Assembly (NCBI RefSeq): GCF_028550435.1 | Contig: NZ_JAQQKV010000001.1 | Coordinates: 1 to 64,000, forward strand | DNA length: 64,000 bases | Direction of reading: 5' to 3' | Origin: Asticcacaulis machinosus | GTDB lineage: Bacteria > Pseudomonadota > Alphaproteobacteria > Caulobacterales > Caulobacteraceae | Shown here: positions 1-64,000 of the stretch, in pieces | Position numbering within the stretch: position 1 is the first letter of the stretch | Layout of the letters: every line of letters begins with the position of its first letter | The notes under the pieces: model-generated | Told to the model about the DNA's origin: nothing | What the model saw: only the letters and a program-made list of their open reading frames with translations | The model's database searches: none | Position numbers and translations under genes: made by a program

Positions 1-171
1 TAAAACAAGGCCACTGTGTTGGCCTGCAAATCCAGCACATCCGCAGCCGAACGCGCGGTCACTTCCAGAACGAAAAATTCCAGAAGCCGCAACTGCACTT
101 TTCGACTTAATTTACAGCGTTTTAAGCCCATATCGCCACCATAGATAAGTTGCCTTATCTACGACAGCCCC
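1..171 (-). mobile_element. End of an IS1595-family insertion sequence, cut by the window edge
   Basis: Seen: a short gene on the minus strand begins at 131 and runs off the left edge. Between its start and position 171 lies a terminal sequence which, read from outside inwards on the minus strand, begins GGGGCTGTCGTAGATAAGG. This resembles the terminal inverted repeats I know from IS1595-group elements. An internal palindrome (AGATAAG at 142-148, CTTATCT at 153-159) sits just inside the end. Inference: the outer boundary is at 171. IS1595-family elements usually make 8-bp target duplications, so 172-179 (tacaattt) should reappear beyond the far end, outside this window. Confidence 0.75.
3..131 (-). 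CDS. IS1595-family transposase, N-terminal 43 residues only
   Basis: Read by hand on the minus strand from ATG at 129-131. The peptide contains CKLSRKVQLRLLEFFVLEVT followed by ARSAADVLDLQANTVALF. It matches the helix-turn-helix N-terminus typical of ISXO2-like/IS1595 transposases, which usually continues YRKIR; the two remaining bases of the window fit a following Tyr. The catalytic DDE part lies outside the window. A GGTGG stretch about 5 bases before the ATG could be the ribosome-binding site. Intactness cannot be judged from 43 codons, although no stop or frameshift is seen in them. Confidence 0.75.
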   Translation of the reverse strand, partial: MGLKRCKLSRKVQLRLLEFFVLEVTARSAADVLDLQANTVALF

Positions 172-221
172 TACAATTTATGTAATAGTCTGACTATTCT
201 CTTTCTCCCTACAAGTTTTCG

Positions 222-235
222 TGGTAGCGCTATCA
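222..235. promoter_or_regulatory. LacI-type operator-like palindrome
   Basis: TGGTAGCGCTATCA is centred on the perfect palindrome TAGCGCTA. Sites of the form TGKTAGCGCTAMCA are typical of LacI-family sugar regulators, including the xylose regulators of Caulobacterales (from memory). It lies 250 bp before the secreted hydrolase at 485 and 51 bp inside the insertion-sequence end. I see no gene in the rest of 172-484. A LacI-family repressor is not encoded in the window. Confidence 0.45.
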
Positions 236-484
236 TAACGGTGGAAAACGCCGATTAAATAACGGCTTTTTAATGCCGTGGACCAGGGAAGAGATTATGT
301 CACCGATATATCACGGACTTCGCGTCCGTCTGTGAGCTGCGTTGCCCAAAGCTCAACCCATGTGTCCGGGCACGGTTGATCTATGGTTCGGCGGCATTTT
401 ACCTCTTTGGAAAAGTAAGCGTAAAAAACCGGCAGAGCGTAAAGCTGGATAATCAATAATCAGGAATCAGGAAGGAAAACAGAT

Positions 485-1441
485 ATGGCACATACCCTTA
501 AGTACCACGTGGCCCGCTGGATCAGGAGCGGTTTGGCCGTTGGTGTAGCGGCTCTGGCCAGTTTAGCCGGGTCGTCTGCGATGGCGCAGGCGGATCACAC
601 CATGACGCCGATTGCGATCCCGGCGCAGCCAAAAGCGATTGAGTTGGGTACCGGCCCGCTGCCAGGGGCGACAGCACCGGAAGCCTGGCACAGCCAGTAC
701 GGCAGCGTCTTTGCGCGCAATGTCACCGTGGCCACCCTGACGCCCTTCTTACCCGATCCGTCAAAGGCGACGGGGGCGGCGGTGATTGTGGCGCCCGGCG
801 GCGGGTTTCGGACTTTGTCGATGAACAACGAAGGCTGGGATGTGGCTCAGGCCCTGGCTGACCGTGGGGTGGCCGCATTTGTGCTGAAGTACCGCCTGAA
901 CCAGACGCCGCAGGATATGCCAGCCTTTGAACGCTCGATGGCCGAGATGTTCTCAGGTACCGCCCGCCGTCCGCCCGCGCCTGGGGATGCCTCGGTCACG
1001 CTGGCCCCTCAGATTGCTGATGCGCGCGCCGCCTTTGCGCTGGTGCGATCACGGGCCAAGGAATGGAAGGTTGACAGCGACCGTATCGGCATGGTCGGCT
1101 TTTCGGCGGGGGCCATGCTGACTATGGCGACGACCCTATATGGTCAGGACGCAAAACCGGCCCATATCGCCAATATCTACGGCCCTCTTGCTGCCGTTGA
1201 GGTTCCGGCGGGTGCGCCGCCTCTGTTTGTCGCTTTGGCGGCCGATGATCCGTTCTTTGCCAATGCGGGCTATGGCCTGATCGATAGCTGGCGCACGGCC
1301 AAGCGTCCGGTTGAGTTCCACCTCTATGAACAGGGCGGGCATGGCTTTGGCATGTACCCGAAGGAAACCACCAGCACCGGATGGTTTGAAGCCTATGTGC
1401 GTTGGCTGAGTATGCACGGCTACCTTAAGCCGAAAGCGTAA
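485..1441 (+). CDS. Secreted alpha/beta-hydrolase, acetyl-xylan-esterase/BD-FAE-like
   Basis: 318 residues. An N-terminal signal peptide (Arg-rich start, hydrophobic stretch about 15-30) appears to end near SAMAQA, so the enzyme should be exported. The fold-type signature is clear: an oxyanion-hole segment APGGGF at about 103-108, the nucleophile elbow GFSAG with Ser207, an acid at Asp254/255 (AADDPFF) and His286 in GGHGFGM. The family hydrolyses esters, often acetyl or feruloyl groups on plant polysaccharides; the exact substrate cannot be read here. An AAGGA ribosome-binding site at 472-476 lies 8 bases before the ATG. It stands alone on its strand, behind a LacI-type operator, and was probably part of a sugar-responsive unit whose other members lie beyond the insertion sequence. 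Confidence 0.8.
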   Translation: MAHTLKYHVARWIRSGLAVGVAALASLAGSSAMAQADHTMTPIAIPAQPKAIELGTGPLPGATAPEAWHSQYGSVFARNVTVATLTPFLPDPSKATGAAVIVAPGGGFRTLSMNNEGWDVAQALADRGVAAFVLKYRLNQTPQDMPAFERSMAEMFSGTARRPPAPGDASVTLAPQIADARAAFALVRSRAKEWKVDSDRIGMVGFSAGAMLTMATTLYGQDAKPAHIANIYGPLAAVEVPAGAPPLFVALAADDPFFANAGYGLIDSWRTAKRPVEFHLYEQGGHGFGMYPKETTSTGWFEAYVRWLSMHGYLKPKA

Positions 1442-1454
1442 GGGGGGGGGAAGA

Positions 1455-1494
1455 CGGGCGCGGCAAGCGAAATTATGTATCGTCACCGCGCCCG
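1455..1494. terminator. Hairpin between convergent genes
   Basis: CGGGCGCGG at 1455-1463 pairs perfectly with CCGCGCCCG at 1486-1494, with a 22-base loop. There is no strong T-run, so it may be a weak terminator or only a structural element. A run of nine G (1442-1450) directly follows the stop of the hydrolase gene. Confidence 0.4.
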
Positions 1495-1510
1495 CACCGA
1501 AAAGGTGTTT

Positions 1511-2002
1511 TCAAACCGCGTTATGATCCTTATCGGCAGGGTCGCGTTTGCGGGCGGCCCACATTTCTATCTTTTCCTCAATCGGGTGAGCTACGATCAA
1601 AAGCAATAAAGCCAGCGCGCCCCCGATCAGGAACACCGGCCATGTGGCCAGTCCGGCGGCAATCCCTAAAGCCGCAGTTACCCAAACGGCGGCGGCGGTC
1701 GTCAGACCGTGCACTTTCATCTGATCCTGATCACGAATAACCACCCCGCCGCCGATAAAGCCGATACCGGCCATCACGCCCTGAATAACCCCTTGAATGG
1801 TGCGGCTGAGCGCATCGGGATGTCCCAAAAGCGCATCTATATGGGTGGAGGTGACCGCAACCATAGCTGCCCCCAAAGCCACCAGACCCAGGGTGCGCAT
1901 ACCCGCCGGACGACCGCGCACGTCACGATTGGTGCCTATAGCCATGCCAATGACAGTGGCGGCCAGAAGGCGCAGGCCAATATCCAGTGTTTCGGAATCC
2001 AT
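1511..2002 (-). CDS. MgtC/SapB-family inner-membrane protein
   Basis: 163 residues with four to five hydrophobic segments in the N-terminal two thirds and a charged cytoplasmic tail (EEKIEMWAARKRDPADKDHNAV region). The family signatures are present: an early RLLAATVIGMAIGTNRDVRG segment, then GMRTLGLVALGAA and GIGFIGGGVVI, then GLTTAAAVWVTAALGIAAG. MgtC proteins help cells grow in low magnesium and, in pathogens, modulate the F1Fo ATP synthase; short SapB-like homologues such as this are of uncertain role. The gene faces the hydrolase tail to tail and lies upstream of nothing obvious on its own strand. It may be a stand-alone gene, and no regulator or magnesium leader is evident. Confidence 0.8.
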   Translation of the reverse strand: MDSETLDIGLRLLAATVIGMAIGTNRDVRGRPAGMRTLGLVALGAAMVAVTSTHIDALLGHPDALSRTIQGVIQGVMAGIGFIGGGVVIRDQDQMKVHGLTTAAAVWVTAALGIAAGLATWPVFLIGGALALLLLIVAHPIEEKIEMWAARKRDPADKDHNAV

Positions 2003-2065
2003 GCTGCGCTCCCTGTATATTTATCTCTACACTGAGCATGATCCGGTTTGGCTAAAAAGACGATA

Positions 2066-3199
2066 TCAAACCTTGATGATCCAGTTCTTACGGCGCAGAT
2101 AATCCATGCACAGCCAGATGAAGGCGATGAACAGAATGACCGGGATCAGGGCGGCGGCGGCATCACCGACCACAGGTTTGGCCCAGTGGTACGGCAGAAG
2201 TGTCAGTTGCCAGCCGACCATGCCCGCAGCCAGATCATGCAGCACATAGGCGGCGATGGCATTGATGCCAAAAGCCAGCGGAATGTTGACAAGCGCGGTG
2301 CCTGCCGCATTGGGTTTGGCGTCCGTATCAAGTACGGCATGAAGCCCTGCCAGACAGATCGTGGTGATGCCGCAGGTCACCAGCACAAAGGTGCTGGACC
2401 AGATGTCTTTGATGACCGGAAACACGAACGCCCAGCCGATCCCGGCGACCAGCATGGCAACACCGGCACCGAGTACGGGCAGAGCTGAATTCTTGCCCTT
2501 ACGGCCTAGAAGATACTCACCGATCGCCACGCCGATCAGGCCATGCGCCAAGGCGGGCAGGGTGCCCAGCAGCCCTTCGGGGTCGTAGCCTTCGGGGCCT
2601 TTGACATAGTTGTGGTTGCCTGCGCCGAACATGGCGCGATCTACCGAGGCCACGAAATTATGGCCGCGCTGCCAGATATCATTTGGTAATCCATCTAGGG
2701 CGGGGGCCAGACTGAGCGGCCAGTACAGGGCTAAGATGGCGATGATGATCCCAATGCGCACCTTTGGGCCACACAGGAAAAACAGCAGTGCGCATCCGCC
2801 GTAGACCAGACCGATGCGCTGAAGCACGCCCCAGAACCGCCATGTCGTTTCAGACAGAGCCGAAAACCACCACAGATTGGCCAGAATAAACCCGATCAGA
2901 AACAACCTGAATGTGCGCCAGAAAATCTTAAGCGCCTGATCTGCGTTCAGGCCGTTCAATTGGCGGGCGCGATCAAGCGCCATAGGGATGGATACCCCGA
3001 CCATCATCAGAAAGGCCGGAAACACCACATCGGCGATCATCAGCCCATCCCAATGGGCATGAAGCAGCGGCGGATAAACCTCAGCGTTCTGGCCATATTT
3101 CATGCCCGCGGTGGCATTGACGAGGATCATACCCATGACCGTCAGTCCGCGCAGAACATCAAGCGAGATCAGTCGAGGTGGTTTGGTGGTATCGGTCAT
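2066..3199 (-). CDS. nagX: NagX-like membrane acyltransferase (DUF5009, HGSNAT-related)
   Basis: 377 residues, about ten membrane segments. The N-terminus carries the family hallmark SLDVLRGLT (12-20). His47 in LLHAHWDGLMIADVVFPAF aligns with the acetyl-accepting active-site His of human heparan-alpha-glucosaminide N-acetyltransferase. The lysosomal enzyme passes acetyl groups across the membrane to glucosamine. In proteobacterial GlcNAc-utilisation regulons the homologue NagX is thought to act in the inner membrane on GlcNAc or its oligomers. The ATG overlaps the stop of the upstream GH20 gene (ATGA at 3196-3199), so the two are co-transcribed and probably translationally coupled. This places the protein firmly in the chitin/GlcNAc pathway. 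Which direction acetyl transfer runs here is unknown. Confidence 0.8.
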   Translation of the reverse strand: MTDTTKPPRLISLDVLRGLTVMGMILVNATAGMKYGQNAEVYPPLLHAHWDGLMIADVVFPAFLMMVGVSIPMALDRARQLNGLNADQALKIFWRTFRLFLIGFILANLWWFSALSETTWRFWGVLQRIGLVYGGCALLFFLCGPKVRIGIIIAILALYWPLSLAPALDGLPNDIWQRGHNFVASVDRAMFGAGNHNYVKGPEGYDPEGLLGTLPALAHGLIGVAIGEYLLGRKGKNSALPVLGAGVAMLVAGIGWAFVFPVIKDIWSSTFVLVTCGITTICLAGLHAVLDTDAKPNAAGTALVNIPLAFGINAIAAYVLHDLAAGMVGWQLTLLPYHWAKPVVGDAAAALIPVILFIAFIWLCMDYLRRKNWIIKV

Positions 3200-5550
3200 G
3201 GCTGGGTATCCGAAGCGGGTCTGAAGGTAATCTGATCGATCACAAAGACCGGATCAAGTGAGGGGCGGGTAAATCCGATGCACAGGTCGTGATGGCCGGT
3301 TTGAGCGGGCACTGCGCCGGTTACGGTTGTCAAACGCGGGTTGGTTTTGATCGTGTCTGGTAAGGCTAAGGTGGCAAGGGGTTCACCTTCGCAGGTTGGA
3401 GCATTGCCGATGCGCTTGCGGATAAACATTTCACCATAAGGTGTGGCGGGTGGCTCAAAGCTGACCTTACGGCGGCCATTGACGGTCAGGAAGTTGAAGG
3501 GCACCTGACCGACGACGGCACGGATATCAAGACCGTGGGACAGATCAGCCTGCGGCCACAGCCAGCACGACTGATATACATTGACGGCAAACACGGCCCG
3601 GTCTTCGCCGGGGGCGTCGTCCTCAAGATGGTGGGGGAAGGGCTCGCCGCAGGTTTGCAACTGATGGCTTTTGCGGGTGGCAACGGTATCAGGGTTTATA
3701 GCGTAGCTGCGCTCCCGCCCCAGAGGTGCGCCATTAATATAGGTTTGGGCCGTAATGTGGGCGGGCATGGCGACGTCAAGTGGGACGGTATAGGTTTCAG
3801 GCGCTGCGCTGTTCAGGCGATAACGTATCTCACCGAGGCTCAGGTGATTAATCAGGGTGAGCTTGGTGGTATCGCCTGCGCGTTCATAAGCTATATCCGG
3901 CTCGAACGGGATGGTGTTGTATGTTACTCCCAGCGCATCCAGTCGTTTGAGCGTCGCGGGCAGGTCCGCGCTGAACCGGCTCCAGTCGCGCTTACTTTGA
4001 GGTGACCAGCCGACTTCGGACAGGGCAATCAGGCGCGGAAACACCATCGTCTCAACGCGGCGGGCGTGGCGCATGTGCTCAGTCCAGACATTGGCCTGCA
4101 CGCCGATGATGTGAGCTTCGCGCTCCGGCGTGATGCCTTCGGGTGTGGAGTCGAAGTCATAGACATCGCGCAGGCTGGCGATCCGTCCACGGCCTGGTGG
4201 CTCATCCGGTGAGGCACTTTGGGCGCTGTCGAGATACAAGACAGGCTCTGGCGACAAAACCGTGTCGTGGCCGAGGGCTGCGGCCGCAACAGCGCCATCC
4301 AAACCGCGCCAGCTCATGACTGTGGCGTCAGGCGCCAAGCCGCCTTCCAGAATTTCATCCCAGCCGATCATGCGCCGTCCGCGTTTGGCAATATGCTGGC
4401 CTATGCGCGTGATGAACCAGCTTTGCAGTTCATCCTCATCTTTCAGGCCAAGGTCTTTGATACGCTGCTGGATGTAGGGGCTGGCGCGCCACTGGTTCTT
4501 GATGGCCTCATCGCCGCCGATGTGGATGTAATCGGACGGGAACAGATCCATGACCTCATCCAGCACATCGGTCAGGAACCGGAACGTCGCATCGTCTATA
4601 TTAAAGAGATAGGGGTAGACGCCCCATTTGTTCATGCTCTCATTGGGCGGTTGTCCGGTGACGCCAAATTCCGGGTAGGCATGGACGGCCGCCAAAGCAT
4701 GGCCGGGCATTTCAATTTCGGGAACGATGGTAATATTGCGGGCGCGCGCATAGGCTATCAGTTCGCGCACGTCATCCTGTGTATAAAAGCCGCCATAGCG
4801 TAAGAGGGCACCTCTTGCGTCAAACCCTTGCGCCCCGGCCAGTTGGCGAAAGGCGGAAGCCTCCGTCAGCTTAGGATAGCGTTTGATCTCCAGCCGCCAA
4901 GCCTGATCGTCGGTCAGGTGCCAGTGCAGGACATTGAGCTTATGGACAGCCATGGCGTCAATCAGCAGGCGGATATCGGATGGGCTTTGATAATGACGCG
5001 CCGAGTCGAGCATCAATCCGCGCCAGCCATAGCGGGGTTGATCCTTTATAGTGAGCGCGGGCAGAGTCGAGTTCTGTTGGGCCAATTGCCAAAGGGTCAT
5101 AGCCCCGTAAAACAGCCCTTCGCGATGGGGCGCCGTTATGGTGATGCCTTCAGGGATAATATCAAGCCTGTAGGCTTCGAGCGCAGAGCTTTCGATATCG
5201 CCGCGCCTGAAACGAATAGCGGCTGGGGTTTGAGGGGGATTCACGAGCTTAAGGCGAACCCCGGTGGTCTGGATGAGCAGGGATTGAAACTGCTTCGCGA
5301 CCCCATAGGCTTCGATATCACCGGCTGGGGTCGCTATCGCAATGCCGGAAGTCAGCCGGAAGTGGCCGTTTGTGGTTACGAGATCAGCGGGGGCTGGCGT
5401 GAGGTGAACCGCTTGCGCGGCTTCAGCGCCGTGAGCCGAAGGCACATATAATCCGGCAAATATCCCGGCAAGCCAAAGCCCAAAGCCTAAGGGGTTGCGG
5501 TATTGGTTTCTCATCAGAGTGATAACTGCGTCTTCTTGCTTGCTTTTCAT
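3196..5550 (-). CDS. Beta-N-acetylhexosaminidase, GH20 (first copy)
   Basis: Family GH20 exo-hydrolase releasing GlcNAc/GalNAc from non-reducing ends by substrate-assisted catalysis. Numbered from the ATG at 5550 (784 residues): an N-terminal membrane-active stretch 20-42 looks like a signal peptide (VPSAHGA); a GH20b domain spans about 45-170; the catalytic barrel about 175-530 contains HIGGDE with Asp347-Glu348; C-terminal beta domains follow (about 540-784), with Cys pairs that fit a periplasmic protein. Three starts are possible: TTG 5559, ATG 5550 and ATG 5514. The last gives the neatest signal peptide (MRNQYRNPLGFGLWLAGIFAG), and none has a convincing ribosome-binding site. The gene heads an operon with the NagX-like gene and is divergent from the TonB-dependent receptor. 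Confidence 0.9.
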   Translation of the reverse strand: MKSKQEDAVITLMRNQYRNPLGFGLWLAGIFAGLYVPSAHGAEAAQAVHLTPAPADLVTTNGHFRLTSGIAIATPAGDIEAYGVAKQFQSLLIQTTGVRLKLVNPPQTPAAIRFRRGDIESSALEAYRLDIIPEGITITAPHREGLFYGAMTLWQLAQQNSTLPALTIKDQPRYGWRGLMLDSARHYQSPSDIRLLIDAMAVHKLNVLHWHLTDDQAWRLEIKRYPKLTEASAFRQLAGAQGFDARGALLRYGGFYTQDDVRELIAYARARNITIVPEIEMPGHALAAVHAYPEFGVTGQPPNESMNKWGVYPYLFNIDDATFRFLTDVLDEVMDLFPSDYIHIGGDEAIKNQWRASPYIQQRIKDLGLKDEDELQSWFITRIGQHIAKRGRRMIGWDEILEGGLAPDATVMSWRGLDGAVAAAALGHDTVLSPEPVLYLDSAQSASPDEPPGRGRIASLRDVYDFDSTPEGITPEREAHIIGVQANVWTEHMRHARRVETMVFPRLIALSEVGWSPQSKRDWSRFSADLPATLKRLDALGVTYNTIPFEPDIAYERAGDTTKLTLINHLSLGEIRYRLNSAAPETYTVPLDVAMPAHITAQTYINGAPLGRERSYAINPDTVATRKSHQLQTCGEPFPHHLEDDAPGEDRAVFAVNVYQSCWLWPQADLSHGLDIRAVVGQVPFNFLTVNGRRKVSFEPPATPYGEMFIRKRIGNAPTCEGEPLATLALPDTIKTNPRLTTVTGAVPAQTGHHDLCIGFTRPSLDPVFVIDQITFRPASDTQP

Positions 5551-5574
5551 TGTTACCAATTAAATACCTATTGG
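5551..5574. promoter_or_regulatory. Candidate operator for the GH20-nagX operon
   Basis: CCAAT (5556-5560) and ATTGG (5570-5574) form an inverted pair directly against the start of the GH20 gene. Read on the minus strand this segment contains TATTTAATTGGTAA, and the same 14 bases occur at 5816-5829 in front of the receptor. The sharing across one divergent region suggests a common regulator. About 240 bp of AT-rich sequence (5575-5800) separates the two; I see no gene in it. Confidence 0.5.
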
Positions 5575-5802
5575 CGGTTTTGTGTGATTTTTTACGTCTA
5601 AAATAGGGGGTTAAATATAACACACTGTCAATGGAATTTTGTAACTTTGCTATTATTGGAGGTATCATAAGGCCGCATTCTGTGTGTGTTTTATTGTGGT
5701 TTGTGTGGAAAGTAAATATAAAACAGCATGTTATGTTTTGATTTTGTGGCGGCCTGGCATTGTGTCGTTTTTGTGTAGACAGTCTTGGGGAACTGTGTTT
5801 TG

Positions 5803-5836
5803 TTGATAATGCCAATATTTAATTGGTAATGCCAAT
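5803..5836. promoter_or_regulatory. Tandem candidate operators before the TonB-dependent receptor
   Basis: TTGATAATGCCAAT (5803-5816) and TTGGTAATGCCAAT (5823-5836) are 13/14 identical and spaced exactly 20 bp, two helical turns. Within them CCAAT, ATTGG and CCAAT start at 5812, 5822 and 5832, alternating orientation every 10 bp. This is the arrangement expected for a cooperatively bound dimeric repressor or activator. The remaining 185 bp to the receptor ATG is a GC-richer leader without a supported gene. Confidence 0.5.
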
Positions 5837-6021
5837 GTGATTTTTGAATGCCGCTTGTGCGGGTTGAAATGTCCGAGTGGTATGGGTGCGTCAGGTGGAT
5901 GGTGATGCCGTTGGGGAACTATCCGGCAGCCGTCTTTATCGGCGTTATCGCGGACTTTATGGGCCAGAGCCACTTTCATTCAGGGGAAGGGCGGCCGGGG
6001 ATTATTGGAGGGTTTCAGGGT

Positions 6022-9000
6022 ATGAAGAGTTTACCTAAAATATCGCGCGCACGTAGTCGCCTTCTGGCGGGGTCGGTGCTGGCGAGTGCGGCCGTTTTGG
6101 CCTTTGCAGGGCCTGTGCTGGCTCAGGAGGCGGCCGATACGGATACGACCGAGGTTGTGGTGGTTGGCGCGCGTAAAAACCTGCAATCGGCGCAGCAGAT
6201 CAAGCGCAACGCCGATACGGTCGTCGATTCGATCACGTCTGAGGATATTGGCTCTTTTCCCGATAAGTCGGTGGCCGAAGCCCTGCAACGGGTGGCCGGT
6301 ATTACCGTAACGCGCTTTGCCGGTACGGACGATACCTCGCACTTTTCGGCCGAACCGTCGGGGGTGATCGTGCGCGGCCTGCCGCAGGTGCGCTCGGAAT
6401 TTAACGGTCGCGATACCTTCTCGGCCAACTCGTCGCGGGGCCTGAGCTGGGGCGATATCTCGCCGGAACTGATGGGCCGGATCGATGTCTATAAGAACCA
6501 GACCGCAGAGCTGATCGAAGGCGGTATCGCCGGGTCTATTGATCTGCGCACGCGTCTGCCGTTTGACTCCAGAGGCCGGTCAATGGGTCTGACGGTTGAC
6601 TTTTCTTATGGCGATCGCGCCGAAAAGTGGGCGCCGTCCGTATCAGGCATCTGGTCTGACCGCTGGGAAACGGAACTGGGTGAGTTTGGCCTGATGGGCA
6701 ATCTGGCCTATTCCAAGGTCATCACGGCTTCCGAAGGTGTGCAATATGACCGTATGGCCATTTTCGATGTCGACGCGTTCGGGCCGGGCCTGAGCTATGT
6801 GCCATCTGGCGTCTATATGCGCGAAAATATCTATGACCGCCGCCGCAAAGGTATATCCCTGGCCGGGCAGTGGCGCTCCAACGACCGTACCATGATAGCC
6901 ACCGCGCAGTTCAATCGCTCAAGCTACGATAACTCGTGGAAAGAGCGCTCGATCTATTCGTCAGCATTCTCGATCTATGGTTCGGCGACGGATTCGATTG
7001 TGACGGACGGAGCCTTGCTGGGGGCGCTGACCGGTACTGATCCGCTGGTATTCGACGATCAGGGCAATTTTGTCAGCGGGTCATGGTCGGGCCCGACGCT
7101 TTATCGCGGTGAGGGGCTTGCGGCAGGCTTGCTGCTGGCCGGCAATGAGTTGGGCCAGCCGTTCTTTAATCAATGCTATTCATGGGAAGGCTGCGTTGGG
7201 CGTCAGGCACCGCAACTGGATACAGCCTCAAACCGTTTGAAAAACAACCAGTTCACGCAGGATGCTTCACTTAATTTCAAGTGGAATCCGACCGAAAAGC
7301 TGCGCCTGAATTTCGATGCGCAGTATGTTGAATCCGAAGTGAAAAACTATAACGCTTCGGCGCTGGCGCGCACCTTTGTCAACACCTATGTCGATGCGTC
7401 GGGGAAGTATCCGACCCTGACGTTTGAGCCTGAAGCGGCGGAAAACATCAATCTGTCGCCAGGTGGGCTGAATAACGCCAACAACTATTCGTACTATGCG
7501 GTCACGGAACATACCGAAGACTCTGACGGCACCGAACTGGCGCTGCGGGCCGATGCTGAATACGATTTTGATGGCACATGGCTCGATTCGATCAAGGTTG
7601 GGGTGCGTTATGCGGACCGTGATCAAACAGTGCGCTGGGGGGCCTATAACTGGGCTAACATCGCTAACACCTGGGCCAGTTCCGGCCCGTACTATAATAT
7701 CGACAAGCCGATCTACGGCGACGGCTCATTCGAATATTACACCTTTGATTCCGACTTCTTTGACGGCAATCAGATGAACCATCACACCTTTGCCTTCTTC
7801 AGCATGGATCGCCTGATGGATCGTGAAGGCTTTGGTGAGACCTTGCGGGCGGATCGTGTCAAAGGCCCCGGTTACACCTTGACAGGTGATGATTTCGCGC
7901 CGGTCTGTTCGGGTATTGGCTATCGTACCGGTGAAACCGTTATAAGCGATTACGGCTGTTACCTGCCGAACGAAATCCTGAAATTCAATGAAAAGACCAG
8001 TGCGGCCTATTTCATGCTGAAATTTGGCGGGCCGGACGCTACGATTGGCGGTATTGGCGTTTCGGGTAATATTGGTGCGCGTTATGTCGAAACGACCGAT
8101 AAGACCGAAGGCTCGGTGACCTATCCGGTGGCTTTCTCAAGTGCAGCCTTGGTCTGTACGCGGCCGACGGCCCCGGCACCGGGGGCTCCTGTGCCGCCGC
8201 CAACCACCGGCTGTGTGGTCGGGCCTGAAGAAATCGCCTTCAACAATGGTGGTTTCGTCCTGTCGTCAGCCGAGGCCAAGCATGAGCACTGGCTGCCCAG
8301 CTTTAACCTGAAACTGGATGTGACGGATGAATGGGTGGTGCGTCTGGCGGCGTCTCGTGCGCTGTCGCGTCCGGATGTCGGCCTCCTGCGCAACTATGTA
8401 ACGATTGGCCGGATCAGCCCGAACCTGTCGAACAGCAGTGATCCGAATATTATCCGTAACCCGGCCGGGGATATTGTTGGATATAACTGGCAGTATCAGG
8501 CCAATTCCGGCAACCCGTATCTGGAGCCGATCACGGCCGATCAGTTTGATATTACGGCTGAATATTACTTCGCGTCGGTAGGGTCGTTTACGGCCACGGC
8601 CTTCTATAAGAAGTTCAATAACTATATTCAGGCCGGCACCTATAATCTGGATGTGACCAATAACGGTGTAACCCGCACGGTTCTGGTCGAGGGCCCGATG
8701 AATGGTGATGGTGCCAAGATTTTCGGTCTCGAAGTGGCCTATCAGCGCTTCTTCGACTTCCTGCCCGCACCTTGGGACGGTCTGGGCGTTCAGGCCAACT
8801 ATACCTACGTCAAGAATGACGGGATCGAGACCACCCACCTGACCAATGAAACCGGTCAGGGAACGGGCGGCGGCGGCGTGACTTACGACGCCACGGCGGT
8901 CAAGGCCGATGCTCTCGAAGGCGTGTCTGAAAACGCCTACAACCTCGTGATGATGTACGAAAAGGGTAAACTCTCCGCCCGTCTGGCCTATAACTGGCGC

Positions 9001-9249
9001 GATGAGTTCCTGGTGACGGCCATCGACTGCTGCGTCGGCTTGCCGGTCTGGCAGGAAGCGGCCGGGTATCTTGATGGCTCTGTTCGCTATCGGGTCAATG
9101 ATACGCTGGAACTGTCGGTTCAGGGTTCTAACCTGCTGGGTGAAGACACCGTGCTACTGCAACAGGTCAACAATGACGGCCTGCTCAAGCCGAACGCCTG
9201 GTTCAAAAACGACCGTCGCGTTCAGGTGGGGCTGACGCTTAAATACTAA
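6022..9249 (+). CDS. TonB-dependent outer-membrane receptor, probable chito-oligosaccharide importer
   Basis: 1,075 residues from ATG 6022, chosen because GGAGGG (6007-6012) lies 9 bases upstream and the protein then starts with a signal peptide ending near VLAQEA; an in-frame extension to 5848 lacks both. A TonB-box-like TEVVVVGAR follows, then the plug domain (about 55-200, with SITSEDIGSFPDKSVAEALQ and VIVRGLPQVRSEFNGR) and a long beta-barrel ending in the aromatic-terminated RRVQVGLTLKY. The length and N-terminus fit the Caulobacter/Xanthomonas receptor group used for sugar uptake. Its setting between GH20-nagX and GH18/GH20/GH16 genes argues for chitin oligomers or GlcNAc as the ligand, which is inference. 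A terminator follows, so the downstream halogenase genes may depend on readthrough or their own promoter. Confidence 0.9.
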   Translation: MKSLPKISRARSRLLAGSVLASAAVLAFAGPVLAQEAADTDTTEVVVVGARKNLQSAQQIKRNADTVVDSITSEDIGSFPDKSVAEALQRVAGITVTRFAGTDDTSHFSAEPSGVIVRGLPQVRSEFNGRDTFSANSSRGLSWGDISPELMGRIDVYKNQTAELIEGGIAGSIDLRTRLPFDSRGRSMGLTVDFSYGDRAEKWAPSVSGIWSDRWETELGEFGLMGNLAYSKVITASEGVQYDRMAIFDVDAFGPGLSYVPSGVYMRENIYDRRRKGISLAGQWRSNDRTMIATAQFNRSSYDNSWKERSIYSSAFSIYGSATDSIVTDGALLGALTGTDPLVFDDQGNFVSGSWSGPTLYRGEGLAAGLLLAGNELGQPFFNQCYSWEGCVGRQAPQLDTASNRLKNNQFTQDASLNFKWNPTEKLRLNFDAQYVESEVKNYNASALARTFVNTYVDASGKYPTLTFEPEAAENINLSPGGLNNANNYSYYAVTEHTEDSDGTELALRADAEYDFDGTWLDSIKVGVRYADRDQTVRWGAYNWANIANTWASSGPYYNIDKPIYGDGSFEYYTFDSDFFDGNQMNHHTFAFFSMDRLMDREGFGETLRADRVKGPGYTLTGDDFAPVCSGIGYRTGETVISDYGCYLPNEILKFNEKTSAAYFMLKFGGPDATIGGIGVSGNIGARYVETTDKTEGSVTYPVAFSSAALVCTRPTAPAPGAPVPPPTTGCVVGPEEIAFNNGGFVLSSAEAKHEHWLPSFNLKLDVTDEWVVRLAASRALSRPDVGLLRNYVTIGRISPNLSNSSDPNIIRNPAGDIVGYNWQYQANSGNPYLEPITADQFDITAEYYFASVGSFTATAFYKKFNNYIQAGTYNLDVTNNGVTRTVLVEGPMNGDGAKIFGLEVAYQRFFDFLPAPWDGLGVQANYTYVKNDGIETTHLTNETGQGTGGGGVTYDATAVKADALEGVSENAYNLVMMYEKGKLSARLAYNWRDEFLVTAIDCCVGLPVWQEAAGYLDGSVRYRVNDTLELSVQGSNLLGEDTVLLQQVNNDGLLKPNAWFKNDRRVQVGLTLKY

Positions 9250-9271
9250 GCCGTCCTCAGCGGTTGGAATG

Positions 9272-9305
9272 TGGCGCATCACCGGATCGGTGGTGCGCCA
9301 TTTTT
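9272..9305 (+). terminator. Rho-independent terminator after the TonB-dependent receptor
   Basis: TGGCGCATCACC (9272-9283) pairs with GGTGGTGCGCCA (9289-9300) with one G-U wobble and a 5-base loop, followed by TTTTT (9301-9305). It lies 23 bp after the receptor stop and about 100 bp before the first halogenase gene. Confidence 0.85.
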
Positions 9306-9401
9306 GTATAATAAATTGATTTTCATGACTAAATTATTTTCCTGAACGCTTGTGGACTTATGATTTGTCTGTAATCATCCTCAGCATAAGGTGAGGGCGT
9401 A

Positions 9402-10925
9402 ATGAACAAACTGAAAGTCGTCATTGTGGGGGGCGGAACGTCAGGCTGGATGACGGCGGCGGCCTTTGCCGGCGTCACAAAGCGTGAGCAGGTTGAGGTG
9501 CAACTGATCGAGTCCGATGAGATCGGCACCGTTGGCGTCGGTGAGGCGACCTTGCCGCACATCAAGGATTTCAACGACTATATCGGCATCAATGAGGCCG
9601 AATTCATGCGCAAAACCCAAGCCACGATCAAGCTGGGGATCGAGTTTGTCGACTGGGGTAAGATTGGGAATCGTTATTTCCATCCGTTCGGAAAGTTCGG
9701 GGCGCCGATGGGGGCAACTGACTTTTTCCAGATGTGGCTGCGGGCTCGCAAAGAGGGCCTTGAAGCGCCGCTTGAGGATTTTTGCTACGCCATAGTGGCC
9801 TCAAAACAAAACCGGTTTGAGTTTCCGTCACGGGACGGCAATTCGGTCAAGGCGTCTTACGCCTACGCCTATCATTTCGATGCGTTTTTATATGCGCGTT
9901 TTCTGCGGGAGTTTTCCGAAGCGCGCGGCATTATCCGCACCGAGGGCAAGATCACGGATGTAACGCTGGATCAGCATAGCGGTGATATCCGGTCGGTCAC
10001 CCTGGCGTCGGGTGAGGTAGTTACCGGCGATCTGTTTATCGACTGTTCGGGGTTCAGAGGGCTGCTGATTTCGGGCGCGCTCAAGGTCGGTTATCAGGAC
10101 TGGACGCCGTGGCTACCCTGCGATCGGGCAGTGGCGGTGCCGTGTGATCGAACCACAAACGAGATAACCCCTTACACCCGCTCGACCGCCCGCGCGGCGG
10201 GCTGGCAGTGGCATATCCCGCTTCAGCACCGCACGGGGAATGGCTATGTCTATTCCAGCCGGTTTATTTCGGATGATGAGGCGGCGGCGACACTTCTGGC
10301 CAATCTTGATGGTGCGGCTCAGGCCGATCCGCGCCCGTTACGCTTTACGGCCGGGCGGCGGGAAAAGTGCTGGCATAAGAACTGTGTGACGATCGGGTTG
10401 GCCAGTGGATTCCTGGAGCCGCTGGAATCGACCAGTATCTATCTGGTGCAGATGGCGATTACATTCCTGCTGAGATTGCTGCCGCGCGAGCATGTAATGG
10501 ATCAGACGCTTGAGGACGAATTTAACCGCCTGATCGATGTCGAATATGAGCGGGTGCGCGATTTCCTGATCCTGCATTACCACGCCAATACGCGCACCGA
10601 CGCGCCGATGTGGCAATACTGCCGTGACATGGATATTCCAGACAGCCTGCGCGACAAAATCGCCCGCTTTAAGCATCGCGGCTATATCCACGCCTATGCC
10701 GATGGCCTGTTCGCGCCGCCAAGCTGGCAGGCGGTGTTCTTCGGGCAGGACATAGTGCCGGAGCGCTATGATGCGCTGGCCGAAGTCATGGATCGGGACG
10801 TGCTGCTGACGCGCATGACGGATTTGCGCACGCTGATTGCGGACGGTGTGTCGACCATGCCGGGCCATGATGACTTTATTCGCGGCTATTGCGATGCCGG
10901 TAAGGCAATAGAGGCTGTGCGATGA
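9402..10925 (+). CDS. Flavin-dependent tryptophan-halogenase-like protein, intact active-site motifs (copy 1)
   Basis: 507 residues. The family oxidises halide with FADH2 and O2; HOX then reacts through the catalytic Lys with an electron-rich substrate. Present here: the FAD-binding GGGTSGW near the N-terminus (11-17), GVGEATLP, Lys77 in TIKLGIEF (equivalent to Lys79 of PrnA), the halogenase signature GWQWHIP at 267-273, and Glu342-Ser343 in GFLEPLESTS (equivalent to Glu346-Ser347 of PrnA). All residues expected for catalysis are kept. The stop overlaps the next gene (ATGA, 10922-10925). No flavin reductase, which such enzymes need, lies nearby. Homologues beside TonB-dependent receptors in Caulobacter and Xanthomonas are linked to GlcNAc-induced loci (from memory), with unknown natural substrates. 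Confidence 0.85.
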   Translation: MNKLKVVIVGGGTSGWMTAAAFAGVTKREQVEVQLIESDEIGTVGVGEATLPHIKDFNDYIGINEAEFMRKTQATIKLGIEFVDWGKIGNRYFHPFGKFGAPMGATDFFQMWLRARKEGLEAPLEDFCYAIVASKQNRFEFPSRDGNSVKASYAYAYHFDAFLYARFLREFSEARGIIRTEGKITDVTLDQHSGDIRSVTLASGEVVTGDLFIDCSGFRGLLISGALKVGYQDWTPWLPCDRAVAVPCDRTTNEITPYTRSTARAAGWQWHIPLQHRTGNGYVYSSRFISDDEAAATLLANLDGAAQADPRPLRFTAGRREKCWHKNCVTIGLASGFLEPLESTSIYLVQMAITFLLRLLPREHVMDQTLEDEFNRLIDVEYERVRDFLILHYHANTRTDAPMWQYCRDMDIPDSLRDKIARFKHRGYIHAYADGLFAPPSWQAVFFGQDIVPERYDALAEVMDRDVLLTRMTDLRTLIADGVSTMPGHDDFIRGYCDAGKAIEAVR

Positions 10926-12427
10926 TTGCGTCGCCTGCGCCGCCTAAGCGGGTCGTCATCGTCGGCAGTGATATCGACGCCTGGCTGAGCGCCAATACCG
11001 TGCTGCGGGCCTTGGCGACCCACGGCGTTGAGGTCAGTGTGGTCGAGACCCGCGCTCACCTGACGCCTTCGGATGTGACTGAGGCCCTGCCGGAGTTTCG
11101 TAAATTCATGCGGCTGCTCAACCTGCCCGAAGCGGCGGTGCTGCAATCAGGCGCCGGGGCACTTAGTCTTGGGCAGCGCTTTGCCAATTTTTCGGGCAAG
11201 GGCGCGTTTATGAATGCTTATGGCCCAACGGGGCCGGCGTCTTTGAGCACCAATTTCGTCCAGCACTGGGTGCGGGCGCGCCAGATGGGGCTACCGGCGG
11301 AGTATGAAACCTTCAACCTGACCGCTATGGCGGCCCAGACCGGACATTTGCTTATGCCTGCGCAGGCGGTGGCAGGGACAATGCCTAGCGAATATGGCTA
11401 TCATCTGATGGCGGCCGGATTGGCTTCGTTTCTGAAAGCCGTTGCGGTGCGCCGTGGGGCCAAGGTTTATGCCGGTGAGCATTTTGGTCTGAAACGGGCG
11501 CAAGACGGGGCCATCTCAGCGGTTTTGGCCAGCGACGGTGCGGTCATCGAAGGCGATCTGTTTATTGATGCGACGGGCGCACAAGGCCGGTTAATCGGTG
11601 CGCTTGAGGCGACGAATTCAGAAAGCTGGCGCGATCTCTATCCGTGCAACCGGTTGCTGACGGCGGCCACAGGTGTGTTCCGACCGCTGCCGCTCTATGC
11701 TCAAATATCGGCCAGCCGTCATGGCTGGTGGGGGTTATATCCGCAGCGAAGTCAGACCACGCTTCAGATGGCCTTTGATGGCGAACGGCTGAGTGACGAT
11801 GAAGCGCTTGAGGCCGCCCATAGCCTGTCGGGGCAGGCCCTGTCGGGTATTTCAGTGCAGGAGATGACGCAGGGTATGCGCTCGCAGCCGTGGGTGCAAA
11901 ACTGTCTGGCGGTAGGGGCTGCGGCGGCACGGTTCGATCCGCTGGACGCAGCGCCCCTACAATCCCTTCAGATTGCCCTAAGCCATCTGGTGGCGCTCTA
12001 TCCGGTGACGGCTGATATGGCGATTGAGCGCGATATCTATAATCAAACGGTGTCCGATCATTACCGCCGCCTGCGTGATTATCAGTTGGTGCGCTACAGA
12101 CTTAACCGGCGTTTTGATGATCCGCTGTGGGATAGAGCGCGCGATATGGCGACGCCCGACGCTCTGGCCTATAAGCTTAAAGTGTTTGAGGCCCGCGGTC
12201 TGATGGTGCGCTATGACCATGAAAGCTTTAATGAGGATAGCTGGCAGATGCTGGCTATTGGTCATGGCCTGATCCCAAAGTCCTATGATCCGCAGATCGA
12301 CCATGCCGATGAGGCTGCCACAATGCGTACCTTCCAGAGCCATCTGGCCGTCATCAGGCAGCAGGTCGGGATTATGACACTACACGAAGAGGCGCTGATG
12401 GCGGTGGTGCAGGCGACACCGGCATGA
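10922..12427 (+). CDS. Degenerate tryptophan-halogenase paralogue, likely non-catalytic (copy 2)
   Basis: 501 residues, alignable with its neighbours along the whole length (for example the C-terminal YNQTVSDHYRRLRDYQLVRY block), but the active-site positions have changed. The dinucleotide-binding GGGTSGW is VGSDIDAW; the catalytic Lys position is Ser82 (ALSLGQRF); the WxWxIP signature is GWWGLYP at 268-274; and the Glu-Ser pair is Asp342-Ala343 (FDPLDAAP). FAD binding and halide chemistry are therefore doubtful. The reading frame is intact and coupled by ATGA overlaps at both ends, so it is not a decaying pseudogene; a structural or regulatory partner role is the simplest inference. Alternatively it is a divergent flavoprotein with a new activity. 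Confidence 0.8.
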   Translation: MIASPAPPKRVVIVGSDIDAWLSANTVLRALATHGVEVSVVETRAHLTPSDVTEALPEFRKFMRLLNLPEAAVLQSGAGALSLGQRFANFSGKGAFMNAYGPTGPASLSTNFVQHWVRARQMGLPAEYETFNLTAMAAQTGHLLMPAQAVAGTMPSEYGYHLMAAGLASFLKAVAVRRGAKVYAGEHFGLKRAQDGAISAVLASDGAVIEGDLFIDATGAQGRLIGALEATNSESWRDLYPCNRLLTAATGVFRPLPLYAQISASRHGWWGLYPQRSQTTLQMAFDGERLSDDEALEAAHSLSGQALSGISVQEMTQGMRSQPWVQNCLAVGAAAARFDPLDAAPLQSLQIALSHLVALYPVTADMAIERDIYNQTVSDHYRRLRDYQLVRYRLNRRFDDPLWDRARDMATPDALAYKLKVFEARGLMVRYDHESFNEDSWQMLAIGHGLIPKSYDPQIDHADEAATMRTFQSHLAVIRQQVGIMTLHEEALMAVVQATPA

Positions 12428-13908
12428 CGGCCGTGGGTAAAACCGTCATTGTCGGCGGCGGCACCGCGGGCTGGATGGCCGCAGCCGCGATTGCCCGAGC
12501 CATTGGCACTGATCATCACGAGATCTGCCTGATCGAGTCCGATGCCATTGGCACGGTTGGGGTGGGCGAAGCCACTATCCCGCCCATACAGGATTTTAAT
12601 GCCTTTCTGGGCATCGACGAAGACGACTTTATCCGTGAGACGAAGGCGACGTTCAAACTGGGGATCGAGTTTATAAACTGGCGCAAGCCGGGGCATACAT
12701 ATTTCCACCCCTTTGGCGTCTATGGCCGGGATTTTGACGGCATACCCTTTCAGCACTTTATGCTCAGGGGATTGAAGGACGGTGTGGCCGCGGACTATGG
12801 CCTCTACAATCTGGAGACTATGGCGGCGCGGGTGGGAGCCTTTGCACGGACATCAAAAGGCGCACCGGTCGGCTATGCCTATCATTTTGACGCGGGGCTT
12901 TATGCCCATTACCTGCGCCGCTATGCCGAACGGCGCGGGGTTAAGCGGATAGAAGGTGAAATTACCGATGTCACCTTAAACCCCGATGATGGGTTTATCC
13001 GGTCGGTGACGCTGAAAACCGGCGCGGTCGTGGCGGGTGATTTCTTTATCGATTGCTCTGGTTTCAGGGGGCTGCTGATCGAGCAGGCGCTGAAATCCGG
13101 CTATGAAGACTGGTCGAAATGGCTGCCCGCCGATCGGGCGGTGGCGGTGCCGTGTGCCACCCCTGCCGGTGATATCCTGCCCTATACCCGATCAACGGCG
13201 CGTGAAGCGGGATGGCAATGGCGCATCCCGCTTCAACACCGGATCGGCAATGGCTATGTCTTTTCAAGCGCGTTTATCTCGGAATCTGAGGCGACCGACA
13301 CCCTGATGGCCAACCTGGATGGTGAGGCGCTGGCTGAGCCGCGCGTGCTGAAGTTTGTCACCGGCCGCAGGCGTCAAAGCTGGGTCAAAAACTGCGTGGC
13401 GCTGGGGTTATCGAGCGGGTTTCTGGAGCCGCTGGAATCGACCAGCATCCACCTGATCCATGCCGGTGTGATCCGGTTGCTGGGGCTATACCCTAAATCC
13501 GGTTTTGTGCCCGCGGTCATTGATCGGTTCAACCAAGAAATGGAATCCGACTATACCACCGTCAAGGATTTCCTGATCGCCCACTATCATGTGACCGAGC
13601 GCGACGACACACCGTTCTGGGCCTATTGCCGTAACTATGACCCGCCCGATAGTTTAAAGGCGCGGCTGGAACTTTACCGGTCGTGCGGGCAGGTCATGCC
13701 GACGGTGCTTGAGCTATTCAAAGATACCAACTGGTTTGCGATCCTGATGGGGCAGGGCCTGGTGCCCGATGATTATCACACCATTGCCGACCGTCTACCG
13801 GACGATGAACTGCGTCTGCGGCTGGATGAGGTGCGAAGGCAGGTGGCCGCGAGATTGGCGGATTTGCCGCGCCACGGCGATTATATCGCTAAAATCATCA
13901 ATCCTTAA
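12424..13908 (+). CDS. Flavin-dependent tryptophan-halogenase-like protein, intact active-site motifs (copy 3)
   Basis: 494 residues, closely similar to the protein at 9402. GGGTAGW is at 11-17, GVGEATIP follows, Lys78 sits in TFKLGIEF, GWQWRIP is at 263-269, and Glu338-Ser339 lie in SGFLEPLEST. Long shared blocks such as YAYHFDA, DRAVAVPC and PYTRSTAR suggest a fairly recent duplication with copy 1. The ATG overlaps the stop of the middle paralogue (12424-12427). The 3' end overlaps the GH18 gene on the other strand by 11 bp. As with copy 1, the fold and cofactor are well supported, while the substrate is not; annotation as tryptophan 7-halogenase would overstate the evidence. Confidence 0.85.
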   Translation: MTAVGKTVIVGGGTAGWMAAAAIARAIGTDHHEICLIESDAIGTVGVGEATIPPIQDFNAFLGIDEDDFIRETKATFKLGIEFINWRKPGHTYFHPFGVYGRDFDGIPFQHFMLRGLKDGVAADYGLYNLETMAARVGAFARTSKGAPVGYAYHFDAGLYAHYLRRYAERRGVKRIEGEITDVTLNPDDGFIRSVTLKTGAVVAGDFFIDCSGFRGLLIEQALKSGYEDWSKWLPADRAVAVPCATPAGDILPYTRSTAREAGWQWRIPLQHRIGNGYVFSSAFISESEATDTLMANLDGEALAEPRVLKFVTGRRRQSWVKNCVALGLSSGFLEPLESTSIHLIHAGVIRLLGLYPKSGFVPAVIDRFNQEMESDYTTVKDFLIAHYHVTERDDTPFWAYCRNYDPPDSLKARLELYRSCGQVMPTVLELFKDTNWFAILMGQGLVPDDYHTIADRLPDDELRLRLDEVRRQVAARLADLPRHGDYIAKIINP

Positions 13909-14920
13909 GGGCGGCCTTAGCGGTTGTGATCAGGCGATGATCGTCGGTGTCCTGGGAGATTTCCCACACCATAATCCCGGCACCTTTGTCTGCGGCCAGT
14001 TTGGTCTTTTTCTGTAAGGTTTCCAGACCGTTGTAGGTGACATATGAACACCCGCCGCAGCGTTTGCCGATTACATCCGTTTTGAGAATGTCCTCACCAT
14101 AACGGGCAATCAGATCGCGCATCCCACCGTAACCGTCCTTATAGTCGCCAAAGCCGTAGCCATAAAATGGCACGCCCAGCACCAGCTTATCTTTGGGGAC
14201 ACCACGCGCGCGCCACAGATCCATATCGCGCTTTGCCTGTGACAGCGGGGAGTGCTCATCGCCCGGTGTGCCCCAGCTTGGGCCGATAGCGTCATAGGCC
14301 ATGACATTGACCAGATCGAAATAGGGGATGGACGATATCGGTATCATGCCGCCTTCATAGGAGGCCGTGGCGCAGGTCAAAAGCTTGCCCCGCGCTTTCA
14401 GGGCTGCGCTCAAGGCCGCAATAAACGGCGTGTAATTTCCGGCCTTATCGATCTCGGTCAAAAGGGCACCTTCGATATCGACATCAAGGCCATCAAGGCC
14501 ATAATCATCGACCAGCTTGATCAGATCGGCCACCACAATATCGCGGTTATGCGGTTCCAGCATGATACGCCAGTCCCCAGAGCATTGCGGAATAGTCCCG
14601 CCGCCGAGTGACACCAGAACCTTGACGCTCTTGGCATGGGCCAGATCCACCGCGGTGCGTAAGGATTCGCTCGTGACCTGAACTCCGCCCGCGTCAGGCA
14701 TGCAGGTCATCTTGCCATCTGATACGACGGCTCCGGTCGGGTCAGGATTGATGAACGACAGATTGAGGTGGGTGTATTGACCAATATCAGCCTTGGCCAT
14801 GATCGGCCCCATGCCCTTGAAGGCCGGAACATAACCAATAACGACCGGAGCTTTGGGTTCTGCGAGCGCGGGCTGAGTGGCCAGAAGAGCCGTGATCACT
14901 GCGGCAATTTTGGTATTCAT
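13898..14920 (-). CDS. Secreted GH18 chitinase/endo-N-acetylglucosaminidase-like protein
   Basis: 340 residues. Signal peptide MNTKIAAVITALLATQPALA, then a GH18 barrel. The SxGG-type strand is VLVSLGGG (101-108) and the catalytic DxxDxDxE motif is DGLDVDIE with Glu150 as acid; the later MAYD (substrate-assist strand) is also present. GH18 enzymes cut beta-1,4 GlcNAc linkages with retention. The small size and the lack of binding modules point to a soluble periplasmic or secreted enzyme acting on oligomers rather than crystalline chitin. Cys residues in KRCGGCSY may form a disulfide. Two TTGGTATT half-sites 10 bp apart straddle the start codon, suggesting shared control with the rest of the island. 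Confidence 0.88.
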   Translation of the reverse strand: MNTKIAAVITALLATQPALAEPKAPVVIGYVPAFKGMGPIMAKADIGQYTHLNLSFINPDPTGAVVSDGKMTCMPDAGGVQVTSESLRTAVDLAHAKSVKVLVSLGGGTIPQCSGDWRIMLEPHNRDIVVADLIKLVDDYGLDGLDVDIEGALLTEIDKAGNYTPFIAALSAALKARGKLLTCATASYEGGMIPISSIPYFDLVNVMAYDAIGPSWGTPGDEHSPLSQAKRDMDLWRARGVPKDKLVLGVPFYGYGFGDYKDGYGGMRDLIARYGEDILKTDVIGKRCGGCSYVTYNGLETLQKKTKLAADKGAGIMVWEISQDTDDHRLITTAKAALKD

Positions 14921-14927
14921 TGGTATT
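14910..14927. promoter_or_regulatory. Direct-repeat half-sites over the GH18 start
   Basis: TTGGTATT occurs at 14910-14917 and again at 14920-14927, a 10-bp step. The pair covers the GH18 start codon (14918-14920). It resembles the half-sites near 5,800. Confidence 0.4.
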
Positions 14928-15105
14928 GTTTTTCCCCGATGCTCACATTTCTGTTTATTGAATTATGGTGTTAAAATTTACGGATTTGCAATGTTCATTT
15001 TCTGGAAGTTTGCCAAATTTTCCATAATATATTGAAATTAATATGTAAAAATATGGACGAGATGTGCGGGGTCATAATGTGTAAAAAGAATATATCAAAA
15101 TAAAT

Positions 15106-15120
15106 ACCAATATAGACCAA
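15106..15120. promoter_or_regulatory. Direct-repeat half-sites in the GH18/GH20 divergent region
   Basis: ACCAA at 15106-15110 and 15116-15120, again a 10-bp step, in an AT-rich stretch between the divergent GH18 and GH20 genes. The preceding part, 14928-15100, is AT-rich with no supported gene. Confidence 0.35.
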
Positions 15121-15242
15121 AAAGTCATTTTTAGCTTGAAATCAGCGTAAAAACGCGAAAGACTTCACGTCGGGCCCCGCGGCAGGACATGTCGGTGGTG
15201 TCTGACCTTAAAGGGCTTTCCTTCCCTCGGTAAGCCGACTTC

Positions 15243-15287
15243 CGGAGCGCGCCGACTGTGGTATGGTCGCGGCGCGCTCCGTTTTTT
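15243..15287 (+). terminator. Terminator-like hairpin inside the GH20 leader
   Basis: CGGAGCGCGCCG (15243-15254) and CGGCGCGCTCCG (15270-15281) are perfectly complementary over 12 bp with a 15-base loop, followed by TTTTTT (15282-15287). The nearest upstream gene is transcribed away, so the hairpin cannot end an ordinary gene. It lies 28 bases before the GH20 ATG. It could be an attenuator or the 3' end of a small RNA. Confidence 0.7.
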
Positions 15288-15314
15288 ACAGATTTGGGGC
15301 GACGGGAGCAGATC

Positions 15315-17876
15315 ATGAAAACATGGCTATTGGCAGGGGTTGCGGTGGCGTTGATGAGCGGCGCTATGGGGGCGCAGGCCGCGCCGGCTACGCTTTTGCA
15401 AAGCGAACTGGATCGCTTTGCATCGGATCTTGGCTACCGCTATACGATCGAGGACAATAAACCGGCCTGTCCGCAAGGGGGAAATGGCTGTTTTTTATCT
15501 GAAATTGAGGTGCGTTTGCCGCAAACCCTGCCGGACGATCTGGCGGCGGGGAAATTCACGCTTTATGTAAGCTTTGTGACGCGCCTGCTCGGTATCGACA
15601 GCGGACTGTTTGATCTCAAATTCATCAATGGTGATCTCTATACCCTGACACCTAAGGCCGGTGTAAAGCTGAAGGCCGGGCAGACGATTAAGATCAAGGT
15701 CTGGGGTGAGGGGCAATTCTATTCCGCCTATTACCCCATGCCGAATGTCTATGCCGTGTCCGGTGATCTGAAAGCGGTGACCATCGCGGCCACAAAGCCC
15801 TATATCGATCCGGAAACCGGCCTTGAGAGTCTGCCGTTTGTGACGCCGATGACCGATGAGGCGAAACTGGCTACCAAACATGCCGATGATCAGACGCAGT
15901 GGCTGACGCCGGAGCGGGCCTTTACGCAGAACGCGGCACGCACGGTGGCGCAGGCAAAACCCGAAATCGTTATCCTGCCAACGCCGGCCAAGGTGACATG
16001 GCTAGAAGGCCCTGTGGTGGATATGACGGGTGGTGTCGACCTTAGCCTAAAAGGTGTGACGGCTGAGCAGATCGGGAATGCCTTAAATGACTTCAGGGGC
16101 GTTTCAGATGTCGATGCAAAGCCAGCCAGGCTTAAGGTGACCGTGGATGCCAAATCGGGCATAGCGGCCGAAGGCTACAGGCTCAAAATCGAAAAGGGTA
16201 TGATTAGCCTTACGTCTGCTGATGCTGCGGGGGCCGCCTATGGCCTGACGTCACTGGCGCAGCAGGCGGCCCATGATAAGGGCAAGCTGAAACCGATGCT
16301 GATCGAAGACGCGCCGCGTCTTCCGTTCCGCGGGCTCCATGTCGATGTGGCGCGTAATTTCCATTCCAAAGCCGAAATGCTGAAAATCATCGATCAGATG
16401 GCGGAATTTAAGCTCAACAAGCTGCATTTCCACCTGGGCGAGGACGAAGGCTGGCGGGTTGAGATCAAGGCTTTGCCGGAGCTGGCGACCGTTGGCAGTA
16501 CGCGCTGCCATGACCCGAAGGAAGACATCTGCCTGCTGCCGCAACTGGGGGCGGGGCCAGATGCGGATACACCGGTAAATGGCTATTACAGTCAGGCCGA
16601 TTACATCGACATTCTAAATTATGCCAAGGCGCGCCATATCGAGGTCATTCCGTCCTTTGATATGCCCGGCCATTCGCGCGCCGCTGTCCGGTCGATGGAA
16701 GCACGCTATCGCCGTCTGATGGCTGAAGGCAAGCCCGATGAGGCCAATCTGTACCGGCTGGTCGAACCCGAAGACACCACGGTTTACGATAGCATCCAGC
16801 ATTATAATGACAACACGCTCAATGTCTGTATTCCGGCCACCTACCGTTTTCTGGATACGGTGATTGATGAGGTCGCGGCCATGCACCAAGCGGCGGGGGT
16901 GCCGCTCAAAAAATACCATATCGGGGCCGATGAAACGGCCGGCGCATGGTCTAAGTCTCCGGCCTGCCAGAAACTGATGGCGGCGGAAAAGCTGGAGCCT
17001 AAACAACTGTCGGCCTATTTCATCGAAAAGGTTTCCAACCGTCTGGCTGAACGTAACATTGAGGCGGCGGGCTGGAGCGACGGCATGGGGCATACCGATG
17101 CAGCGAAAATGCCGAAAGCCGTACAAAGTAATATCTGGAGCGGCCTGTTCACGGGTGCCGCGGCTGAAGCCCACAATCACGCCAATCGTGGCTGGGATGT
17201 GGTGATTTCGATCCCTGACACCTTCTATTTCGACATTCCGCAAAGCGTTGATCCGATGGAGCGCGGTTATGACTGGCCGTCACGGGTGACCGATACCTAT
17301 GAGGTGTTTGGCTTTATTCCTGAAAACATTCCGGCCAATGCCTCGTGGCTGAAAGATATTCGGCACAAACCCGGCACGATCGAGGACAAAACGCCGCTAA
17401 ATGCCGGATTGAAATTCAAAGGCCTGCAAGGGCAACTCTGGTCGGAAACCGTGCGCAGTGATGCTCAGGTCGATTACATGCTGTTCCCGCGTGTGCTGGG
17501 GCTGGCCGAGCGGGCCTGGCATAAGGCGGCGTGGGAGCCGCAATATAGGGCGGGTGAATCTTACACTTATCATGACGGCAAGGTCGATCGCGTGGCGCAA
17601 GCTAAAGACTGGCAGACCTTCCGCGATAAGATGCCGGTGCATCTGCAAAGGCTTGAGGCCGCCGGTGTCGAGTACCGTATCGCGCCACCGGGGGCGCGGG
17701 TTGTAGGCGGCAAACTGGAAGTCAACACCGAGTTCGCGCATCCGGTCGAATACCGTTTGGCGGGCGGGCAATGGCAGGTCTACACCGGGCCGGTCGCGGT
17801 GACGGGGGCGGTTGAAGTCCGTGCCCGTAGCTATGATGGCAAACGGGCTGGGCGCTCATCAAAGGTGGGGGGATAG
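15315..17876 (+). CDS. Chitobiase-type beta-N-acetylhexosaminidase, GH20 (second copy)
   Basis: 853 residues from ATG 15315, chosen over an in-frame start at 15258 because GGGAG (15304-15308) precedes it and a signal peptide ending near AQAAPA follows; the earlier start would lie inside the terminator hairpin. Domains in order: an N-terminal chitobiase carbohydrate-binding-like domain (about 25-190), a GH20b domain (about 205-325), the catalytic barrel (about 330-740) with HIGADE containing Asp539-Glu540, and a short C-terminal Ig-like domain (about 780-853). This architecture is that of bacterial chitobiases, which split chitobiose and chito-oligomers to GlcNAc. It complements the shorter GH20 at 3196. 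A GH16 gene follows immediately in the same unit. Confidence 0.92.
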   Translation: MKTWLLAGVAVALMSGAMGAQAAPATLLQSELDRFASDLGYRYTIEDNKPACPQGGNGCFLSEIEVRLPQTLPDDLAAGKFTLYVSFVTRLLGIDSGLFDLKFINGDLYTLTPKAGVKLKAGQTIKIKVWGEGQFYSAYYPMPNVYAVSGDLKAVTIAATKPYIDPETGLESLPFVTPMTDEAKLATKHADDQTQWLTPERAFTQNAARTVAQAKPEIVILPTPAKVTWLEGPVVDMTGGVDLSLKGVTAEQIGNALNDFRGVSDVDAKPARLKVTVDAKSGIAAEGYRLKIEKGMISLTSADAAGAAYGLTSLAQQAAHDKGKLKPMLIEDAPRLPFRGLHVDVARNFHSKAEMLKIIDQMAEFKLNKLHFHLGEDEGWRVEIKALPELATVGSTRCHDPKEDICLLPQLGAGPDADTPVNGYYSQADYIDILNYAKARHIEVIPSFDMPGHSRAAVRSMEARYRRLMAEGKPDEANLYRLVEPEDTTVYDSIQHYNDNTLNVCIPATYRFLDTVIDEVAAMHQAAGVPLKKYHIGADETAGAWSKSPACQKLMAAEKLEPKQLSAYFIEKVSNRLAERNIEAAGWSDGMGHTDAAKMPKAVQSNIWSGLFTGAAAEAHNHANRGWDVVISIPDTFYFDIPQSVDPMERGYDWPSRVTDTYEVFGFIPENIPANASWLKDIRHKPGTIEDKTPLNAGLKFKGLQGQLWSETVRSDAQVDYMLFPRVLGLAERAWHKAAWEPQYRAGESYTYHDGKVDRVAQAKDWQTFRDKMPVHLQRLEAAGVEYRIAPPGARVVGGKLEVNTEFAHPVEYRLAGGQWQVYTGPVAVTGAVEVRARSYDGKRAGRSSKVGG

Positions 17877-17877
17877 T

Positions 17878-18666
17878 ATGCGGATAGTGATTGCCATTGC
17901 CGCGCTAATGGCTGGCGCCGCTCAGGCGGAAGCGCCGGCGGGTTATAAACTGGTCTGGGCCGATGAATTTACCACCGATGGTCAGCCCGATCCGGTCAAC
18001 TGGAGCTTTGATACCCATGCCAATAAAATAGGCTGGTACAATAATGAGCTTCAGTACTATTCCGCCGGTCGCCCCGAAAATGCCCGTCAGGAAGAGGGCA
18101 AGCTGATTATAACGGGCCGTAAAGAGCGGCTGGAGAGCATGGCCGATTATGGTGGTCAAAACTATACATCGGCGCGCCTGATCAGTAAGGGCAAGCAAAC
18201 CTTCACTTACGGCTTTTTTGAAATCCGCGCCAAAATGCCGTGCGGAAAGGGCACATGGCCCGCGATCTGGATGCTGGGGGAGACGGCCGGCTGGCCCGAT
18301 GGCGGGGAAATCGACATTATGGAACATGTGGGGAAGGATCCTGAGACCATCCACGGCACTATCCACAACCGCTCGACCGCCGGTACATCCGGTAAGGGCA
18401 ACAGCATCCACATGCCGGATGCCTGCTCGGCCTTTCACAACTACCAGATCGAATGGACAGCCGATAAGATCGACTTCTTTGTCGATGGCCGCAAATACCA
18501 TACATACGTCAACGAAGGCAGCGGCGTGTCTCAGTGGCCGTTCAATAAGGCGCAGTATGTGTTGCTCAACCTGGCCATCGGTGGGGCTATGGCTGGTGAG
18601 GTCGATGACGCGGTTTTGCCGGCTGAATTTCAGATCGACTATGTGCGGGTGTATCAGAAAGACTAA
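17878..18666 (+). CDS. Secreted GH16 beta-glucanase (laminarinase-like)
   Basis: 262 residues from ATG 17878, one base after the GH20 stop; the ribosome-binding site (GGTGGGG) is inside the end of that gene. Signal peptide to about residue 17 (AAQAEA). The GH16 active-site motif ExDxxE is GEIDIME with Glu144, Asp146 and Glu149, and the surrounding WPAIWMLGE and YVRVYQKD ends are typical of bacterial beta-1,3(4)-glucanases. The likely reaction is endo-hydrolysis of beta-1,3-glucan with retention. Its coupling to a chitobiase suggests a polymer mixture such as fungal cell wall, which is inference. The stop overlaps the gene on the opposite strand (CTAA at 18663-18666). Confidence 0.88.
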   Translation: MRIVIAIAALMAGAAQAEAPAGYKLVWADEFTTDGQPDPVNWSFDTHANKIGWYNNELQYYSAGRPENARQEEGKLIITGRKERLESMADYGGQNYTSARLISKGKQTFTYGFFEIRAKMPCGKGTWPAIWMLGETAGWPDGGEIDIMEHVGKDPETIHGTIHNRSTAGTSGKGNSIHMPDACSAFHNYQIEWTADKIDFFVDGRKYHTYVNEGSGVSQWPFNKAQYVLLNLAIGGAMAGEVDDAVLPAEFQIDYVRVYQKD

Positions 18667-19355
18667 GCACGTGTGACGAACATATTGGCGGTCAGGCGGC
18701 CCTTGCCAGGATCGGTGGATAGCTTTGCCGGGGCGACAATGGCTGAATGCAGCAGGTTGGAATTATAGATTACCAGCCGGTTATACTGCGCCTCGACCTT
18801 TCCAATCAGGGTGAAATCATCATCTGAGCCGTCAAAATAAGCGCGAGGGCGGGCCTCAAGGCGGGGCAGGGCGGTGCTGATGTGGCGGTTATAGCCATCG
18901 GCATAGGCAGGCGTCAGGGTTTCAAGCCCGCTCAGATTATGGCGATAAAAGCCGGTCGCCCCATGCTCCGGCCCACACAGATAGACCAACACCGCCAGAG
19001 TGTCGCCGTCGGTCACATCATAGTGCGGAATGGTCTGCATCGGGTGCAGATCGGCAGCCGCATCGGTGACCAGCCCGAAATAGCCACTGCCACCGATAGG
19101 CGCACTGACGGGCAGACCGTAGGCTTTGTCGAGCAGGGGGCGCACACCCGCGACAATGACATTAGCCAGTTCCGGCGGCAGGTAGGCGTTCAGACCGGGA
19201 TAGAGCGTCGCCGGGCGTTGAAACTCAGCCACACGGGCGGCGTCCGTAAGCATTTCAGGATTAAGCAGGGCGTCATCAATCACCACGATCCGTGAGCGGC
19301 TACGCCCGACCTCCAGCTTTTGCGGGCGGGCATTTCGGTTGAGGCGCAGGGTCAC
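18663..19355 (-). CDS. DUF6445-like protein, putative 2OG-Fe(II) oxygenase fold
   Basis: 230 residues, cytoplasmic, no signal peptide. I recognise the family as one of unknown function seen near TonB-dependent receptor/halogenase loci. What can be seen is a possible iron facial triad, His111-x-Asp113 in IPHYDVTDG and His203 in NLLHSA, with Arg220 placed where 2-oxoglutarate is bound in the double-stranded beta-helix oxygenases; a beta-rich pattern lies between. This resembles prolyl-hydroxylase-like proteins, but activity is inference. The gene shares a 4-bp ATGA junction with the upstream MOSC gene on the same strand and overlaps the GH16 stop tail to tail. It may be the functional partner of the halogenase genes rather than of MOSC. 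Confidence 0.6.
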   Translation of the reverse strand: MTLRLNRNARPQKLEVGRSRSRIVVIDDALLNPEMLTDAARVAEFQRPATLYPGLNAYLPPELANVIVAGVRPLLDKAYGLPVSAPIGGSGYFGLVTDAAADLHPMQTIPHYDVTDGDTLAVLVYLCGPEHGATGFYRHNLSGLETLTPAYADGYNRHISTALPRLEARPRAYFDGSDDDFTLIGKVEAQYNRLVIYNSNLLHSAIVAPAKLSTDPGKGRLTANMFVTRA

Positions 19356-19861
19356 GCGGCGGGCTCCGCGATGGGGAATACAGCCTCGCCAATGGCGACC
19401 GTACCCGCAGCGATCACCCGTGCGGTAATGCCACCGTGACCGCGCACGGCATTATAGCCACCTTCCCCAAAGGTCTCTTCCATGCGTGAACAGGGATGGC
19501 AGTCGCCGGTCATTTTGAGCACCGCGCTGCCCAGTCGGAACTCACGATCCTTAAGCGCCAGCAGGTTAAGGCCCGACACGACGATATTGCGGCGCAGGCC
19601 TTCGGGTGCGATTTGATCACGGCCCAGAAAACTGGCGATGGCCATCAGATGCTCGCTCTGGATCAGGGTGACATGGCGGTTGCCGGTGGTTTTGCTGTGA
19701 TAGCGGTCACCGACAATGCCGTCCTCTGGCGTCAGTTCGATCCGCTCCGGCGTCAGCATGGCCACGCGTCGGGCGGGGCGTATGCCGATCCATTCCACCC
19801 GACCCGAGCGCACGGGGGAGAGCATCAGTTGCGCCAGAGGTGAGGCCGGATTGAGCCCCAT
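19352..19861 (-). CDS. MOSC-domain protein
   Basis: 169 residues. MOSC (molybdenum cofactor sulfurase C-terminal) domains bind sulfur or the molybdenum cofactor. Seen: LTPEDGIVGDRYHSK, then TLIQSEHL, then GLRRNIVVSGLNL, and the conserved Cys motif GDCHPCSRME with Cys121 and Cys124. This is the single-domain YiiM-like type, whose members have been tied to N-hydroxylated base detoxification or metal-sulfur handling. The gene sits between glutathione peroxidase (1 bp upstream on the same strand) and the DUF6445-like gene (4-bp overlap), so these three are probably co-transcribed. The physiological substrate is open. Confidence 0.82.
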   Translation of the reverse strand: MGLNPASPLAQLMLSPVRSGRVEWIGIRPARRVAMLTPERIELTPEDGIVGDRYHSKTTGNRHVTLIQSEHLMAIASFLGRDQIAPEGLRRNIVVSGLNLLALKDREFRLGSAVLKMTGDCHPCSRMEETFGEGGYNAVRGHGGITARVIAAGTVAIGEAVFPIAEPAA

Positions 19862-20410
19862 CTAGGCTGCCAATTCCGCATTGATGGTTTTTTGCAAGCG
19901 TTCATCATCGGCGGTGACGTCGGGCGAAAAACGGCCTTTAACCTGACCATCACGACCAATCAGGAACTTCTCGAAATTCCACAGCACTTCACCCGGTGCG
20001 GGCGAGGCCAGACCATAGGATTGCAGCTTGGCCTTCATGATTTCATCGCCGGTGGTGACGGGTCGGGCTTGGGTCAGGGCGGCATAAAGCGGATGCTGGT
20101 CGGCCCCCTTAACGCTTAATTTTGCGAACATCGGAAAGGTCACGTCATAGGTCAGGGAGCAAAAGCTGGCGATCTCATCTTCGCTGCCCGGTTCCTGGCC
20201 CATGAAGTTGTTGGCCGGAAAGCCCAGCACGACCAGCCCGTCATCTTTACGGTCGCGGTACAGCGCCTCCAGTCCCTCATATTGCGGGGTCAGGCCGCAT
20301 TTAGACGCGACATTGACCAGCAATAACACCTTACCCGCATAGTCGTTAAGCGTGGCGGGCGCGCCATCGATGGTTTTCAGCGGAATAGTGGCAATTTCGG
20401 TCATACTCAT
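19862..20410 (-). CDS. Glutathione peroxidase, Cys type
   Basis: 182 residues, thioredoxin fold, cytoplasmic. The catalytic tetrad is recognisable: Cys38 in ASKCGLTPQY, Gln72 in GFPANNFMGQEPG, then the Trp-Asn of VLWNFEKFL. The peroxidatic residue is Cys, not selenocysteine. It reduces hydrogen or lipid peroxides with glutathione or thioredoxin. Length is normal for bacterial BtuE/GpxA-type proteins. The gene follows the dGTPase gene by 2 bp, so it is in one minus-strand run dGTPase-Gpx-MOSC-DUF6445. No OxyR-type operator is evident inside the run; promoter control would come from upstream of the dGTPase gene. Confidence 0.92.
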   Translation of the reverse strand: MSMTEIATIPLKTIDGAPATLNDYAGKVLLLVNVASKCGLTPQYEGLEALYRDRKDDGLVVLGFPANNFMGQEPGSEDEIASFCSLTYDVTFPMFAKLSVKGADQHPLYAALTQARPVTTGDEIMKAKLQSYGLASPAPGEVLWNFEKFLIGRDGQVKGRFSPDVTADDERLQKTINAELAA

Positions 20411-20412
20411 CC

Positions 20413-21759
20413 TTATAACTTGTCAAATACCGACCCCATGCGCGGGCTGAACAGGCGCTCGTAGGTTTTCATGAGGTGGCCATCGGTCATGCCTGAAATG
20501 TGGTCGCATATGATGCGTTTGTCACCCCCTGAAGCCGCAAATTTCTCATAGGCATCAGTGGGTAAAAAGGCTTTCGGGTCGCTCTCGAAAGTTTCAAATA
20601 CGGCCACGACCATGTTCTGGCCCTTGAATTCCAGATGCTGAACCTGCGGGCTTTTGATGACCTTATCGAACACGATGTCTTTGAGGGCTTTCAGAAAGCG
20701 GTGGTGGTCGCCGGCCATGCCCGCGCGGTATCGTAGCAGCGGTTCATCAAACAAACCATTATCCTCCAGGCGGACATTGGCCATCAGGAACCGCACCAGA
20801 ATATTGATGAACATCTTGCGGGTATTGGAGTCGGAAAACAGGCTGCGGACAAAGTGCTCATAGACATCATTGCCGCACTTATCGGGATACTTTTCATTGA
20901 GGTAATTCAGGAACACCGCGCAGTCGGGCTCTGTCACCGCACGCCGGAAATCGCCCTCACGGATCAGGCCAAGCGCGATGGCATCCTCGAAATCATGAAC
21001 GCCGTAAGCGATGTCGTCGGCAATATCCATGATCGAGCAATCGAGCGACTTATGACGGGTTTTGGCGTGTTTTCCGTCTTTGATATCAATGGCTTGAAAT
21101 TGATTGCGATTGGCAATTGACAGTGGTGATAGCGTCCAATCAACAACTTGCGTTTCGCAATCTAAATGAGATTTGGGCGGCTCGGACGCGTGGCGGTCGA
21201 TGATGCGGATCGCGGATGGGCCATCCTGAATGACGGGCACAATCGCCGGATTGCGGGCGACACTATAGGCCACCGGATATTTAAGCACACCCAGCAGGGT
21301 GCGCCGCGTCAGGTTGGCGCCATTTTCTTTCGAGAAATTCTCAAGCTTGGTGAGTATGCGCAGGGTCTGGCCATTGCCTTCAAAGCCGCCATCGTTGCGC
21401 ATACAGTAATTCAGCGCCGTCTCCCCGCCATGCCCGAATGGCGGGTGGCCGAGGTCGTGGGCAAAACCGAGTGTCTGCACCAGACTGATCGGTGGCAGGT
21501 GCGGGCAGGCGGGGTGGTCTTTGAAAAAGGTCAGAAACTGCCGCACCAGTCCGCCGGCGATTTGGGCGACCTCCAGCGAATGGGTCAGGCGGGTGCGGTA
21601 AAAATCACTGTCGCCGAGATTGAGGATCTGGGTCTTGCCCTGCAACCGGCGGAACGAGGCCGAATGGATGATGCGGGCGTAATCGACATCAAAGGGCGAG
21701 CGGGCGTCATCGTCGGCTTTACGTTCCGGTTTCTGGCGCTCTTCCCATACATCGGTCAT
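20413..21759 (-). CDS. dgt: Deoxyguanosinetriphosphate triphosphohydrolase-like protein
   Basis: 448 residues from ATG 21759, preferred over an upstream TTG (21780) because GGAG lies 6 bases before it. HD-domain hydrolase that splits dGTP or other dNTPs to deoxynucleoside and triphosphate. Seen: SFRRLQGKTQI (35-45), RTRLTHSLEV with His60, GFAHDLGHPPFGHGGE with His101-Asp102, and a later Asp in MDIADDIAYGVHDFEDA completing the metal site. The type-2 dNTPase subfamily common in alphaproteobacteria fits the length. The role is nucleotide-pool control; some relatives restrict phage, but nothing in the neighbourhood suggests defence here. Confidence 0.9.
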   Translation of the reverse strand: MTDVWEERQKPERKADDDARSPFDVDYARIIHSASFRRLQGKTQILNLGDSDFYRTRLTHSLEVAQIAGGLVRQFLTFFKDHPACPHLPPISLVQTLGFAHDLGHPPFGHGGETALNYCMRNDGGFEGNGQTLRILTKLENFSKENGANLTRRTLLGVLKYPVAYSVARNPAIVPVIQDGPSAIRIIDRHASEPPKSHLDCETQVVDWTLSPLSIANRNQFQAIDIKDGKHAKTRHKSLDCSIMDIADDIAYGVHDFEDAIALGLIREGDFRRAVTEPDCAVFLNYLNEKYPDKCGNDVYEHFVRSLFSDSNTRKMFINILVRFLMANVRLEDNGLFDEPLLRYRAGMAGDHHRFLKALKDIVFDKVIKSPQVQHLEFKGQNMVVAVFETFESDPKAFLPTDAYEKFAASGGDKRIICDHISGMTDGHLMKTYERLFSPRMGSVFDKL

Positions 21760-21823
21760 GTCGATCTCCGCGTTGCCCAAGCTTAAGTCAGCCAGATTTA
21801 AACGATTCCCAGCTTGAACGGAA

Positions 21824-22483
21824 ATGGCGATGGGTTATGACGGGCACATGACGCACGCGCCTCTGCCCCCGATTATATATAGCGACGATTATCTGGTTGC
21901 CGTCGATAAACCCACAGGCCTGCTCAGTGTGCCGGGGCGCGGGGAAGCTAATCAGGATTGTGTCGCCACGCGCGTGCAGGTCGCATTTCCCGACGCTTTG
22001 ATTGTGCACCGGCTGGATATGGCGACCTCTGGTCTTATGGTTATGGCCCGCGGTAAAGCCGTCCACCGCACCCTGTCGATGGCCTTTGAGGCGCGCCAGG
22101 TTGAGAAACGCTATGTGGCAGTGGTGACAGGGCAGGTGGCTGCCGATGAAGGCGCGGTTGATCTGCCGCTGATCACTGACTGGCCCAACCGGCCGCGGCA
22201 GATGATTGACCACGATATTGGTAAGCCCAGCCTGACCCGCTACCGCGTTCTTGAACGTCTGTATGACCGGACGCGGGTGGAGTTAGAGCCTGTAACCGGC
22301 CGGTCGCATCAATTGCGCGTCCACATGATGGCGATTGGTCATTCGATATTGGGCGATGAGTTTTATGCTTCCGAGGACGTGCGGGCTTTAAGTCCCCGTC
22401 TGCTGCTCCATGCGCAGTTTCTTCGCCTGCCACACCCCAAGACGCAACAGCCTGTGGATTATTTCTCTGAGGTCAAGTTTTAG
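21824..22483 (+). CDS. RluA-type RNA pseudouridine synthase
   Basis: 219 residues. Isomerises uridine to pseudouridine in rRNA and/or tRNA. Signature VHRLDMATSGLMVMA carries the catalytic Asp. VDKPTGLLSVPGRG (near the N-terminus), RYVAVVTG and PVTGRSHQLRVHM are also family-typical. There is no S4 domain, and length and form match RluA, which modifies 23S rRNA position 746 and tRNA position 32 in E. coli; which target applies here cannot be told. Three in-frame ATGs (21824, 21830, 21848) could start it, with only a weak GGAA before the first two. It is divergent from the dGTPase gene across about 65 bp. Confidence 0.9.
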   Translation: MAMGYDGHMTHAPLPPIIYSDDYLVAVDKPTGLLSVPGRGEANQDCVATRVQVAFPDALIVHRLDMATSGLMVMARGKAVHRTLSMAFEARQVEKRYVAVVTGQVAADEGAVDLPLITDWPNRPRQMIDHDIGKPSLTRYRVLERLYDRTRVELEPVTGRSHQLRVHMMAIGHSILGDEFYASEDVRALSPRLLLHAQFLRLPHPKTQQPVDYFSEVKF

Positions 22484-22558
22484 GGCGCGGGTGCCCTTAA
22501 ACCCCGCTCCGGTCGTGCCTATATGGCGTCTGTAACCCGAACAATAAGGACATGACCC

Positions 22559-23602
22559 ATGAGCACCGCCAAAGGCTATGCCGCCCTTGCGCCTAAAGAG
22601 GCTTTGCAAGCATTTTCGTTCGAGCGCCGCGAACCTAATGATGACGATGTGGTCATCGATATTCAGTTCTGCGGCGTTTGCCATTCCGATATCCACCAGG
22701 TTCGCGACGAATGGTTCCCCGGCATCTATCCGCAGGTTCCTGGCCACGAAGTCGTCGGTATTGTGACCAAGGTTGGCGCCAAGGTCAGTAAATTCAAAGA
22801 GGGCGATCGCGTCGGTGTCGGCTGTTTCGTTGATTCCTGCCGCCACTGCCAGACGCGTGATGAGGATGCCGAGCAGTACCTGCCGGGTCTGACCCAGACC
22901 TATAACGACCGTGACGCCAACGGTCAGCCGACCTACGGCGGCTATTCCGACCATATCGTGGTCAAGGAAGGCTACGTCCTGTCGGTGCCGGATAATCTGC
23001 CGCTCGATGGCGCAGCCCCTCTGTTGTGCGCCGGGATTACGCTGTGGTCGCCGCTCAAGCACTGGAACGCCGGACCGGGCAAGAAGGTCGCCATTATCGG
23101 TCTGGGCGGTCTTGGCCATATGGGCGTGAAGCTGGCTCATGCGCTGGGCGCCGAAGTTACCGTGCTCAGCCAGTCTATGGCCAAGAAGGACGATGCCCTG
23201 CGTCTGGGGGCCGATCACTACTACCCGACCAATGACCCGAAAACTTTTGAGGCCTTGGCCGGTACGTTTGACCTGATCATTAACACTGTCTCGGCGCCGA
23301 TCGACTGGAACGCTTACCTGAGCCTCGTCAAGGTTGATGGCACGATGGTGCTGGTCGGTGTGCCGGACAACCCCGTACCGGTCAGCGCCTTTGCCCTGAT
23401 CGCCGGCCGTAAGTCACTGGCCGGTTCCATGATCGGCTCGATCAAGGAAACGCAGGAAATGCTCGATTTCTGCGGTGAGCACAACATTGTCTCGGATATC
23501 GAAGTGATTGATATCAAAGACATCAATGCCGCCTATGAGCGGGTGATCAAATCCGATGTCCGTTATCGATTTGTCATCGATATGGCGACGTTGAAGGATT
23601 AA
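22559..23602 (+). CDS. Zinc-dependent NAD(P) alcohol dehydrogenase (YahK/CAD-like) with an incomplete structural zinc site
   Basis: 347 residues, medium-chain dehydrogenase. Catalytic zinc ligands look intact: Cys41 in CGVCHSD, His63-Glu64 in PGHEV, and the Cys of LLCAGIT. The Rossmann motif is GLGGLGHMG. The structural zinc loop normally reads CxxCxxCx7C; here Cys94 and Cys97 remain (DSCRHC), but the third and fourth positions are Arg100 and Leu108 ([11 protein letters not shown]). I checked these codons in the DNA. Relatives reduce a broad range of aldehydes with NADPH. The loss may leave the loop zinc-free. AAGGA lies upstream at a long spacing. It appears to be monocistronic, followed by a small hairpin (AAGGC/GCCTT) at 23601-23614. 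Confidence 0.9.
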
Positions 23603-23666
23603 GGCTTTAGCCTTGACCTTATGATGAGAGTCACGGCTTGCTGACGCTATATTTGCGGAGGTGGCC

Positions 23667-24353
23667 GTGGCTGATATCGCCCTTGATGCGCAATGGAAAT
23701 CTGCCCTAGAAGGAGAGTTTTCAGCGCCCTATATGCAGGTGCTGAAAAGCTTTCTGACCGAACAGAAGGCGGCCGGAAAGCGTATATTCCCCAAAGGTTC
23801 GGAATATTTCGCCGCGCTTAACCTGACCCCGCTGGATGAGGTGCGGGTCGTGATATTGGGGCAGGACCCCTATCACGGCGAGGGGCAGGCGCATGGCCTG
23901 TCGTTTTCAGTGCGTCCGGGCGTGAAAACGCCGCCGTCACTCGTCAATATCTATAAGGAATTACAGGCCGATCTCGCAATCCCGCCCGCCCGTCATGGCT
24001 TTCTGGAGCACTGGGCTAAACAGGGTGTGTTACTGCTCAATGCCGTGCTGACGGTTGAAATGGCGCAGGCGGCCTCCCATCAGGGCAAGGGCTGGGAGAA
24101 ATTTACCGACGCGGTTATTCGCGCCGTTAATGACCTGCCGCATCCGGTGGTATTCATTCTGTGGGGGGCTTATGCGCAGAAAAAAGCTGCCTTCGTGAAC
24201 GACGAAAAGCATCTGGTTATCAAATCAGCCCACCCGTCGCCGCTGTCAGCCCACAACGGTTTTCTCGGCTCTAAGCCGTTTTCAAAGACGAACGATTTTC
24301 TTAAGTCAAAAGGCCAAAAACCCATCGACTGGCAGTTGCCGCCAGTAATTTAA
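23667..24353 (+). CDS. ung: Uracil-DNA glycosylase, family 1
   Basis: 228 residues from GTG 23667. This start is chosen because GGAGGT (23657-23662) then sits 4 bases upstream; the in-frame GTG at 23661 would overlap the ribosome-binding site. Removes uracil from DNA arising from dUTP misincorporation or cytosine deamination. Seen: the water-activating motif [18 protein letters not shown] with Asp67, [21 protein letters not shown], and the DNA-minor-groove loop [11 protein letters not shown]. The protein is standard in length and cytoplasmic. A palindromic repeat that can act as a terminator follows the stop by a few bases. Confidence 0.95.
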
Positions 24354-24384
24354 GAACTCCCCTCTTAGTGGGGGAGTTCTAAGG
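24354..24384. repeat. Palindromic intergenic repeat, copy A
   Basis: GAACTCCCC (24354-24362) pairs perfectly with GGGGAGTTC (24371-24379), then TAAGG. A very similar unit with the same TAAG tail is at 30446-30475. It lies between the convergent ung and leuA genes and probably doubles as a transcription-end structure. Confidence 0.6.
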
Positions 24385-24385
24385 T

Positions 24386-26059
24386 TTACAAGGCGTTCGC
24401 GGCCGACAATATCGCTTTGACCGAAGCCGTGGCCGTATCAGAATCAATGCCAACCCCAAATACCTTGCGGTCGTCGGGCGTTTTACATTCGACATAGGCG
24501 ACCGCCATGGCGTCCGTGCCTTTGTAGAGCGCGTGCTCATGGAAATCGACGACTTCCAACCCTAAGCCATAGCTGTCGTTGAGCGCGTTGACCGCTGACG
24601 AAATCAGGCCATTGCCGCGACCATTAACCGGGACTTCGACTCCGTCATGGCGGATGCGGCCAGCAAACAGGCGCTCTCCGCCGGTGCGCAAAATGCCGGA
24701 ATCGGCATATTCGAGTAGTTCGTATTTTTGCTCACCGTTCAGGTGATAGGCGCCTTCAAACGCATGCCAGATGTCTTCGGCGTGCATTTCCTTACCCGTT
24801 GCGTCGGCGATTTCCTGCACCTTTCGGGAGAAATCAACCTGAAAACGGCGCGGCAGCTTCAGGCCCTTATCGTGCTCAAGTATCCAGGCGATGCCGCCCT
24901 TGCCCGACTGGGAGTTGACGCGAATAACCGCTTCGTAGCTTTCGCCCAGATCGGCCGGATCGATCGGCAGATAGGGCATTTCCCACAGGCCGTCATTGCG
25001 CTGTTCATGGGCGGCAAAGCCTTTGCGGATCGCGTCCTGGTGCGATCCCGAAAAGGCGGTGAACACCAGTTCACCGGCATAGGGGTGGCGCGGATGCACC
25101 GGAATGGCATTGCAATATTCGACCGTGCGCACGACCGAGCGGATATCGGAAAAATCAAGGTTTGGCGTGATGCCTTGGGTATACAGGTTCAGCGCCAGCG
25201 TCACCAGATCGACATTGCCGGTACGCTCGCCATTGCCGAACAGGCAGCCTTCGATCCGGTCAGCCCCGGCCAGCAAAGACATCTCCGCCGCCGCAATCCC
25301 TGTGCCGCGGTCATTGTGCGGGTGGATCGAGATGATAGCCGAATCCCGGCGCGACAGCTTACGGCAGAAATATTCAATCTGGTCCGCATAGAGGTTGGGC
25401 ATGGAGACCTCAACCGTGGCCGGCAGGTTTAATATAACCGGATTTTCCGGTGTAGCCTGAAACACATCCATGACGCGCTCACAGACCTCAACCGCAAAAT
25501 CAAGCTCGGTCGCCGAAAACGTCTCCGGCGAATATTCAAACATCCACTTGGTCTCAGGCTGCTTGGCGGCCTCCGCCATGATAGCGGTGGCCCCCTTGAC
25601 GGCCAGAGCAATCACATCGGCTTTTTCCAGACCGAATACAACGCGGCGAAACAGGGGGGAGGTGGCGTTATAAAGATGCACGATCGCCTGTTTGGCGCCT
25701 TTCAGCGACTCAAAGGTGCGCGCGATCAGGTCTTCGCGCGATTGCACCAGTACCTGAACGGCGACATCATCGGGGATGTGCCCGCCTTCGATCAGCTTGC
25801 GCACAAAGTCGAATTCGATCTGAGACGCTGACGGAAAACCGACCTCGACTTCTTTGAGGCCGACCTCCATCAGCTTGTTCCAGAAGCGCATCTTCTTTTC
25901 GACATCCATCGGATCGGCCAACGCCTGATTGCCGTCGCGCAGATCGGTCGACAGCCAGCGCGGGGCGACAGTGATGGATTTCGACGGCCATGTCCGATCG
26001 GACATATCGACGCCCAGGTCAAACGGGCGGTATTTTTCGGCAGGATTTTTTAACATCAT
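24386..26059 (-). CDS. leuA: 2-isopropylmalate synthase
   Basis: 557 residues from ATG 26059 (a second ATG follows directly; a TTG at 26077 is also in frame). Condenses 2-oxoisovalerate with acetyl-CoA, the first step of leucine synthesis. TIM-barrel motifs: [10 protein letters not shown] with the metal-binding Asp, [14 protein letters not shown], and the metal His pair in [12 protein letters not shown]. The C-terminal portion (about 440-557) is the LeuA allosteric dimer domain, expected to bind leucine. The length fits the longer LeuA type (TIGR00970-like) rather than E. coli LeuA. The start has no clear ribosome-binding site, and a 300-bp leader with overlapping stems precedes it. Confidence 0.93.
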
Positions 26060-26104
26060 AGGGGTGGTACACCACAAAATTCAGACAGATCAAAGCGTAA
26101 GACT

Positions 26105-26146
26105 ACGGCGATATGCTCAAGCCGTCGGGTCGCCGTCAGTCCCGAC
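26105..26146 (-). promoter_or_regulatory. Overlapping stem-loops and a small frame in the leuA leader
   Basis: Two stems share sequence: 26105-26111 with 26130-26136 (ACGGCGA/TCGCCGT, 7 bp) and 26124-26129 with 26141-26146 (GTCGGG/CCCGAC, 6 bp). Each has one arm in the other's loop, so they are alternative or form a pseudoknot. A 32-codon frame on the minus strand (26234 down to 26136) ends inside them; it is not leucine-rich. I see nothing else in 26060-26354. Confidence 0.35.
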
Positions 26147-26354
26147 AGCGGCCCATAAGTCGCTTAATGAGCGCCGTCTGTGCGCAGGCACCGGCAATAT
26201 TCTCACATGTCTTAGACGTTTGATCCGTCGCCATAAATTACACCCGTAACGACCTCAGCACCAGTCAATTCCAAAGCCGGAACTGTGCTGAATCTTTGGG
26301 CGCACCCTATCTCACACCCATCCCGCAAGGTCAATGAAGAACGGGGCGAAGGAT

Positions 26355-27545
26355 TTAGAGATAGGGGGAAAGGGCGGTCGCCAGCACCGGGATGTTTTCG
26401 ACCGTCAGGCCCGCAATATTGATACGGCCGGAGCCGGCCATATAGATGCCGTGGTGTTCGCGCAAAGAGGTGACCTGATCCGGCGTCAGCGGCAGCAGCG
26501 AGAACATGCCAGTCTGTGCCGCCATCGGTGCCAGCCGTGGGTGGGACGCGGCCAGAAGGGTACGCAGTTCCACAAGGCGGCTTTGGGTTTCAGCCAGTTC
26601 ATCTTTCCACACCTGGGTCAGGTCAGCATCCTGAAGGATGACGCGCACAATCGCCCCGCCATGATCAGGCGGCATAGACCAGTGGGTGCGCGCAATCACC
26701 AGAATATTGCCGAGTATGCGTTGCGCCATAGCCTCGGTCGCTGCCAGCGCATAGATGGCGCCGACCCGTTCGCGGTAGAGGCCAAAATTCTTATCGCAGG
26801 AATAGGCGATCAGGGCGTTTGGCACAGTGGCCAGCAGAGCCCTTGTGGCGCGGGCATCGTCTTCAAGACCATTGCCCAGCCCCTGATAGGCCAGATCAAT
26901 GACCGGTAGCAGGCCGCGCTCAAGGATGAAAGCGTTAAGGGCCTGCCACTGGGGTGCGGTAAATTCCGCACCCGCCGGATTGTGACAGCAACCATGCAGC
27001 AAAACTGCATCACCGGCTCGGGCGGCTTTCAGGGCCGCCATCATCTCATCGAACAGGACAGTCTGGGTGGCCTTGTCAAAAAACGGATGCTCAATAACTT
27101 CAACGCCCGCAGACTTAAAAATCGGGCCGTGGTTAGGCCAGGTCGGCGTGCCGACAAAGACGCGCGAACCGGTTAGTTTCAACAGTTCAGCAATCAGTTT
27201 CAGTGCGCCGGTGCCGCCGGGCGTCTGTACCCCGATCAGGCGTTTTGACGCCGCCAAAGTCTCACCAAAGGCCAAAGGTTTCAGCAACTCAACATAAACC
27301 GGGTCGCCCTCCGGCCCCAGATAGGATTTAGAGGTTTGTTCGGTCAGCAGGCGTTGTTCTGCGGCCTTAACGGCGGCCATGACCGGCGTTTGCCCATCAG
27401 CATTGCGATAGACGCCGACGCCCAGATCGATTTTTTCGGGGCGCGGGTCGTTACGGTACAGGCCAATCAGGGCCAGCAGTCCGTCGGCGGGCTGGTCTTT
27501 TAAGGCGGCAAACGGGTCGCGCTGGGCGGTAGCTGAATCGGTCAT
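26355..27545 (-). CDS. tyrB: Class I aromatic-amino-acid/aspartate aminotransferase
   Basis: 396 residues, PLP-dependent fold type I. Seen: DLGVGVYRNADG near the N-terminus (typical of the AspC/TyrB subgroup), SYLGPEGDPVY, HGCCHNPAGAEF with the ring-stacking Asn, and the PLP-lysine motif YSCDKNFGLYRERVGA. These enzymes interconvert tyrosine, phenylalanine or aspartate with 2-oxoglutarate. The single gene resembles TyrB more than AspC by its context beside leuA (TyrB can also make leucine from ketoleucine), but substrate preference cannot be read with confidence. It is divergent from osmC across 195 bp holding no other gene. Confidence 0.88.
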   Translation of the reverse strand: MTDSATAQRDPFAALKDQPADGLLALIGLYRNDPRPEKIDLGVGVYRNADGQTPVMAAVKAAEQRLLTEQTSKSYLGPEGDPVYVELLKPLAFGETLAASKRLIGVQTPGGTGALKLIAELLKLTGSRVFVGTPTWPNHGPIFKSAGVEVIEHPFFDKATQTVLFDEMMAALKAARAGDAVLLHGCCHNPAGAEFTAPQWQALNAFILERGLLPVIDLAYQGLGNGLEDDARATRALLATVPNALIAYSCDKNFGLYRERVGAIYALAATEAMAQRILGNILVIARTHWSMPPDHGGAIVRVILQDADLTQVWKDELAETQSRLVELRTLLAASHPRLAPMAAQTGMFSLLPLTPDQVTSLREHHGIYMAGSGRINIAGLTVENIPVLATALSPYL

Positions 27546-27740
27546 AGAAAGTATCCATTGAAACTTTGTGCTTGTTGTCTAGCATATGGTGTCAATGGAA
27601 ACTATTCAAAAAGCTGCACATTGCGGAATAGAATTGCCTTTCGTCTTTGGTGCGCGGCCTGATGATAAATTTACTGTCATGCGGGCGGACTATGGTTTAG
27701 CGTTTCAATCTCATATCGGTTAAACAGGAAAGGTCATTAC

Positions 27741-28175
27741 ATGTTACGCACGGCTACGGCAAAATGGAGCGGCGACGGTGCCACGGGGCAGGGCGGTCTG
27801 ACGACCCAGAGCGGGGTGTTCACCGATCAGCCCTATTCGTTCAAACTTCGTTTTGAAAATGCCGATGGCAAGGCGGGCACTAACCCTGAAGAACTGATCG
27901 CCGCGGCCCATTCAGGCTGTTTTACAATGGCTTTGGCGTTTGCTTTGGGTAAGGCCGGCTTTACAGCCGACCACATGTCAACCGATGCCGAAGTCGATCT
28001 TCAGCAGGTCGAAGGCGGCTTTGCCATTGCCGGCATCAAACTGAAACTGAAAGCCACTATCCCCGGCATTTCGGATGAGCAGTTTCAGGAAGTCGCCGCC
28101 GGTGCCAAGGCCAATTGCCCGATCTCAAAGGCCCTGTCGGCGGTGCCGATTACTTTAGAGGCCGTTTTGGCTTAA
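27741..28175 (+). CDS. osmC: OsmC-family peroxiredoxin
   Basis: 144 residues. Two-Cys thiol peroxidase of the OsmC/Ohr superfamily, reducing organic hydroperoxides. The peroxidatic Cys60 is in AAAHSGCFTMAL and the resolving Cys126 in KANCPISKAL; the N-terminal ATAKWSGDGATGQGG fits OsmC rather than Ohr. The ribosome-binding site AGGAAAGG is about 8 bases before the ATG. Monocistronic; a clear terminator follows. Osmotic or stationary-phase control is known for E. coli OsmC and is only an inference here. Confidence 0.92.
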   Translation: MLRTATAKWSGDGATGQGGLTTQSGVFTDQPYSFKLRFENADGKAGTNPEELIAAAHSGCFTMALAFALGKAGFTADHMSTDAEVDLQQVEGGFAIAGIKLKLKATIPGISDEQFQEVAAGAKANCPISKALSAVPITLEAVLA

Positions 28176-28185
28176 GTCGCGTATC

Positions 28186-28209
28186 AGGCGATAGATTTGT
28201 CGCCTTTTT
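28186..28209 (+). terminator. Rho-independent terminator after osmC
   Basis: AGGCGA (28186-28191) pairs with TCGCCT (28200-28205), 8-base loop, followed by a run of T to 28209. It lies 10 bp after the osmC stop. Confidence 0.75.
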
Positions 28210-28290
28210 ACCAGCACGAGCGTAATTTACGGTCATTTACCTATGCACCGCAAAAAAGCGCTTGCCTTGGTTTCACATGTTATCGGATAG

Positions 28291-28321
28291 AGGCCTTTGA
28301 GCATTTTTTCAAAGGCCTTTT
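28291..28321 (+). promoter_or_regulatory. Hairpin against the CNT transporter start codon
   Basis: AGGCCTTTGA (28291-28300) pairs perfectly with TCAAAGGCCT (28309-28318); T-run to 28321; the ATG is at 28328. No separate ribosome-binding site fits between: the only AAAGG is in the 3' arm (28312-28315). The element looks like a terminator or initiation-blocking stem, and osmC already has its own terminator upstream. Confidence 0.55.
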
Positions 28322-28327
28322 CCGTTC

Positions 28328-29602
28328 ATGACCTACGGTTTTCACAATATCCAGAGCCTGATCGGCATTGCCGTCATGTTATTTGCCTGCTGGGTATTGT
28401 CGGAGAACAAACGAAAGTTTCCGTTTGTCCTGACCATTGGGGCGATCGGCGTGCAGGTCGGGCTGATCCTGCTGTTTTTTGGGGTGCCGCAGGCGCAGGT
28501 GGTGCTCGATGCCGTCAATTCGGCGGTCGACGGTCTGGCGCTCGCCACCCGTCAGGGCACCCAGTTTGTGTTTGGCTACCTGGGGGGCGGTAACCAGCCC
28601 TATCAGGTCATCAATCAGGGCGGATTGTTCGTCTTCGCTTTTGAGGTTTTACCGCTCATTCTGGTGATTTCGGCCCTGTCGGCTCTGTTGTGGCACTGGC
28701 ATATCCTGAAATGGATCACGCAAGCGTTCGGTTTTCTGTTTCAAAAGACAATGGGCTTAGGCGGGGCGTCGGCGCTGGCGGTGGCTACCAACATATTCTT
28801 AGGCATGATCGAAAGTCCGATCGTCATCAAGGCGTATCTGTCGAAGTTATCACGCTCGGAAGTGTTCATGATGATGGTGGTGGGCTTAGCGACGGTCGCA
28901 GGCTCGACCATGGTGGCCTATGCCCTGATCCTAAAAGATGTCCTTCCCAATGCGGCGGGCCATGTGCTGGTGGCCTCAATCCTGTCGGCGCCCGCCGGTG
29001 TTCTGTTGTCGCGGGTGATCGTACCGGAAAAAGACGGCGAGGGCGGTTATTATGCCGAGTATGACAGTGCGCTGAAATACGATTCCGCCATCGATGCCAT
29101 CGTTAAGGGCACCAGTGACGGGTTGATGGTGGTGATGAATATTTCGGCCATTCTGATCGTGTTTGTGGCGCTTGTGTCTCTGGTCAATGTCATGTTGTCG
29201 GGCCTGCCGCCGATTGGCGGGGAAGCGGTATCGCTGGAGCGCATCTTAGGGATAGCCTTTTCACCGCTGGCGTGGCTGATGGGCGTGCCGTGGGAGGAGG
29301 CACAAAAGGCGGGCTGGATATTGGGTGTGAAGCTGACCCTGACCGAATTCGTGGCCTTCCTGAAGCTGGGGGCTATTCCGGCGACTGAGATGAGCGAGCG
29401 CACGCGGATGTTGCTGACCTATGGGATTTGCGGCTTTGCCAATATCGGCTCGGTCGGGATCACGGTCACGGGCTTAAGCGTGCTGATGCCCGAACGTCGT
29501 GAAGAGGTGCTTGGCCTGGTGTGGAAAGCGCTGTTTGCCGGGTTTATTGCCACCTGCCTGACCGCCGCTGTGGTCGGTGCCCTGCCGTCGAGCTTATTTT
29601 AA
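28328..29602 (+). CDS. Concentrative nucleoside transporter, NupC/CNT family
   Basis: 424 residues with about ten membrane segments. CNT proteins import nucleosides with H+ or Na+. The N-terminal three helices (about 5-60) are followed by the gate domain with GGLFVFAFEVLPLI, the core GLGGASALAVATNIFLGMIESPIVIKAYL split here across the conserved SPI turn, and the C-terminal transport core LKLTLTEFVAFLKL and TYGICGFANIGSVGI, all typical of bacterial NupC relatives. No in-frame start exists upstream (stop at 28298-28300). The initiation region is enclosed by a hairpin. The stop overlaps the opposing thioesterase gene (TTAA at 29599-29602). Confidence 0.92.
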   Translation: MTYGFHNIQSLIGIAVMLFACWVLSENKRKFPFVLTIGAIGVQVGLILLFFGVPQAQVVLDAVNSAVDGLALATRQGTQFVFGYLGGGNQPYQVINQGGLFVFAFEVLPLILVISALSALLWHWHILKWITQAFGFLFQKTMGLGGASALAVATNIFLGMIESPIVIKAYLSKLSRSEVFMMMVVGLATVAGSTMVAYALILKDVLPNAAGHVLVASILSAPAGVLLSRVIVPEKDGEGGYYAEYDSALKYDSAIDAIVKGTSDGLMVVMNISAILIVFVALVSLVNVMLSGLPPIGGEAVSLERILGIAFSPLAWLMGVPWEEAQKAGWILGVKLTLTEFVAFLKLGAIPATEMSERTRMLLTYGICGFANIGSVGITVTGLSVLMPERREEVLGLVWKALFAGFIATCLTAAVVGALPSSLF

Positions 29603-30036
29603 AACTTCCGGATCACACCCGAAAAGGCCATGATCGGTTTATCGCCGACATGCAGCATCCCGCGCGCGAATATCGTGGTGCGGCCTGAGCGTACGACCTC
29701 GCCGGTGGCAATGACAATATCACCGACATTGCCGGGGTTTAGAAATTGCGAATCCAGTTGCATGGTCACCCCACGCGAGCCTTCCAGGTCGCCGACCGCG
29801 AAGGCAAACAGCGCCGTGTCAGCCAGCGACAGCATGGAGCCGCCGTGCATAATGCCGCCGCCGTTCATATGCCGCTCATCGACCTTCATAGCCACTTTCA
29901 TGTGGCCTGCCTCATCGAACTGGTAATAAAACGGCCCGATCAGCTTGACATAGGGGTCTTGTCTGGGCGACAGGAACCAGCCCTTGAATTCGCCGTCTTC
30001 GATCAGGACGGGTTCATGACTTAGATTGTCGGCCAC
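29599..30036 (-). CDS. PaaI-family hotdog thioesterase
   Basis: 145 residues. Single hotdog domain; the active-site region is GGGIMHGGSMLSLADTALFAFA, with the helix-start Gly-Gly and the Asp expected in PaaI/YdiI-like acyl-CoA thioesterases. VTMQLDSQFLNPGNVGD is the following conserved strand. The N-terminal about 40 residues (EFKGWFLSPRQDPYVKLIGPFYY) are typical of the subgroup with a lead-in beta segment. It hydrolyses acyl- or phenylacyl-CoA; the real substrate is unknown. It overlaps the CNT gene tail to tail and is divergent from the small DUF3253 gene. Confidence 0.88.
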   Translation of the reverse strand: MADNLSHEPVLIEDGEFKGWFLSPRQDPYVKLIGPFYYQFDEAGHMKVAMKVDERHMNGGGIMHGGSMLSLADTALFAFAVGDLEGSRGVTMQLDSQFLNPGNVGDIVIATGEVVRSGRTTIFARGMLHVGDKPIMAFSGVIRKF

Positions 30037-30067
30037 GGGCTTACTCCTGTACTTTGGAACTCATGAT

Positions 30068-30319
30068 ATGTCGCTATCCATAGACAACGCCATTTTCGAC
30101 CTGCTGGCTCAGGTGGGGCCGGGGGAAAGTATCAATCCCAACCAGGTGGCTCAGGCTGTAGACCCGGAGACGTGGCGCCGTCAACTCCCCAAAGTGCGCA
30201 CGACCGCGGTGGGGCTGGCGCGGCAGGGCAAGATCGAGGTCCTGCGTAAGGGCAAGCCTGCTGATCCGAATACGTTTAAGGGCATTTACCGGCTAAGATT
30301 GCCGGTTGAGGGCGAGTAG
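30068..30319 (+). CDS. Small DUF3253 protein
   Basis: 83 residues from ATG 30068, preferred over an in-frame TTG-type extension to 30026 because the conserved domain begins immediately after it. The motifs NAIFDLLAQVGPGESINPNQVAQAVDP and WRRQLPKVRTTAVGLARQGKIEVLRKGKP match the DUF3253 family; it resembles a small winged-helix protein, with the basic second half fitting nucleic-acid contact, but no function is established. Closing residues FKGIYRLRLP are family-typical. The gene is alone on its strand and is followed by a cluster of palindromic repeats. Confidence 0.75.
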   Translation: MSLSIDNAIFDLLAQVGPGESINPNQVAQAVDPETWRRQLPKVRTTAVGLARQGKIEVLRKGKPADPNTFKGIYRLRLPVEGE

Positions 30320-30321
30320 AA

Positions 30322-30475
30322 CCTCCCCTCAAGGAGGGGAGGAGGGAGGCCACAGCTCTCAAGCAGCGAAGCGATAGAGCGCCGTGAATGTGGCCGGGAG
30401 GTGGGGGCATTTACCCCCTCTGATCTAAACGCAAGCGTTTACATCAACTCCCCCTGCAACAGGGGGAGTTCTAAG
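30322..30475. repeat. Compound palindromic repeat cluster, including copy B of the ung-leuA repeat
   Basis: Four stems lie in 154 bp. CCTCCCC (30322-30328) pairs with GGGGAGG (30336-30342). GGCCACA (30348-30354) pairs with TGTGGCC (30389-30395), enclosing GCTCT (30355-30359) and AGAGC (30376-30380). AAACGC/GCGTTT are at 30427-30440. AACTCCCCCT (30446-30455) pairs with AGGGGGAGTT (30461-30470). The last closely matches the unit at 24354 and includes the stop codon of the iron-transporter ATPase. It looks like a REP-type element between convergent genes. Confidence 0.6.
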
Positions 30476-31505
30476 CAAACACCGCGACCAGTTTCGGCTC
30501 CAGCCGGACATGGACGGTTTGCCCGACCGTATAGGGGCGCAAGGATGAGACATGGGCGTGGGCTTCATCGCCGTTCGGCGCTTTGAGCACCAGATCGCAA
30601 TAGGCGCCGTGATAGCGATAGGCGGTAACCTCAACCTCTGACGTCAGATCGGATGGGTTATCCTCGACCACAAAGGCTTCGGGCCGGATGCACAGGGTCA
30701 GCTTAATCGCCGCCGGGCCCTTGGCCGGAATGCTGCCGAACCCGGACGTGATGTGATCGCCCATATGCTTAGCGGGCACCAGATTGGTTTCACCCAGCAA
30801 CCGCGCCGCCACCAGTGACGCCGGATTGAAATAGCACTCTTCGGGCGTGCCGGTCTGGATGATTTTGCCTTCGTTCATCAGGGCGAGCGAATGGCCCATG
30901 CTTAGGGCCTCCTCAGCATCGTGGGTCACCATGATGGCGGTGGTGCCGGTGGTTTCCAGAATATTCAGAGTGGCTTCGCGGACCTCTGATTTCAGGTGCG
31001 CGTCAAGGCCTGAAAACGGCTCATCCAGCAGAATCAATCGCGGATGACGGGCCAGCGCCCGCGCCAGAGCAATGCGTTGCTGCTCACCGCCGGAGAGGGA
31101 TGAGGGATAAAGCTTGGCCTTATCACTCAGGCGGACGGTGGCCAATAGACTTGCAATCCGTTCGTCGCGCTCAAGGGCGCTTAAGTGCTTGAGGCCAAAG
31201 CCGATATTGTCGCGCACGCTCAGGTGGGGGAACAGGGCGTAGTCCTGAAACACAAACCCCATGTCGCGCTTTTCCGGCGGCACATGGGTGCCCTTGCCTG
31301 ACAGGACGACACCGTTTGCTGCAATCGTGCCGCCGTCTATGGTCTCAAGCCCCGAAATCAACCGCAACAGGGTCGATTTCCCGCAGCCCGATGGCCCCAA
31401 AAGGCAGGTGATTTCGCCTTCATTGAGCGACAGGGACACGCCATCGACGGCCTTATGGCCGCCAAAGGCACGTTTGACATCGGTAATTTCCAGCAGGGCA
31501 GCCAT
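30471..31505 (-). CDS. fbpC: Ferric-iron ABC transporter ATP-binding protein
   Basis: 344 residues, cytoplasmic. Walker A GPSGCGKST (37-45), Q-loop in FVFQDYALFPH, signature LSGGEQQR, Walker B LILLDEPFSGLD, H-loop VTHDAEEA. A C-terminal TOBE-like regulatory domain (about 240-344) fits the FbpC/PotA subgroup. It powers import through the neighbouring two-domain permease. It is the last gene of the fbpA-fbpB-fbpC order on the minus strand, 3 bp after the permease gene. Assignment to iron rests on the partner binding protein and a Fur-like site upstream. Its stop codon is within a palindromic repeat. Confidence 0.9.
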   Translation of the reverse strand: MAALLEITDVKRAFGGHKAVDGVSLSLNEGEITCLLGPSGCGKSTLLRLISGLETIDGGTIAANGVVLSGKGTHVPPEKRDMGFVFQDYALFPHLSVRDNIGFGLKHLSALERDERIASLLATVRLSDKAKLYPSSLSGGEQQRIALARALARHPRLILLDEPFSGLDAHLKSEVREATLNILETTGTTAIMVTHDAEEALSMGHSLALMNEGKIIQTGTPEECYFNPASLVAARLLGETNLVPAKHMGDHITSGFGSIPAKGPAAIKLTLCIRPEAFVVEDNPSDLTSEVEVTAYRYHGAYCDLVLKAPNGDEAHAHVSSLRPYTVGQTVHVRLEPKLVAVFA

Positions 31506-31508
31506 GAG

Positions 31509-33131
31509 TTATTCTTTTCCGGTACGCGATGCGTCGATGCGTAAAGACAGGTATAGGGATGGAATGAGCGATACCGCAAGGATCAGCAGGCTGGGCCAGG
31601 CGGCCTGTGACAATCTTTCATCACTGGCATAGCGGTCGGCCAGCACGGCAAGGCTCTCCAACTGGAACGGCCGCAGGATTAGGGTGGCGGGCAGTTCCTT
31701 GGCGATATCGACAAATACCAACAGGGCCGCGGCCATAAAGGTGCCACGCACCAGCGGCAGTTCCACGCGCCGGATGGCTTCGGTCTTGGTCGCGCCAAGG
31801 GTGCGGCTGGCCAGCGCCAGATTGGGCTGGATGCGGGTAAGCCCAGCCTTTATCGGCTCAAACGCCGACGCCATCAGGCGGGCGGCATAGGCGATCAGTA
31901 AAAGGGCGATGCCAATCCAGAAACTGTTCTGAATGGCAAAGCCTTGCCACAGAATGGCGGCGGGCACCAGAAGGCCAATAGCCATGACCGCGCCAGGGGT
32001 GGCGTAGCCGATGCTCATCAGGTTGGAAATAGCGCGGTTTTTGCGAAACCCAAAGGCGACAAGGGCCGCAAGGATCAGGGTAATGGCCGCGCCCGCAACG
32101 CTCAGGCCCAGTGTGCTGACGGCGGCATCCAGCAGACGCTGAACATCAGGAGACGTGCGAATGGCGCGGTAGATCAGCCAAGAGACCGGAATGATCACAC
32201 CAAAGGCCAGCAGCAGCACGCAGTAAACCGTTGCCAGCCATTGTTTGGGGCGGCTGAGGGGCAGGGCGTTCAATTCACGCCAGCGGGCGGAGGCGGCGGA
32301 GTAGCTACGGTTATGGCGCTGGGTGCGCTCAATCAGCAGCAAAAATGCGGTCGCCCCGATCAGGCATAGGGCCAGACGCGCCGCCAGTTCGGTTGAACCA
32401 AACACCGACCACGCCCGCACGACACCGGTGGTCAGGGTTTGCACCCCTAAAAAATTGACCGCGCCATAGTCGGCCAGACATTCCATGATCACCAGCGCCA
32501 TACCGGCGATCAGGGCCGGCCGGCATATGGGTAGTGACAGGCGCAGGAATATATCGTTGGACCTGACGCCTAACATTCGTGCCGTTTCAATCGCGCAGAC
32601 AGACTGGTTTAGGAATGCCGTCTTAAGCGTCAGATAAATATAGGGGAAGTAGGCAAAGCTTAAGACGAAAACGGCGCCGGTAAAATTACGCATATTGAGC
32701 GGCACATCATAGCCCAGGACGCCATAAAGCCAGGCCCTGAATGGTGAAGCGACATCCAAAAAGTCGCTCCAACCATAGGCCAGCACAAAGGCCGGACAGG
32801 CCAGAGGCAGCACCAGTGCCCACGAAAAGAACCGCCTGCCCGGAAATTCGTGCATGGCCACCAGCCAAGCCGCCACCGTACCTAATGCCACCGTAATCAC
32901 AGCTACCCATGTCACTAGAGCGGCACTCGTCATGGCATAGCGCGCGACGGGAAAGTCCGGCAAATCCAGCGACTGCCCCGATTCAAACGCCTTATAGACC
33001 ACGGCCAGAATGGGCAGAAGGGTCACGCAGACCGCAAGCATGGCCCCCGCCTTAAAGGCCGTACCGCTCCAGTCGGTGCGCTCAGGGCGCCCGGATGTAG
33101 AAACCGGAGAGGATGCTGCGGTGTCAGGCAT
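31509..33131 (-). CDS. fbpB: Ferric-iron ABC transporter permease, fused two-domain type
   Basis: 540 residues from ATG 33131; a GTG at 33149 is in frame but would overlap the fbpA stop. About twelve membrane segments form two permease halves, each with an EAA-type loop: EtARMLGVRSNDIFLRLSLP in the first half and SRTLGATKTEAIRRVELPLVRG in the second. This tandem form is standard for FbpB/SfuB-type iron permeases. It carries Fe3+ from the periplasmic binding protein to the cytoplasm. It lies between fbpA (8 bp upstream) and fbpC (3 bp downstream). Confidence 0.9.
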   Translation of the reverse strand: MPDTAASSPVSTSGRPERTDWSGTAFKAGAMLAVCVTLLPILAVVYKAFESGQSLDLPDFPVARYAMTSAALVTWVAVITVALGTVAAWLVAMHEFPGRRFFSWALVLPLACPAFVLAYGWSDFLDVASPFRAWLYGVLGYDVPLNMRNFTGAVFVLSFAYFPYIYLTLKTAFLNQSVCAIETARMLGVRSNDIFLRLSLPICRPALIAGMALVIMECLADYGAVNFLGVQTLTTGVVRAWSVFGSTELAARLALCLIGATAFLLLIERTQRHNRSYSAASARWRELNALPLSRPKQWLATVYCVLLLAFGVIIPVSWLIYRAIRTSPDVQRLLDAAVSTLGLSVAGAAITLILAALVAFGFRKNRAISNLMSIGYATPGAVMAIGLLVPAAILWQGFAIQNSFWIGIALLLIAYAARLMASAFEPIKAGLTRIQPNLALASRTLGATKTEAIRRVELPLVRGTFMAAALLVFVDIAKELPATLILRPFQLESLAVLADRYASDERLSQAAWPSLLILAVSLIPSLYLSLRIDASRTGKE

Positions 33132-33139
33132 AGAGTGGA

Positions 33140-34228
33140 TTATTTCCACCCCGCTTTATCGTAGATTTTCTGAGCCTCGACCTGATTGGCACCGTAGGTT
33201 GTCACCGACAGCGGATCCGCCTTGAAGTTAGAAATGGCCTGAATATAGGCCGGGGTTTCATCGGACGGAATGACCGGATATTCGCCATTGGCCTGAGCAA
33301 AAATGGTCTGGGCTTTCTTGGTCGTCATATACTCAAGGAAGGCCTGAGCTTCCTTTTTGTTGGCGGCATATTTGGCCATGCCGCCGCCGGAAATGTTGAC
33401 GTGGGTGCCTTGGCCCGCAACGTCAGGGAAGCTTAAGGCGGTGGTTTGTGCAACCTTCGGATCGATTTCACCTTCGTGGTGCAACAGGCGCATATAGTAA
33501 TAGGAATTCGACAGGGCGACTTCGCAGGCCCCGACGCTGACGGCCTTGATCTGGTCAATATCTCCGCCCTGAGGATCGCGCGCCATGTTGGCGACGACGC
33601 CCTTGGCCCAGTCGAGCGACTTTTTCGCCCCCCAGTGCTGAACGAAGGCCGCCATCAGCGACAGGTTGTAGACGTTATCGGAGGAGCGCACGCAGACCTT
33701 ACCCTTGAAGCGCGGGGTGGCCAGGGCTTCGTAGGTGGCGACTTCTTCGGGTTTGACCTTGGCCTTGTCGTAGACAATGACACGGGCACGCTTGGAGAAG
33801 CCAAACCACAGATGGTTGGGTTCACGCAGGTTTTCCGGCACGGCCTTATTGATCACGTCCGATTGCAGAGGCTGGAACAGGCCGGCCTCTGAGGCTTTCC
33901 ATAAGGCACCGGCATCGGCCATCAAAATGACGTCGGCGGGTGAGCCTTCGCCTTCGGCCTTCATGCGCTCAACCAGTTGATCCGGCTTGATCTCCAGCCG
34001 GTTGACCTTAATGCCGGTGTCCTTGGTGAAGGCATCGTAGATCAGGGTGTCAGCGTCGTAATGGCGGGCGGTATAGACATTGACTTGGCCCTTGTTTTCA
34101 ACAGGTGCTGCCGGTGTGGCCTGGTCGGCGGGTTTACCGCACGCCGACAGTCCGACGACGGCGGTGAGGGCCATCAGGGACGGCTTCAGAGGCAGGGATG
34201 ATAACAAACGGGCGGATATCAAAGTCAT
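33140..34228 (-). CDS. fbpA: Ferric-iron-binding periplasmic lipoprotein
   Basis: 362 residues from ATG 34228, with AAAGG about 10 bases upstream; a TTG at 34234 is a poorer choice. Signal peptide with lipobox LSAC puts the lipidated Cys at residue 30, so the protein is membrane-anchored rather than free, followed by a Pro/Ala linker (about 31-47). The mature part matches the iron-binding class of type II binding proteins: VNVYTARHYDAD, then a Tyr-rich iron-ligand site SNSYYYMRLL (Tyr243-245) as in FutA/FbpA. It captures Fe3+ in the periplasm for FbpBC. A Fur-like motif lies 53 bp upstream of its start, so low-iron induction is likely. Confidence 0.9.
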   Translation of the reverse strand: MTLISARLLSSLPLKPSLMALTAVVGLSACGKPADQATPAAPVENKGQVNVYTARHYDADTLIYDAFTKDTGIKVNRLEIKPDQLVERMKAEGEGSPADVILMADAGALWKASEAGLFQPLQSDVINKAVPENLREPNHLWFGFSKRARVIVYDKAKVKPEEVATYEALATPRFKGKVCVRSSDNVYNLSLMAAFVQHWGAKKSLDWAKGVVANMARDPQGGDIDQIKAVSVGACEVALSNSYYYMRLLHHEGEIDPKVAQTTALSFPDVAGQGTHVNISGGGMAKYAANKKEAQAFLEYMTTKKAQTIFAQANGEYPVIPSDETPAYIQAISNFKADPLSVTTYGANQVEAQKIYDKAGWK

Positions 34229-34280
34229 GATCAAAAAAACCTTTCACGCTTACCATTTAACGGGGTCTGTTTGGCATGTA

Positions 34281-34295
34281 TGAGAATTATTCGCA
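34281..34295. promoter_or_regulatory. Fur-like site upstream of fbpABC
   Basis: TGAGAATTATTCGCA is a 7-1-7 inverted repeat (TGAGAAT-T-ATTCGCA) with one mismatch, matching the core of classical Fur boxes. It lies 53 bp upstream of fbpA, where it could cover the promoter. Confidence 0.65.
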
Positions 34296-34493
34296 AGCGC
34301 GGTGGCGGCGTTTGTGGGTTTTTTATGGATTGATATTCAAAAGGTGAGGGCTTCGCATTCCATTTTTACAAATTTTAGCGTGGTATAAACGCCGCGTCAG
34401 AAAATAAATGTAACCCTTATTTTGTCATCCCTTCATTTTCAAGGTAAGCATATCCACTTGACCCGTAACGGGTTGAGCGTTAGGTAATATGTC

Positions 34494-34519
34494 TATGAGA
34501 ATGATCGTTCATTCTCATA
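34494..34519. promoter_or_regulatory. Perfect 26-bp Fur-like palindrome between fbp and mla operons
   Basis: TATGAGAATGA (34494-34504) and TCATTCTCATA (34509-34519) are exact reverse complements with a 4-bp centre. Each arm contains the TGAGAAT half-site also seen at 34281. It lies 111 bp upstream of the mla operon. The rest of 34229-34629 is AT-rich with a short ACCCGT-A-ACGGGT repeat near 34460; I see no gene. Confidence 0.55.
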
Positions 34520-34629
34520 TTTTGCCCTCTTACGTGGTCGCACAAACCCAGAATGTACTAAAGTGTGTGTCAGCCTTTCGGCGGTCGTATTCATAATTTT
34601 TAAATTACTTAGGTATTTCAACAGTCTTT

Positions 34630-35790
34630 ATGGCCAAAACGCGCACTGACAAAGCACAATACCGCATCGAACCTGTGGGGGAGCCAGAGGGTTCAGGCCG
34701 GCTTACGCTTAGCGGTGATTGGCGCATCGGTACGATTGGCGGTTTGGCGCCGCGGCTTAAAAGCGACCTGAAGCCTTTTGATGCTATCGAGATCGATTCC
34801 AGCGGCCTGGAGCAGCTTGATACGGCCGGAGCTTATCTTTTAAGCGCTGTCATTGGCAGCCGGCTAAGCGGAGATGTGTTCGCCGGGCAGGACAATTTCC
34901 GCGGGCTTTATGATCTGGTCAGCGGGCGCGACCTGACGGTCGATGAATTCCACGAAGACCATGTCCGCCGCGAAGACAGCCAAAATCCGATTGTCCGCGG
35001 CATGGCCAAGCTGGGTGTAGGCGTGGTCGCCAATCTGACTATATTTAGCGCCCTGCTGGCCTTTATCGGGCATACGGTTGTCACCTTGATCGCGACAATC
35101 TTTAACCCGTGGCGGCTGAGGCTGACCCCGCTGGTCAGCCTTATGCAGCGGGCCGGGATCGAAGCCTTGCCCATCGTTATCGCCAGTAACCTGTTTATCG
35201 GCGCGGTTATTGCCTTCCTGGGGGCGATGCAGTTGCGCCAGTTCGGGGCGCAGGTGTTTAGTATTGAGTTGGTCGGCATTGCCGAACTGCGTGAGTTAGG
35301 CCCGCTGATCACGGCGGTGCTGCTGGCCGGGCGCAGCGCCTCCAGCTTTGCCGCTGAAATAGGCGCCATGAAGATGAATCAGGAAATCGACGCCATGCGG
35401 GTCATGGGTATTGATCCCTATGAGGCGCTGGTGCTGCCGCGTCTTATCGGCCTTGTCCTGATGATCCCGCTGATCACCTTTGTGGGATCGATGGCCGGGA
35501 TGATTGGTGGCTTTAGTATCATCTGGACGACGCTGGATTACGGCCCGCCGATGATCATACAACGCACGCTCGACTATGTTGATATCAGCCATTTCTTTGT
35601 CGGCATGGTCAAAACACCGTTCTATGCGGCCGCCATCGCGATCATCGGCTGCCATATGGGTATGACGGTGACGGAAGATGTTATCTCGCTGGGCCGTCAG
35701 GTGACGCGCGCGGTGGTGCAGGCGATTTTTGCGATCTTTGTCATTGATGCCGTCTTTGCCCTCCTGTTTCAGGGAGTGCCCGCCGTATGA
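34630..35790 (+). CDS. mlaE: MlaE-type lipid ABC transporter permease with N-terminal STAS domain
   Basis: 386 residues. The N-terminal about 110 residues form a STAS-like domain (RLTLSGDWRIGTIGGLAPRLKS, EIDSSGLEQLDTAGAYLL), equivalent to a separate MlaB in E. coli. The rest is the MlaE permease with its long membrane helices and the motif RELGPLITAVLLAGRSASSFAAE followed by EIDAMRVMGIDPYEALVLPR. The complex moves phospholipids between inner and outer membranes. The stop overlaps the ATPase gene (ATGA at 35787-35790). This fused form saves an mlaB gene; the STAS part presumably contacts the ATPase as MlaB does. Confidence 0.9.
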   Translation: MAKTRTDKAQYRIEPVGEPEGSGRLTLSGDWRIGTIGGLAPRLKSDLKPFDAIEIDSSGLEQLDTAGAYLLSAVIGSRLSGDVFAGQDNFRGLYDLVSGRDLTVDEFHEDHVRREDSQNPIVRGMAKLGVGVVANLTIFSALLAFIGHTVVTLIATIFNPWRLRLTPLVSLMQRAGIEALPIVIASNLFIGAVIAFLGAMQLRQFGAQVFSIELVGIAELRELGPLITAVLLAGRSASSFAAEIGAMKMNQEIDAMRVMGIDPYEALVLPRLIGLVLMIPLITFVGSMAGMIGGFSIIWTTLDYGPPMIIQRTLDYVDISHFFVGMVKTPFYAAAIAIIGCHMGMTVTEDVISLGRQVTRAVVQAIFAIFVIDAVFALLFQGVPAV

Positions 35791-36608
35791 GTGCTTATGA
35801 ACCCAATATGCGCGACACATCGCCGCCGATCGAAATCCGCGGGCTGGTCAACCAGTTTGGCGACCGCGTTATCCATCAGGATCTCGACCTGACGGTCGAG
35901 CGCGGCAAAATTCTGGGCGTGGTCGGTGGGTCAGGCTCAGGCAAGACGGTGTTGCTGAAATCCATTCTGGGGCTTTTGCGGTTCAAATCCGGTCAGATCA
36001 ATATCTTCGGTCAGGATATTGCGACCGCATCCAAAAAACAGAAACTCGATGTCCAGTCACGCAGTGGAGTGCTTTTCCAATCAGGTGCGCTGTTTTCCTC
36101 ACTGACGGTACTGGAAAACATCATGGTGCCGATGGCTGAGTTCACAAAGCTGAACCGGCATGAAGCCAAGCGTATTGGTCTGTTGAAAATGTCGCTGGCC
36201 GGCCTGCCGCTTAATGCGGCTGACCTGATGCCTTCGGAACTGTCTGGCGGTATGATCAAACGGGCGGCTTTGGCGCGGTCACTGGCGCTTGATCCGGAAT
36301 TATTGTTTCTGGATGAACCGACGGCGGGGCTTGACCCGATTTCGGCGGCCGCGTTCGATGCGCTAATTAAGGAACTGGCGTCCAGTCTGGGGCTTACGGT
36401 CTTTATGATCACCCACGACCTCGACAGTCTTTATACCATTACGGATGAGGTGGCGGTTCTGGCCGACAAGCATGTGGTGGCCAAGGCGCCGCCGCTGGAA
36501 CTGGAAAAATCAGACCATCCGTGGATTCACGAATATTTTCATGGCCCGCGCGGCCGCTTAGGCGGCAAGATGCGCGATCATACACCTTCTGGCGATCAGG
36601 AAAGCTGA
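35787..36608 (+). CDS. mlaF: MlaF-type lipid ABC transporter ATPase
   Basis: 273 residues. Walker A GGSGSGKT (47-54), Q-loop in VLFQSGALFSSLTV, signature LSGGMIKRAALARSLA, Walker B ELLFLDEPTAGLDPISAAAFD, H-loop MITHDLDSLY. The LSGGM-with-K/R variant and LDPISA are typical for MlaF rather than sugar or iron ATPases. A C-terminal tail of about 25 residues (HEYFHGPRGRLGGKMRDHT) extends beyond the core. It drives MlaE. It overlaps MlaE by 4 bp and is 4 bp from MlaD. Confidence 0.92.
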   Translation: MSAYEPNMRDTSPPIEIRGLVNQFGDRVIHQDLDLTVERGKILGVVGGSGSGKTVLLKSILGLLRFKSGQINIFGQDIATASKKQKLDVQSRSGVLFQSGALFSSLTVLENIMVPMAEFTKLNRHEAKRIGLLKMSLAGLPLNAADLMPSELSGGMIKRAALARSLALDPELLFLDEPTAGLDPISAAAFDALIKELASSLGLTVFMITHDLDSLYTITDEVAVLADKHVVAKAPPLELEKSDHPWIHEYFHGPRGRLGGKMRDHTPSGDQES

Positions 36609-36612
36609 GACG

Positions 36613-37551
36613 ATGGAAAGACAAGCCCATTATGCCTTCGTAGGCTTTGTGACCCTGCTGCTTCTGGTCGCGGGGCTGGCCTTTACGTTCTGGCTGGTTC
36701 GCTTTGACTTTAACCAGAGCTATGACACCTATGATGTGGTCTTTACCTCTTCGGTCAGCGGCTTGGTCGAAGGCGGGGAGGTGCATTTCAACGGCATCAA
36801 GGTCGGAGAAGTCACGGACCTGCGGCTGGGCAAGGTTGACAATAAGCAGGTGATCGCCACCGTCCGTCTTGACGGAGAAACGCCGGTGCGTGTGGATTCA
36901 ACCGCGACCCTGGAGCCGATGGGGGTGACCGGTCTCAACTATATTCAGATTACGCCCGGCGGCAATAAATCGCCCTATCTGGTTCGCACCAGCATGAGCG
37001 GCCCTAATCCGGTGATTAAGGGTAAGCCCGGCGCGCTTGATTTGCTGCTACAAGGTGGGGGCTCGGTGATTCAGAACGCCTATACGACCCTTGATCGTGT
37101 CAATCGGCTTTTGTCGGATAAGAATTTGATGACATTAACCAAAAGCCTTGAGAATATTGAAAATTTCACCGCTGATCTCAAGGATCGTGAGCAGATGCTC
37201 AACGATACCCATGAGGCTATCGTCAGTGCGGGGCTGGCTGCCGATGAGGTGGCGCGTCTGGCCAAGTCCACCGATGCTCTGGTCGGCGAACGGGCACCGC
37301 AAACCTTGGCCAAGATGGAGGATGCCGCCGAACGGTTTGGCAAGGCATCTGACGAACTGGCAAAACTGGCGGTCGCGTTAGAGGCTCCCGCGACCGAAGT
37401 GTCAGAGACCACCTTGCCGGATATTCAGGAAACTTTGCAAAACCTCAACGAAGCGACCCGGTCGCTGGAACAACTGGTCGAAGAGGCCCGCTCAAGCCCG
37501 CAGGGCCTGATCAGCAAACCCGTCGCCAAGGACAGAAAGGTCAAAGAATGA
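36613..37551 (+). CDS. mlaD: MlaD-type MCE lipid-binding protein
   Basis: 312 residues. A single N-terminal membrane helix (about 8-30) anchors it to the inner membrane. The MCE domain follows (about 38-115) with VSGLVEGGEVHFNGIKVGEVTDLRL and GVTGLNYIQITPGG. The remaining region is predicted helical and coiled-coil rich (about 150-300: LDRVNRLLSDKNLMTLTKSLENIENF and later repeats), longer than E. coli MlaD (183 residues) and more like other alphaproteobacterial MCE proteins. It forms the periplasmic hexameric ring for lipid passage. The downstream lipoprotein gene overlaps by 4 bp. Confidence 0.9.
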   Translation: MERQAHYAFVGFVTLLLLVAGLAFTFWLVRFDFNQSYDTYDVVFTSSVSGLVEGGEVHFNGIKVGEVTDLRLGKVDNKQVIATVRLDGETPVRVDSTATLEPMGVTGLNYIQITPGGNKSPYLVRTSMSGPNPVIKGKPGALDLLLQGGGSVIQNAYTTLDRVNRLLSDKNLMTLTKSLENIENFTADLKDREQMLNDTHEAIVSAGLAADEVARLAKSTDALVGERAPQTLAKMEDAAERFGKASDELAKLAVALEAPATEVSETTLPDIQETLQNLNEATRSLEQLVEEARSSPQGLISKPVAKDRKVKE

Positions 37552-38228
37552 GCCGTCATATGGTTTCCCGCCGTCAGTTACTGACTCTTGGGGCGGCCCT
37601 GACCGCTTCAACGGCTCTGGGGGGGTGTATTACCCTATTGCCCAACGTCGATCCGGTTCAGCTTTATCGCTTTGGCTTCAATGCCGATTTACTCAAAAAT
37701 AGCAAGGATATAGCCGCGGAACCTGTCACGGGTGATGAACTGGCCGAGGTTTACATCTCCGGTATCAGTTTGCCCAAGGCGGCGGCGGGGGACGGTATCC
37801 TTACGACTGAAAATTCACTGGTTTCATACATCGAAGGGGCGCGCTGGGCATCACCGGCGGATACCCTGTTCGAAAGTGCGGTCTCCGAAGGCTTTGACCG
37901 TGTGGCGACAACGGTTAGATTGTCCGACCGTGGACGCGGGGCGGCTAAATATCGCCTAGACATTCAGGTGCGCCGCTTTGAGACTGCCTATGCCAAGCGT
38001 CAGCCTACGGTCGTGATCGCGCTGGATGTGGCGATGGTGCGTTTATCGAATCGCACGGCGGTAGCGCACAAATACCTGTTGCGGGAGATCAAGGCAGGCA
38101 GCAACCGGGTCGGTGAGATTGTCCCGGCCTACGAAGAGGCCACGACCCTGATGATTGCCGATATTGTGGCCTTCGCCGAGGAGACGGCTAAGGCGCAGAT
38201 GCTGGTGGTTCAGAGCCCGACCTCGTAA
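37548..38228 (+). CDS. ABC-type transport auxiliary lipoprotein of the Mla operon
   Basis: 226 residues. Lipobox LGGC with Cys27 after a signal peptide that begins with SRRQLLTLG; the paired Arg resemble a Tat signal, so export route is uncertain. The body matches the PqiC-like auxiliary lipoprotein family ([31 protein letters not shown]), proteins that sit at the outer membrane and partner MCE transporters. No MlaC-like soluble carrier gene is present in the operon, so this protein may link the MCE ring to the outer membrane. It overlaps MlaD by 4 bp (ATGA) and scoB by 19 bp tail to tail. Confidence 0.85.
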
Positions 38229-38851
38229 TCGGCATCGGTCAGACGGGCTACGTCGTCGAGCGTCACATCGGGCGCTAACTCCTTTAGGATCAGGCCGGAG
38301 CCATCCGGTTTGACCTCAAATACGCCCAGCGTCGAGATAATCAGATTGACCACCTGAGTGCCGGTCAGTGGCAGGGTACAGGCTTTGAGCACCTTGGATT
38401 CGCCGTGCTTATTGGCATGTTCCATGACGACAACCACGCGCTTAACGCCGGCCACCAGATCCATCGCCCCGCCCATGCCCTTAACCAGCTTGCCCGGTAT
38501 CATCCAGTTGGCGATATCACCGTTTTGAGCGACTTCCATAGCCCCCAAAATGGTCAGGTCGATATGGCCGCCGCGGATCATGGCAAACGAATCTGACGAC
38601 GAAAAATAAGCGGTTTCATCCAGTTCGGTAATCGTCTGCTTACCCGCATTGATCAGGTCCGCGTCGATCTCGGCCTCGGCCGGGAAGGGGCCCATGCCCA
38701 GCATTCCGTTTTCCGATTGCAGGGTGACCGTCATACCCGCCGGAATATGATTGGCGACAAGCGTCGGGATGCCAATGCCCAAATTGACGTAATAGCCGTC
38801 TTTCAGTTCTTTTGCGGCGCGCTCGGCTAACTGATCTCGTGTCCATGCCAT
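38210..38851 (-). CDS. scoB: 3-oxoacid CoA-transferase subunit B
   Basis: 213 residues. Class I CoA-transferase beta subunit; the catalytic glutamate is in [10 protein letters not shown] (the Glu forms the CoA thioester). [15 protein letters not shown] at the N-terminus and [18 protein letters not shown] are typical. With subunit A it moves CoA between succinyl-CoA and acetoacetate or related 3-oxoacids, allowing use of ketone bodies or of PHB breakdown products. The A gene is 3 bp upstream. The 3' end overlaps the Mla lipoprotein gene. Confidence 0.93.
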
Positions 38852-38854
38852 GAG

Positions 38855-39568
38855 TTAAACTCCCTCAGCTTGGCGGATAGTCCGCTGTTCGATGCGCTTT
38901 TCAAACGTGCCCTGCACAATGCGGTCAACATAGATGCCGGGGGTGTGAATATGGTCGGGATCGAGCGCGCCAACGGGGACTATTTCCTCAACCTCGGCCA
39001 CGCAGACCTTACCGGCGGTTGCCATCATCGGGTTAAAGTTGCGGGCGGTTTTTCTGAAAATCAGGTTGCCGCGCGCATCACCCTTCCAGGCCTTAATTAT
39101 CGATAGATCAGCAACAAGACCCGTTTCCAGCACATAGTTTTTGCCGTTAAAGTCCTTGGTTTCCTTGCCCTCAGCCACAAGCGTACCGTAACCGGTGGCA
39201 GTGTAGAAGCCCGGAATACCCGCGCCGCCCGCGCGGATTCGCTCAGCTAATGTGCCTTGCGGGTTAAATTCCAACTCAAGCTCACCGGCCAGATATTGCC
39301 GCTCAAATTCCTTGTTTTCCCCGACATAGGACGAAATCATCTTTTTGATCTGGCGGGTATTGAGCAGCATCCCTAAGCCAAATCCATCGACCCCGGCATT
39401 ATTGGAAATGACGGTCAGGCCCTTGGTGCCGGAATCGCGCAGGGCGGCGATAAGGTTTTCAGGAATTCCGCACAGACCAAATCCGCCCGACATGACGGTC
39501 ATACCGTCGAACAACAGCCCGTCGAGCGCGCTTTTGGCGTCGGTGTAGATCTTGCTGGCCGATGTCAT
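38855..39568 (-). CDS. scoA: 3-oxoacid CoA-transferase subunit A
   Basis: 237 residues. Alpha subunit with the CoA-transferase signature [20 protein letters not shown] (20-40 region) and a later [22 protein letters not shown]. Partner of the following subunit B gene; the pair is a standard ScoAB/AtoDA unit. The start is ATG 39568 with GAGG 9 bases upstream, but that ribosome-binding site is inside a perfect 9-bp hairpin, which suggests translational control. Possible promoter elements TTGCGC and TATGGC occur just beyond the hairpin on the minus strand, at 17-bp spacing. Confidence 0.93.
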
Positions 39569-39574
39569 GTGAGT

Positions 39575-39608
39575 GCCTCGCCCTGATGCGTTTCTGTTGG
39601 GGCGAGGC
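39575..39608 (-). promoter_or_regulatory. Hairpin masking the scoA ribosome-binding site
   Basis: GCCTCGCCC (39575-39583) and GGGCGAGGC (39600-39608) are perfectly complementary. In the mRNA the downstream arm is GGGCGAGGC, which holds the GAGG Shine-Dalgarno, followed by ACTCAC and the ATG. The upstream arm would sequester it. Confidence 0.55.
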
Positions 39609-39670
39609 TATGCCATATCGGCTTGATTTGTCACGCGCAAATACGCTGCGCTGCGGCAAAATTTATGTGA

Positions 39671-40894
39671 TTATCCCGCCGTCAAAAACGGTTTCAGTGA
39701 CGCGTCAGCATCGGCCACGACCGCCGGATCAAGCGGCACGCCTTTGGCGATCAGTTGTTTGGCGGCCATGAAATCGGCGGGGCGATTGACGCACTCGGCG
39801 GCCCTTAAGCGATGGTCGTCATCAAGGTGAAATACGCTAAAGGCGCCGTCATCCGGATTACCACGGATAACTGTGTTGGACACCGGCGGGATCAGGCCCG
39901 CGATCTGGAGCTTATAGTCATATTGATCCGACCAGAACCACGGCACTTCTGGTGCGGGCGGTTTGTAACCGGCAATGGCTGCGGCGGCTTGCTTGGCCTG
40001 TTCCAGAGCATTGGGCACGCTCTCAAGGCGATAACGGCCTTCATAGTAGGGTTGCACCAGGCGCGATGTCACATCACCAATGGCAAAGATATTGGGATCA
40101 GATGTGCGGGCCTCATGATCAACTTGAATACCGTTGTCACACAGAAGGCCGCAGGCGCGTGCCAGATCATCGCACGGCAGGGCGCCTATGCCGACCAGCA
40201 GCACGTCAAATTCAGTTTGTGTGCCGTCGGCCTGATGGACGATAGCTCCGTGGTCAGAAGGGCTGAGTTTCGAAATATTAGCACTCAGGCAAAAGGTTAT
40301 GCCATTTTCCTCGTGTGTTTTCTCAAAAAAAGCCGACAGGGCTTTGGAGGCGACACGCGCAAGAACGCGGGCTTCACGCTCAAAGACCGTAACCTGACAC
40401 CCCAGCTTGCGCGCCGAGGCCGCGACCTCAAGGCCGACATAGCCCGCACCGATTAATCCAACCCGTAACCCATCGCAAAAGGCAGATTTCAGCGCCTCAG
40501 CATGGGGCAGCGTATGCAGCCGGTGGTAGGGCGTCACATCCGCACCTTCCACATTGAATGGCCGTGCGGTCGATCCGGTGGCGAAGATCAGATGATCATA
40601 GCTGATGCGCTCGCCATCGCTCAGTTCGGCCTGTTGCGCCTCTCGATCAACCGTTGATACACGGGTGCTAAGGCGCACCGTAATGTTTTTTTCAGCGTAA
40701 AAACTGGCCGGACGCAGATAGAGATCTTCTTCCTCAGCTTCACCTTTAAGCCAGGCCTTGGACAGGGGGGGGCGCTGATAGGGCAGGTACGCTTCGGCCC
40801 CGATCAGGGTGATGTCATCCTCATAGCCATATTGCCGCAGAAAGGCCGCAGCACTGCCCCCGGCATGACCTGCGCCGATGATCACCACGCCCAT
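39671..40894 (-). CDS. Ferredoxin/rubredoxin reductase-type FAD oxidoreductase
   Basis: 407 residues. FAD-binding VVIIGAGHAGGSAAAFLRQ at the N-terminus, NAD-binding GLIGAGYVGLEVAASARKLG near 145, the second FAD motif IFAIGDVTSR, and a C-terminal reductase clamp (WFWSDQYDYKLQIAGL). The group includes ferredoxin reductases of dioxygenase and P450 systems (ThcD, CamA type). No ferredoxin or oxygenase gene is adjacent, so the partner is unknown; a link to the halogenases 26 kb away would be speculation. It shares its strand and a 3-bp spacing with folD. Confidence 0.87.
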   Translation of the reverse strand: MGVVIIGAGHAGGSAAAFLRQYGYEDDITLIGAEAYLPYQRPPLSKAWLKGEAEEEDLYLRPASFYAEKNITVRLSTRVSTVDREAQQAELSDGERISYDHLIFATGSTARPFNVEGADVTPYHRLHTLPHAEALKSAFCDGLRVGLIGAGYVGLEVAASARKLGCQVTVFEREARVLARVASKALSAFFEKTHEENGITFCLSANISKLSPSDHGAIVHQADGTQTEFDVLLVGIGALPCDDLARACGLLCDNGIQVDHEARTSDPNIFAIGDVTSRLVQPYYEGRYRLESVPNALEQAKQAAAAIAGYKPPAPEVPWFWSDQYDYKLQIAGLIPPVSNTVIRGNPDDGAFSVFHLDDDHRLRAAECVNRPADFMAAKQLIAKGVPLDPAVVADADASLKPFLTAG

Positions 40895-40897
40895 ATC

Positions 40898-41821
40898 TTA
40901 CAGACCTTCCGGTGCGGGCAAACCGTGTTGCAGGCAGGCGGCATGGAGGGTGTTGTTCAGCAGGCAGGCAATGGTCATCGGCCCGACCCCGCGCGGTACC
41001 GGCGTAATCGCCTTGGCATGTGGTTTGGCGGCGTCGAAATCGACATCACCGACGACCTTCGACTTTTTACCGTCCGGGCCGTCGACCTCGATGCGGTTGA
41101 TGCCGACGTCAATGACATAGGCGCCGTCCTTGACCCAATCGCCCGCGATAAATTTGGGACGACCAACGGCTGCGACCAGAATATCAGCCGTCAGGCATAG
41201 CTCTTTGAGATTTTTAGTTTTTGAGTGAGCGATGGTAACCGTACAATCTTGATTGAGTAGCAGTTGCGCCATCGGTTTACCGACAATGTTAGACCGCCCG
41301 ACAATCACGGCATTCATACCGGCAAGCGATCCGCCGCCGTAGGTTTTTACGGCATCTTTCAGCAGCATCAGGCTGCCTAATGGAGTGCAGGGAACAATGC
41401 CATCCAACCCGACCGCAAGCTTACCGGCATTTTCGACATGAAAACCATCGACATCTTTAAGTGGATCGATGGCATCGATCACTTTGAGCGAGGACATGTG
41501 TTTCGGCAGAGGCAGTTGCACCAGTATGCCATTAACCGCGGCATCGGCATTCAGCTCAGCGATCAGTTTCAGCAGATCGGCTTCGGTCGTGGTGTCAGGC
41601 AGGGTGATGGTGCGCGAATCCATCCCGACTGCAATCGTACTCTCGCCTTTGTTTTTGACATAGATCTGGCTGGCGGGGTCCTCCCCGACAATAACGACGA
41701 CCAGACAGGGCGTTATACCCTGAGTGGCCTTCAATTCTGCCACTTTGACCGCCAGACGTTCACGCAGGCCTTTGGCATAACCAAATCCGTCGATGATGTG
41801 GCCCATACTAGTGTCGGTCAT
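40898..41821 (-). CDS. folD: Bifunctional methylenetetrahydrofolate dehydrogenase/cyclohydrolase
   Basis: 307 residues from ATG 41821 (a TTG at 41836 is in frame, less likely). Interconverts 5,10-methylene-, methenyl- and 10-formyl-THF with NADP. Seen: the YVKNKGES segment with the catalytic Lys, [40 protein letters not shown]-binding [18 protein letters not shown], and the closing [19 protein letters not shown]. The length is normal for FolD. Adjacent to the N-formylglutamate amidohydrolase gene 24 bp upstream, and 3 bp before the flavoprotein gene; the three may be co-transcribed. Confidence 0.95.
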
Positions 41822-41845
41822 AATATGCTCATACAATGTTTGAAA

Positions 41846-42670
41846 TCAGTGCGGTCTATAGGACTGCTCAAGGGCAGAAAGCAAGGCCTCGGCCAGAGAT
41901 TTCAGGCGCATGGACATGGCTTCGGCCCGCCCGGTATGGAATGTGCGCGGGTCGGCTGTATCGAGATACCGATCCTGCACAATCTCTGTCTGGAGGCTGA
42001 ACTGGTTGATCTCAGGCCGGCCATAATGGCGGGTGGTGTAGCCGCCTTTAAAACGGCCATCGAGTACGCTGGAAAAATCCGATGGTGTGGCTTGCCATTT
42101 TCGCACAACCTCCAAAATCTGTGGCGACAGGGTTCGGCCATCATTGCTACCCAGATTGACATCCGGCAAGGGCCCGTTGAACAGGCTGGGGATCGCGCTG
42201 CGGATCGAATGGGCATCTATCAGCAGGGCATAGCCATGCCGCGCGCGGGCAGTGTCCAGTAGTTTGGTCAATTGTTGATGATAGGGGGCGTGATACTGCC
42301 TCCGTCGGTGTTCAATCTCAGTGGCATCAGGTTCCAACCCTGCACGATAGAGCGGGTTGAGATCAAAATCCGTCAGGGGGCACAGGCCGGTTTCAAACTG
42401 ACCGGGATAGAGCAACTGCCCGTCCGGGGGGCGGTTGAGATCGATGACATAGCGGCTGTGGGTCGCCCACAGTGTACTGGCACCCAGACTACGGGCAAAG
42501 TCATAAAGCCGGTGAACATGAAAATCGGTTTCGCCCACACTTTGCCCCGTCGGTGTCATACGGGCTGCAATATCAGCGGGCAGGTGGGTGCCGACATGCG
42601 GGGCGGCGATCACCAAAGGGCTGTCGCCTTCGTGAACCTCAAACAGCGGCAGGGCAGGGATTATATCCAT
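41846..42670 (-). CDS. N-formylglutamate amidohydrolase-family protein
   Basis: 274 residues. Metal-dependent HutG-type fold. Seen: LVIAAPHVGTHLP with a metal His, ATHSRYVIDLNRPP, and LLIDAHSIRSAIP with a second metal His, then LQTEIVQDRYL. Known members hydrolyse N-formylglutamate to glutamate and formate in histidine degradation. No hut genes are nearby, so a role in formate/one-carbon metabolism next to folD is only suggested. It is divergent from the Kef-type antiporter across 68 bp. Confidence 0.88.
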   Translation of the reverse strand: MDIIPALPLFEVHEGDSPLVIAAPHVGTHLPADIAARMTPTGQSVGETDFHVHRLYDFARSLGASTLWATHSRYVIDLNRPPDGQLLYPGQFETGLCPLTDFDLNPLYRAGLEPDATEIEHRRRQYHAPYHQQLTKLLDTARARHGYALLIDAHSIRSAIPSLFNGPLPDVNLGSNDGRTLSPQILEVVRKWQATPSDFSSVLDGRFKGGYTTRHYGRPEINQFSLQTEIVQDRYLDTADPRTFHTGRAEAMSMRLKSLAEALLSALEQSYRPH

Positions 42671-42738
42671 GATTTATGTGAGCCGTGTTCGTTGATATCT
42701 GTCAAGCATGTCGGACTCGGAGTATCAGTTAAGCCATC

Positions 42739-44577
42739 ATGGAATCGAAACTGCTGATCAACATTTTCATCTTTCTGGCGGCGGCCTGTGTGGTGGTGCC
42801 GCTGGCATCGCGTTTTAAGCTGGGATCGGTACTCGGTTATCTGATTGTGGGTGTTCTGATCGGGCCGTTTGGTCTGGGGCTGATTGATCAGCCAGAGCGG
42901 ATCATGGGCTTTGCCGAATTTGGCGTGATCATGATGCTGTTTCTGATCGGGCTTGAGCTTGAGCCGGAGATTCTGTGGCGTCTGCGCCGGTCCATCATCG
43001 GTCTGGGCGGATTGCAGGTGGTGGTGACCAGCGTGGCGATTATGCTGGTCGGGATGGCGATGGGGCATGACTGGCAAACGACTTTGGCGGTCGGTATGGC
43101 GCTGTCACTGTCATCGACCGCGCTGGTAATGCAAATGCTTCAGGAGAAAAAGCTGCTGCACACCAATGTCGGGCAGTCGTCATTTTCAGTGCTGCTGTTT
43201 CAGGACATCGCCGTCATTTTCATCCTGCTGATCCTGCCGTTTCTGGCGGCGTCTCTGGGGGTGCCCGAAAGCCGCATTGCGCGCGAATCCGGCCATGCCG
43301 AGGGGCTGTTGGCCGAGGCGCCGGCATGGATGCAGGCGGGCGCGGTGGCCTTGGTGCTGGTTACCATGATTGCGGCGGCGCGCTTTGTGCTGCCCCGCCT
43401 GTTCCATGCGGTGGCCAAGACCAACCTGCGTGAATTGTTCACTGCCACGTCTCTGGCGCTGGTGGTGGGGACAACCGTGCTGATGGAAATGGTGGGCGTG
43501 TCGCCGGCGCTGGGGGCCTTTATCGGCGGGGTGATCCTGGCCAACTCAGAATATAAGCGCACCATTGAGACCGACATCGAGCCGTTCAAAGGCCTGCTGC
43601 TGGGGTTATTTTTCATCACGGTCGGCATGGGCATGAATTTCGAGGTCCTGCTGGAAAATCCGCTGGGTCTGATGGGGGCGGTGCTGGGATTGATGGCGCT
43701 TAAGGCGTTGATTCTGATTGTACTGGCCAAGATTTTTGGCTTTAGCGGCGAAGAAAATCTGGGGCTGGCGCTGGGGTTGGCGCAGGGCGGCGAATTTGCC
43801 TTTGTGTTGTTTCAGATGATCTATGGATTGCGGGTAATTGATGGTGAGATGTACCGGTCACTCATGCTGATCGTGACCATATCGATTGCGCTGACGCCTC
43901 TGATCATGGAGCTATATGCCCGCTATGCTGTGCCCCGGTTTGTGACCATGCTGCCGGAGCGGCAATTTGATGCGATCAATGAACGCAACCGCGTTATCAT
44001 TGCCGGTTTTGGTCGCTATGGACAGGTCATTGGCCGATTCTTACGCCATCAGGGGGTGGGGATCACGGTTCTGGAGAACAACCCCGATCAGATCGAACTG
44101 GTGCGTAAATTTGGCAACAGTGCCTATTTCGGAGATGCAACCCGGCTTGATCTGTTACGCAGCGCCGGGGCCGCAGAGGCTGATATTCTGGTGGTGGCGG
44201 TCGATGGGCCGGATGATGCCCTGACGATTGTGCGGATGGCCAGAGCCTATTTTCCAAATCTGAAAATCTATGCCCGCGCCCGTAACCGACGCCATGCCTA
44301 TGAACTGGATAAGGCCGGTGCTGATCATTTCAGGCGGGAGACTTTTGAATCGTCGCTTAACATGGCCCGCGAAGTGATGATCGCTTTGGGCTTCAAACCC
44401 GTAGATATGGAGCGCAAGGCCAAGAAGTTTATGGCGCATGATGTGATGACGCTCAAAAAGTCGTTTGAGTTCTTCGACAATGAGCCTGAACTGGTAAACC
44501 TGTCTAAGCTGAGTGCCGAAGAACTGGAACGCATCCTACGTGAGGATGTCGCCGACCCGGATAAGATAAAACCCTAA
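42739..44577 (+). CDS. Kef-type (CPA2) cation/proton antiporter with RCK domain
   Basis: 612 residues. N-terminal antiporter domain of about twelve helices (1-390), with [17 protein letters not shown] and the ion-site segment [12 protein letters not shown] typical for CPA2. Then an RCK/TrkA-N Rossmann domain, [17 protein letters not shown] at about 416-432, and a C-terminal tail rich in charged residues ([18 protein letters not shown]). KefB/KefC gate K+ efflux by glutathione adducts to protect against electrophiles; whether this homologue responds to glutathione is not shown by sequence. No KefF/KefG partner is adjacent. The stop overlaps the chemoreceptor stop on the other strand by 4 bp. 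Confidence 0.88.
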
Positions 44578-46283
44578 GCTGCGCGGTCTGAGGCGAAGGT
44601 TTCGACGGCGCTGGACAGGTGCGACAGGGCATCCGTGACCCGGTCGGCCGCGGTCGCCAGATCCTGCGCGGTCTGGCGGGAGGCGGCTACCCGCTCGGAC
44701 GCATTGACCACCGCCTGACGGGTATCGTCGGCGCTGCGGGCCGCCGATGATGCCCCTTCGGAGATGGCCGAGGATGACTGGCTCTGGTCGGCAACCGCAC
44801 CCGACATGGCCGAAGCCAGGTTTTGCACTTCGCCCAGAACCGCCGTGATGTTGGTGATGGCATCAACCGTGTCGCGCGTGGCGGTCTGGATTTCGCTGAT
44901 CTGGGCCACGATGTCTTCGGTCGCCTTGGCGGTCTGGTTAGCTAGCGATTTGACTTCGGTGGCGACGACGGCAAACCCTTTACCGGCTTCACCGGCGCGG
45001 GCGGCCTCGATTGTGGCGTTCAGTGCCAAAAGGTTGGTCTGGGCCGCAATCTGACGGATCAGGCGCACAACATCATCGATTTTTTCAGCCGCATTGGCCA
45101 GTTGCGCAACCTTGACCGTGGCGGCATCGCCTTCGACGGTGGCCTTATGCAGGGCTTGCGACGTGCTCTGAACCGAGGCTGAGACTTCATCGACCGCGCG
45201 CGCCAGAGTCTGTGAGGCTTCGGCGACATTCGCCACGGTGCGTGAGGCTTCGTCACTGGTTTGGGCCGCCGTATCGGTCGACTGAGCGGTTGCCACGGCG
45301 CTGGATTGCATGTCGCCGGACAGGCGGCTCAGGGCATGAACGTCCTGACTCAAGGCGTCAAACAGGCTGCGCGTCGTTTGCAGGAAGGTCGCTACACCCG
45401 TCTGGGTGCTGTCACGACGGGCCAGAGCCTGAGCGGCCTCAATGGCCTGTTGCTCGCGCAGGGCCTCGCGCTCACGGGCGGCATCGCGCAGATTGCCGAT
45501 GGCGCGCCCGATCAGGCCGATTTCGTCGCTATCATTCTGATGCGGAATGTCGCGATCCAGTTGCCCCTGGGCGATATCGCGGGCGGCGTTGGATATTTTC
45601 TCAATCTTTTTGAACTCTTTTGACAACAGGCCATAGACGACGGCTGAGGTCAAAAGCAGCATGACAATGGCCATGCCACCTAGCTTCAGGGCTTGCCCGA
45701 TCAGGGCCGCATTCAGGTCAGAGACCTTGGCCGTGCCGACAAAAATAATCCCGATGACCTTGCCGTCAGCGTTTATTACCGGCGTATAAGCGGTCTGGTA
45801 TTTTTCACCGACGATGGCGGCCACGCCAAAAAATGGCTTGCCCGCGGATATGGCCGGGAAGGCGGCGCTGTCTTTACCCAAGGGCGTGCCGACCGCGCGG
45901 TTGCCGTCGGCCTTGATGACGTTGGTAGATAAGCGCACAAAGTCCTGAGCGGCTTCATCAGCGGCAAATATAGTGACGTAGCCACTGTTGATCTGGCCGA
46001 TCGCATCGACCAGGCCATTATCGGCAATATCCGCAATCGTTTCAGCACGCACGGCCTGCACGATACCGGCCTCATCCGTTTCAACCTCAGTGCCTGTGGC
46101 AATGGTTGCGTATTTATCGGCGGCCACCCGCAATGACCATTCCAGTTGCTGGCGCACCTGAGCGTCCTGTTCGGCCTTCATCGACAGAAAATCAAACCCG
46201 GCGCTCATCAGAACGGCGGTGGCAATACAGGCGAACACGGCGCCAAGGATGCGGCCTTTGAGGGAGGACAAAACAGTGCGCAC
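44574..46283 (-). CDS. Methyl-accepting chemotaxis protein with periplasmic Cache-type sensor
   Basis: 569 residues from GTG 46283, preferred over GTG 46313 because AAGGG lies 8 bases upstream. TM1 is at about 10-30; a periplasmic single-Cache-like domain of about 150 residues contains [34 protein letters not shown]2 follows near 195-220; HAMP next; then the signalling domain with the conserved tip [24 protein letters not shown] split by GKGFAVVA. Cache domains bind small ligands such as organic or amino acids; the ligand here is unknown. No che genes or pentapeptide tether is present. The stop overlaps the Kef-type gene (CTAA). Confidence 0.9.
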
Positions 46284-46458
46284 GCGGATAACCCTTATAT
46301 TTAAACGATTCACTTAGTCTGCGACTATCGGTCGCAGTGGTAACTATAGGGTTAACCAAAAAAACTTAAGGATGCTTCAAAGCCTTGAATGGTAAGGATT
46401 TGCCGCAAAGGTGATGTGCGAAAGGTGTTGGGTTATCGCAGCCATATTATGCCAAAAA

Positions 46459-46719
46459 TCAAAGCCGGTGGCGCTTGAGCCAGGCGGCGGCATAACCACA
46501 GATCGGTACGATTTTTTGCGGGCGGTTGCTGATGATGTCCACCAGCCCCTGCATCAGTTTTCCGGCCGTGCCTGTGCCGCGCAGGGCCTCAGGGGCGAAC
46601 ACATAATCGATATAGAGCGTGTCGCCGGTAACGTGATAGTCGGCATAGGCGGTTTCGCCATCGACGACGAGCTCAAAACGGCTTTTATCGGTATTGTCGA
46701 TCACTAGGGGGCTGGTCAT
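46459..46719 (-). CDS. Small GNAT-family N-acetyltransferase (YjdJ-like)
   Basis: 86 residues, a minimal GNAT-like fold. Typical blocks are FELVVDGETAYADYHVTGDTLYIDYVFAPEALRGTGTAGKLM (the acetyl-CoA loop is RGTGTAGKL) and IVPICGYAAAWLKRH at the end. The COG2388 group is widespread; substrates are unknown. It sits alone between the chemoreceptor start and the divergent SRPBCC gene; the region 46284-46458 holds no other gene. Confidence 0.85.
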   Translation of the reverse strand: MTSPLVIDNTDKSRFELVVDGETAYADYHVTGDTLYIDYVFAPEALRGTGTAGKLMQGLVDIISNRPQKIVPICGYAAAWLKRHRL

Positions 46720-46821
46720 ATATTGTCTCCATCTTCTGTGCCCACACAGATGCGCTTGCCGCTATCGGGTTTCAATAGGTTTGTGATAAGGTTTAAGGCC
46801 GTTAAATTCCGGAGGGCTGAT

Positions 46822-47343
46822 ATGAAAGCAGGTATCATCATTGCCGTCTTATGCGGGCTGGCTGGCGCGGCTGAGGCTGAAGTGGTTGAAGCCTTAACGG
46901 GCGGGTTTGAGGTCAGGCATGTCATAGAGATCAACGCGCCGGCAGAGGCGGTTTATGCGGCCCTGCTTCAGCCGTCAAAGTGGTGGAATCCTGAGCATAG
47001 CTGGTCAGGTGATGCGGCCAATCTGACGCTGGAGCCGCGCGCAGGCGGCTGTTACTGCGAAGCCTTGCCCAAAGGCGGGATGATCGAACATATGCGGGTT
47101 GTTGCCCTGCAGCCGAATGAAGGGCTCAGGCTGTTCGGCGGGCTTGGGCCGTTGCAGTTCACGGGGGCGTCAGGTTTTTGGAATCTTACGCTAAAAGCGA
47201 CAGATAGCGGCACAACCCTAACAGCGACCTATGACGTCGGGGGCTATGCCAAGGGCGGACTCGATAAATGGGCGGCACCTGTTGATGGGGTGCTGGCCGA
47301 ACAATATGGACGGCTTAAAGCCCATGTTGAGGCTGGTAAATAG
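46822..47343 (+). CDS. Exported SRPBCC/AHSA1-like protein
   Basis: 173 residues from ATG 46822 with GGAGGG at 46811-46816. Signal peptide MKAGIIIAVLCGLAGAAEA, so periplasmic, which is unusual for this fold. The remaining 150 residues fit a START/SRPBCC helix-grip domain: VRHVIEINAPAEAVYAALLQPSKWWNPEHSWSG, then GGCYCEALPKGGMIEHMRVVAL and GTTLTATYDVGGYAKGGL. Such domains bind hydrophobic small molecules. No partner is evident. A strong terminator hairpin follows 24 bp after the stop. Confidence 0.82.
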   Translation: MKAGIIIAVLCGLAGAAEAEVVEALTGGFEVRHVIEINAPAEAVYAALLQPSKWWNPEHSWSGDAANLTLEPRAGGCYCEALPKGGMIEHMRVVALQPNEGLRLFGGLGPLQFTGASGFWNLTLKATDSGTTLTATYDVGGYAKGGLDKWAAPVDGVLAEQYGRLKAHVEAGK

Positions 47344-47367
47344 ACGTTCTAAGCGAGGAAAAATGTG

Positions 47368-47402
47368 AAAATTAGCGAAGAACCGCTTCGAGCTAATTTT
47401 TT
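47368..47402 (+). terminator. Terminator after the SRPBCC gene
   Basis: AAAATTAGC (47368-47376) pairs perfectly with GCTAATTTT (47392-47400), with inner GAAG/CTTC pairing, ending in a T-run to 47402. The A/T flanks would let it work in both directions, also ending transcripts from the tRNA side. Confidence 0.8.
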
Positions 47403-47574
47403 CCATATCGACACACGACAAAGTACACTGAGCGCAGCGAAGGACTTTGGAGTGATGGCCGGAGCGTAGCGACTAGTGACCAAGTGGGAGCGCAGGCTGC
47501 GCGCCGCCAAGGGCCCTTGGCCCTGAGCGCCAAAACATAAAACCATTTTCGGATTTTCGAAGAAAATGCGGAGA
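47403..47574. other. Intergenic stretch with short repeats downstream of tRNA-Val
   Basis: No supported gene. It contains related units GAGCGCAGCGAAGGAC and GAGCGTAGCGACTAG, an inverted GCGCAGGCTGCGC, and a perfect 14-bp palindrome CCAAGGGCCCTTGG at 47507-47520. It lies directly 3' of the tRNA on the tRNA strand, as a remnant attachment or processing region might, but no integrase is present. Confidence 0.4.
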
Positions 47575-47649
47575 TGGTGGACCCGACAGGGATTGAACCT
47601 GTGACCCTTCGCGTGTGAAGCGAATGCTCTCCCGCTGAGCTACGAGTCC
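47575..47649 (-). tRNA. tRNA-Val (anticodon CAC)
   Basis: On the minus strand the acceptor arm GGACTCG pairs with CGGGTCC, then A and an encoded CCA. D-arm AGCTCAGCGGGAGAGC, anticodon stem TTCGC/GCGAA with loop TTCACAC giving CAC, and T-arm ACAGGTTCAATCCCTGT are all canonical. It decodes GUG. Confidence 0.95.
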
Positions 47650-47704
47650 GAACCAATTGCGAGGAGCGGTGCTTTAACCGCTCAAAACGCTGGTGACAAG
47701 TCCT

Positions 47705-48391
47705 TTATTTGAGGCAGGCGGCGACGGCGTCAGGCAGTTCGCGGAAATGGTGGATAAGCCGGTCAGGCTTAAGATCAGCGACCGGCGTATCGTTGTAGCC
47801 AAAGCTGACCAGTATCGACGGCACCCCGGCATTGCGGGCGGTTAGAAAATCGGTCTCGGAATCGCCGATCAGCATGGATTGGCTGAGGTCAAGGCCCATA
47901 AAATCGGTGCAGGCTTTTAGGTGTTCAGGGGCGGGCTTTTTATTAGTTACACTGTCAGCACCGACCACGGTCTTGAAATGTTCAATCATGCCCATACGGG
48001 TCAGCAGCAGCACTGACAAATCATAGGGTTTATTGGTGCAGACGGCCAGATGCGCGCCGGCCGTGCGAAGGACGTCCAGTGCTTCGAATACACCTTCAAA
48101 CGGCTGGCTTTCATGGTCGATGCGTTCCCGGTATAGCGCCAGAAAATGCGGTACCATCGCGTCTTCCTGTTCCGGCGTCAGTGATAATCCCGCCGCGGCA
48201 AAACCGCGCTGGATCAATGAGCGCGCGCCTTTGCCAACCAGAGCGCGGGCCGCAGTTGTAGGGAAGGGTTCAGCCCCATGTTCTTTCAGGATGTCGTTCA
48301 AGGTGCCTATGATATCCGGGGCGGTATCGACCAGAGTTCCGTCCAGATCGAAGGCCAGACAATAATCGCGCAAATCGGGCAGGAGGGGCAT
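47705..48391 (-). CDS. gph: Phosphoglycolate phosphatase, HAD superfamily
   Basis: 228 residues. HAD motif I FDLDGTLVDTAPD with the nucleophile Asp, helical cap domain (about 25-95), motif II VCTNKP, motif III Lys in KKPAPEHL, and motif IV GDSETDFLTARNA. The cap and length fit Gph, which clears 2-phosphoglycolate arising from DNA repair or oxidative damage. The upstream side (48392-48554) holds palindromic repeats and the divergent glmU gene. Other HAD phosphatases of this shape act on pyridoxal or sugar phosphates, so specificity is probable, not certain. Confidence 0.88.
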   Translation of the reverse strand: MPLLPDLRDYCLAFDLDGTLVDTAPDIIGTLNDILKEHGAEPFPTTAARALVGKGARSLIQRGFAAAGLSLTPEQEDAMVPHFLALYRERIDHESQPFEGVFEALDVLRTAGAHLAVCTNKPYDLSVLLLTRMGMIEHFKTVVGADSVTNKKPAPEHLKACTDFMGLDLSQSMLIGDSETDFLTARNAGVPSILVSFGYNDTPVADLKPDRLIHHFRELPDAVAACLK

Positions 48392-48409
48392 ATAATAACT
48401 CGTGCTAGA

Positions 48410-48508
48410 GCGATATGCCGAAAAGTGTGAGCGGTTTTCGGCTATAATATCGCGACCAAATTAAAAGTTAGAGCGGATGATGATTTGATTAAAAATCATC
48501 CGCTCTAA
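48410..48508. repeat. Two palindromic repeats between gph and glmU
   Basis: First unit: GCGATAT (48410-48416) with ATATCGC (48447-48453), enclosing CCGAAAA (48418-48424) and TTTTCGG (48435-48441). Second unit: TTAGAGCGGATGAT (48468-48481) with ATCATCCGCTCTAA (48495-48508), a perfect 14-bp stem. Units with the AGAGCGGATGAT core occur repeatedly in related genomes (from memory). They probably form RNA hairpins in the glmU leader. Confidence 0.65.
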
Positions 48509-48554
48509 TGGCGTTTAACCCTGCTTTGGGCTAAATCCGGTAAGGCTGCAACAG

Positions 48555-49931
48555 ATGAGTCGCGATATGAGCTTAGATTCCACTATCAAACGGGCTGCAG
48601 TAATTTTGGCGGCAGGTCAGGGGACGCGCATGAAATCGCCTCTGCCCAAGGTTTTGCATAAGGTTGGTGGGCGCACTATGCTCGACCGCGCCATAGATGC
48701 GGCCTTCGATCTGGGCTGCGATCGTGTGGTCGTAGTGGTCGGTAACCACAGCCCGTCAGTAGGTATTGCCGCCCGTGCGCGGGTCGGCGATCAGAATGTG
48801 GTCGTGCAAGACCCGCCGCTGGGGACTGGTCATGCGGTGCTGGCAGCGCGTGGGGCTTTGAGTGATTTTGACGGGCAGGTCATTGTCACCTATGCCGACT
48901 GTCCGCTGATGTCGGCCGATGTGCTGTCGCCGGTGTTTGAAGTGGCCGAAAAATCCGACATGGTTGTGCTGGGGTTTGAGGCGGCCGATCCCGGCGCTTA
49001 TGGGCGGTTGGTGATCTCTCAGAACCATAATCTATACGCCATCGTCGAAGCCAAGGAGGCCAATAAGGAGCAGTTGGCCATTACCGCCTGTAATTCGGGT
49101 GTGCTGGCCTGTGACCGCGCGCTGCTGTTTTCATTGTTGGCTGAGGTCACCAACGAAAACGCCAAGGGCGAATATTACCTGACCGATGTGGTGGCTCTGG
49201 CGCGTAAACGCGATCTGATGCCGCAGGTGACGTTTGCGTCCGAACAGGATGTGGGCGGCGTCAATGCTCAGGGCGAACTGGCGATGATGGAGCAGGTCTG
49301 GCAAACCCGCACGCGGCAGAAATTTTTACGCGATGGTGTGACCATGATCGCACCCGATACGGTCTGGTTCTCGTGGGATACAAAAATCGCGTCCGGTGTG
49401 ACCATTGAACCCAATGTTGTCTTTGGTGACGGGGTGACGGTAGAAACCGGTGCGGTGATCCGCGCCTTTAGCCACCTTGAAGGCGCGGTTGTTGGTGAGG
49501 GCGCGCTGATTGGGCCCTACGCCCGCCTGCGTCCAGGGGCCGTGCTGGGCAAGGATGTGCATATCGGTAATTTCGTCGAGGTCAAAAACGTCACCGTCGG
49601 TGAGGGTGCCAAGGCCAATCATCTGGCCTATCTGGGCGACGGTGCGGTGGGGGCTAAGGTCAATATCGGGGCGGGCACGATTTTCTGTAACTATGATGGG
49701 TTCTTCAAGCATAAGACCATCATCGGCGACGGCGCGTTTATCGGCTCCAATTCGTCGCTGGTGGCACCCGTGACCATCGGAGCCGGAGCTTTGATCGGGT
49801 CAGGATCGGTGATCACCGAGGACGTATCCGCTGATGCTCTGGCCTTCGCCCGTTCACGCCAAAGCGAAAAGCCGGGTTGGGCCGCTAATTTCCGGAGCCT
49901 CAAATCCGCTGAAAAAGCCAGCAAAAAGTAG
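48555..49931 (+). CDS. glmU: Bifunctional GlcN-1-P acetyltransferase/GlcNAc-1-P uridylyltransferase
   Basis: 458 residues. N-terminal nucleotidyltransferase with [22 protein letters not shown] (18-40 region) and a C-terminal left-handed beta-helix with hexapeptide repeats from about 255, including [13 protein letters not shown] and NFVEVKN, plus the acetyl-CoA site near [10 protein letters not shown]. It makes UDP-GlcNAc for peptidoglycan and lipid A. AAGG lies 9 bases before the ATG; a second ATG at 48567 is possible. The neighbouring rpiA starts 7 bp after the stop. It is the sink for GlcNAc-derived sugars, though not part of the chitin island. Confidence 0.95.
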
Positions 49932-49938
49932 GAACTTT

Positions 49939-50631
49939 ATGTCAGCCGAAACTCAAAAAGAACAGTCTGGTCTTGCCGCCATCGCCTATGTCAAGGACGG
50001 CATGAAGGTGGGCTTGGGCACCGGGTCTACCGCCGCCCATTTCGTCAAGGCCATTGCCGATACGGTCAAGGCGGGCATGAAGCTGACACTGGTCTCGACC
50101 TCAGTGCAGACGACAACTTTGGCGCAGTCCCTGGGGTTGACGATCCTTGATATTAATGATGTCGGGTCGCTGGATCTGTGTGTCGACGGGGCTGACGAAA
50201 TCGGGCCGGGACTGGCGCTGATCAAGGGCGGCGGCGGAGCACTGCTGCGTGAAAAGCTGATCTGGGAACAGGCCAAAACCTGCATCGTCATTGCTGATGC
50301 GGCTAAGCACGTCAAAACTCTGGGCGCCTTTGCCCTGCCGATTGAAGTCGAGCCCTTTGCCTATAAGGGCACGGTCAACCGGATTTGCGACGTTCTGGCG
50401 GAATTTGAGATCCAGAAAGTGCCGACATTACGTAAAAAAGACGGCCAGCCCTTTATAACTGACGGCTCGAACCTTATTTTTGACGTATCGTGCGGACAAA
50501 TCTCTGACCCTGCCGGACTGGCCGCGGCGTTGAAAGCCACGACCGGCGTAGTCGATCACGGCCTGTTCCTTGATCTGGCCGAATTTGCGTTACTGGGAAC
50601 CGATGACGGTGTGAAGGTTCTGGAACCCTGA
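49939..50631 (+). CDS. rpiA: Ribose-5-phosphate isomerase A
   Basis: 230 residues from ATG 49939. An in-frame extension into glmU (49834) is rejected because the conserved domain starts here and AGGAA is just upstream. Interconverts ribose-5-P and ribulose-5-P. Seen: GLGTGSTAAHFVKAI, VDGADEIGPGLALIKGGGGALLREK with the catalytic Asp/Glu region, and VEVEPFAYKGT-type segment IEVEPFAYKGTV. It follows glmU by 7 bp, forming an apparent glmU-rpiA-unknown-gor run on one strand. Confidence 0.95.
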   Translation: MSAETQKEQSGLAAIAYVKDGMKVGLGTGSTAAHFVKAIADTVKAGMKLTLVSTSVQTTTLAQSLGLTILDINDVGSLDLCVDGADEIGPGLALIKGGGGALLREKLIWEQAKTCIVIADAAKHVKTLGAFALPIEVEPFAYKGTVNRICDVLAEFEIQKVPTLRKKDGQPFITDGSNLIFDVSCGQISDPAGLAAALKATTGVVDHGLFLDLAEFALLGTDDGVKVLEP

Positions 50632-50636
50632 TTTGT

Positions 50637-50683
50637 TGCGCATTTTTTGTCCAAAAAACCGCATACACTTTTTGGAATGCGCA
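50637..50683 (+). terminator. Two-part hairpin between rpiA and the unknown gene
   Basis: TGCGCATT (50637-50644) pairs with AATGCGCA (50676-50683), and inside it CCAAAAA (50651-50657) pairs with TTTTTGG (50669-50675). It starts 6 bp after the rpiA stop and ends just before the AGGAG of the next gene (50688-50692). It may terminate partially or control the gene behind it. Confidence 0.5.
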
Positions 50684-50700
50684 TTTTAGGAGTTAAGTGA

Positions 50701-51063
50701 TTGGCCTTGTTCTCGAAATATAAAATCGTCTGTGACGCTGACCTGACGGTGTTTGAGGGCAAACAGGCGCGCTTTCATGTGGCCAAAGGCGCTCTGGAGA
50801 AATGCGTGCTGATGCACGATAGTGCTAAAGCCCCTAAATTCATTGAAAACACTTTCCTGAAGAAGATTTTTACCGCCAAAGATGTCGTGCATTTACGCAG
50901 CATCATGCTGTTTTCGGGTGAGGGGGAAATCGCCCTGACACCGTCTGAACGCGGTTTTGATCATGTGCTGGAATGGTTGCGGCAAAATGGCTGGCATATT
51001 GATGACGCCATTGCCGAATCTCAGGCCTCGCCGAGCGTGCGCACTTTTGTGAGAAAAAAATGA
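50701..51063 (+). CDS. Conserved-looking protein of unknown function between rpiA and gor
   Basis: 120 residues from a TTG start at 50701 with AGGAG 8 bases upstream (50688-50692); no better ATG exists. The stop overlaps the gor ATG (ATGA, 51060-51063), which supports a real, coupled gene. No signal peptide or membrane segment. Mixed alpha/beta composition with a basic middle (NTFLKKIFTAKDVVHLRSIMLF) and a C-terminal Trp-containing helix (HVLEWLRQNGWHIDDAI). One Cys near residue 11 and one near 35. I do not recognise the family and assign no function; linkage to glutathione reductase hints at a redox or housekeeping role. Confidence 0.7.
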   Translation: MALFSKYKIVCDADLTVFEGKQARFHVAKGALEKCVLMHDSAKAPKFIENTFLKKIFTAKDVVHLRSIMLFSGEGEIALTPSERGFDHVLEWLRQNGWHIDDAIAESQASPSVRTFVRKK

Positions 51064-52433
51064 CTTACGACTATGATTTGTTTGTGATCGGCGCAGGCTC
51101 CGGTGGTGTGCGCGCGGCGCGTTTGTCGGCCAATCTGGGCCTTAAGGTGGCGATTGCCGAAGAAGACCGACCCGGCGGGACCTGTGTTCTGCGCGGCTGC
51201 GTGCCCAAAAAATTCATGGTCTACGCCTCCGAAGTGCCGGAGCAGCTTAAATATGCGCGCGGGTTTGGCTGGGACACCGGTGAGGCGACCTTTGACTGGA
51301 ATGCGTTTAAGGCATCCAATGAAAAAGAACTGACGCGGCTGTCGCAAGCCTATGCCGGCAACCTGACCCGCAATGGCGTCGAAATCATTAGTGCCCATGC
51401 CGCGTTCAAAGACCCGCATACGCTGACCTTGACGCCCAGTGACGGCTCGGAGCCCTATGAAGTCACGGCGAAAACCATCCTGATCGCCGTCGGGGGCTGG
51501 CCGTTCCTGCCCCGTCACATCGAAGGCGTGCAGGAATGTGCGATTTCCTCGAACGAGGTGTTCAATCTGCCGGAATTGCCTAAATCGGTCGTCATCGTCG
51601 GCGGTGGTTATATTTCGGTCGAGTTTGCCGGTGTGCTGAACGGTCTTGGGGTTGACGTGACGCTGGTTTACCGCGGCGAGCAAATCTTACGCGGTTTCGA
51701 CGATGAGGTGCGTGACCATCTGGCCAGGGAAATGCAGGCACGCGGTATCAAAATCCTGACCCGTGCCGATCCGGTAAAGCTTGAGAAAACACCGGATGGC
51801 ATCCGTGTGCATCTCAATACGGACATAGATTTGATGGCTGATCAGGTGCTCTATGCTTCTGGTCGCAAGCCAAAGACCGAAGGGCTTAATCTGGAGGCCG
51901 CGGGCTGTGACATCGAACTGCACGGGGCGATTAAGGTCGATGACTATTCGCGCACCTGCGTGGATCACATCTGGGCGGTGGGGGATGTCACCAACCGCAT
52001 GAACCTGACGCCGGTGGCGATCCGCGAAGCTGTGGCCTTTGTCGAGACCGCGTTTAAGAACAACCCCACGACCTATGACTATGAGAATATCCCGACCGCA
52101 GTATTTTCCCAGCCGCAGATCGGCACTGTCGGCCTGACCGAGCAGCAAGCCATAGACGCCGGGCTCAAATTCGATGTTTACACCACCCGTTTCAGGGCGA
52201 TGAAAACGACCTTCATCGGTGGCGAAACCCGTGTCTTGATGAAACTGATCGTTGAGCAGGGCTCCGATGTGGTGTTAGGATGCCACATGGTCGGTTCCGA
52301 TTCTGCCGAAATCATTCAGATGGCGGGTATCGCTGTCAAGGCGCGCCTGACCAAGGCGCAGTGGGATGCGACCTGTGCGGTCCATCCAACGGCTGCGGAG
52401 GAATTTGTGACCTTAAAGGACAAACGGGCCTGA
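51060..52433 (+). CDS. gor: Glutathione-disulfide reductase
   Basis: 457 residues. Class I pyridine-nucleotide-disulfide oxidoreductase. FAD motif FVIGAGSGGVRAAR, redox-active GGTCVLRGCVPKK with Cys42 and Cys47, NADPH motif VIVGGGYISVEFAGVL with the following Tyr-Arg (VYRGEQILRGFD) expected for NADPH, and the C-terminal catalytic HPTAAEEF. It keeps glutathione reduced in the cytoplasm, serving the glutathione peroxidase elsewhere in the window and made from GshA product. Coupled to the upstream unknown gene by ATGA; the O-antigen-ligase-like gene starts 4 bp after. Confidence 0.95.
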   Translation: MTYDYDLFVIGAGSGGVRAARLSANLGLKVAIAEEDRPGGTCVLRGCVPKKFMVYASEVPEQLKYARGFGWDTGEATFDWNAFKASNEKELTRLSQAYAGNLTRNGVEIISAHAAFKDPHTLTLTPSDGSEPYEVTAKTILIAVGGWPFLPRHIEGVQECAISSNEVFNLPELPKSVVIVGGGYISVEFAGVLNGLGVDVTLVYRGEQILRGFDDEVRDHLAREMQARGIKILTRADPVKLEKTPDGIRVHLNTDIDLMADQVLYASGRKPKTEGLNLEAAGCDIELHGAIKVDDYSRTCVDHIWAVGDVTNRMNLTPVAIREAVAFVETAFKNNPTTYDYENIPTAVFSQPQIGTVGLTEQQAIDAGLKFDVYTTRFRAMKTTFIGGETRVLMKLIVEQGSDVVLGCHMVGSDSAEIIQMAGIAVKARLTKAQWDATCAVHPTAAEEFVTLKDKRA

Positions 52434-52437
52434 CCGC

Positions 52438-53760
52438 ATGAAGCTACAGGCGCTTACCCCCATTGATATGGATATACGCGGTATGGCTCCGGCCGATTCC
52501 GCATCAGTTCACGTCGAGAGCCTGAAATCCAGCCTCTATATGCGTCTGGTGTTTGGCGGGATGCTGGTGTTATTTTTGTTATGCACCTTTGCGTCGCCTT
52601 TGGGATACATCCTGCCTGCGACCTTCGCGGGATTGCTGTGTATCGGCATGTGGCGGCATGCGCAGGTCATTACCGGGCCTGTGATCGCGCTGGGGCTGGC
52701 TCTGATATGGATCTTATACCGTGCATCCGTGCCCGAAGGGGCGGATTTTTCGAATTATGAGACCTACGAAAAGCTGGTCTGGCTTAAGGCCGTACTTCAG
52801 GCGATCTGTTATGTCCCGTTGGTCATTGCCGGATTTCGCCTGTCGATGACCGATGCCGGGGCCTTGATGGCAGGCTTTAAATGGGGTGTGCTGGCCCTTG
52901 CGGCATTGGCGTTGTTTGAAGCCCTGACACAGGCGCGGATTTATATGGCCCTGGCCGACGCCTTGGGTATGCCCATCCGTCCTGATCTGGCGGTCGTCAA
53001 GATATCGCTGATGAGCTATGGCCTGATGATGATTTACTGGCCGATGATGCTCTACTTCAACCAGACCGGTGCCAATCTGCCGCGCGTTTTACTGACGGCC
53101 TCGGTGGCCATCGCCCCGTTTTTTACCGGAGCCAATGCGCCGACCCTGGCGCTGGTGGCGTCTGTTATTATCTTTTTTGTCGCCCGCCGCTGGTCGACCC
53201 TGCGCGGTGTCGGCATCGAAAAGTACATCGCCATTATGGTCTATGGTGTGATCCTCGGATTTCCGCTGCTGATCAAGTTTGCCCATGAGCAGGGCTGGCT
53301 CGTCGCATTGAAAAGTAACCTCCCGCCGTCGTGGCTGGCGCGGGTTGAAATTTGGGAATATGCCGCCAATCGCCTGTTTGAAAAGCCGCTGATGGGCTGG
53401 GGCTTTGACACCAGCCGCATGTTCAGCCCGCACATTCCGCTGCATCCCCACAACATGCCGGTTCAGGCCGCACTGGAACTGGGCTATGTCGGGCTGGTAC
53501 TGGTCGCGGTTCTGTGGCTGGTCAGCATTCGCCGTGTCGGTAAAACGCCTGATGCGCAAATAATCAGCCCGGACCACCTGTTATGGACCGACCCTAAGCC
53601 CTATATGCTGGCCACGATGACGGCGTTTTTTGTCTTTGCCTTTTTGAGTTTTGGTATGTGGCAGGAATGGTTTCTGGCACTGGCGGCTATGTCGATATTT
53701 ATTGCCCTGATGACGCAAAAGGCGTCGTTACAGGTGATAATGTATCAAAATAAACTATAA
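52438..53760 (+). CDS. O-antigen-ligase-like (Wzy_C) membrane protein
   Basis: 440 residues, about eleven membrane helices after a 30-residue soluble start. The Wzy_C-type segment RVEIWEYAANRLFEKPLMGWGFD, the periplasmic HPHNMPVQAALELGYVGLVL, and the closing helices match WaaL/O-antigen-polymerase-like proteins. Such proteins join or polymerise surface polysaccharides on lipid A-core or on undecaprenyl carriers. No other polysaccharide genes surround it, so the substrate is unclear. It begins 4 bp after gor, which makes co-transcription likely though functionally unrelated. A terminator follows at 53838. Confidence 0.8.
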   Translation: MKLQALTPIDMDIRGMAPADSASVHVESLKSSLYMRLVFGGMLVLFLLCTFASPLGYILPATFAGLLCIGMWRHAQVITGPVIALGLALIWILYRASVPEGADFSNYETYEKLVWLKAVLQAICYVPLVIAGFRLSMTDAGALMAGFKWGVLALAALALFEALTQARIYMALADALGMPIRPDLAVVKISLMSYGLMMIYWPMMLYFNQTGANLPRVLLTASVAIAPFFTGANAPTLALVASVIIFFVARRWSTLRGVGIEKYIAIMVYGVILGFPLLIKFAHEQGWLVALKSNLPPSWLARVEIWEYAANRLFEKPLMGWGFDTSRMFSPHIPLHPHNMPVQAALELGYVGLVLVAVLWLVSIRRVGKTPDAQIISPDHLLWTDPKPYMLATMTAFFVFAFLSFGMWQEWFLALAAMSIFIALMTQKASLQVIMYQNKL

Positions 53761-53837
53761 GCATCTGACTTTACTGAACATTTGCTTCGCTAAAGCTTGG
53801 GTGTTATATGTGAGTTTAAGTTGTCGCCGTAATTTAG

Positions 53838-53867
53838 ATGGGCCGGTCTTAAACTGGGCCCATTTTT
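53838..53867 (+). terminator. Terminator between the O-antigen-ligase-like gene and aroG
   Basis: ATGGGCC (53838-53844) pairs perfectly with GGCCCAT (53857-53863), followed by TTTTT to 53867. Confidence 0.75.
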
Positions 53868-53874
53868 AAGTTTT

Positions 53875-53913
53875 ATGAGCATGGAAAAGCCCGCACAGCC
53901 GGTTTTTTTATGA
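53875..53913 (+). CDS. Possible 12-residue leader peptide before the DAHP synthase gene
   Basis: ATG 53875 opens a frame encoding [12 protein letters not shown] whose TGA (53911-53913) overlaps the ATGA at 53910. Only one aromatic residue is present, so classical attenuation by Trp or Phe codons is not supported; translational coupling to the next gene is possible. It may be chance. Confidence 0.3.
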
Positions 53914-55298
53914 AAGTGTTGGATATGGTAAAGAACTGGTCTCCCCAAAGCTGGCGGTCGCATCCCGCCCTTCACATTCCGGACGATTACCCGGATCAGG
54001 CCGCCCTGTCGGCCGTTGAAACTGAGCTTAGCACGTTGCCGCCGCTGGTGTTTGCCGGTGAGGCACGTCGTTTGACGTCGCATCTGGGTAAGGTCGCCGC
54101 CGGCGAAGCCTTTCTGCTGCAAGGGGGGGACTGCGCCGAAAGCTTTAAGGAGTTTTCCGCCGATAATATCCGCGATACCTTCCGCCTGATCCTGCAAATG
54201 GCGGTCGTGCTGACCTTTGCCGGTGGCAAGCCGGTGGTTAAGCTGGGGCGTATCGCCGGTCAGTTTGGTAAGCCGCGCTCATCATCGGTGGAAACCATCG
54301 GAGATGTTACCTTGCCGTCTTACCGCGGCGACAACATCAACGGCATGGAATTCACCCCCGAAGCGCGCCTGCCGGATCCGCAAAGATTGTTAAAGGCGTA
54401 CCATCAGTCGTCGGCAACGCTCAATCTGCTGCGGGCCTTTGCGACGGGCGGATATGCGGATTTGTACAACATCCATAAGTGGACGCTGGGCTTTGTGTCA
54501 GGCTCTCCGCAGGGCGAGCGTTATCGCGAGCTGGCCGACAAGATTTCCGAGACCCTGTCGTTCATGTCGGCGATCGGCATCACGTCCGAAAAGGCGCAGG
54601 AAATCCGTCAGGTCGATTTCTTCACCTCGCACGAAGCGCTGTTGCTCAACTATGAGCAGGCCATGACGCGGGTGGATTCGACCTCCGGCGACTGGTACGA
54701 CACCTCGGCCCACATGCTGTGGATCGGTGAGCGCACCCGCCAACTGGACGGCGCTCATGTCCACTATATGAAGGGCATCAAAAATCCGATCGGTGTCAAA
54801 TGCGGCCCGACGATGGAGCCTGATGACCTTAAGCGTCTGATCGATACGCTCAACCCGGAAGCCATTCCGGGCCGTTTGACCCTGATTGGCCGGTTTGGTT
54901 CGGATAAGGTCGGTGATCGTCTGCCGCGCCTGATGGCGGCCACCAAGGCCCACGGCGTGCCGGTCGTTTGGTCGATTGACCCGATGCACGGCAATGTCGT
55001 GAAGGCCAATAATGGCTATAAGACTCGTCCGTTCGATCGCATTCTGTCGGAAGTCCGCTCCTTCATCGATGTGGCGGCGGCTGAGGGCGTTCATCCCGGC
55101 GGTCTGCATCTGGAAATGACGGGGCAGAACGTTACCGAATGTACCGGCGGTGCCTTTGCCCTGTCGGAAGAGGATCTGGGCGATCGTTACCACACGCACT
55201 GCGATCCGCGTCTTAATGCCGATCAGGCGCTGGAACTGTCGTTCCTGGTGGCCGAGCGGATGCACAGCCTTAAGCAAAAGGCTTCCAAAGCGGCCTAA
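53910..55298 (+). CDS. Class II 3-deoxy-7-phosphoheptulonate (DAHP) synthase
   Basis: 462 residues, or 457 from ATG 53925 ([11 protein letters not shown]), where the conserved sequence begins. Plant-type (class II) DAHP synthase catalysing the first shikimate-pathway step from phosphoenolpyruvate and erythrose-4-phosphate. Seen: the N-terminal [20 protein letters not shown], then [57 protein letters not shown] with a metal ligand, and [17 protein letters not shown]. Aromatic feedback is expected for the class but the regulatory type cannot be read. A strong terminator follows the stop. Confidence 0.93.
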
Positions 55299-55315
55299 AG
55301 GCTTTAGTGACCGAC

Positions 55316-55344
55316 AAAAAGGACGGCTCGTGCCGTCCTTTTTT
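55316..55344 (+). terminator. Terminator after the DAHP synthase gene
   Basis: GGACGGC (55321-55327) and GCCGTCC (55332-55338) with a TCGT tetraloop, flanked by AAAAA (55316-55320) and TTTTTT (55339-55344). Confidence 0.9.
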
Positions 55345-55422
55345 CATGTCCGCTGTCAGTTCCTGGCAGCAACCGTATCCCTGTCAATTGATGCGGGTAG
55401 AAAACTCGGCTAAGAGCGCGGC

Positions 55423-56799
55423 ATGAAACCATTTCTGCCGACACCAAGCTTCCAGTCCTATAAAGCAGCCTTCACGGAACTTTACACACTGGCGTGGCCG
55501 GTGGTGATTTCGCGCCTGTCGATCATGTTGATGGGTTTGGCCGATACGGTGATTGTCGGCCATTATTCCTCAAAGGAACTGGGCTATCACTCGATGGCCT
55601 GGGCACCGACCAGTATTTTTCTGGTCACCTCAATCGGGCTGCTGGTGGGCTTGCAGGTCAAGACCTCGCACTATCTGGGGGCGGGGGAAACGGGCAGGAT
55701 CGGGGCGGTCTTTCAGCGCGGGATGAGCTATGCGCTGGCGCTGGGGTTGGGGTCGATGATCCTGCTGCTGTTGGCGGGGCCCTATCTGCTTGATCATACG
55801 GTGACGCAATCCCTGGCCGAAGGGGCGCGTAATCCGCTGATCTTGTTTGCGATTTCCATGCCGTTTTATATGGTTTCCATCGGCTGTTCGGAGTTCTTAG
55901 AGGCTTTGGGCAAGACGCGTCAGACCATGTACATGAACATGGCGGGCAATGTGCTCAATGTGGCGCTTCTGATCTTGCTGGTGCCGGGGCAGGTTGCCGG
56001 ACTTGAGGCTTTTGACGGCGCGATGGGGGCGGCGGTCTCAACCTTTATCGCGCGCATATTCATCATGGTTTTGATGCTGATCTATGTCTTTCGTCTGCCG
56101 CAGGCCCGCGAATATGGCATTCTGCGCAAACATGCCCCCGATCCTGCCGCGGCCAAAGAACAACGCCATGTCGGCTATGCGGCCGGCGCGTCATATTTTA
56201 TCGAGGTCACGGCCTTTGCCGGCATGACCTTTTTTGCGGGACGGATATCCGAAGTGGCGGTAGCCCAATGGGCCATAGTGCTCAATTTCGCCTCACTGGT
56301 GTTCATGGTGCCTATGGGACTGGCGGTCGGTTGTTCGGTTCTGGTGGGGCGGGCGTTCGGCGCACGTGATCGTGACGCGATCCGCCGCATGGGCCGCGTT
56401 AGCTTTACTGCGGCGGGCGCATTCATGGTGCTGGTCGTCGTCGGCGTTTTACTGTTCTCAGGGGCTATGGCGCGGGGATATACGTCTGATCCGGCCCTGA
56501 TTGCGGGCGTTCAGGCGTGTCTGCTGCTGGCGTGCGGGTTCTTTATCCCCGATGGGGTTCAGGTCGTGGCGGCTCAGGCCCTGCGCGCACGCCGTGATGT
56601 GGTTACGCCAACCGTGCTCCACTACATATCCTACGGCGCGGTCATGCTGCCGTTGGGTTATCTGTTTTCGCAAGCTATGGGCTTAGGCGTGCCGGGGCTG
56701 ATCTATGCCGTTATTATCGCCAGCCTGCTGTCGGGCAGCTTTCTGGTCGGGCGGTTTATGTGGCTGGATCACCGGCAGGTTGCCCTGCCAAAAATATAG
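55423..56799 (+). CDS. MATE-family multidrug/cation efflux transporter (NorM-like)
   Basis: 458 residues, twelve membrane segments in two six-helix halves. TLAWPVVISRLSIMLMGLADTVIVGHYSSKELG matches the MATE start, with the repeat in the second half around ASYFIEVTAFAGMTFFAGRISEVAVAQWAIVLNFASLVFMVPMGLAVG. NorM-type proteins export cationic drugs against Na+ or H+. Membrane half-loop residues QAREYGILRKHAPDPAA form the central cytoplasmic link. It is alone on its strand after a terminator, with no regulator adjacent. Confidence 0.9.
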   Translation: MKPFLPTPSFQSYKAAFTELYTLAWPVVISRLSIMLMGLADTVIVGHYSSKELGYHSMAWAPTSIFLVTSIGLLVGLQVKTSHYLGAGETGRIGAVFQRGMSYALALGLGSMILLLLAGPYLLDHTVTQSLAEGARNPLILFAISMPFYMVSIGCSEFLEALGKTRQTMYMNMAGNVLNVALLILLVPGQVAGLEAFDGAMGAAVSTFIARIFIMVLMLIYVFRLPQAREYGILRKHAPDPAAAKEQRHVGYAAGASYFIEVTAFAGMTFFAGRISEVAVAQWAIVLNFASLVFMVPMGLAVGCSVLVGRAFGARDRDAIRRMGRVSFTAAGAFMVLVVVGVLLFSGAMARGYTSDPALIAGVQACLLLACGFFIPDGVQVVAAQALRARRDVVTPTVLHYISYGAVMLPLGYLFSQAMGLGVPGLIYAVIIASLLSGSFLVGRFMWLDHRQVALPKI

Positions 56800-56802
56800 A
56801 GC

Positions 56803-57720
56803 TTAAGCCTTGGTCAGCCCGAACATCCAGCCTTCTTCGGTGATGGCAATAGCCTGATCGTCTTCGCTTAGACCAGTGGGGGCGGCAAACCATGCGCCGA
56901 GTTCACCCTTATCATCGACCTCAGCTATGGCTTGAGCCGTCAGGCGCGTAGTGGTGGCGTCCTTAACCTCAGCCGGTTCAGCTTCACCCTTGAACAGCGG
57001 CGGATAGACCTCGGCAATGACGGTCGATACGCCGTCAAGATCGCTTTCACTCAATTTACCAAAGCCGGTCTCCAGCGGCCACAGTTTTGTGCCGTCACCC
57101 AAGGACTCAACCAGCGCTTTAAGCGCCGGGACGCCTAAGAAGGTCTGACCGCCACCGGTGCCGGCGCCGTGCATCTGCCATTGGCTTTTGGCATGCAGGG
57201 TTTTGGGTTTCAGCGCGTGGGTCGCTGTCTCGGTCAGGCGGTATTCCGGAAAATCGCCAAACGAGTCGGGTTTAAGCGTCGACAGCCACCGTTGTGCGGC
57301 TGATTTCGGCGCGCCCCAGAACGGATAGGCCTCATCAGTCGTTAGCCGGTTTATCTTGGCGGCCACCGCAAAACGGTTATTGGTGTTGTCGGCCTTATCG
57401 ACAATATTGTGCGTCAGAAATTTCCAGATGGCTTGCCAGGGCGTCCCTTCCAATTTAAGGCGCTCGGCGGTGCCCCGCGGTAGGCCAAGGCCGAAATCAA
57501 CCCCTAAGAAAATGCGGTCGCCGCGCTTATGCAGGTCGGCTAGAATAGTCTTGAGCAGTTCCATAGCGGCCTGACGCGTGGCCGGATTGTGCGCCTCATA
57601 GGACAGCCGAAAGCGCACGTCGCGTTTCATGACGCCGATCCATACCGAGGAATCGCCGGTCTTTTTACCTTCGGCCGCGCTCCAGCTTAAAATCACATAG
57701 GCGCCAAACAGTCGGGACAC
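56803..57720 (-). CDS. Conserved protein, possible RNase-H-like fold (DUF429-like)
   Basis: 305 residues from GTG 57720, with AGGAG 7 bases upstream. A longer in-frame reading to 57975 is rejected because it overlaps the divergent Gfo gene and lacks such a site. Seen: GAYVILSWSAAEGKKTGDSSVWIGV and FLGVDFGLGLPRGTAERL, resembling an acid-bearing first strand and a second strand of RNase-H-type proteins; relatives are often labelled molybdopterin- or cobalamin-synthesis proteins without firm support (from memory). No catalytic site can be assigned, and here VDWSA has become LSWSA, losing the first acid. No molybdenum or cobalamin genes are near. Confidence 0.65.
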   Translation of the reverse strand: MSRLFGAYVILSWSAAEGKKTGDSSVWIGVMKRDVRFRLSYEAHNPATRQAAMELLKTILADLHKRGDRIFLGVDFGLGLPRGTAERLKLEGTPWQAIWKFLTHNIVDKADNTNNRFAVAAKINRLTTDEAYPFWGAPKSAAQRWLSTLKPDSFGDFPEYRLTETATHALKPKTLHAKSQWQMHGAGTGGGQTFLGVPALKALVESLGDGTKLWPLETGFGKLSESDLDGVSTVIAEVYPPLFKGEAEPAEVKDATTTRLTAQAIAEVDDKGELGAWFAAPTGLSEDDQAIAITEEGWMFGLTKA

Positions 57721-57918
57721 GCGTTTACTCCTGCGGAAAGTCTTGGGAACGGCGCATTTGATCTGCGCCTTGAATTCAAGGCGACGCTTGTAGCCTGATG
57801 AGGGAGGGGGAAAAAGCCCATAATTGTGAATTTGTGCCGCCCTCACGCAAAATGTGTTTCCAATCCGTGGATGAACCTGTGTAAAAACCGGAACGGTCAG
57901 GGGCCGATGAGGTAATTT

Positions 57919-58857
57919 ATGTCCAGAATTTTGAAGGCCGGTGTGGCCGGTGCCGGTGTTTTTGGCGGCTATCATAGCGGTAAGTATAAGCAGGCCGACG
58001 ATATTGAGTTTGTGGGTATATATGACCTTGATAGGTCGCGGGCGCAGATTCTAGCAGAGGCGCAAGGTTGTCAGGCTTTTGGCGGCGATGAACTGGGCGC
58101 GTTTCTGGCGCAGCTTGATGTGATTACCATTGCCACCCCTGCCTTTGCCCATGCGCAGGTGGCCTTAAAGGCGCTTGAGGCCGGGGTGCATGTCTATGTC
58201 GAAAAGCCGCTGGCTATCACGGTTGATGATGGTGAAGCGATGGTGTCGCTGGCTGCTTCAAAAAATCTTGTGCTGGCCTGCGGCCATCAGGAGCGGGCGG
58301 TATTCGAAGCTATGGGCCTTTATGATGTCCCTGAGGCCCCGCTAAGCCTTGAGGCGGTGCGTAACGGTACGGTTAGCACACGAAATTTGGATGTGTCGGT
58401 TGTGCTCGACCTGATGATCCACGATCTCGATCTGGGTTTAAGTTTAGCGCACGGGGAGGCAGGCGGTGTAGACGCCACAGCTCGTTATCGTCAGGCGGAA
58501 GGATACAAAGCGACTGGTGCCGATGAGATGACGGCTGAGGTTAAATTCGACGATGGTTTTGTCGCGACCTTCAAAGCCTCACGCATGGCTGAGGCGCGCG
58601 AACGCACCATGCGGTTGGTGTATCCCAGCGGTGAAGTCAATATTGATTTTCTGACGCGCAAGTTTGAGAACACAACACCATTTGCCCTGAATGCTGACTT
58701 TGCCGAGGCTGAGATTGCCAAAGATCCGCTCGGCACCAGCGTATTCCGCTTTCTGGATACGGTGCGGGGTGAGCGGGCCAAGCCGCTGGCGACCGGCGCA
58801 GAAGCGCTGAAAGCCTTACAGGTGGCTTTGGCTATTGATGAGGCTGTGGGGCCGTAA
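57919..58857 (+). CDS. Gfo/Idh/MocA-family oxidoreductase
   Basis: 312 residues. Rossmann motif GVAGAGVFGGYH (8-19), then VITIATPAFAHAQVALKALEAGVHVYVEKPLA with the catalytic-type Lys96 in EKP. The C-terminal part is the open-faced beta-sheet domain. Family members oxidise or reduce sugars, inositols or their nucleotide derivatives with NAD(P); a UDP-sugar or free sugar substrate is possible but not determinable here. The catalytic region LMIHDLDL contains the His common in UDP-GlcNAc 3-dehydrogenase-type members (MIHDID), so a lipid A-related role could be considered. It starts on the opposite strand from the DUF429-like gene. Confidence 0.85.
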   Translation: MSRILKAGVAGAGVFGGYHSGKYKQADDIEFVGIYDLDRSRAQILAEAQGCQAFGGDELGAFLAQLDVITIATPAFAHAQVALKALEAGVHVYVEKPLAITVDDGEAMVSLAASKNLVLACGHQERAVFEAMGLYDVPEAPLSLEAVRNGTVSTRNLDVSVVLDLMIHDLDLGLSLAHGEAGGVDATARYRQAEGYKATGADEMTAEVKFDDGFVATFKASRMAEARERTMRLVYPSGEVNIDFLTRKFENTTPFALNADFAEAEIAKDPLGTSVFRFLDTVRGERAKPLATGAEALKALQVALAIDEAVGP

Positions 58858-58860
58858 TCC

Positions 58861-59031
58861 TCACTCGCCCTTGAATACAAATCCCAAAAACAGTACGGCC
58901 CAGCCACCACTCATCAGCCAGTATTTGTGCTCACTTAAAAAGGGCAGAGGGCGGGCGTAGCCGAACAGGCTGCCGATCACCAGTGCCGCAGATAGCAGGC
59001 ATAGCAATAGCGTGGTCGCCGTCAGTTTCAT
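58861..59031 (-). CDS. Small two-helix membrane protein
   Basis: 56 residues from ATG 59031 (a TTG at 59049 extends it by six). Two hydrophobic segments, about 3-22 and 37-52, around a short basic loop containing RPLPFLSEHKYWLM, with a charged KGE end. A GGGGGT stretch about 11 bases upstream may be the ribosome-binding site. The stop is 3 bp from the convergent Gfo stop. I do not recognise a family; membrane-protein composition rather than homology supports it. Confidence 0.5.
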   Translation of the reverse strand: MKLTATTLLLCLLSAALVIGSLFGYARPLPFLSEHKYWLMSGGWAVLFLGFVFKGE

Positions 59032-59194
59032 TACAAACACTACCCCCAAAGCGGCAAGGGCCTGAACCTTGCCTTTTGCTGTCGCTATCTATTCAAATTC
59101 ACGTGATAAGATCAATGGTAATTTGAAGGAAAGTCTGAAAACCTTAACCCTGAATTTTTACCGGAATATCTCAGAAGTCACCCAAAAAGGCCTG

Positions 59195-60100
59195 ATGATG
59201 AAAAGATTTTGGATATTACCCATACTGGCGACCCTGCTGGCCGGAGTTGCGGACGCCGGTCCCGTTAGAGAGCGGATCAAAGCGCGACTGGAAGCTAAAA
59301 AGGCTGTTGAGAGCCAGGTGATTGATGTGGCTGCTATTTCACCGGGGGCTCGCAAACTGACCTTATCGTATGGCGATAGTCCAAAACAGGCTATGGATGT
59401 TTATGTGCCAGCCGATGCCAGAGATGCGCCCGTAATTGTCATGGTACATGGTGGGGCCTGGAAAATCGGGGACAAGGCCAATAGCGGCTCGATAGAGAAC
59501 AAGCTGAAATACTGGCTGCCCAAAGGCTATATTTTCATCAGCGTTAATTACAGGCTGTTGCCTGAGGCTATGGCCTATGAACAGGCGCAGGATGTGGCCG
59601 CCGCTATGCGATTTACGCAGAAAAATGCGACCACATGGGGCGGGAGTCCTGATAAGATCGTCCTTATGGGGCATTCCGCAGGGGCGCATATAGTCGCATT
59701 ACTGTCGTCCAATCCGCCTATGGTTGGCGCCAACTGGCGTGGTACTGTGGTGCTGGATTCGGCGGTTATGAGTGTGCCGTCGATCATGGAGCGCCGCCAT
59801 CTGGGGTTCTATGACGAAGCCTTCGGGGCGGATAAGACCTACTGGCTTAAGGCGTCGCCTATGGATCAGTGGACACCGAAGGCGGTGCCGATGATGGTGG
59901 TCTGTTCATCGCAGCGTAAGGATAAACCGTGCGTCGAAGCCAATGCGTTTAAAGCCAAGGTGACTAAGGCCGGGCACGATATGATCATCCTGCCGCAGAA
60001 CCTGACACACGAAGAGATCAACCGGACTTTGGGCATGCCAGGGCCCTACACCTCAGCGGTTGACGACTTCATCACTTCGCGATTGAAGCCAGCGCCTTAA
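59195..60100 (+). CDS. Exported alpha/beta-hydrolase, carboxylesterase/BD-FAE-like
   Basis: 301 residues from ATG 59195 (or 59198) with AAAGG a few bases upstream; an earlier in-frame ATG at 59069 lacks a signal peptide. Signal peptide to about residue 21 (LLAGVADA). Oxyanion HGGAW (85-89), nucleophile Ser161 in GHSAGAH, and a late His in NLTHEEIN. Between are SVNYRLLP and GGSPDKIVLMG, typical of the group. Likely an esterase or lipase-like enzyme of the periplasm; the substrate is not indicated. It resembles the hydrolase at 485 in fold but not closely in sequence. Gap to rsmE is 17 bp. Confidence 0.85.
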   Translation: MMKRFWILPILATLLAGVADAGPVRERIKARLEAKKAVESQVIDVAAISPGARKLTLSYGDSPKQAMDVYVPADARDAPVIVMVHGGAWKIGDKANSGSIENKLKYWLPKGYIFISVNYRLLPEAMAYEQAQDVAAAMRFTQKNATTWGGSPDKIVLMGHSAGAHIVALLSSNPPMVGANWRGTVVLDSAVMSVPSIMERRHLGFYDEAFGADKTYWLKASPMDQWTPKAVPMMVVCSSQRKDKPCVEANAFKAKVTKAGHDMIILPQNLTHEEINRTLGMPGPYTSAVDDFITSRLKPAP

Positions 60101-60117
60101 ATCGCTAGATACCGGCT

Positions 60118-60855
60118 ATGATCCGACTATTTATTCAAGAGCAACACGGGGCCTATAGCGTCGGGTTGGTCATTCCGCTCAATATTGACCAAAGCCGTTA
60201 TCTGGGGGCAGTTATGCGCCTCGGCGTCGGGGATGAGGTCGCCATATTCAACGGTATCGACGGCGAATGGCGGGCGCGCATTGACACCCTGACGAAGAAG
60301 GCCTGTCATCTCGAACTGGTTGAACAGATCAGGCCGCAGCCCGATGTGTCTGGCCCGGTATTACTGATTGCGCTGGTCAAACGGGCCCGGTTGGAAGTCA
60401 TTATCGAAAAAGCGACGGAACTGGGCGCGGCGAAAATTCAATTGTTGATTACGCGGCGGACCAATGCTGATCACACCAATGTCGGGCGGCTGCAAATGAT
60501 CGCACAGGAAGCGGCCGAGCAAACCGAACGCCTTGATGTTCCGGAAGTTCTGGCACCGGTGAAACTTGAGAAATGGCTTCAGGAAAATACGGATATTGCG
60601 TTGATTTATGGGGATGAAGACTCAACCCATGCCGGAAATTCAATCCCGTCGATGCTCACCGTCCTGAAGGATATTACGGGGCCGGCGGCCATATTGATTG
60701 GGCCTGAGGGCGGGTTTGATGAGGTTGAGCGCGACACGCTTAAAGCACTGCCGCACACTGTTGCGGTTAATCTGGGCCCGCGAATCCTGCGGGCAGATAC
60801 CGCCGCCATCAGTGCATTGACACTATATCAATCGGTCTGCGGTGACTGGCGGTAA
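60118..60855 (+). CDS. rsmE: 16S rRNA (uracil1498-N3)-methyltransferase
   Basis: 245 residues. N-terminal PUA-like domain (about 1-75) then a SPOUT methyltransferase domain. Seen: ALVKRARLEVIIEKATELGAAKIQLL, then RLQMIAQEAAEQTER, IGPEGGFDEVE (SAM loop) and LGPRILRADTAAISAL (the knot). Methylates U1498 of 16S rRNA using SAM. It is followed by gshA, a common alphaproteobacterial neighbour. It has a 17-bp gap from the upstream hydrolase, with no clear promoter visible. Confidence 0.95.
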   Translation: MIRLFIQEQHGAYSVGLVIPLNIDQSRYLGAVMRLGVGDEVAIFNGIDGEWRARIDTLTKKACHLELVEQIRPQPDVSGPVLLIALVKRARLEVIIEKATELGAAKIQLLITRRTNADHTNVGRLQMIAQEAAEQTERLDVPEVLAPVKLEKWLQENTDIALIYGDEDSTHAGNSIPSMLTVLKDITGPAAILIGPEGGFDEVERDTLKALPHTVAVNLGPRILRADTAAISALTLYQSVCGDWR

Positions 60856-61020
60856 GGTCACTTTAGATTTTCTCGCTTTATTGCCGCGCACGGGCGGTTC
60901 ATGCACGTAATGTCAAAAGAATATGCGCCGGGGCGCTTGTATAAAACAAAAGACCCGCACATATAGAGCCGGAACCTTTCCGGTTACAGTTTCAAAGACT
61001 TACAGATATATGGGTGCTTC

Positions 61021-62391
61021 ATGGCCTTAAAGGAAATTTCAAAGCCTATAGAGAGCCATGAGGAACTGATCGCCTATTTCGAAAGCGGCTGCAAACCGCG
61101 CGAGGCGTGGCGCATTGGTGCCGAGCATGAAAAATTTGTTTTTGACCTGAAGACCTTGCGCCGCCCGACCTACGAAGGCCCAAGCGGTATTAAGGCGATG
61201 CTGGAGGGACTTCAGCGGTTTGGCTGGACGCCGGTATTTGAAGATGGCAATGTCATTGCTCTGCTGCGTGACGGCGCTTCGGTGTCACTGGAACCCGGCG
61301 GGCAGTTTGAACTGTCCGGTGCGCCGCTAGAGACTGTTCACGATATTTGCAGTGAAACCGGTCAACACCTTGAAGAGGTGAAGGCCGTGGCCTCTGAAAT
61401 CGGCCTTGGTTTCCTGGGCGTAGGCTTTTCGCCCCTTTGGTCGCGGGCGGAAACGCCGGTCATGCCCAAAGGTCGCTATAACATCATGCGCAGCTATATG
61501 CCCAAGGTTGGCGGCTTGGGGCTGGACATGATGCTGCGCACCTCGACCATTCAAGCCAATCTTGATTATTCGTCCGAAGCGGACATGATCTTGAAGTTTC
61601 GGGTATCGCTGGCTTTGCAGCCTATTGCGACGGCCTTATTCGCCTGCTCGCCGTTTACCGAAGGCAAGCCCAACGGCTTTCTGTCGGCAAGGGCCAATGT
61701 CTGGACCGATACCGATGCCGACCGCACCGGTATGTTGGGTTTTGTGTTCGATGATAGTTTCGGATTTGAGAAGTATGCGCAATATGCCCTTGATGTGCCT
61801 ATGTATTTCGTCAAACGCTATGGTGCACCCAATGGCGGCTACATCGATGCTTCGGGCCAAAGTTTCCGGTCGTTCCTGAAGGGGGAGTTGCCCGCTATGC
61901 CCGGTGAACTGCCCAATATCGACGACTGGGCCGATCACCTGACGACCCTGTTCCCGGAAGTGCGTCTGAAGAAATACTTGGAAATGCGTGGCGCTGATGG
62001 CGGACCTTGGAGCCGGATATGCGCACTGCCTGCGCTGTGGGCCGGACTTCTGTATGATCAAACCTCACTTGAGGCCGCCTGGGATATGGTCAAGGGCTGG
62101 AGCCTGGAAGATCATGATACCTTGCGCGGTATGGCCGCAAAAACCGGCCTGAAAGGCTCGATCGCCGGTCGACCGGTTCAGGAAATTGCGATTGAGACAC
62201 TCAATATCGCTCGTGAGGGGTTAAAGCGCCGGAATCGTCTGTCTGGTGGTCTGGTCGATGAAACGGGCTATCTTGGCGAACTGTTCGAGATAGCCGAAAG
62301 CGGAATCACCCCCGCCGAGCGGCTTTTGGAGGCCTATCACGGGCGCTGGGGCGGGGACGTATCTCACCTGTACCGGGAATATGCGTACTAA
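61021..62391 (+). CDS. gshA: Glutamate-cysteine ligase, alphaproteobacterial/plant type
   Basis: 456 residues. The first and rate-limiting step of glutathione synthesis. Recognised by RIGAEHEKFVFDLKTLRRP near the N-terminus, GGQFELSGAP, MPKGRYNIMRSYMPKVGGLGLDMMLRTSTIQANLDYSSE and the later GYIDASGQSFRSFLKG, all typical of the plant-like GshA (not the E. coli type). Feedback inhibition by glutathione is known for plant enzymes through a disulfide; whether those Cys are present is uncertain. A small hairpin (CCGGAA/TTCCGG at 60969-60983) lies in the leader. No strong ribosome-binding site is seen. Confidence 0.93.
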   Translation: MALKEISKPIESHEELIAYFESGCKPREAWRIGAEHEKFVFDLKTLRRPTYEGPSGIKAMLEGLQRFGWTPVFEDGNVIALLRDGASVSLEPGGQFELSGAPLETVHDICSETGQHLEEVKAVASEIGLGFLGVGFSPLWSRAETPVMPKGRYNIMRSYMPKVGGLGLDMMLRTSTIQANLDYSSEADMILKFRVSLALQPIATALFACSPFTEGKPNGFLSARANVWTDTDADRTGMLGFVFDDSFGFEKYAQYALDVPMYFVKRYGAPNGGYIDASGQSFRSFLKGELPAMPGELPNIDDWADHLTTLFPEVRLKKYLEMRGADGGPWSRICALPALWAGLLYDQTSLEAAWDMVKGWSLEDHDTLRGMAAKTGLKGSIAGRPVQEIAIETLNIAREGLKRRNRLSGGLVDETGYLGELFEIAESGITPAERLLEAYHGRWGGDVSHLYREYAY

Positions 62392-62460
62392 AATTATCTC
62401 GATCGTCCCGATTGAAACAATCTGACTTGCCAAAATTTTATTTTGCTGTTCTTTTCGTGA

Positions 62461-62483
62461 CGTATATACGACAAATTTCGTAT
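62461..62483. promoter_or_regulatory. Palindromic operator candidates before the POT transporter
   Basis: CGTATATACG (62461-62470) overlaps a second inverted repeat, ATACGA (62466-62471) and TCGTAT (62478-62483), 46 bp upstream of the transporter ATG. The density of symmetric CGTAT units suggests a repressor site; no regulator is adjacent. Confidence 0.4.
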
Positions 62484-62528
62484 AACGTATAAAATGTTGC
62501 GTCAGCCTCACAAAGAGACCTAAGCAGA

Positions 62529-64000
62529 ATGATAAATATCGTTATCGCCGCCGGCATTATTATCACGATCCTGACGGCGATCCCCGTCATTAATCAGATG
62601 CGCAGGCACCCTAAGGGGCTGTTTGTCCTGTTTTTTGCCGAAATGTGGGAGCGTTTTTCCTACTACGGTATGCGGGCGCTGCTGATCTTTTACCTGACCA
62701 AGCATTTTCTGTTCAGTGATGAAAAAGCCAGCCAGCAATATGCGTCATATACGACTCTCGTTTATCTCCTGCCGCTGATCGGTGGGTTGATGGCCGATAA
62801 ATATCTGGGTACACGTAAGGCGATTGTGTTCGGTGCGCTGCTTCTGGTGCTGGGGCACGGCGGGATGGCGCTGGAAGGCTCACCGAACGTGCAGACCCTG
62901 ACGCATCAGGGCGCGACCTATGAGTTTGTCCTTGAGGGCAATCATATGTCCAACCCGCTGCTGAAGGTGGGGGATGAGGCCTATGCTGTGGCGCCGACCA
63001 AAACAGGTGGCCTTGAGATCGTGGGGCTGCCTGCCGGTTCGGCTCTGCCGCCGGTGCTTGAGGCCGGATCGTTTGAAACGGGTGTCAAGAAAATCACGCC
63101 GTGGGCTGAACATGCCTTCTTCCTGTCGATTTCGCTGATCATTATGGGGGTGGGTTACCTTAAGCCCAATATTTCGTCGATTGTGGGCCAGCTTTATCCT
63201 GACAAAGACCCCCGCCGCGATTCAGGGTTTACCCTCTATTATTACGGCATCAATCTGGGCGGCTTCTGGGCGGCTATTTTGTGTGGCCTTTTGGGGGAAA
63301 CCTATGGCTGGGGTTATGGCTTCGGTCTGGCCGGACTTGGGATGCTGGCGGGCCTTGTGGTGTTTGTCATAGGTAAGCCGTGGCTTCAGGGTAATGGTGA
63401 GCCGCCGGCCCCGGAGCAGCTTAAAAAACAGGTGGCCGGCCCGATTAATCAGGAATGGCTGATCTACGGCGTTTCCATTCTGGCCCTGCCGCTGATTTAT
63501 TTCATGGTTCAGCGCAACGATGTGGTCGGATGGGTGCTTGGTGCCGCGTCCCTGTTGATTCTTGGTTATGTTATTTTCTGCATGATCACGCGCTATTCAA
63601 AGGTTGAGAATTTCCGCCTTGGGCTGGCTTTTGTGCTGATCTTCGCATCGGTGATTTTCTGGACCCTGTTTGAACAGGCGGGGTCATCGCTGAACCTGTT
63701 TGCCGCGCGCAATACCAACCTCAGCCTGATTGATGCGCCTCTTGTCCTGAACCTGCTGGGTCATACGGTTGTGCTGGCGACACCTGACCAACTGGCAGCA
63801 CTTACGCTGCCTGCGGGCTATACCCTAGTCGATATGACCTTGACCGCGTCTCAGGTGCAGTCATTCAATTCGGGCTTTATCCTGATCTTCGCGCCGGTAT
63901 TTGCGGCCATCTTCACGTTCCTCGGACGCCGTGGCGCTGATCCCGATCCAGTCAAGAAATTCTCGTTCGGTCTGGTCAATGTTGGCCTTGGCTTCCTGCT
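62529..64000 (+). CDS. POT/PTR-family proton-coupled peptide transporter, 3' end beyond window
   Basis: Open from ATG 62529 to the right edge (490 codons, no stop). The POT signature FFAEMWERFSYYGMRALL gives the ExxERFxYY motif (Glu38, Glu41, Arg42). A second family motif, GFTLYYYGINLGGFWA, and a late WTLFEQAGSSLNLFA (EQ-containing helix) are also typical. An insertion of about 75 residues (about 116-190) with VQTLTHQGATYEF and VVGLP-like content separates the third and fourth helices and is probably periplasmic, larger than in E. coli DtpA. It imports di/tripeptides with protons. I verified the frame at several points; there is no frameshift. Confidence 0.9.
   Translation, partial: MINIVIAAGIIITILTAIPVINQMRRHPKGLFVLFFAEMWERFSYYGMRALLIFYLTKHFLFSDEKASQQYASYTTLVYLLPLIGGLMADKYLGTRKAIVFGALLLVLGHGGMALEGSPNVQTLTHQGATYEFVLEGNHMSNPLLKVGDEAYAVAPTKTGGLEIVGLPAGSALPPVLEAGSFETGVKKITPWAEHAFFLSISLIIMGVGYLKPNISSIVGQLYPDKDPRRDSGFTLYYYGINLGGFWAAILCGLLGETYGWGYGFGLAGLGMLAGLVVFVIGKPWLQGNGEPPAPEQLKKQVAGPINQEWLIYGVSILALPLIYFMVQRNDVVGWVLGAASLLILGYVIFCMITRYSKVENFRLGLAFVLIFASVIFWTLFEQAGSSLNLFAARNTNLSLIDAPLVLNLLGHTVVLATPDQLAALTLPAGYTLVDMTLTASQVQSFNSGFILIFAPVFAAIFTFLGRRGADPDPVKKFSFGLVNVGLGFL

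Follow-up and report, generated by a model that had tools for sequence, protein, structure and literature searches.

A halogenase-like protein without catalytic residues is encoded together with an intact partner at TonB-dependent receptor loci

Introduction

The locus described here raises the question of why a bacterium keeps a full-length halogenase-like gene that has lost its catalytic signatures directly beside intact genes of the same family. The gene lies in a 64,000-nt stretch of DNA from Asticcacaulis machinosus, which we analyzed as a whole and refer to as the window. A preliminary description of the window had reported three consecutive halogenase homologues coupled by ATGA overlaps, with the outer two intact and the middle one degenerate, and had proposed a pseudoenzyme partner, a heteromeric complex, or a flavin-free activity tied to chitin uptake. 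Receptor-linked halogenases are abundant, with 23 in this 3.8-Mb genome. In the open-access literature, no report of a receptor-linked pairing of an intact with a dead halogenase was among the matches listed, and a search for halogenase together with pseudoenzyme returned nothing.

Results

The genes of the window locus that are relevant here are as follows.

3196..5559, minus strand: second GH20 beta-hexosaminidase, context (PF00728, 393 bits)
5848..9249, plus strand: TonB-dependent receptor (TBDT) of the TIGR01782 TonB-Xanth-Caul type (PF00593 and PF07715; TIGR01782 629 bits versus a cut-off of 310)
9402..10925, plus strand: gene A, intact halogenase-like partner, 507 aa (PF04820, 637 bits)
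10922..12427, plus strand: gene B, degenerate halogenase-like protein, 501 aa (PF04820, 283 bits)
12424..13908, plus strand: gene C, second intact halogenase-like protein, 494 aa, optional member (PF04820, 621 bits)
13898..14920, minus strand: GH18 chitinase-type hydrolase, context (PF00704, 118.6 bits)
15258..17876, plus strand: GH20 beta-hexosaminidase, context (PF00728, 312 bits)
18663..19355, minus strand: DUF6445 protein, context (PF20043, 208.8 bits)

The true start of the receptor is likely at about 6022, where the reading frames of the sister loci start. All three halogenase-like genes score above the curated cut-off of Pfam Trp_halogenase (PF04820), 21 bits, and thus belong to this family. 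Their stop and start codons overlap as ATGA at 10922 (A/B) and 12424 (B/C), which confirms the run of three coupled homologues. We rejected membership of A, B, and C in the LodB and QhpG families, which act in the maturation of protein cofactors: the NCBIfam models gave approximately 19 to 32 bits, far below their cut-offs of 240 and 400.

The motif comparison also bore out the distinction between the outer genes and the middle one. Window A and C retain GGGT[SA]GW, GVGEA, the Lys, GWQWxIPL, and LEPLEST, so that by sequence both have the flavin fingerprint, the Lys, the WxWxIP motif, and the Glu-Ser pair of halogenases. At the same places, B has GSDIDAW, Ser for Lys, GWWGLYP, and DPLDA; it has lost all four signatures yet is full length. 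The identity of B to any paralogue in the genome is at most 28.5%, compared to 51.6% between A and C.

We surveyed the distribution of B at several taxonomic levels. Among 25 genomes of the genus, there were 25 B-type matches in 21 genomes, each at least 305 bits, and the next full-length match, which came from the intact copies, scored 234 bits. One further genome (G016) has B over two frames, and three have none by the profile search. Loss or frameshift in most relatives, the outcome that would speak against a retained function, is therefore not the pattern within the genus: B is whole in 21 of the 25 genomes, frameshifted in one, and lacking in three. For the family, class, and phylum surveys, we scored the best 3 to 5 candidates per genome. 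On this basis, whole B, scoring at least 480 bits in the family survey (next group, at most 426 bits), is present in 47 of 299 family genomes, in 2 of 385 genomes of the class sample, and in 2 of 398 genomes of the phylum sample, with the window's own genome counted in both samples. The best 80 of 115 relatives of B belong to Asticcacaulis, Caulobacter, Brevundimonas, Phenylobacterium, Sphingomonas, Sphingopyxis, Parvularcula, Aquisalinus, Niveispirillum, Steroidobacter, and Povalibacter, and whole orthologues among these 80 extend beyond the family to Sphingomonadales, Parvularculales, and Steroidobacterales. Several family matches carried flags for stops inside the gene; we re-examined five such cases (L205 to L209), and the gene was whole each time.

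Two loci have B over two frames, namely L092 of genome G016 (7902-9403, minus strand) and L191 (9491-10983, plus strand), with whole A and C adjoining. Given these copies, B is dispensable in some genomes.

In total, we examined 107 loci. Before counting, we dropped three B fragments at contig starts (L180, L188, and L197), the two-frame copies of L092 and L191, and 16 duplicate loci; 61 nonredundant B genes were counted after duplicate removal. All 77 full-length B frames (duplicates included) are located within 200 nt 3' of a halogenase-like gene on the same strand, and 45 of the 77 also precede one. In each of the 61 nonredundant loci, B is directly 3' of A, which is whole in 60 loci and represented by its 3' part in L139, at a contig end. 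C accompanies the pair in 30 of the 61 loci and is absent from 31, including L152, where the contig stops just past B and the presence of C is therefore undecidable. We rejected the triad as the unit on these counts, which also run against the expectation that the degenerate paralogue always lies between two intact ones. The observation is better framed as an A-B pair than as a triad, and the interpretation given in the preliminary description is supported in part.

The reading frames of A and B overlap in all but one of the 60 whole pairs, and in the remaining pair a single nucleotide separates them; the 59 overlaps measure 4 nt in 22 pairs, 8 nt in 11, 1 nt in 3, and more in 23, and the long ones may stem from the choice of start codons, which was made by script. 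In a FastTree phylogeny of 251 proteins, including 17 further copies from the window's own genome, B forms one clade (61 proteins, support 100) and A forms one clade (60 proteins, support 99), with no foreign row within either; C is looser, its 30 members grouping with 2 others. An 89-row IQ-TREE phylogeny concurs (18 B and 20 A, support 100 each).

The gene 3' of B varied in two further ways. C of genome G022 (L072, 8384-9927, plus strand) runs over two frames and is whole in the close sister L073. In G009, a very divergent halogenase-like frame of 348 aa (L085, 5416-6462, minus strand) directly follows B and overlaps the long frame of the next gene.

We also searched the 299 family genomes with a profile of A, under the same limit on candidates per genome, and obtained 51 A matches alongside 51 B matches. 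Whole B follows 49 of the 51 A genes. Of the other two, one adjoins the frameshifted B of G016 and one (G157) sits where its contig ends. Conversely, two B matches lack a listed A (G019 and G205), and in both genomes A is present just under the cut-off. This cut-off was 1e-245 (approximately 817 bits), the lowest known A scoring 785 bits and the nearest other gene 781, and the survey spans A above it. Overall, an obligate A-B partnership is well supported.

The residue losses seen in the window extend through the B clade. The catalytic Lys, Glu342, and the third Gly of the flavin fingerprint are each found in 0 of 61 B proteins. The second fingerprint Gly is retained in 4 and the first in all 61, hence the GxGxxG fingerprint as a whole is not preserved. 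The Ser after the catalytic Glu position is retained in 13 of 61, no B has the second Trp of WxWxIP, which leaves this motif incomplete throughout, and the GVGEA loop is absent. The catalytic Lys, Glu, and flavin-fingerprint glycines are intact in 60 of 60 A proteins, and the Lys and Glu are present in 30 of 30 C proteins. Of 109 positions conserved among intact copies, B has lost 42 and kept 37, and the share kept is larger in the C-terminal helices (9 of 14) than elsewhere (28 of 95; Fisher P = 0.015 with region bounds of our choosing). Judged by these residues, B probably does not bind FAD. Because the ribose Glu (56 of 61) and the first Gly (61 of 61) persist, B may bind a nucleotide in some manner.

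B consists of a single PF04820 domain end to end, with no extra domain. It is predicted to have the box-and-pyramid halogenase fold (AF2 model, pLDDT 88.2, pTM 0.90), and the structure nearest to the model is BrvH (6frl, TM 0.91).

Selection on the degenerate gene, for which the preliminary description had suggested dN/dS as a measure, proved to be purifying, with values of 0.072 to 0.160 in 16 pairs. In 16 of 16 pairs, dN/dS was higher for B than for A, and B evolves faster (B versus A distance ratio of 1.72). Because the same residues are lost clade-wide and dN/dS lies at 0.07 to 0.16, the degeneration of B goes beyond chance or decay. B is a full-length PF04820 protein stripped of flavin and catalytic residues, and it is not decaying.

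Of the 61 B loci, 54 have a receptor gene 2.5 to 5 kb upstream in the same orientation, and the order TBDT-A-B is constant. Tree distances of A and B are correlated with r = 0.87, compared to at most 0.145 in 1,000 permutations, and the receptor agrees with both (TBDT-A, r = 0.91; TBDT-B, r = 0.86; 54 loci). The receptor, A, and B trees are thus concordant. In the 30 triads, r was 0.875 for A-C and 0.900 for B-C. Because C correlates too, the agreement of the trees indicates co-inheritance rather than contact.

The idea that the whole system is tied to chitin uptake did not hold up. GH20 genes are near 6 of the 61 loci and GH18 genes near 5 (flanks of approximately 8 kb, with genes farther away outside this view), and we rejected chitin as the general role. 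Window A and B belong to a seven-locus sublineage (support of 99 for B and 96 for A) made up of the window, three sisters, L071, Sphingomonas gilva (L149), and Sphingosinithalassobacter (L162). GH18 and GH20 are near five of these loci and GH20 near the Sphingosinithalassobacter locus; at L071, neither GH18 nor GH20 occurs within the 14 kb examined, and a GntR-UTRA regulator is present. The receptors of the sublineage are mutual nearest neighbors. Because GH18 or GH20 genes adjoin most of its loci, chitin use is a mark of this sublineage, which spans two orders, and not of the whole family. Two other kinds of neighbor are more widespread across the 61 loci, DUF6445 (near 28) and Cupin_8 (near 27). 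In the open-access literature, no DUF6445 protein was among the matches listed for DUF6445 with halogenase.

The window's own genome (3.77 Mb) has 23 PF04820 genes, which occupy 24 rows in our table as one gene fills two. Many of them adjoin large receptor-sized reading frames. A second trio of intact, degenerate, and intact genes is present at approximately 1.005 Mb of contig C1 (L025), near a receptor and GH10 and GH3 genes. Its degenerate gene (6718-8112, minus strand) does not belong to the B clade but to another lineage, which we call X, and is 82% identical to a gene in an Asticcacaulis MAG (L173). X is the second gene of arrays in many Sphingomonas, Maricaulis-type, and other genomes. 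In the 22 X proteins compared, Lys77 and Glu342 are mostly gone and the glycines are often retained; we removed L200 from X, given that it is intact by motif. A tree of 110 rows places the A partners of B and X together in one clade (support 98) and B with X in another (support 100), although the latter joins long branches and the tree program cautions that this grouping could be spurious. It is possible that the intact/degenerate pair originated only once.

Discussion

B has lost its catalytic residues, is under purifying selection, is strictly paired with one clade of A, and has codiversified with both its partner gene and the receptor. This combination suggests that the inactive protein functions as a partner of the intact enzyme. 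We consider it reasonably probable (approximately 0.6) that B acts as a pseudo-halogenase subunit, forming a heteromer with A and serving the receptor locus. Among the proposals of the preliminary description, a pseudoenzyme partner in a putative heteromeric complex fits best, given that B is conserved, selected, and one-to-one with the A clade; the position in the middle of three and the system-wide tie to chitin were not sustained.

We infer physical assembly of A with B, the activity of A, and the substrate. A and B, translated from overlapping frames, would form a heteromer through the dimer surface normally used for homodimers in this enzyme class, probably in place of the usual homodimer. 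A would perform the flavin chemistry. B, having given up its own flavin and catalytic site, would instead offer a structural, substrate-recruiting, or regulatory surface suited to the class of substrates handled by the neighboring TonB-dependent receptor. Both proteins are likely to be cytoplasmic, because their N-termini start directly at the first Rossmann strand. Such a heteromer could have originated when a duplicated homodimer subunit lost its own chemistry and stayed bound to its sister, which would account for the strict pairing, the overlap, the concentration of losses in the active site, and the selection on B. As for the dimer surface, BrvH is described as eluting as a dimer (PMC5945002), and the same dimer is described as recurring in crystals of the enzyme class (PMC5945002, PMC7336383, PMC11840605). 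Against assembly, we counted the description of Xcc4156 and AbeH as apparently monomeric in solution (PMC7336383, PMC11840605), the faster evolution of B, its two-frame copies in G016 and L191, and the fact that agreeing trees arise from shared operon inheritance alone.

Among the alternatives, it is unlikely, if still worth weighing, that B is an enzyme in its own right, with the old flavin pocket refashioned to accommodate a different ligand or a reaction without flavin, and acting consecutively with A instead of in a complex. Former cofactor positions in B are occupied by Asp17 (57 of 61), His63 (56 of 61), and Gln85 (54 of 61), each found in <2% of 166 intact rows; loop 43-52 is confidently predicted (means of 92 to 93 over 10-residue blocks); and purifying selection on B is strong. 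However, position 77 (Ser in 36 proteins, Thr in 16, Ala in 4, Val in 4, and Cys in 1) and position 342 (Asp in 30, His in 20, Gly in 6, Phe in 4, and Val in 1) vary freely, unlike a single fixed new active site, and membership in a common pathway would not require so close a pairing with a single A clade.

More doubtful is a role for B as a maturation factor, flavin-delivery helper, or regulator of A or of the receptor that forms no stable halogenase-like dimer. The constant TBDT-A-B order and the concordant trees suit such a role, but B carries no extra domain that would indicate a mechanism. It is very improbable that B binds FAD noncanonically and halogenates: a whole halogenase fold is predicted and the first Gly and the ribose Glu are kept, but the GVGEA loop is gone and no B has the Lys, Glu342, or the third fingerprint Gly. 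That B is a decaying, functionless duplicate retained by chance, as the missing catalytic residues and the two-frame copies might hint, can be dismissed as contradicted by the dN/dS values, by 61 whole nonredundant copies in one clade, and by one-to-one retention with A.

Paired paralogues that work as a heterodimer are found in the KS-alpha/KS-beta (chain length factor) proteins of type II polyketide synthases, in which one paralogue lacks the active-site residue; their fold and chemistry are unrelated to those of A and B, and the comparison is an analogy only. KS-CLF heterodimers are mentioned in PMC13311259, a 2026 study whose available text provides the closest precedent for A-B, a conceptual one. 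It describes Ams8 as a flavin-halogenase-like protein with a blocked FAD site and a replaced catalytic Lys, proposes a heterodimer with the intact Ams9, and cites work reporting that the product is lost when ams8 is deleted. As in the A-B loci, an inactive paralogue is encoded with an intact one; the A-B heterodimer itself is putative. Ams8/Ams9, as described there, belongs to a single natural-product cluster (armeniaspirol) in a PltA-like, carrier-bound halogenase setting, and its complex is a prediction, whereas B is a conserved tryptophan-halogenase-type clade at receptor loci with 61 nonredundant whole copies. The closest solved structures to B are BrvH (6frl), Xcc4156 (6y1w), and 9luq. 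BrvH and Xcc4156 share fold and family with B but are described as functional flavin-dependent halogenases, and B is without the required residues. The available text of PMC5945002 reports no convincing natural substrate for BrvH, whose gene also has a halogenase-like neighbor. If A works only with B, then its activity would have escaped assays in which B was not included, and co-expressing the two offers a direct test. If the heteromer reading is true, these loci would also provide a conserved pseudoenzyme system for studying how an inactive flavoprotein directs its active counterpart.

A more specific version, quite unlikely as a whole, is that TBDT-A-B forms a receptor-specific modification module. 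In such a module, the dead subunit of an obligate A-B heterodimer would pick the target, and aromatic groups would be oxidized or halogenated either on the cognate receptor before export or on an imported aromatic-bearing nutrient, frequently alongside DUF6445 and Cupin_8 enzymes of the locus; an intact/degenerate pair that originated once could have given rise to both the B and X kinds.

Two minor features of the neighborhoods concern reading frames. Long antisense frames in two neighbor clusters (356 and 568 aa) had no Pfam match and were discarded. The receptor upstream of the trio in genome G020 (L070, 9071-12301, minus strand) consists of two frames, and its sisters have one.
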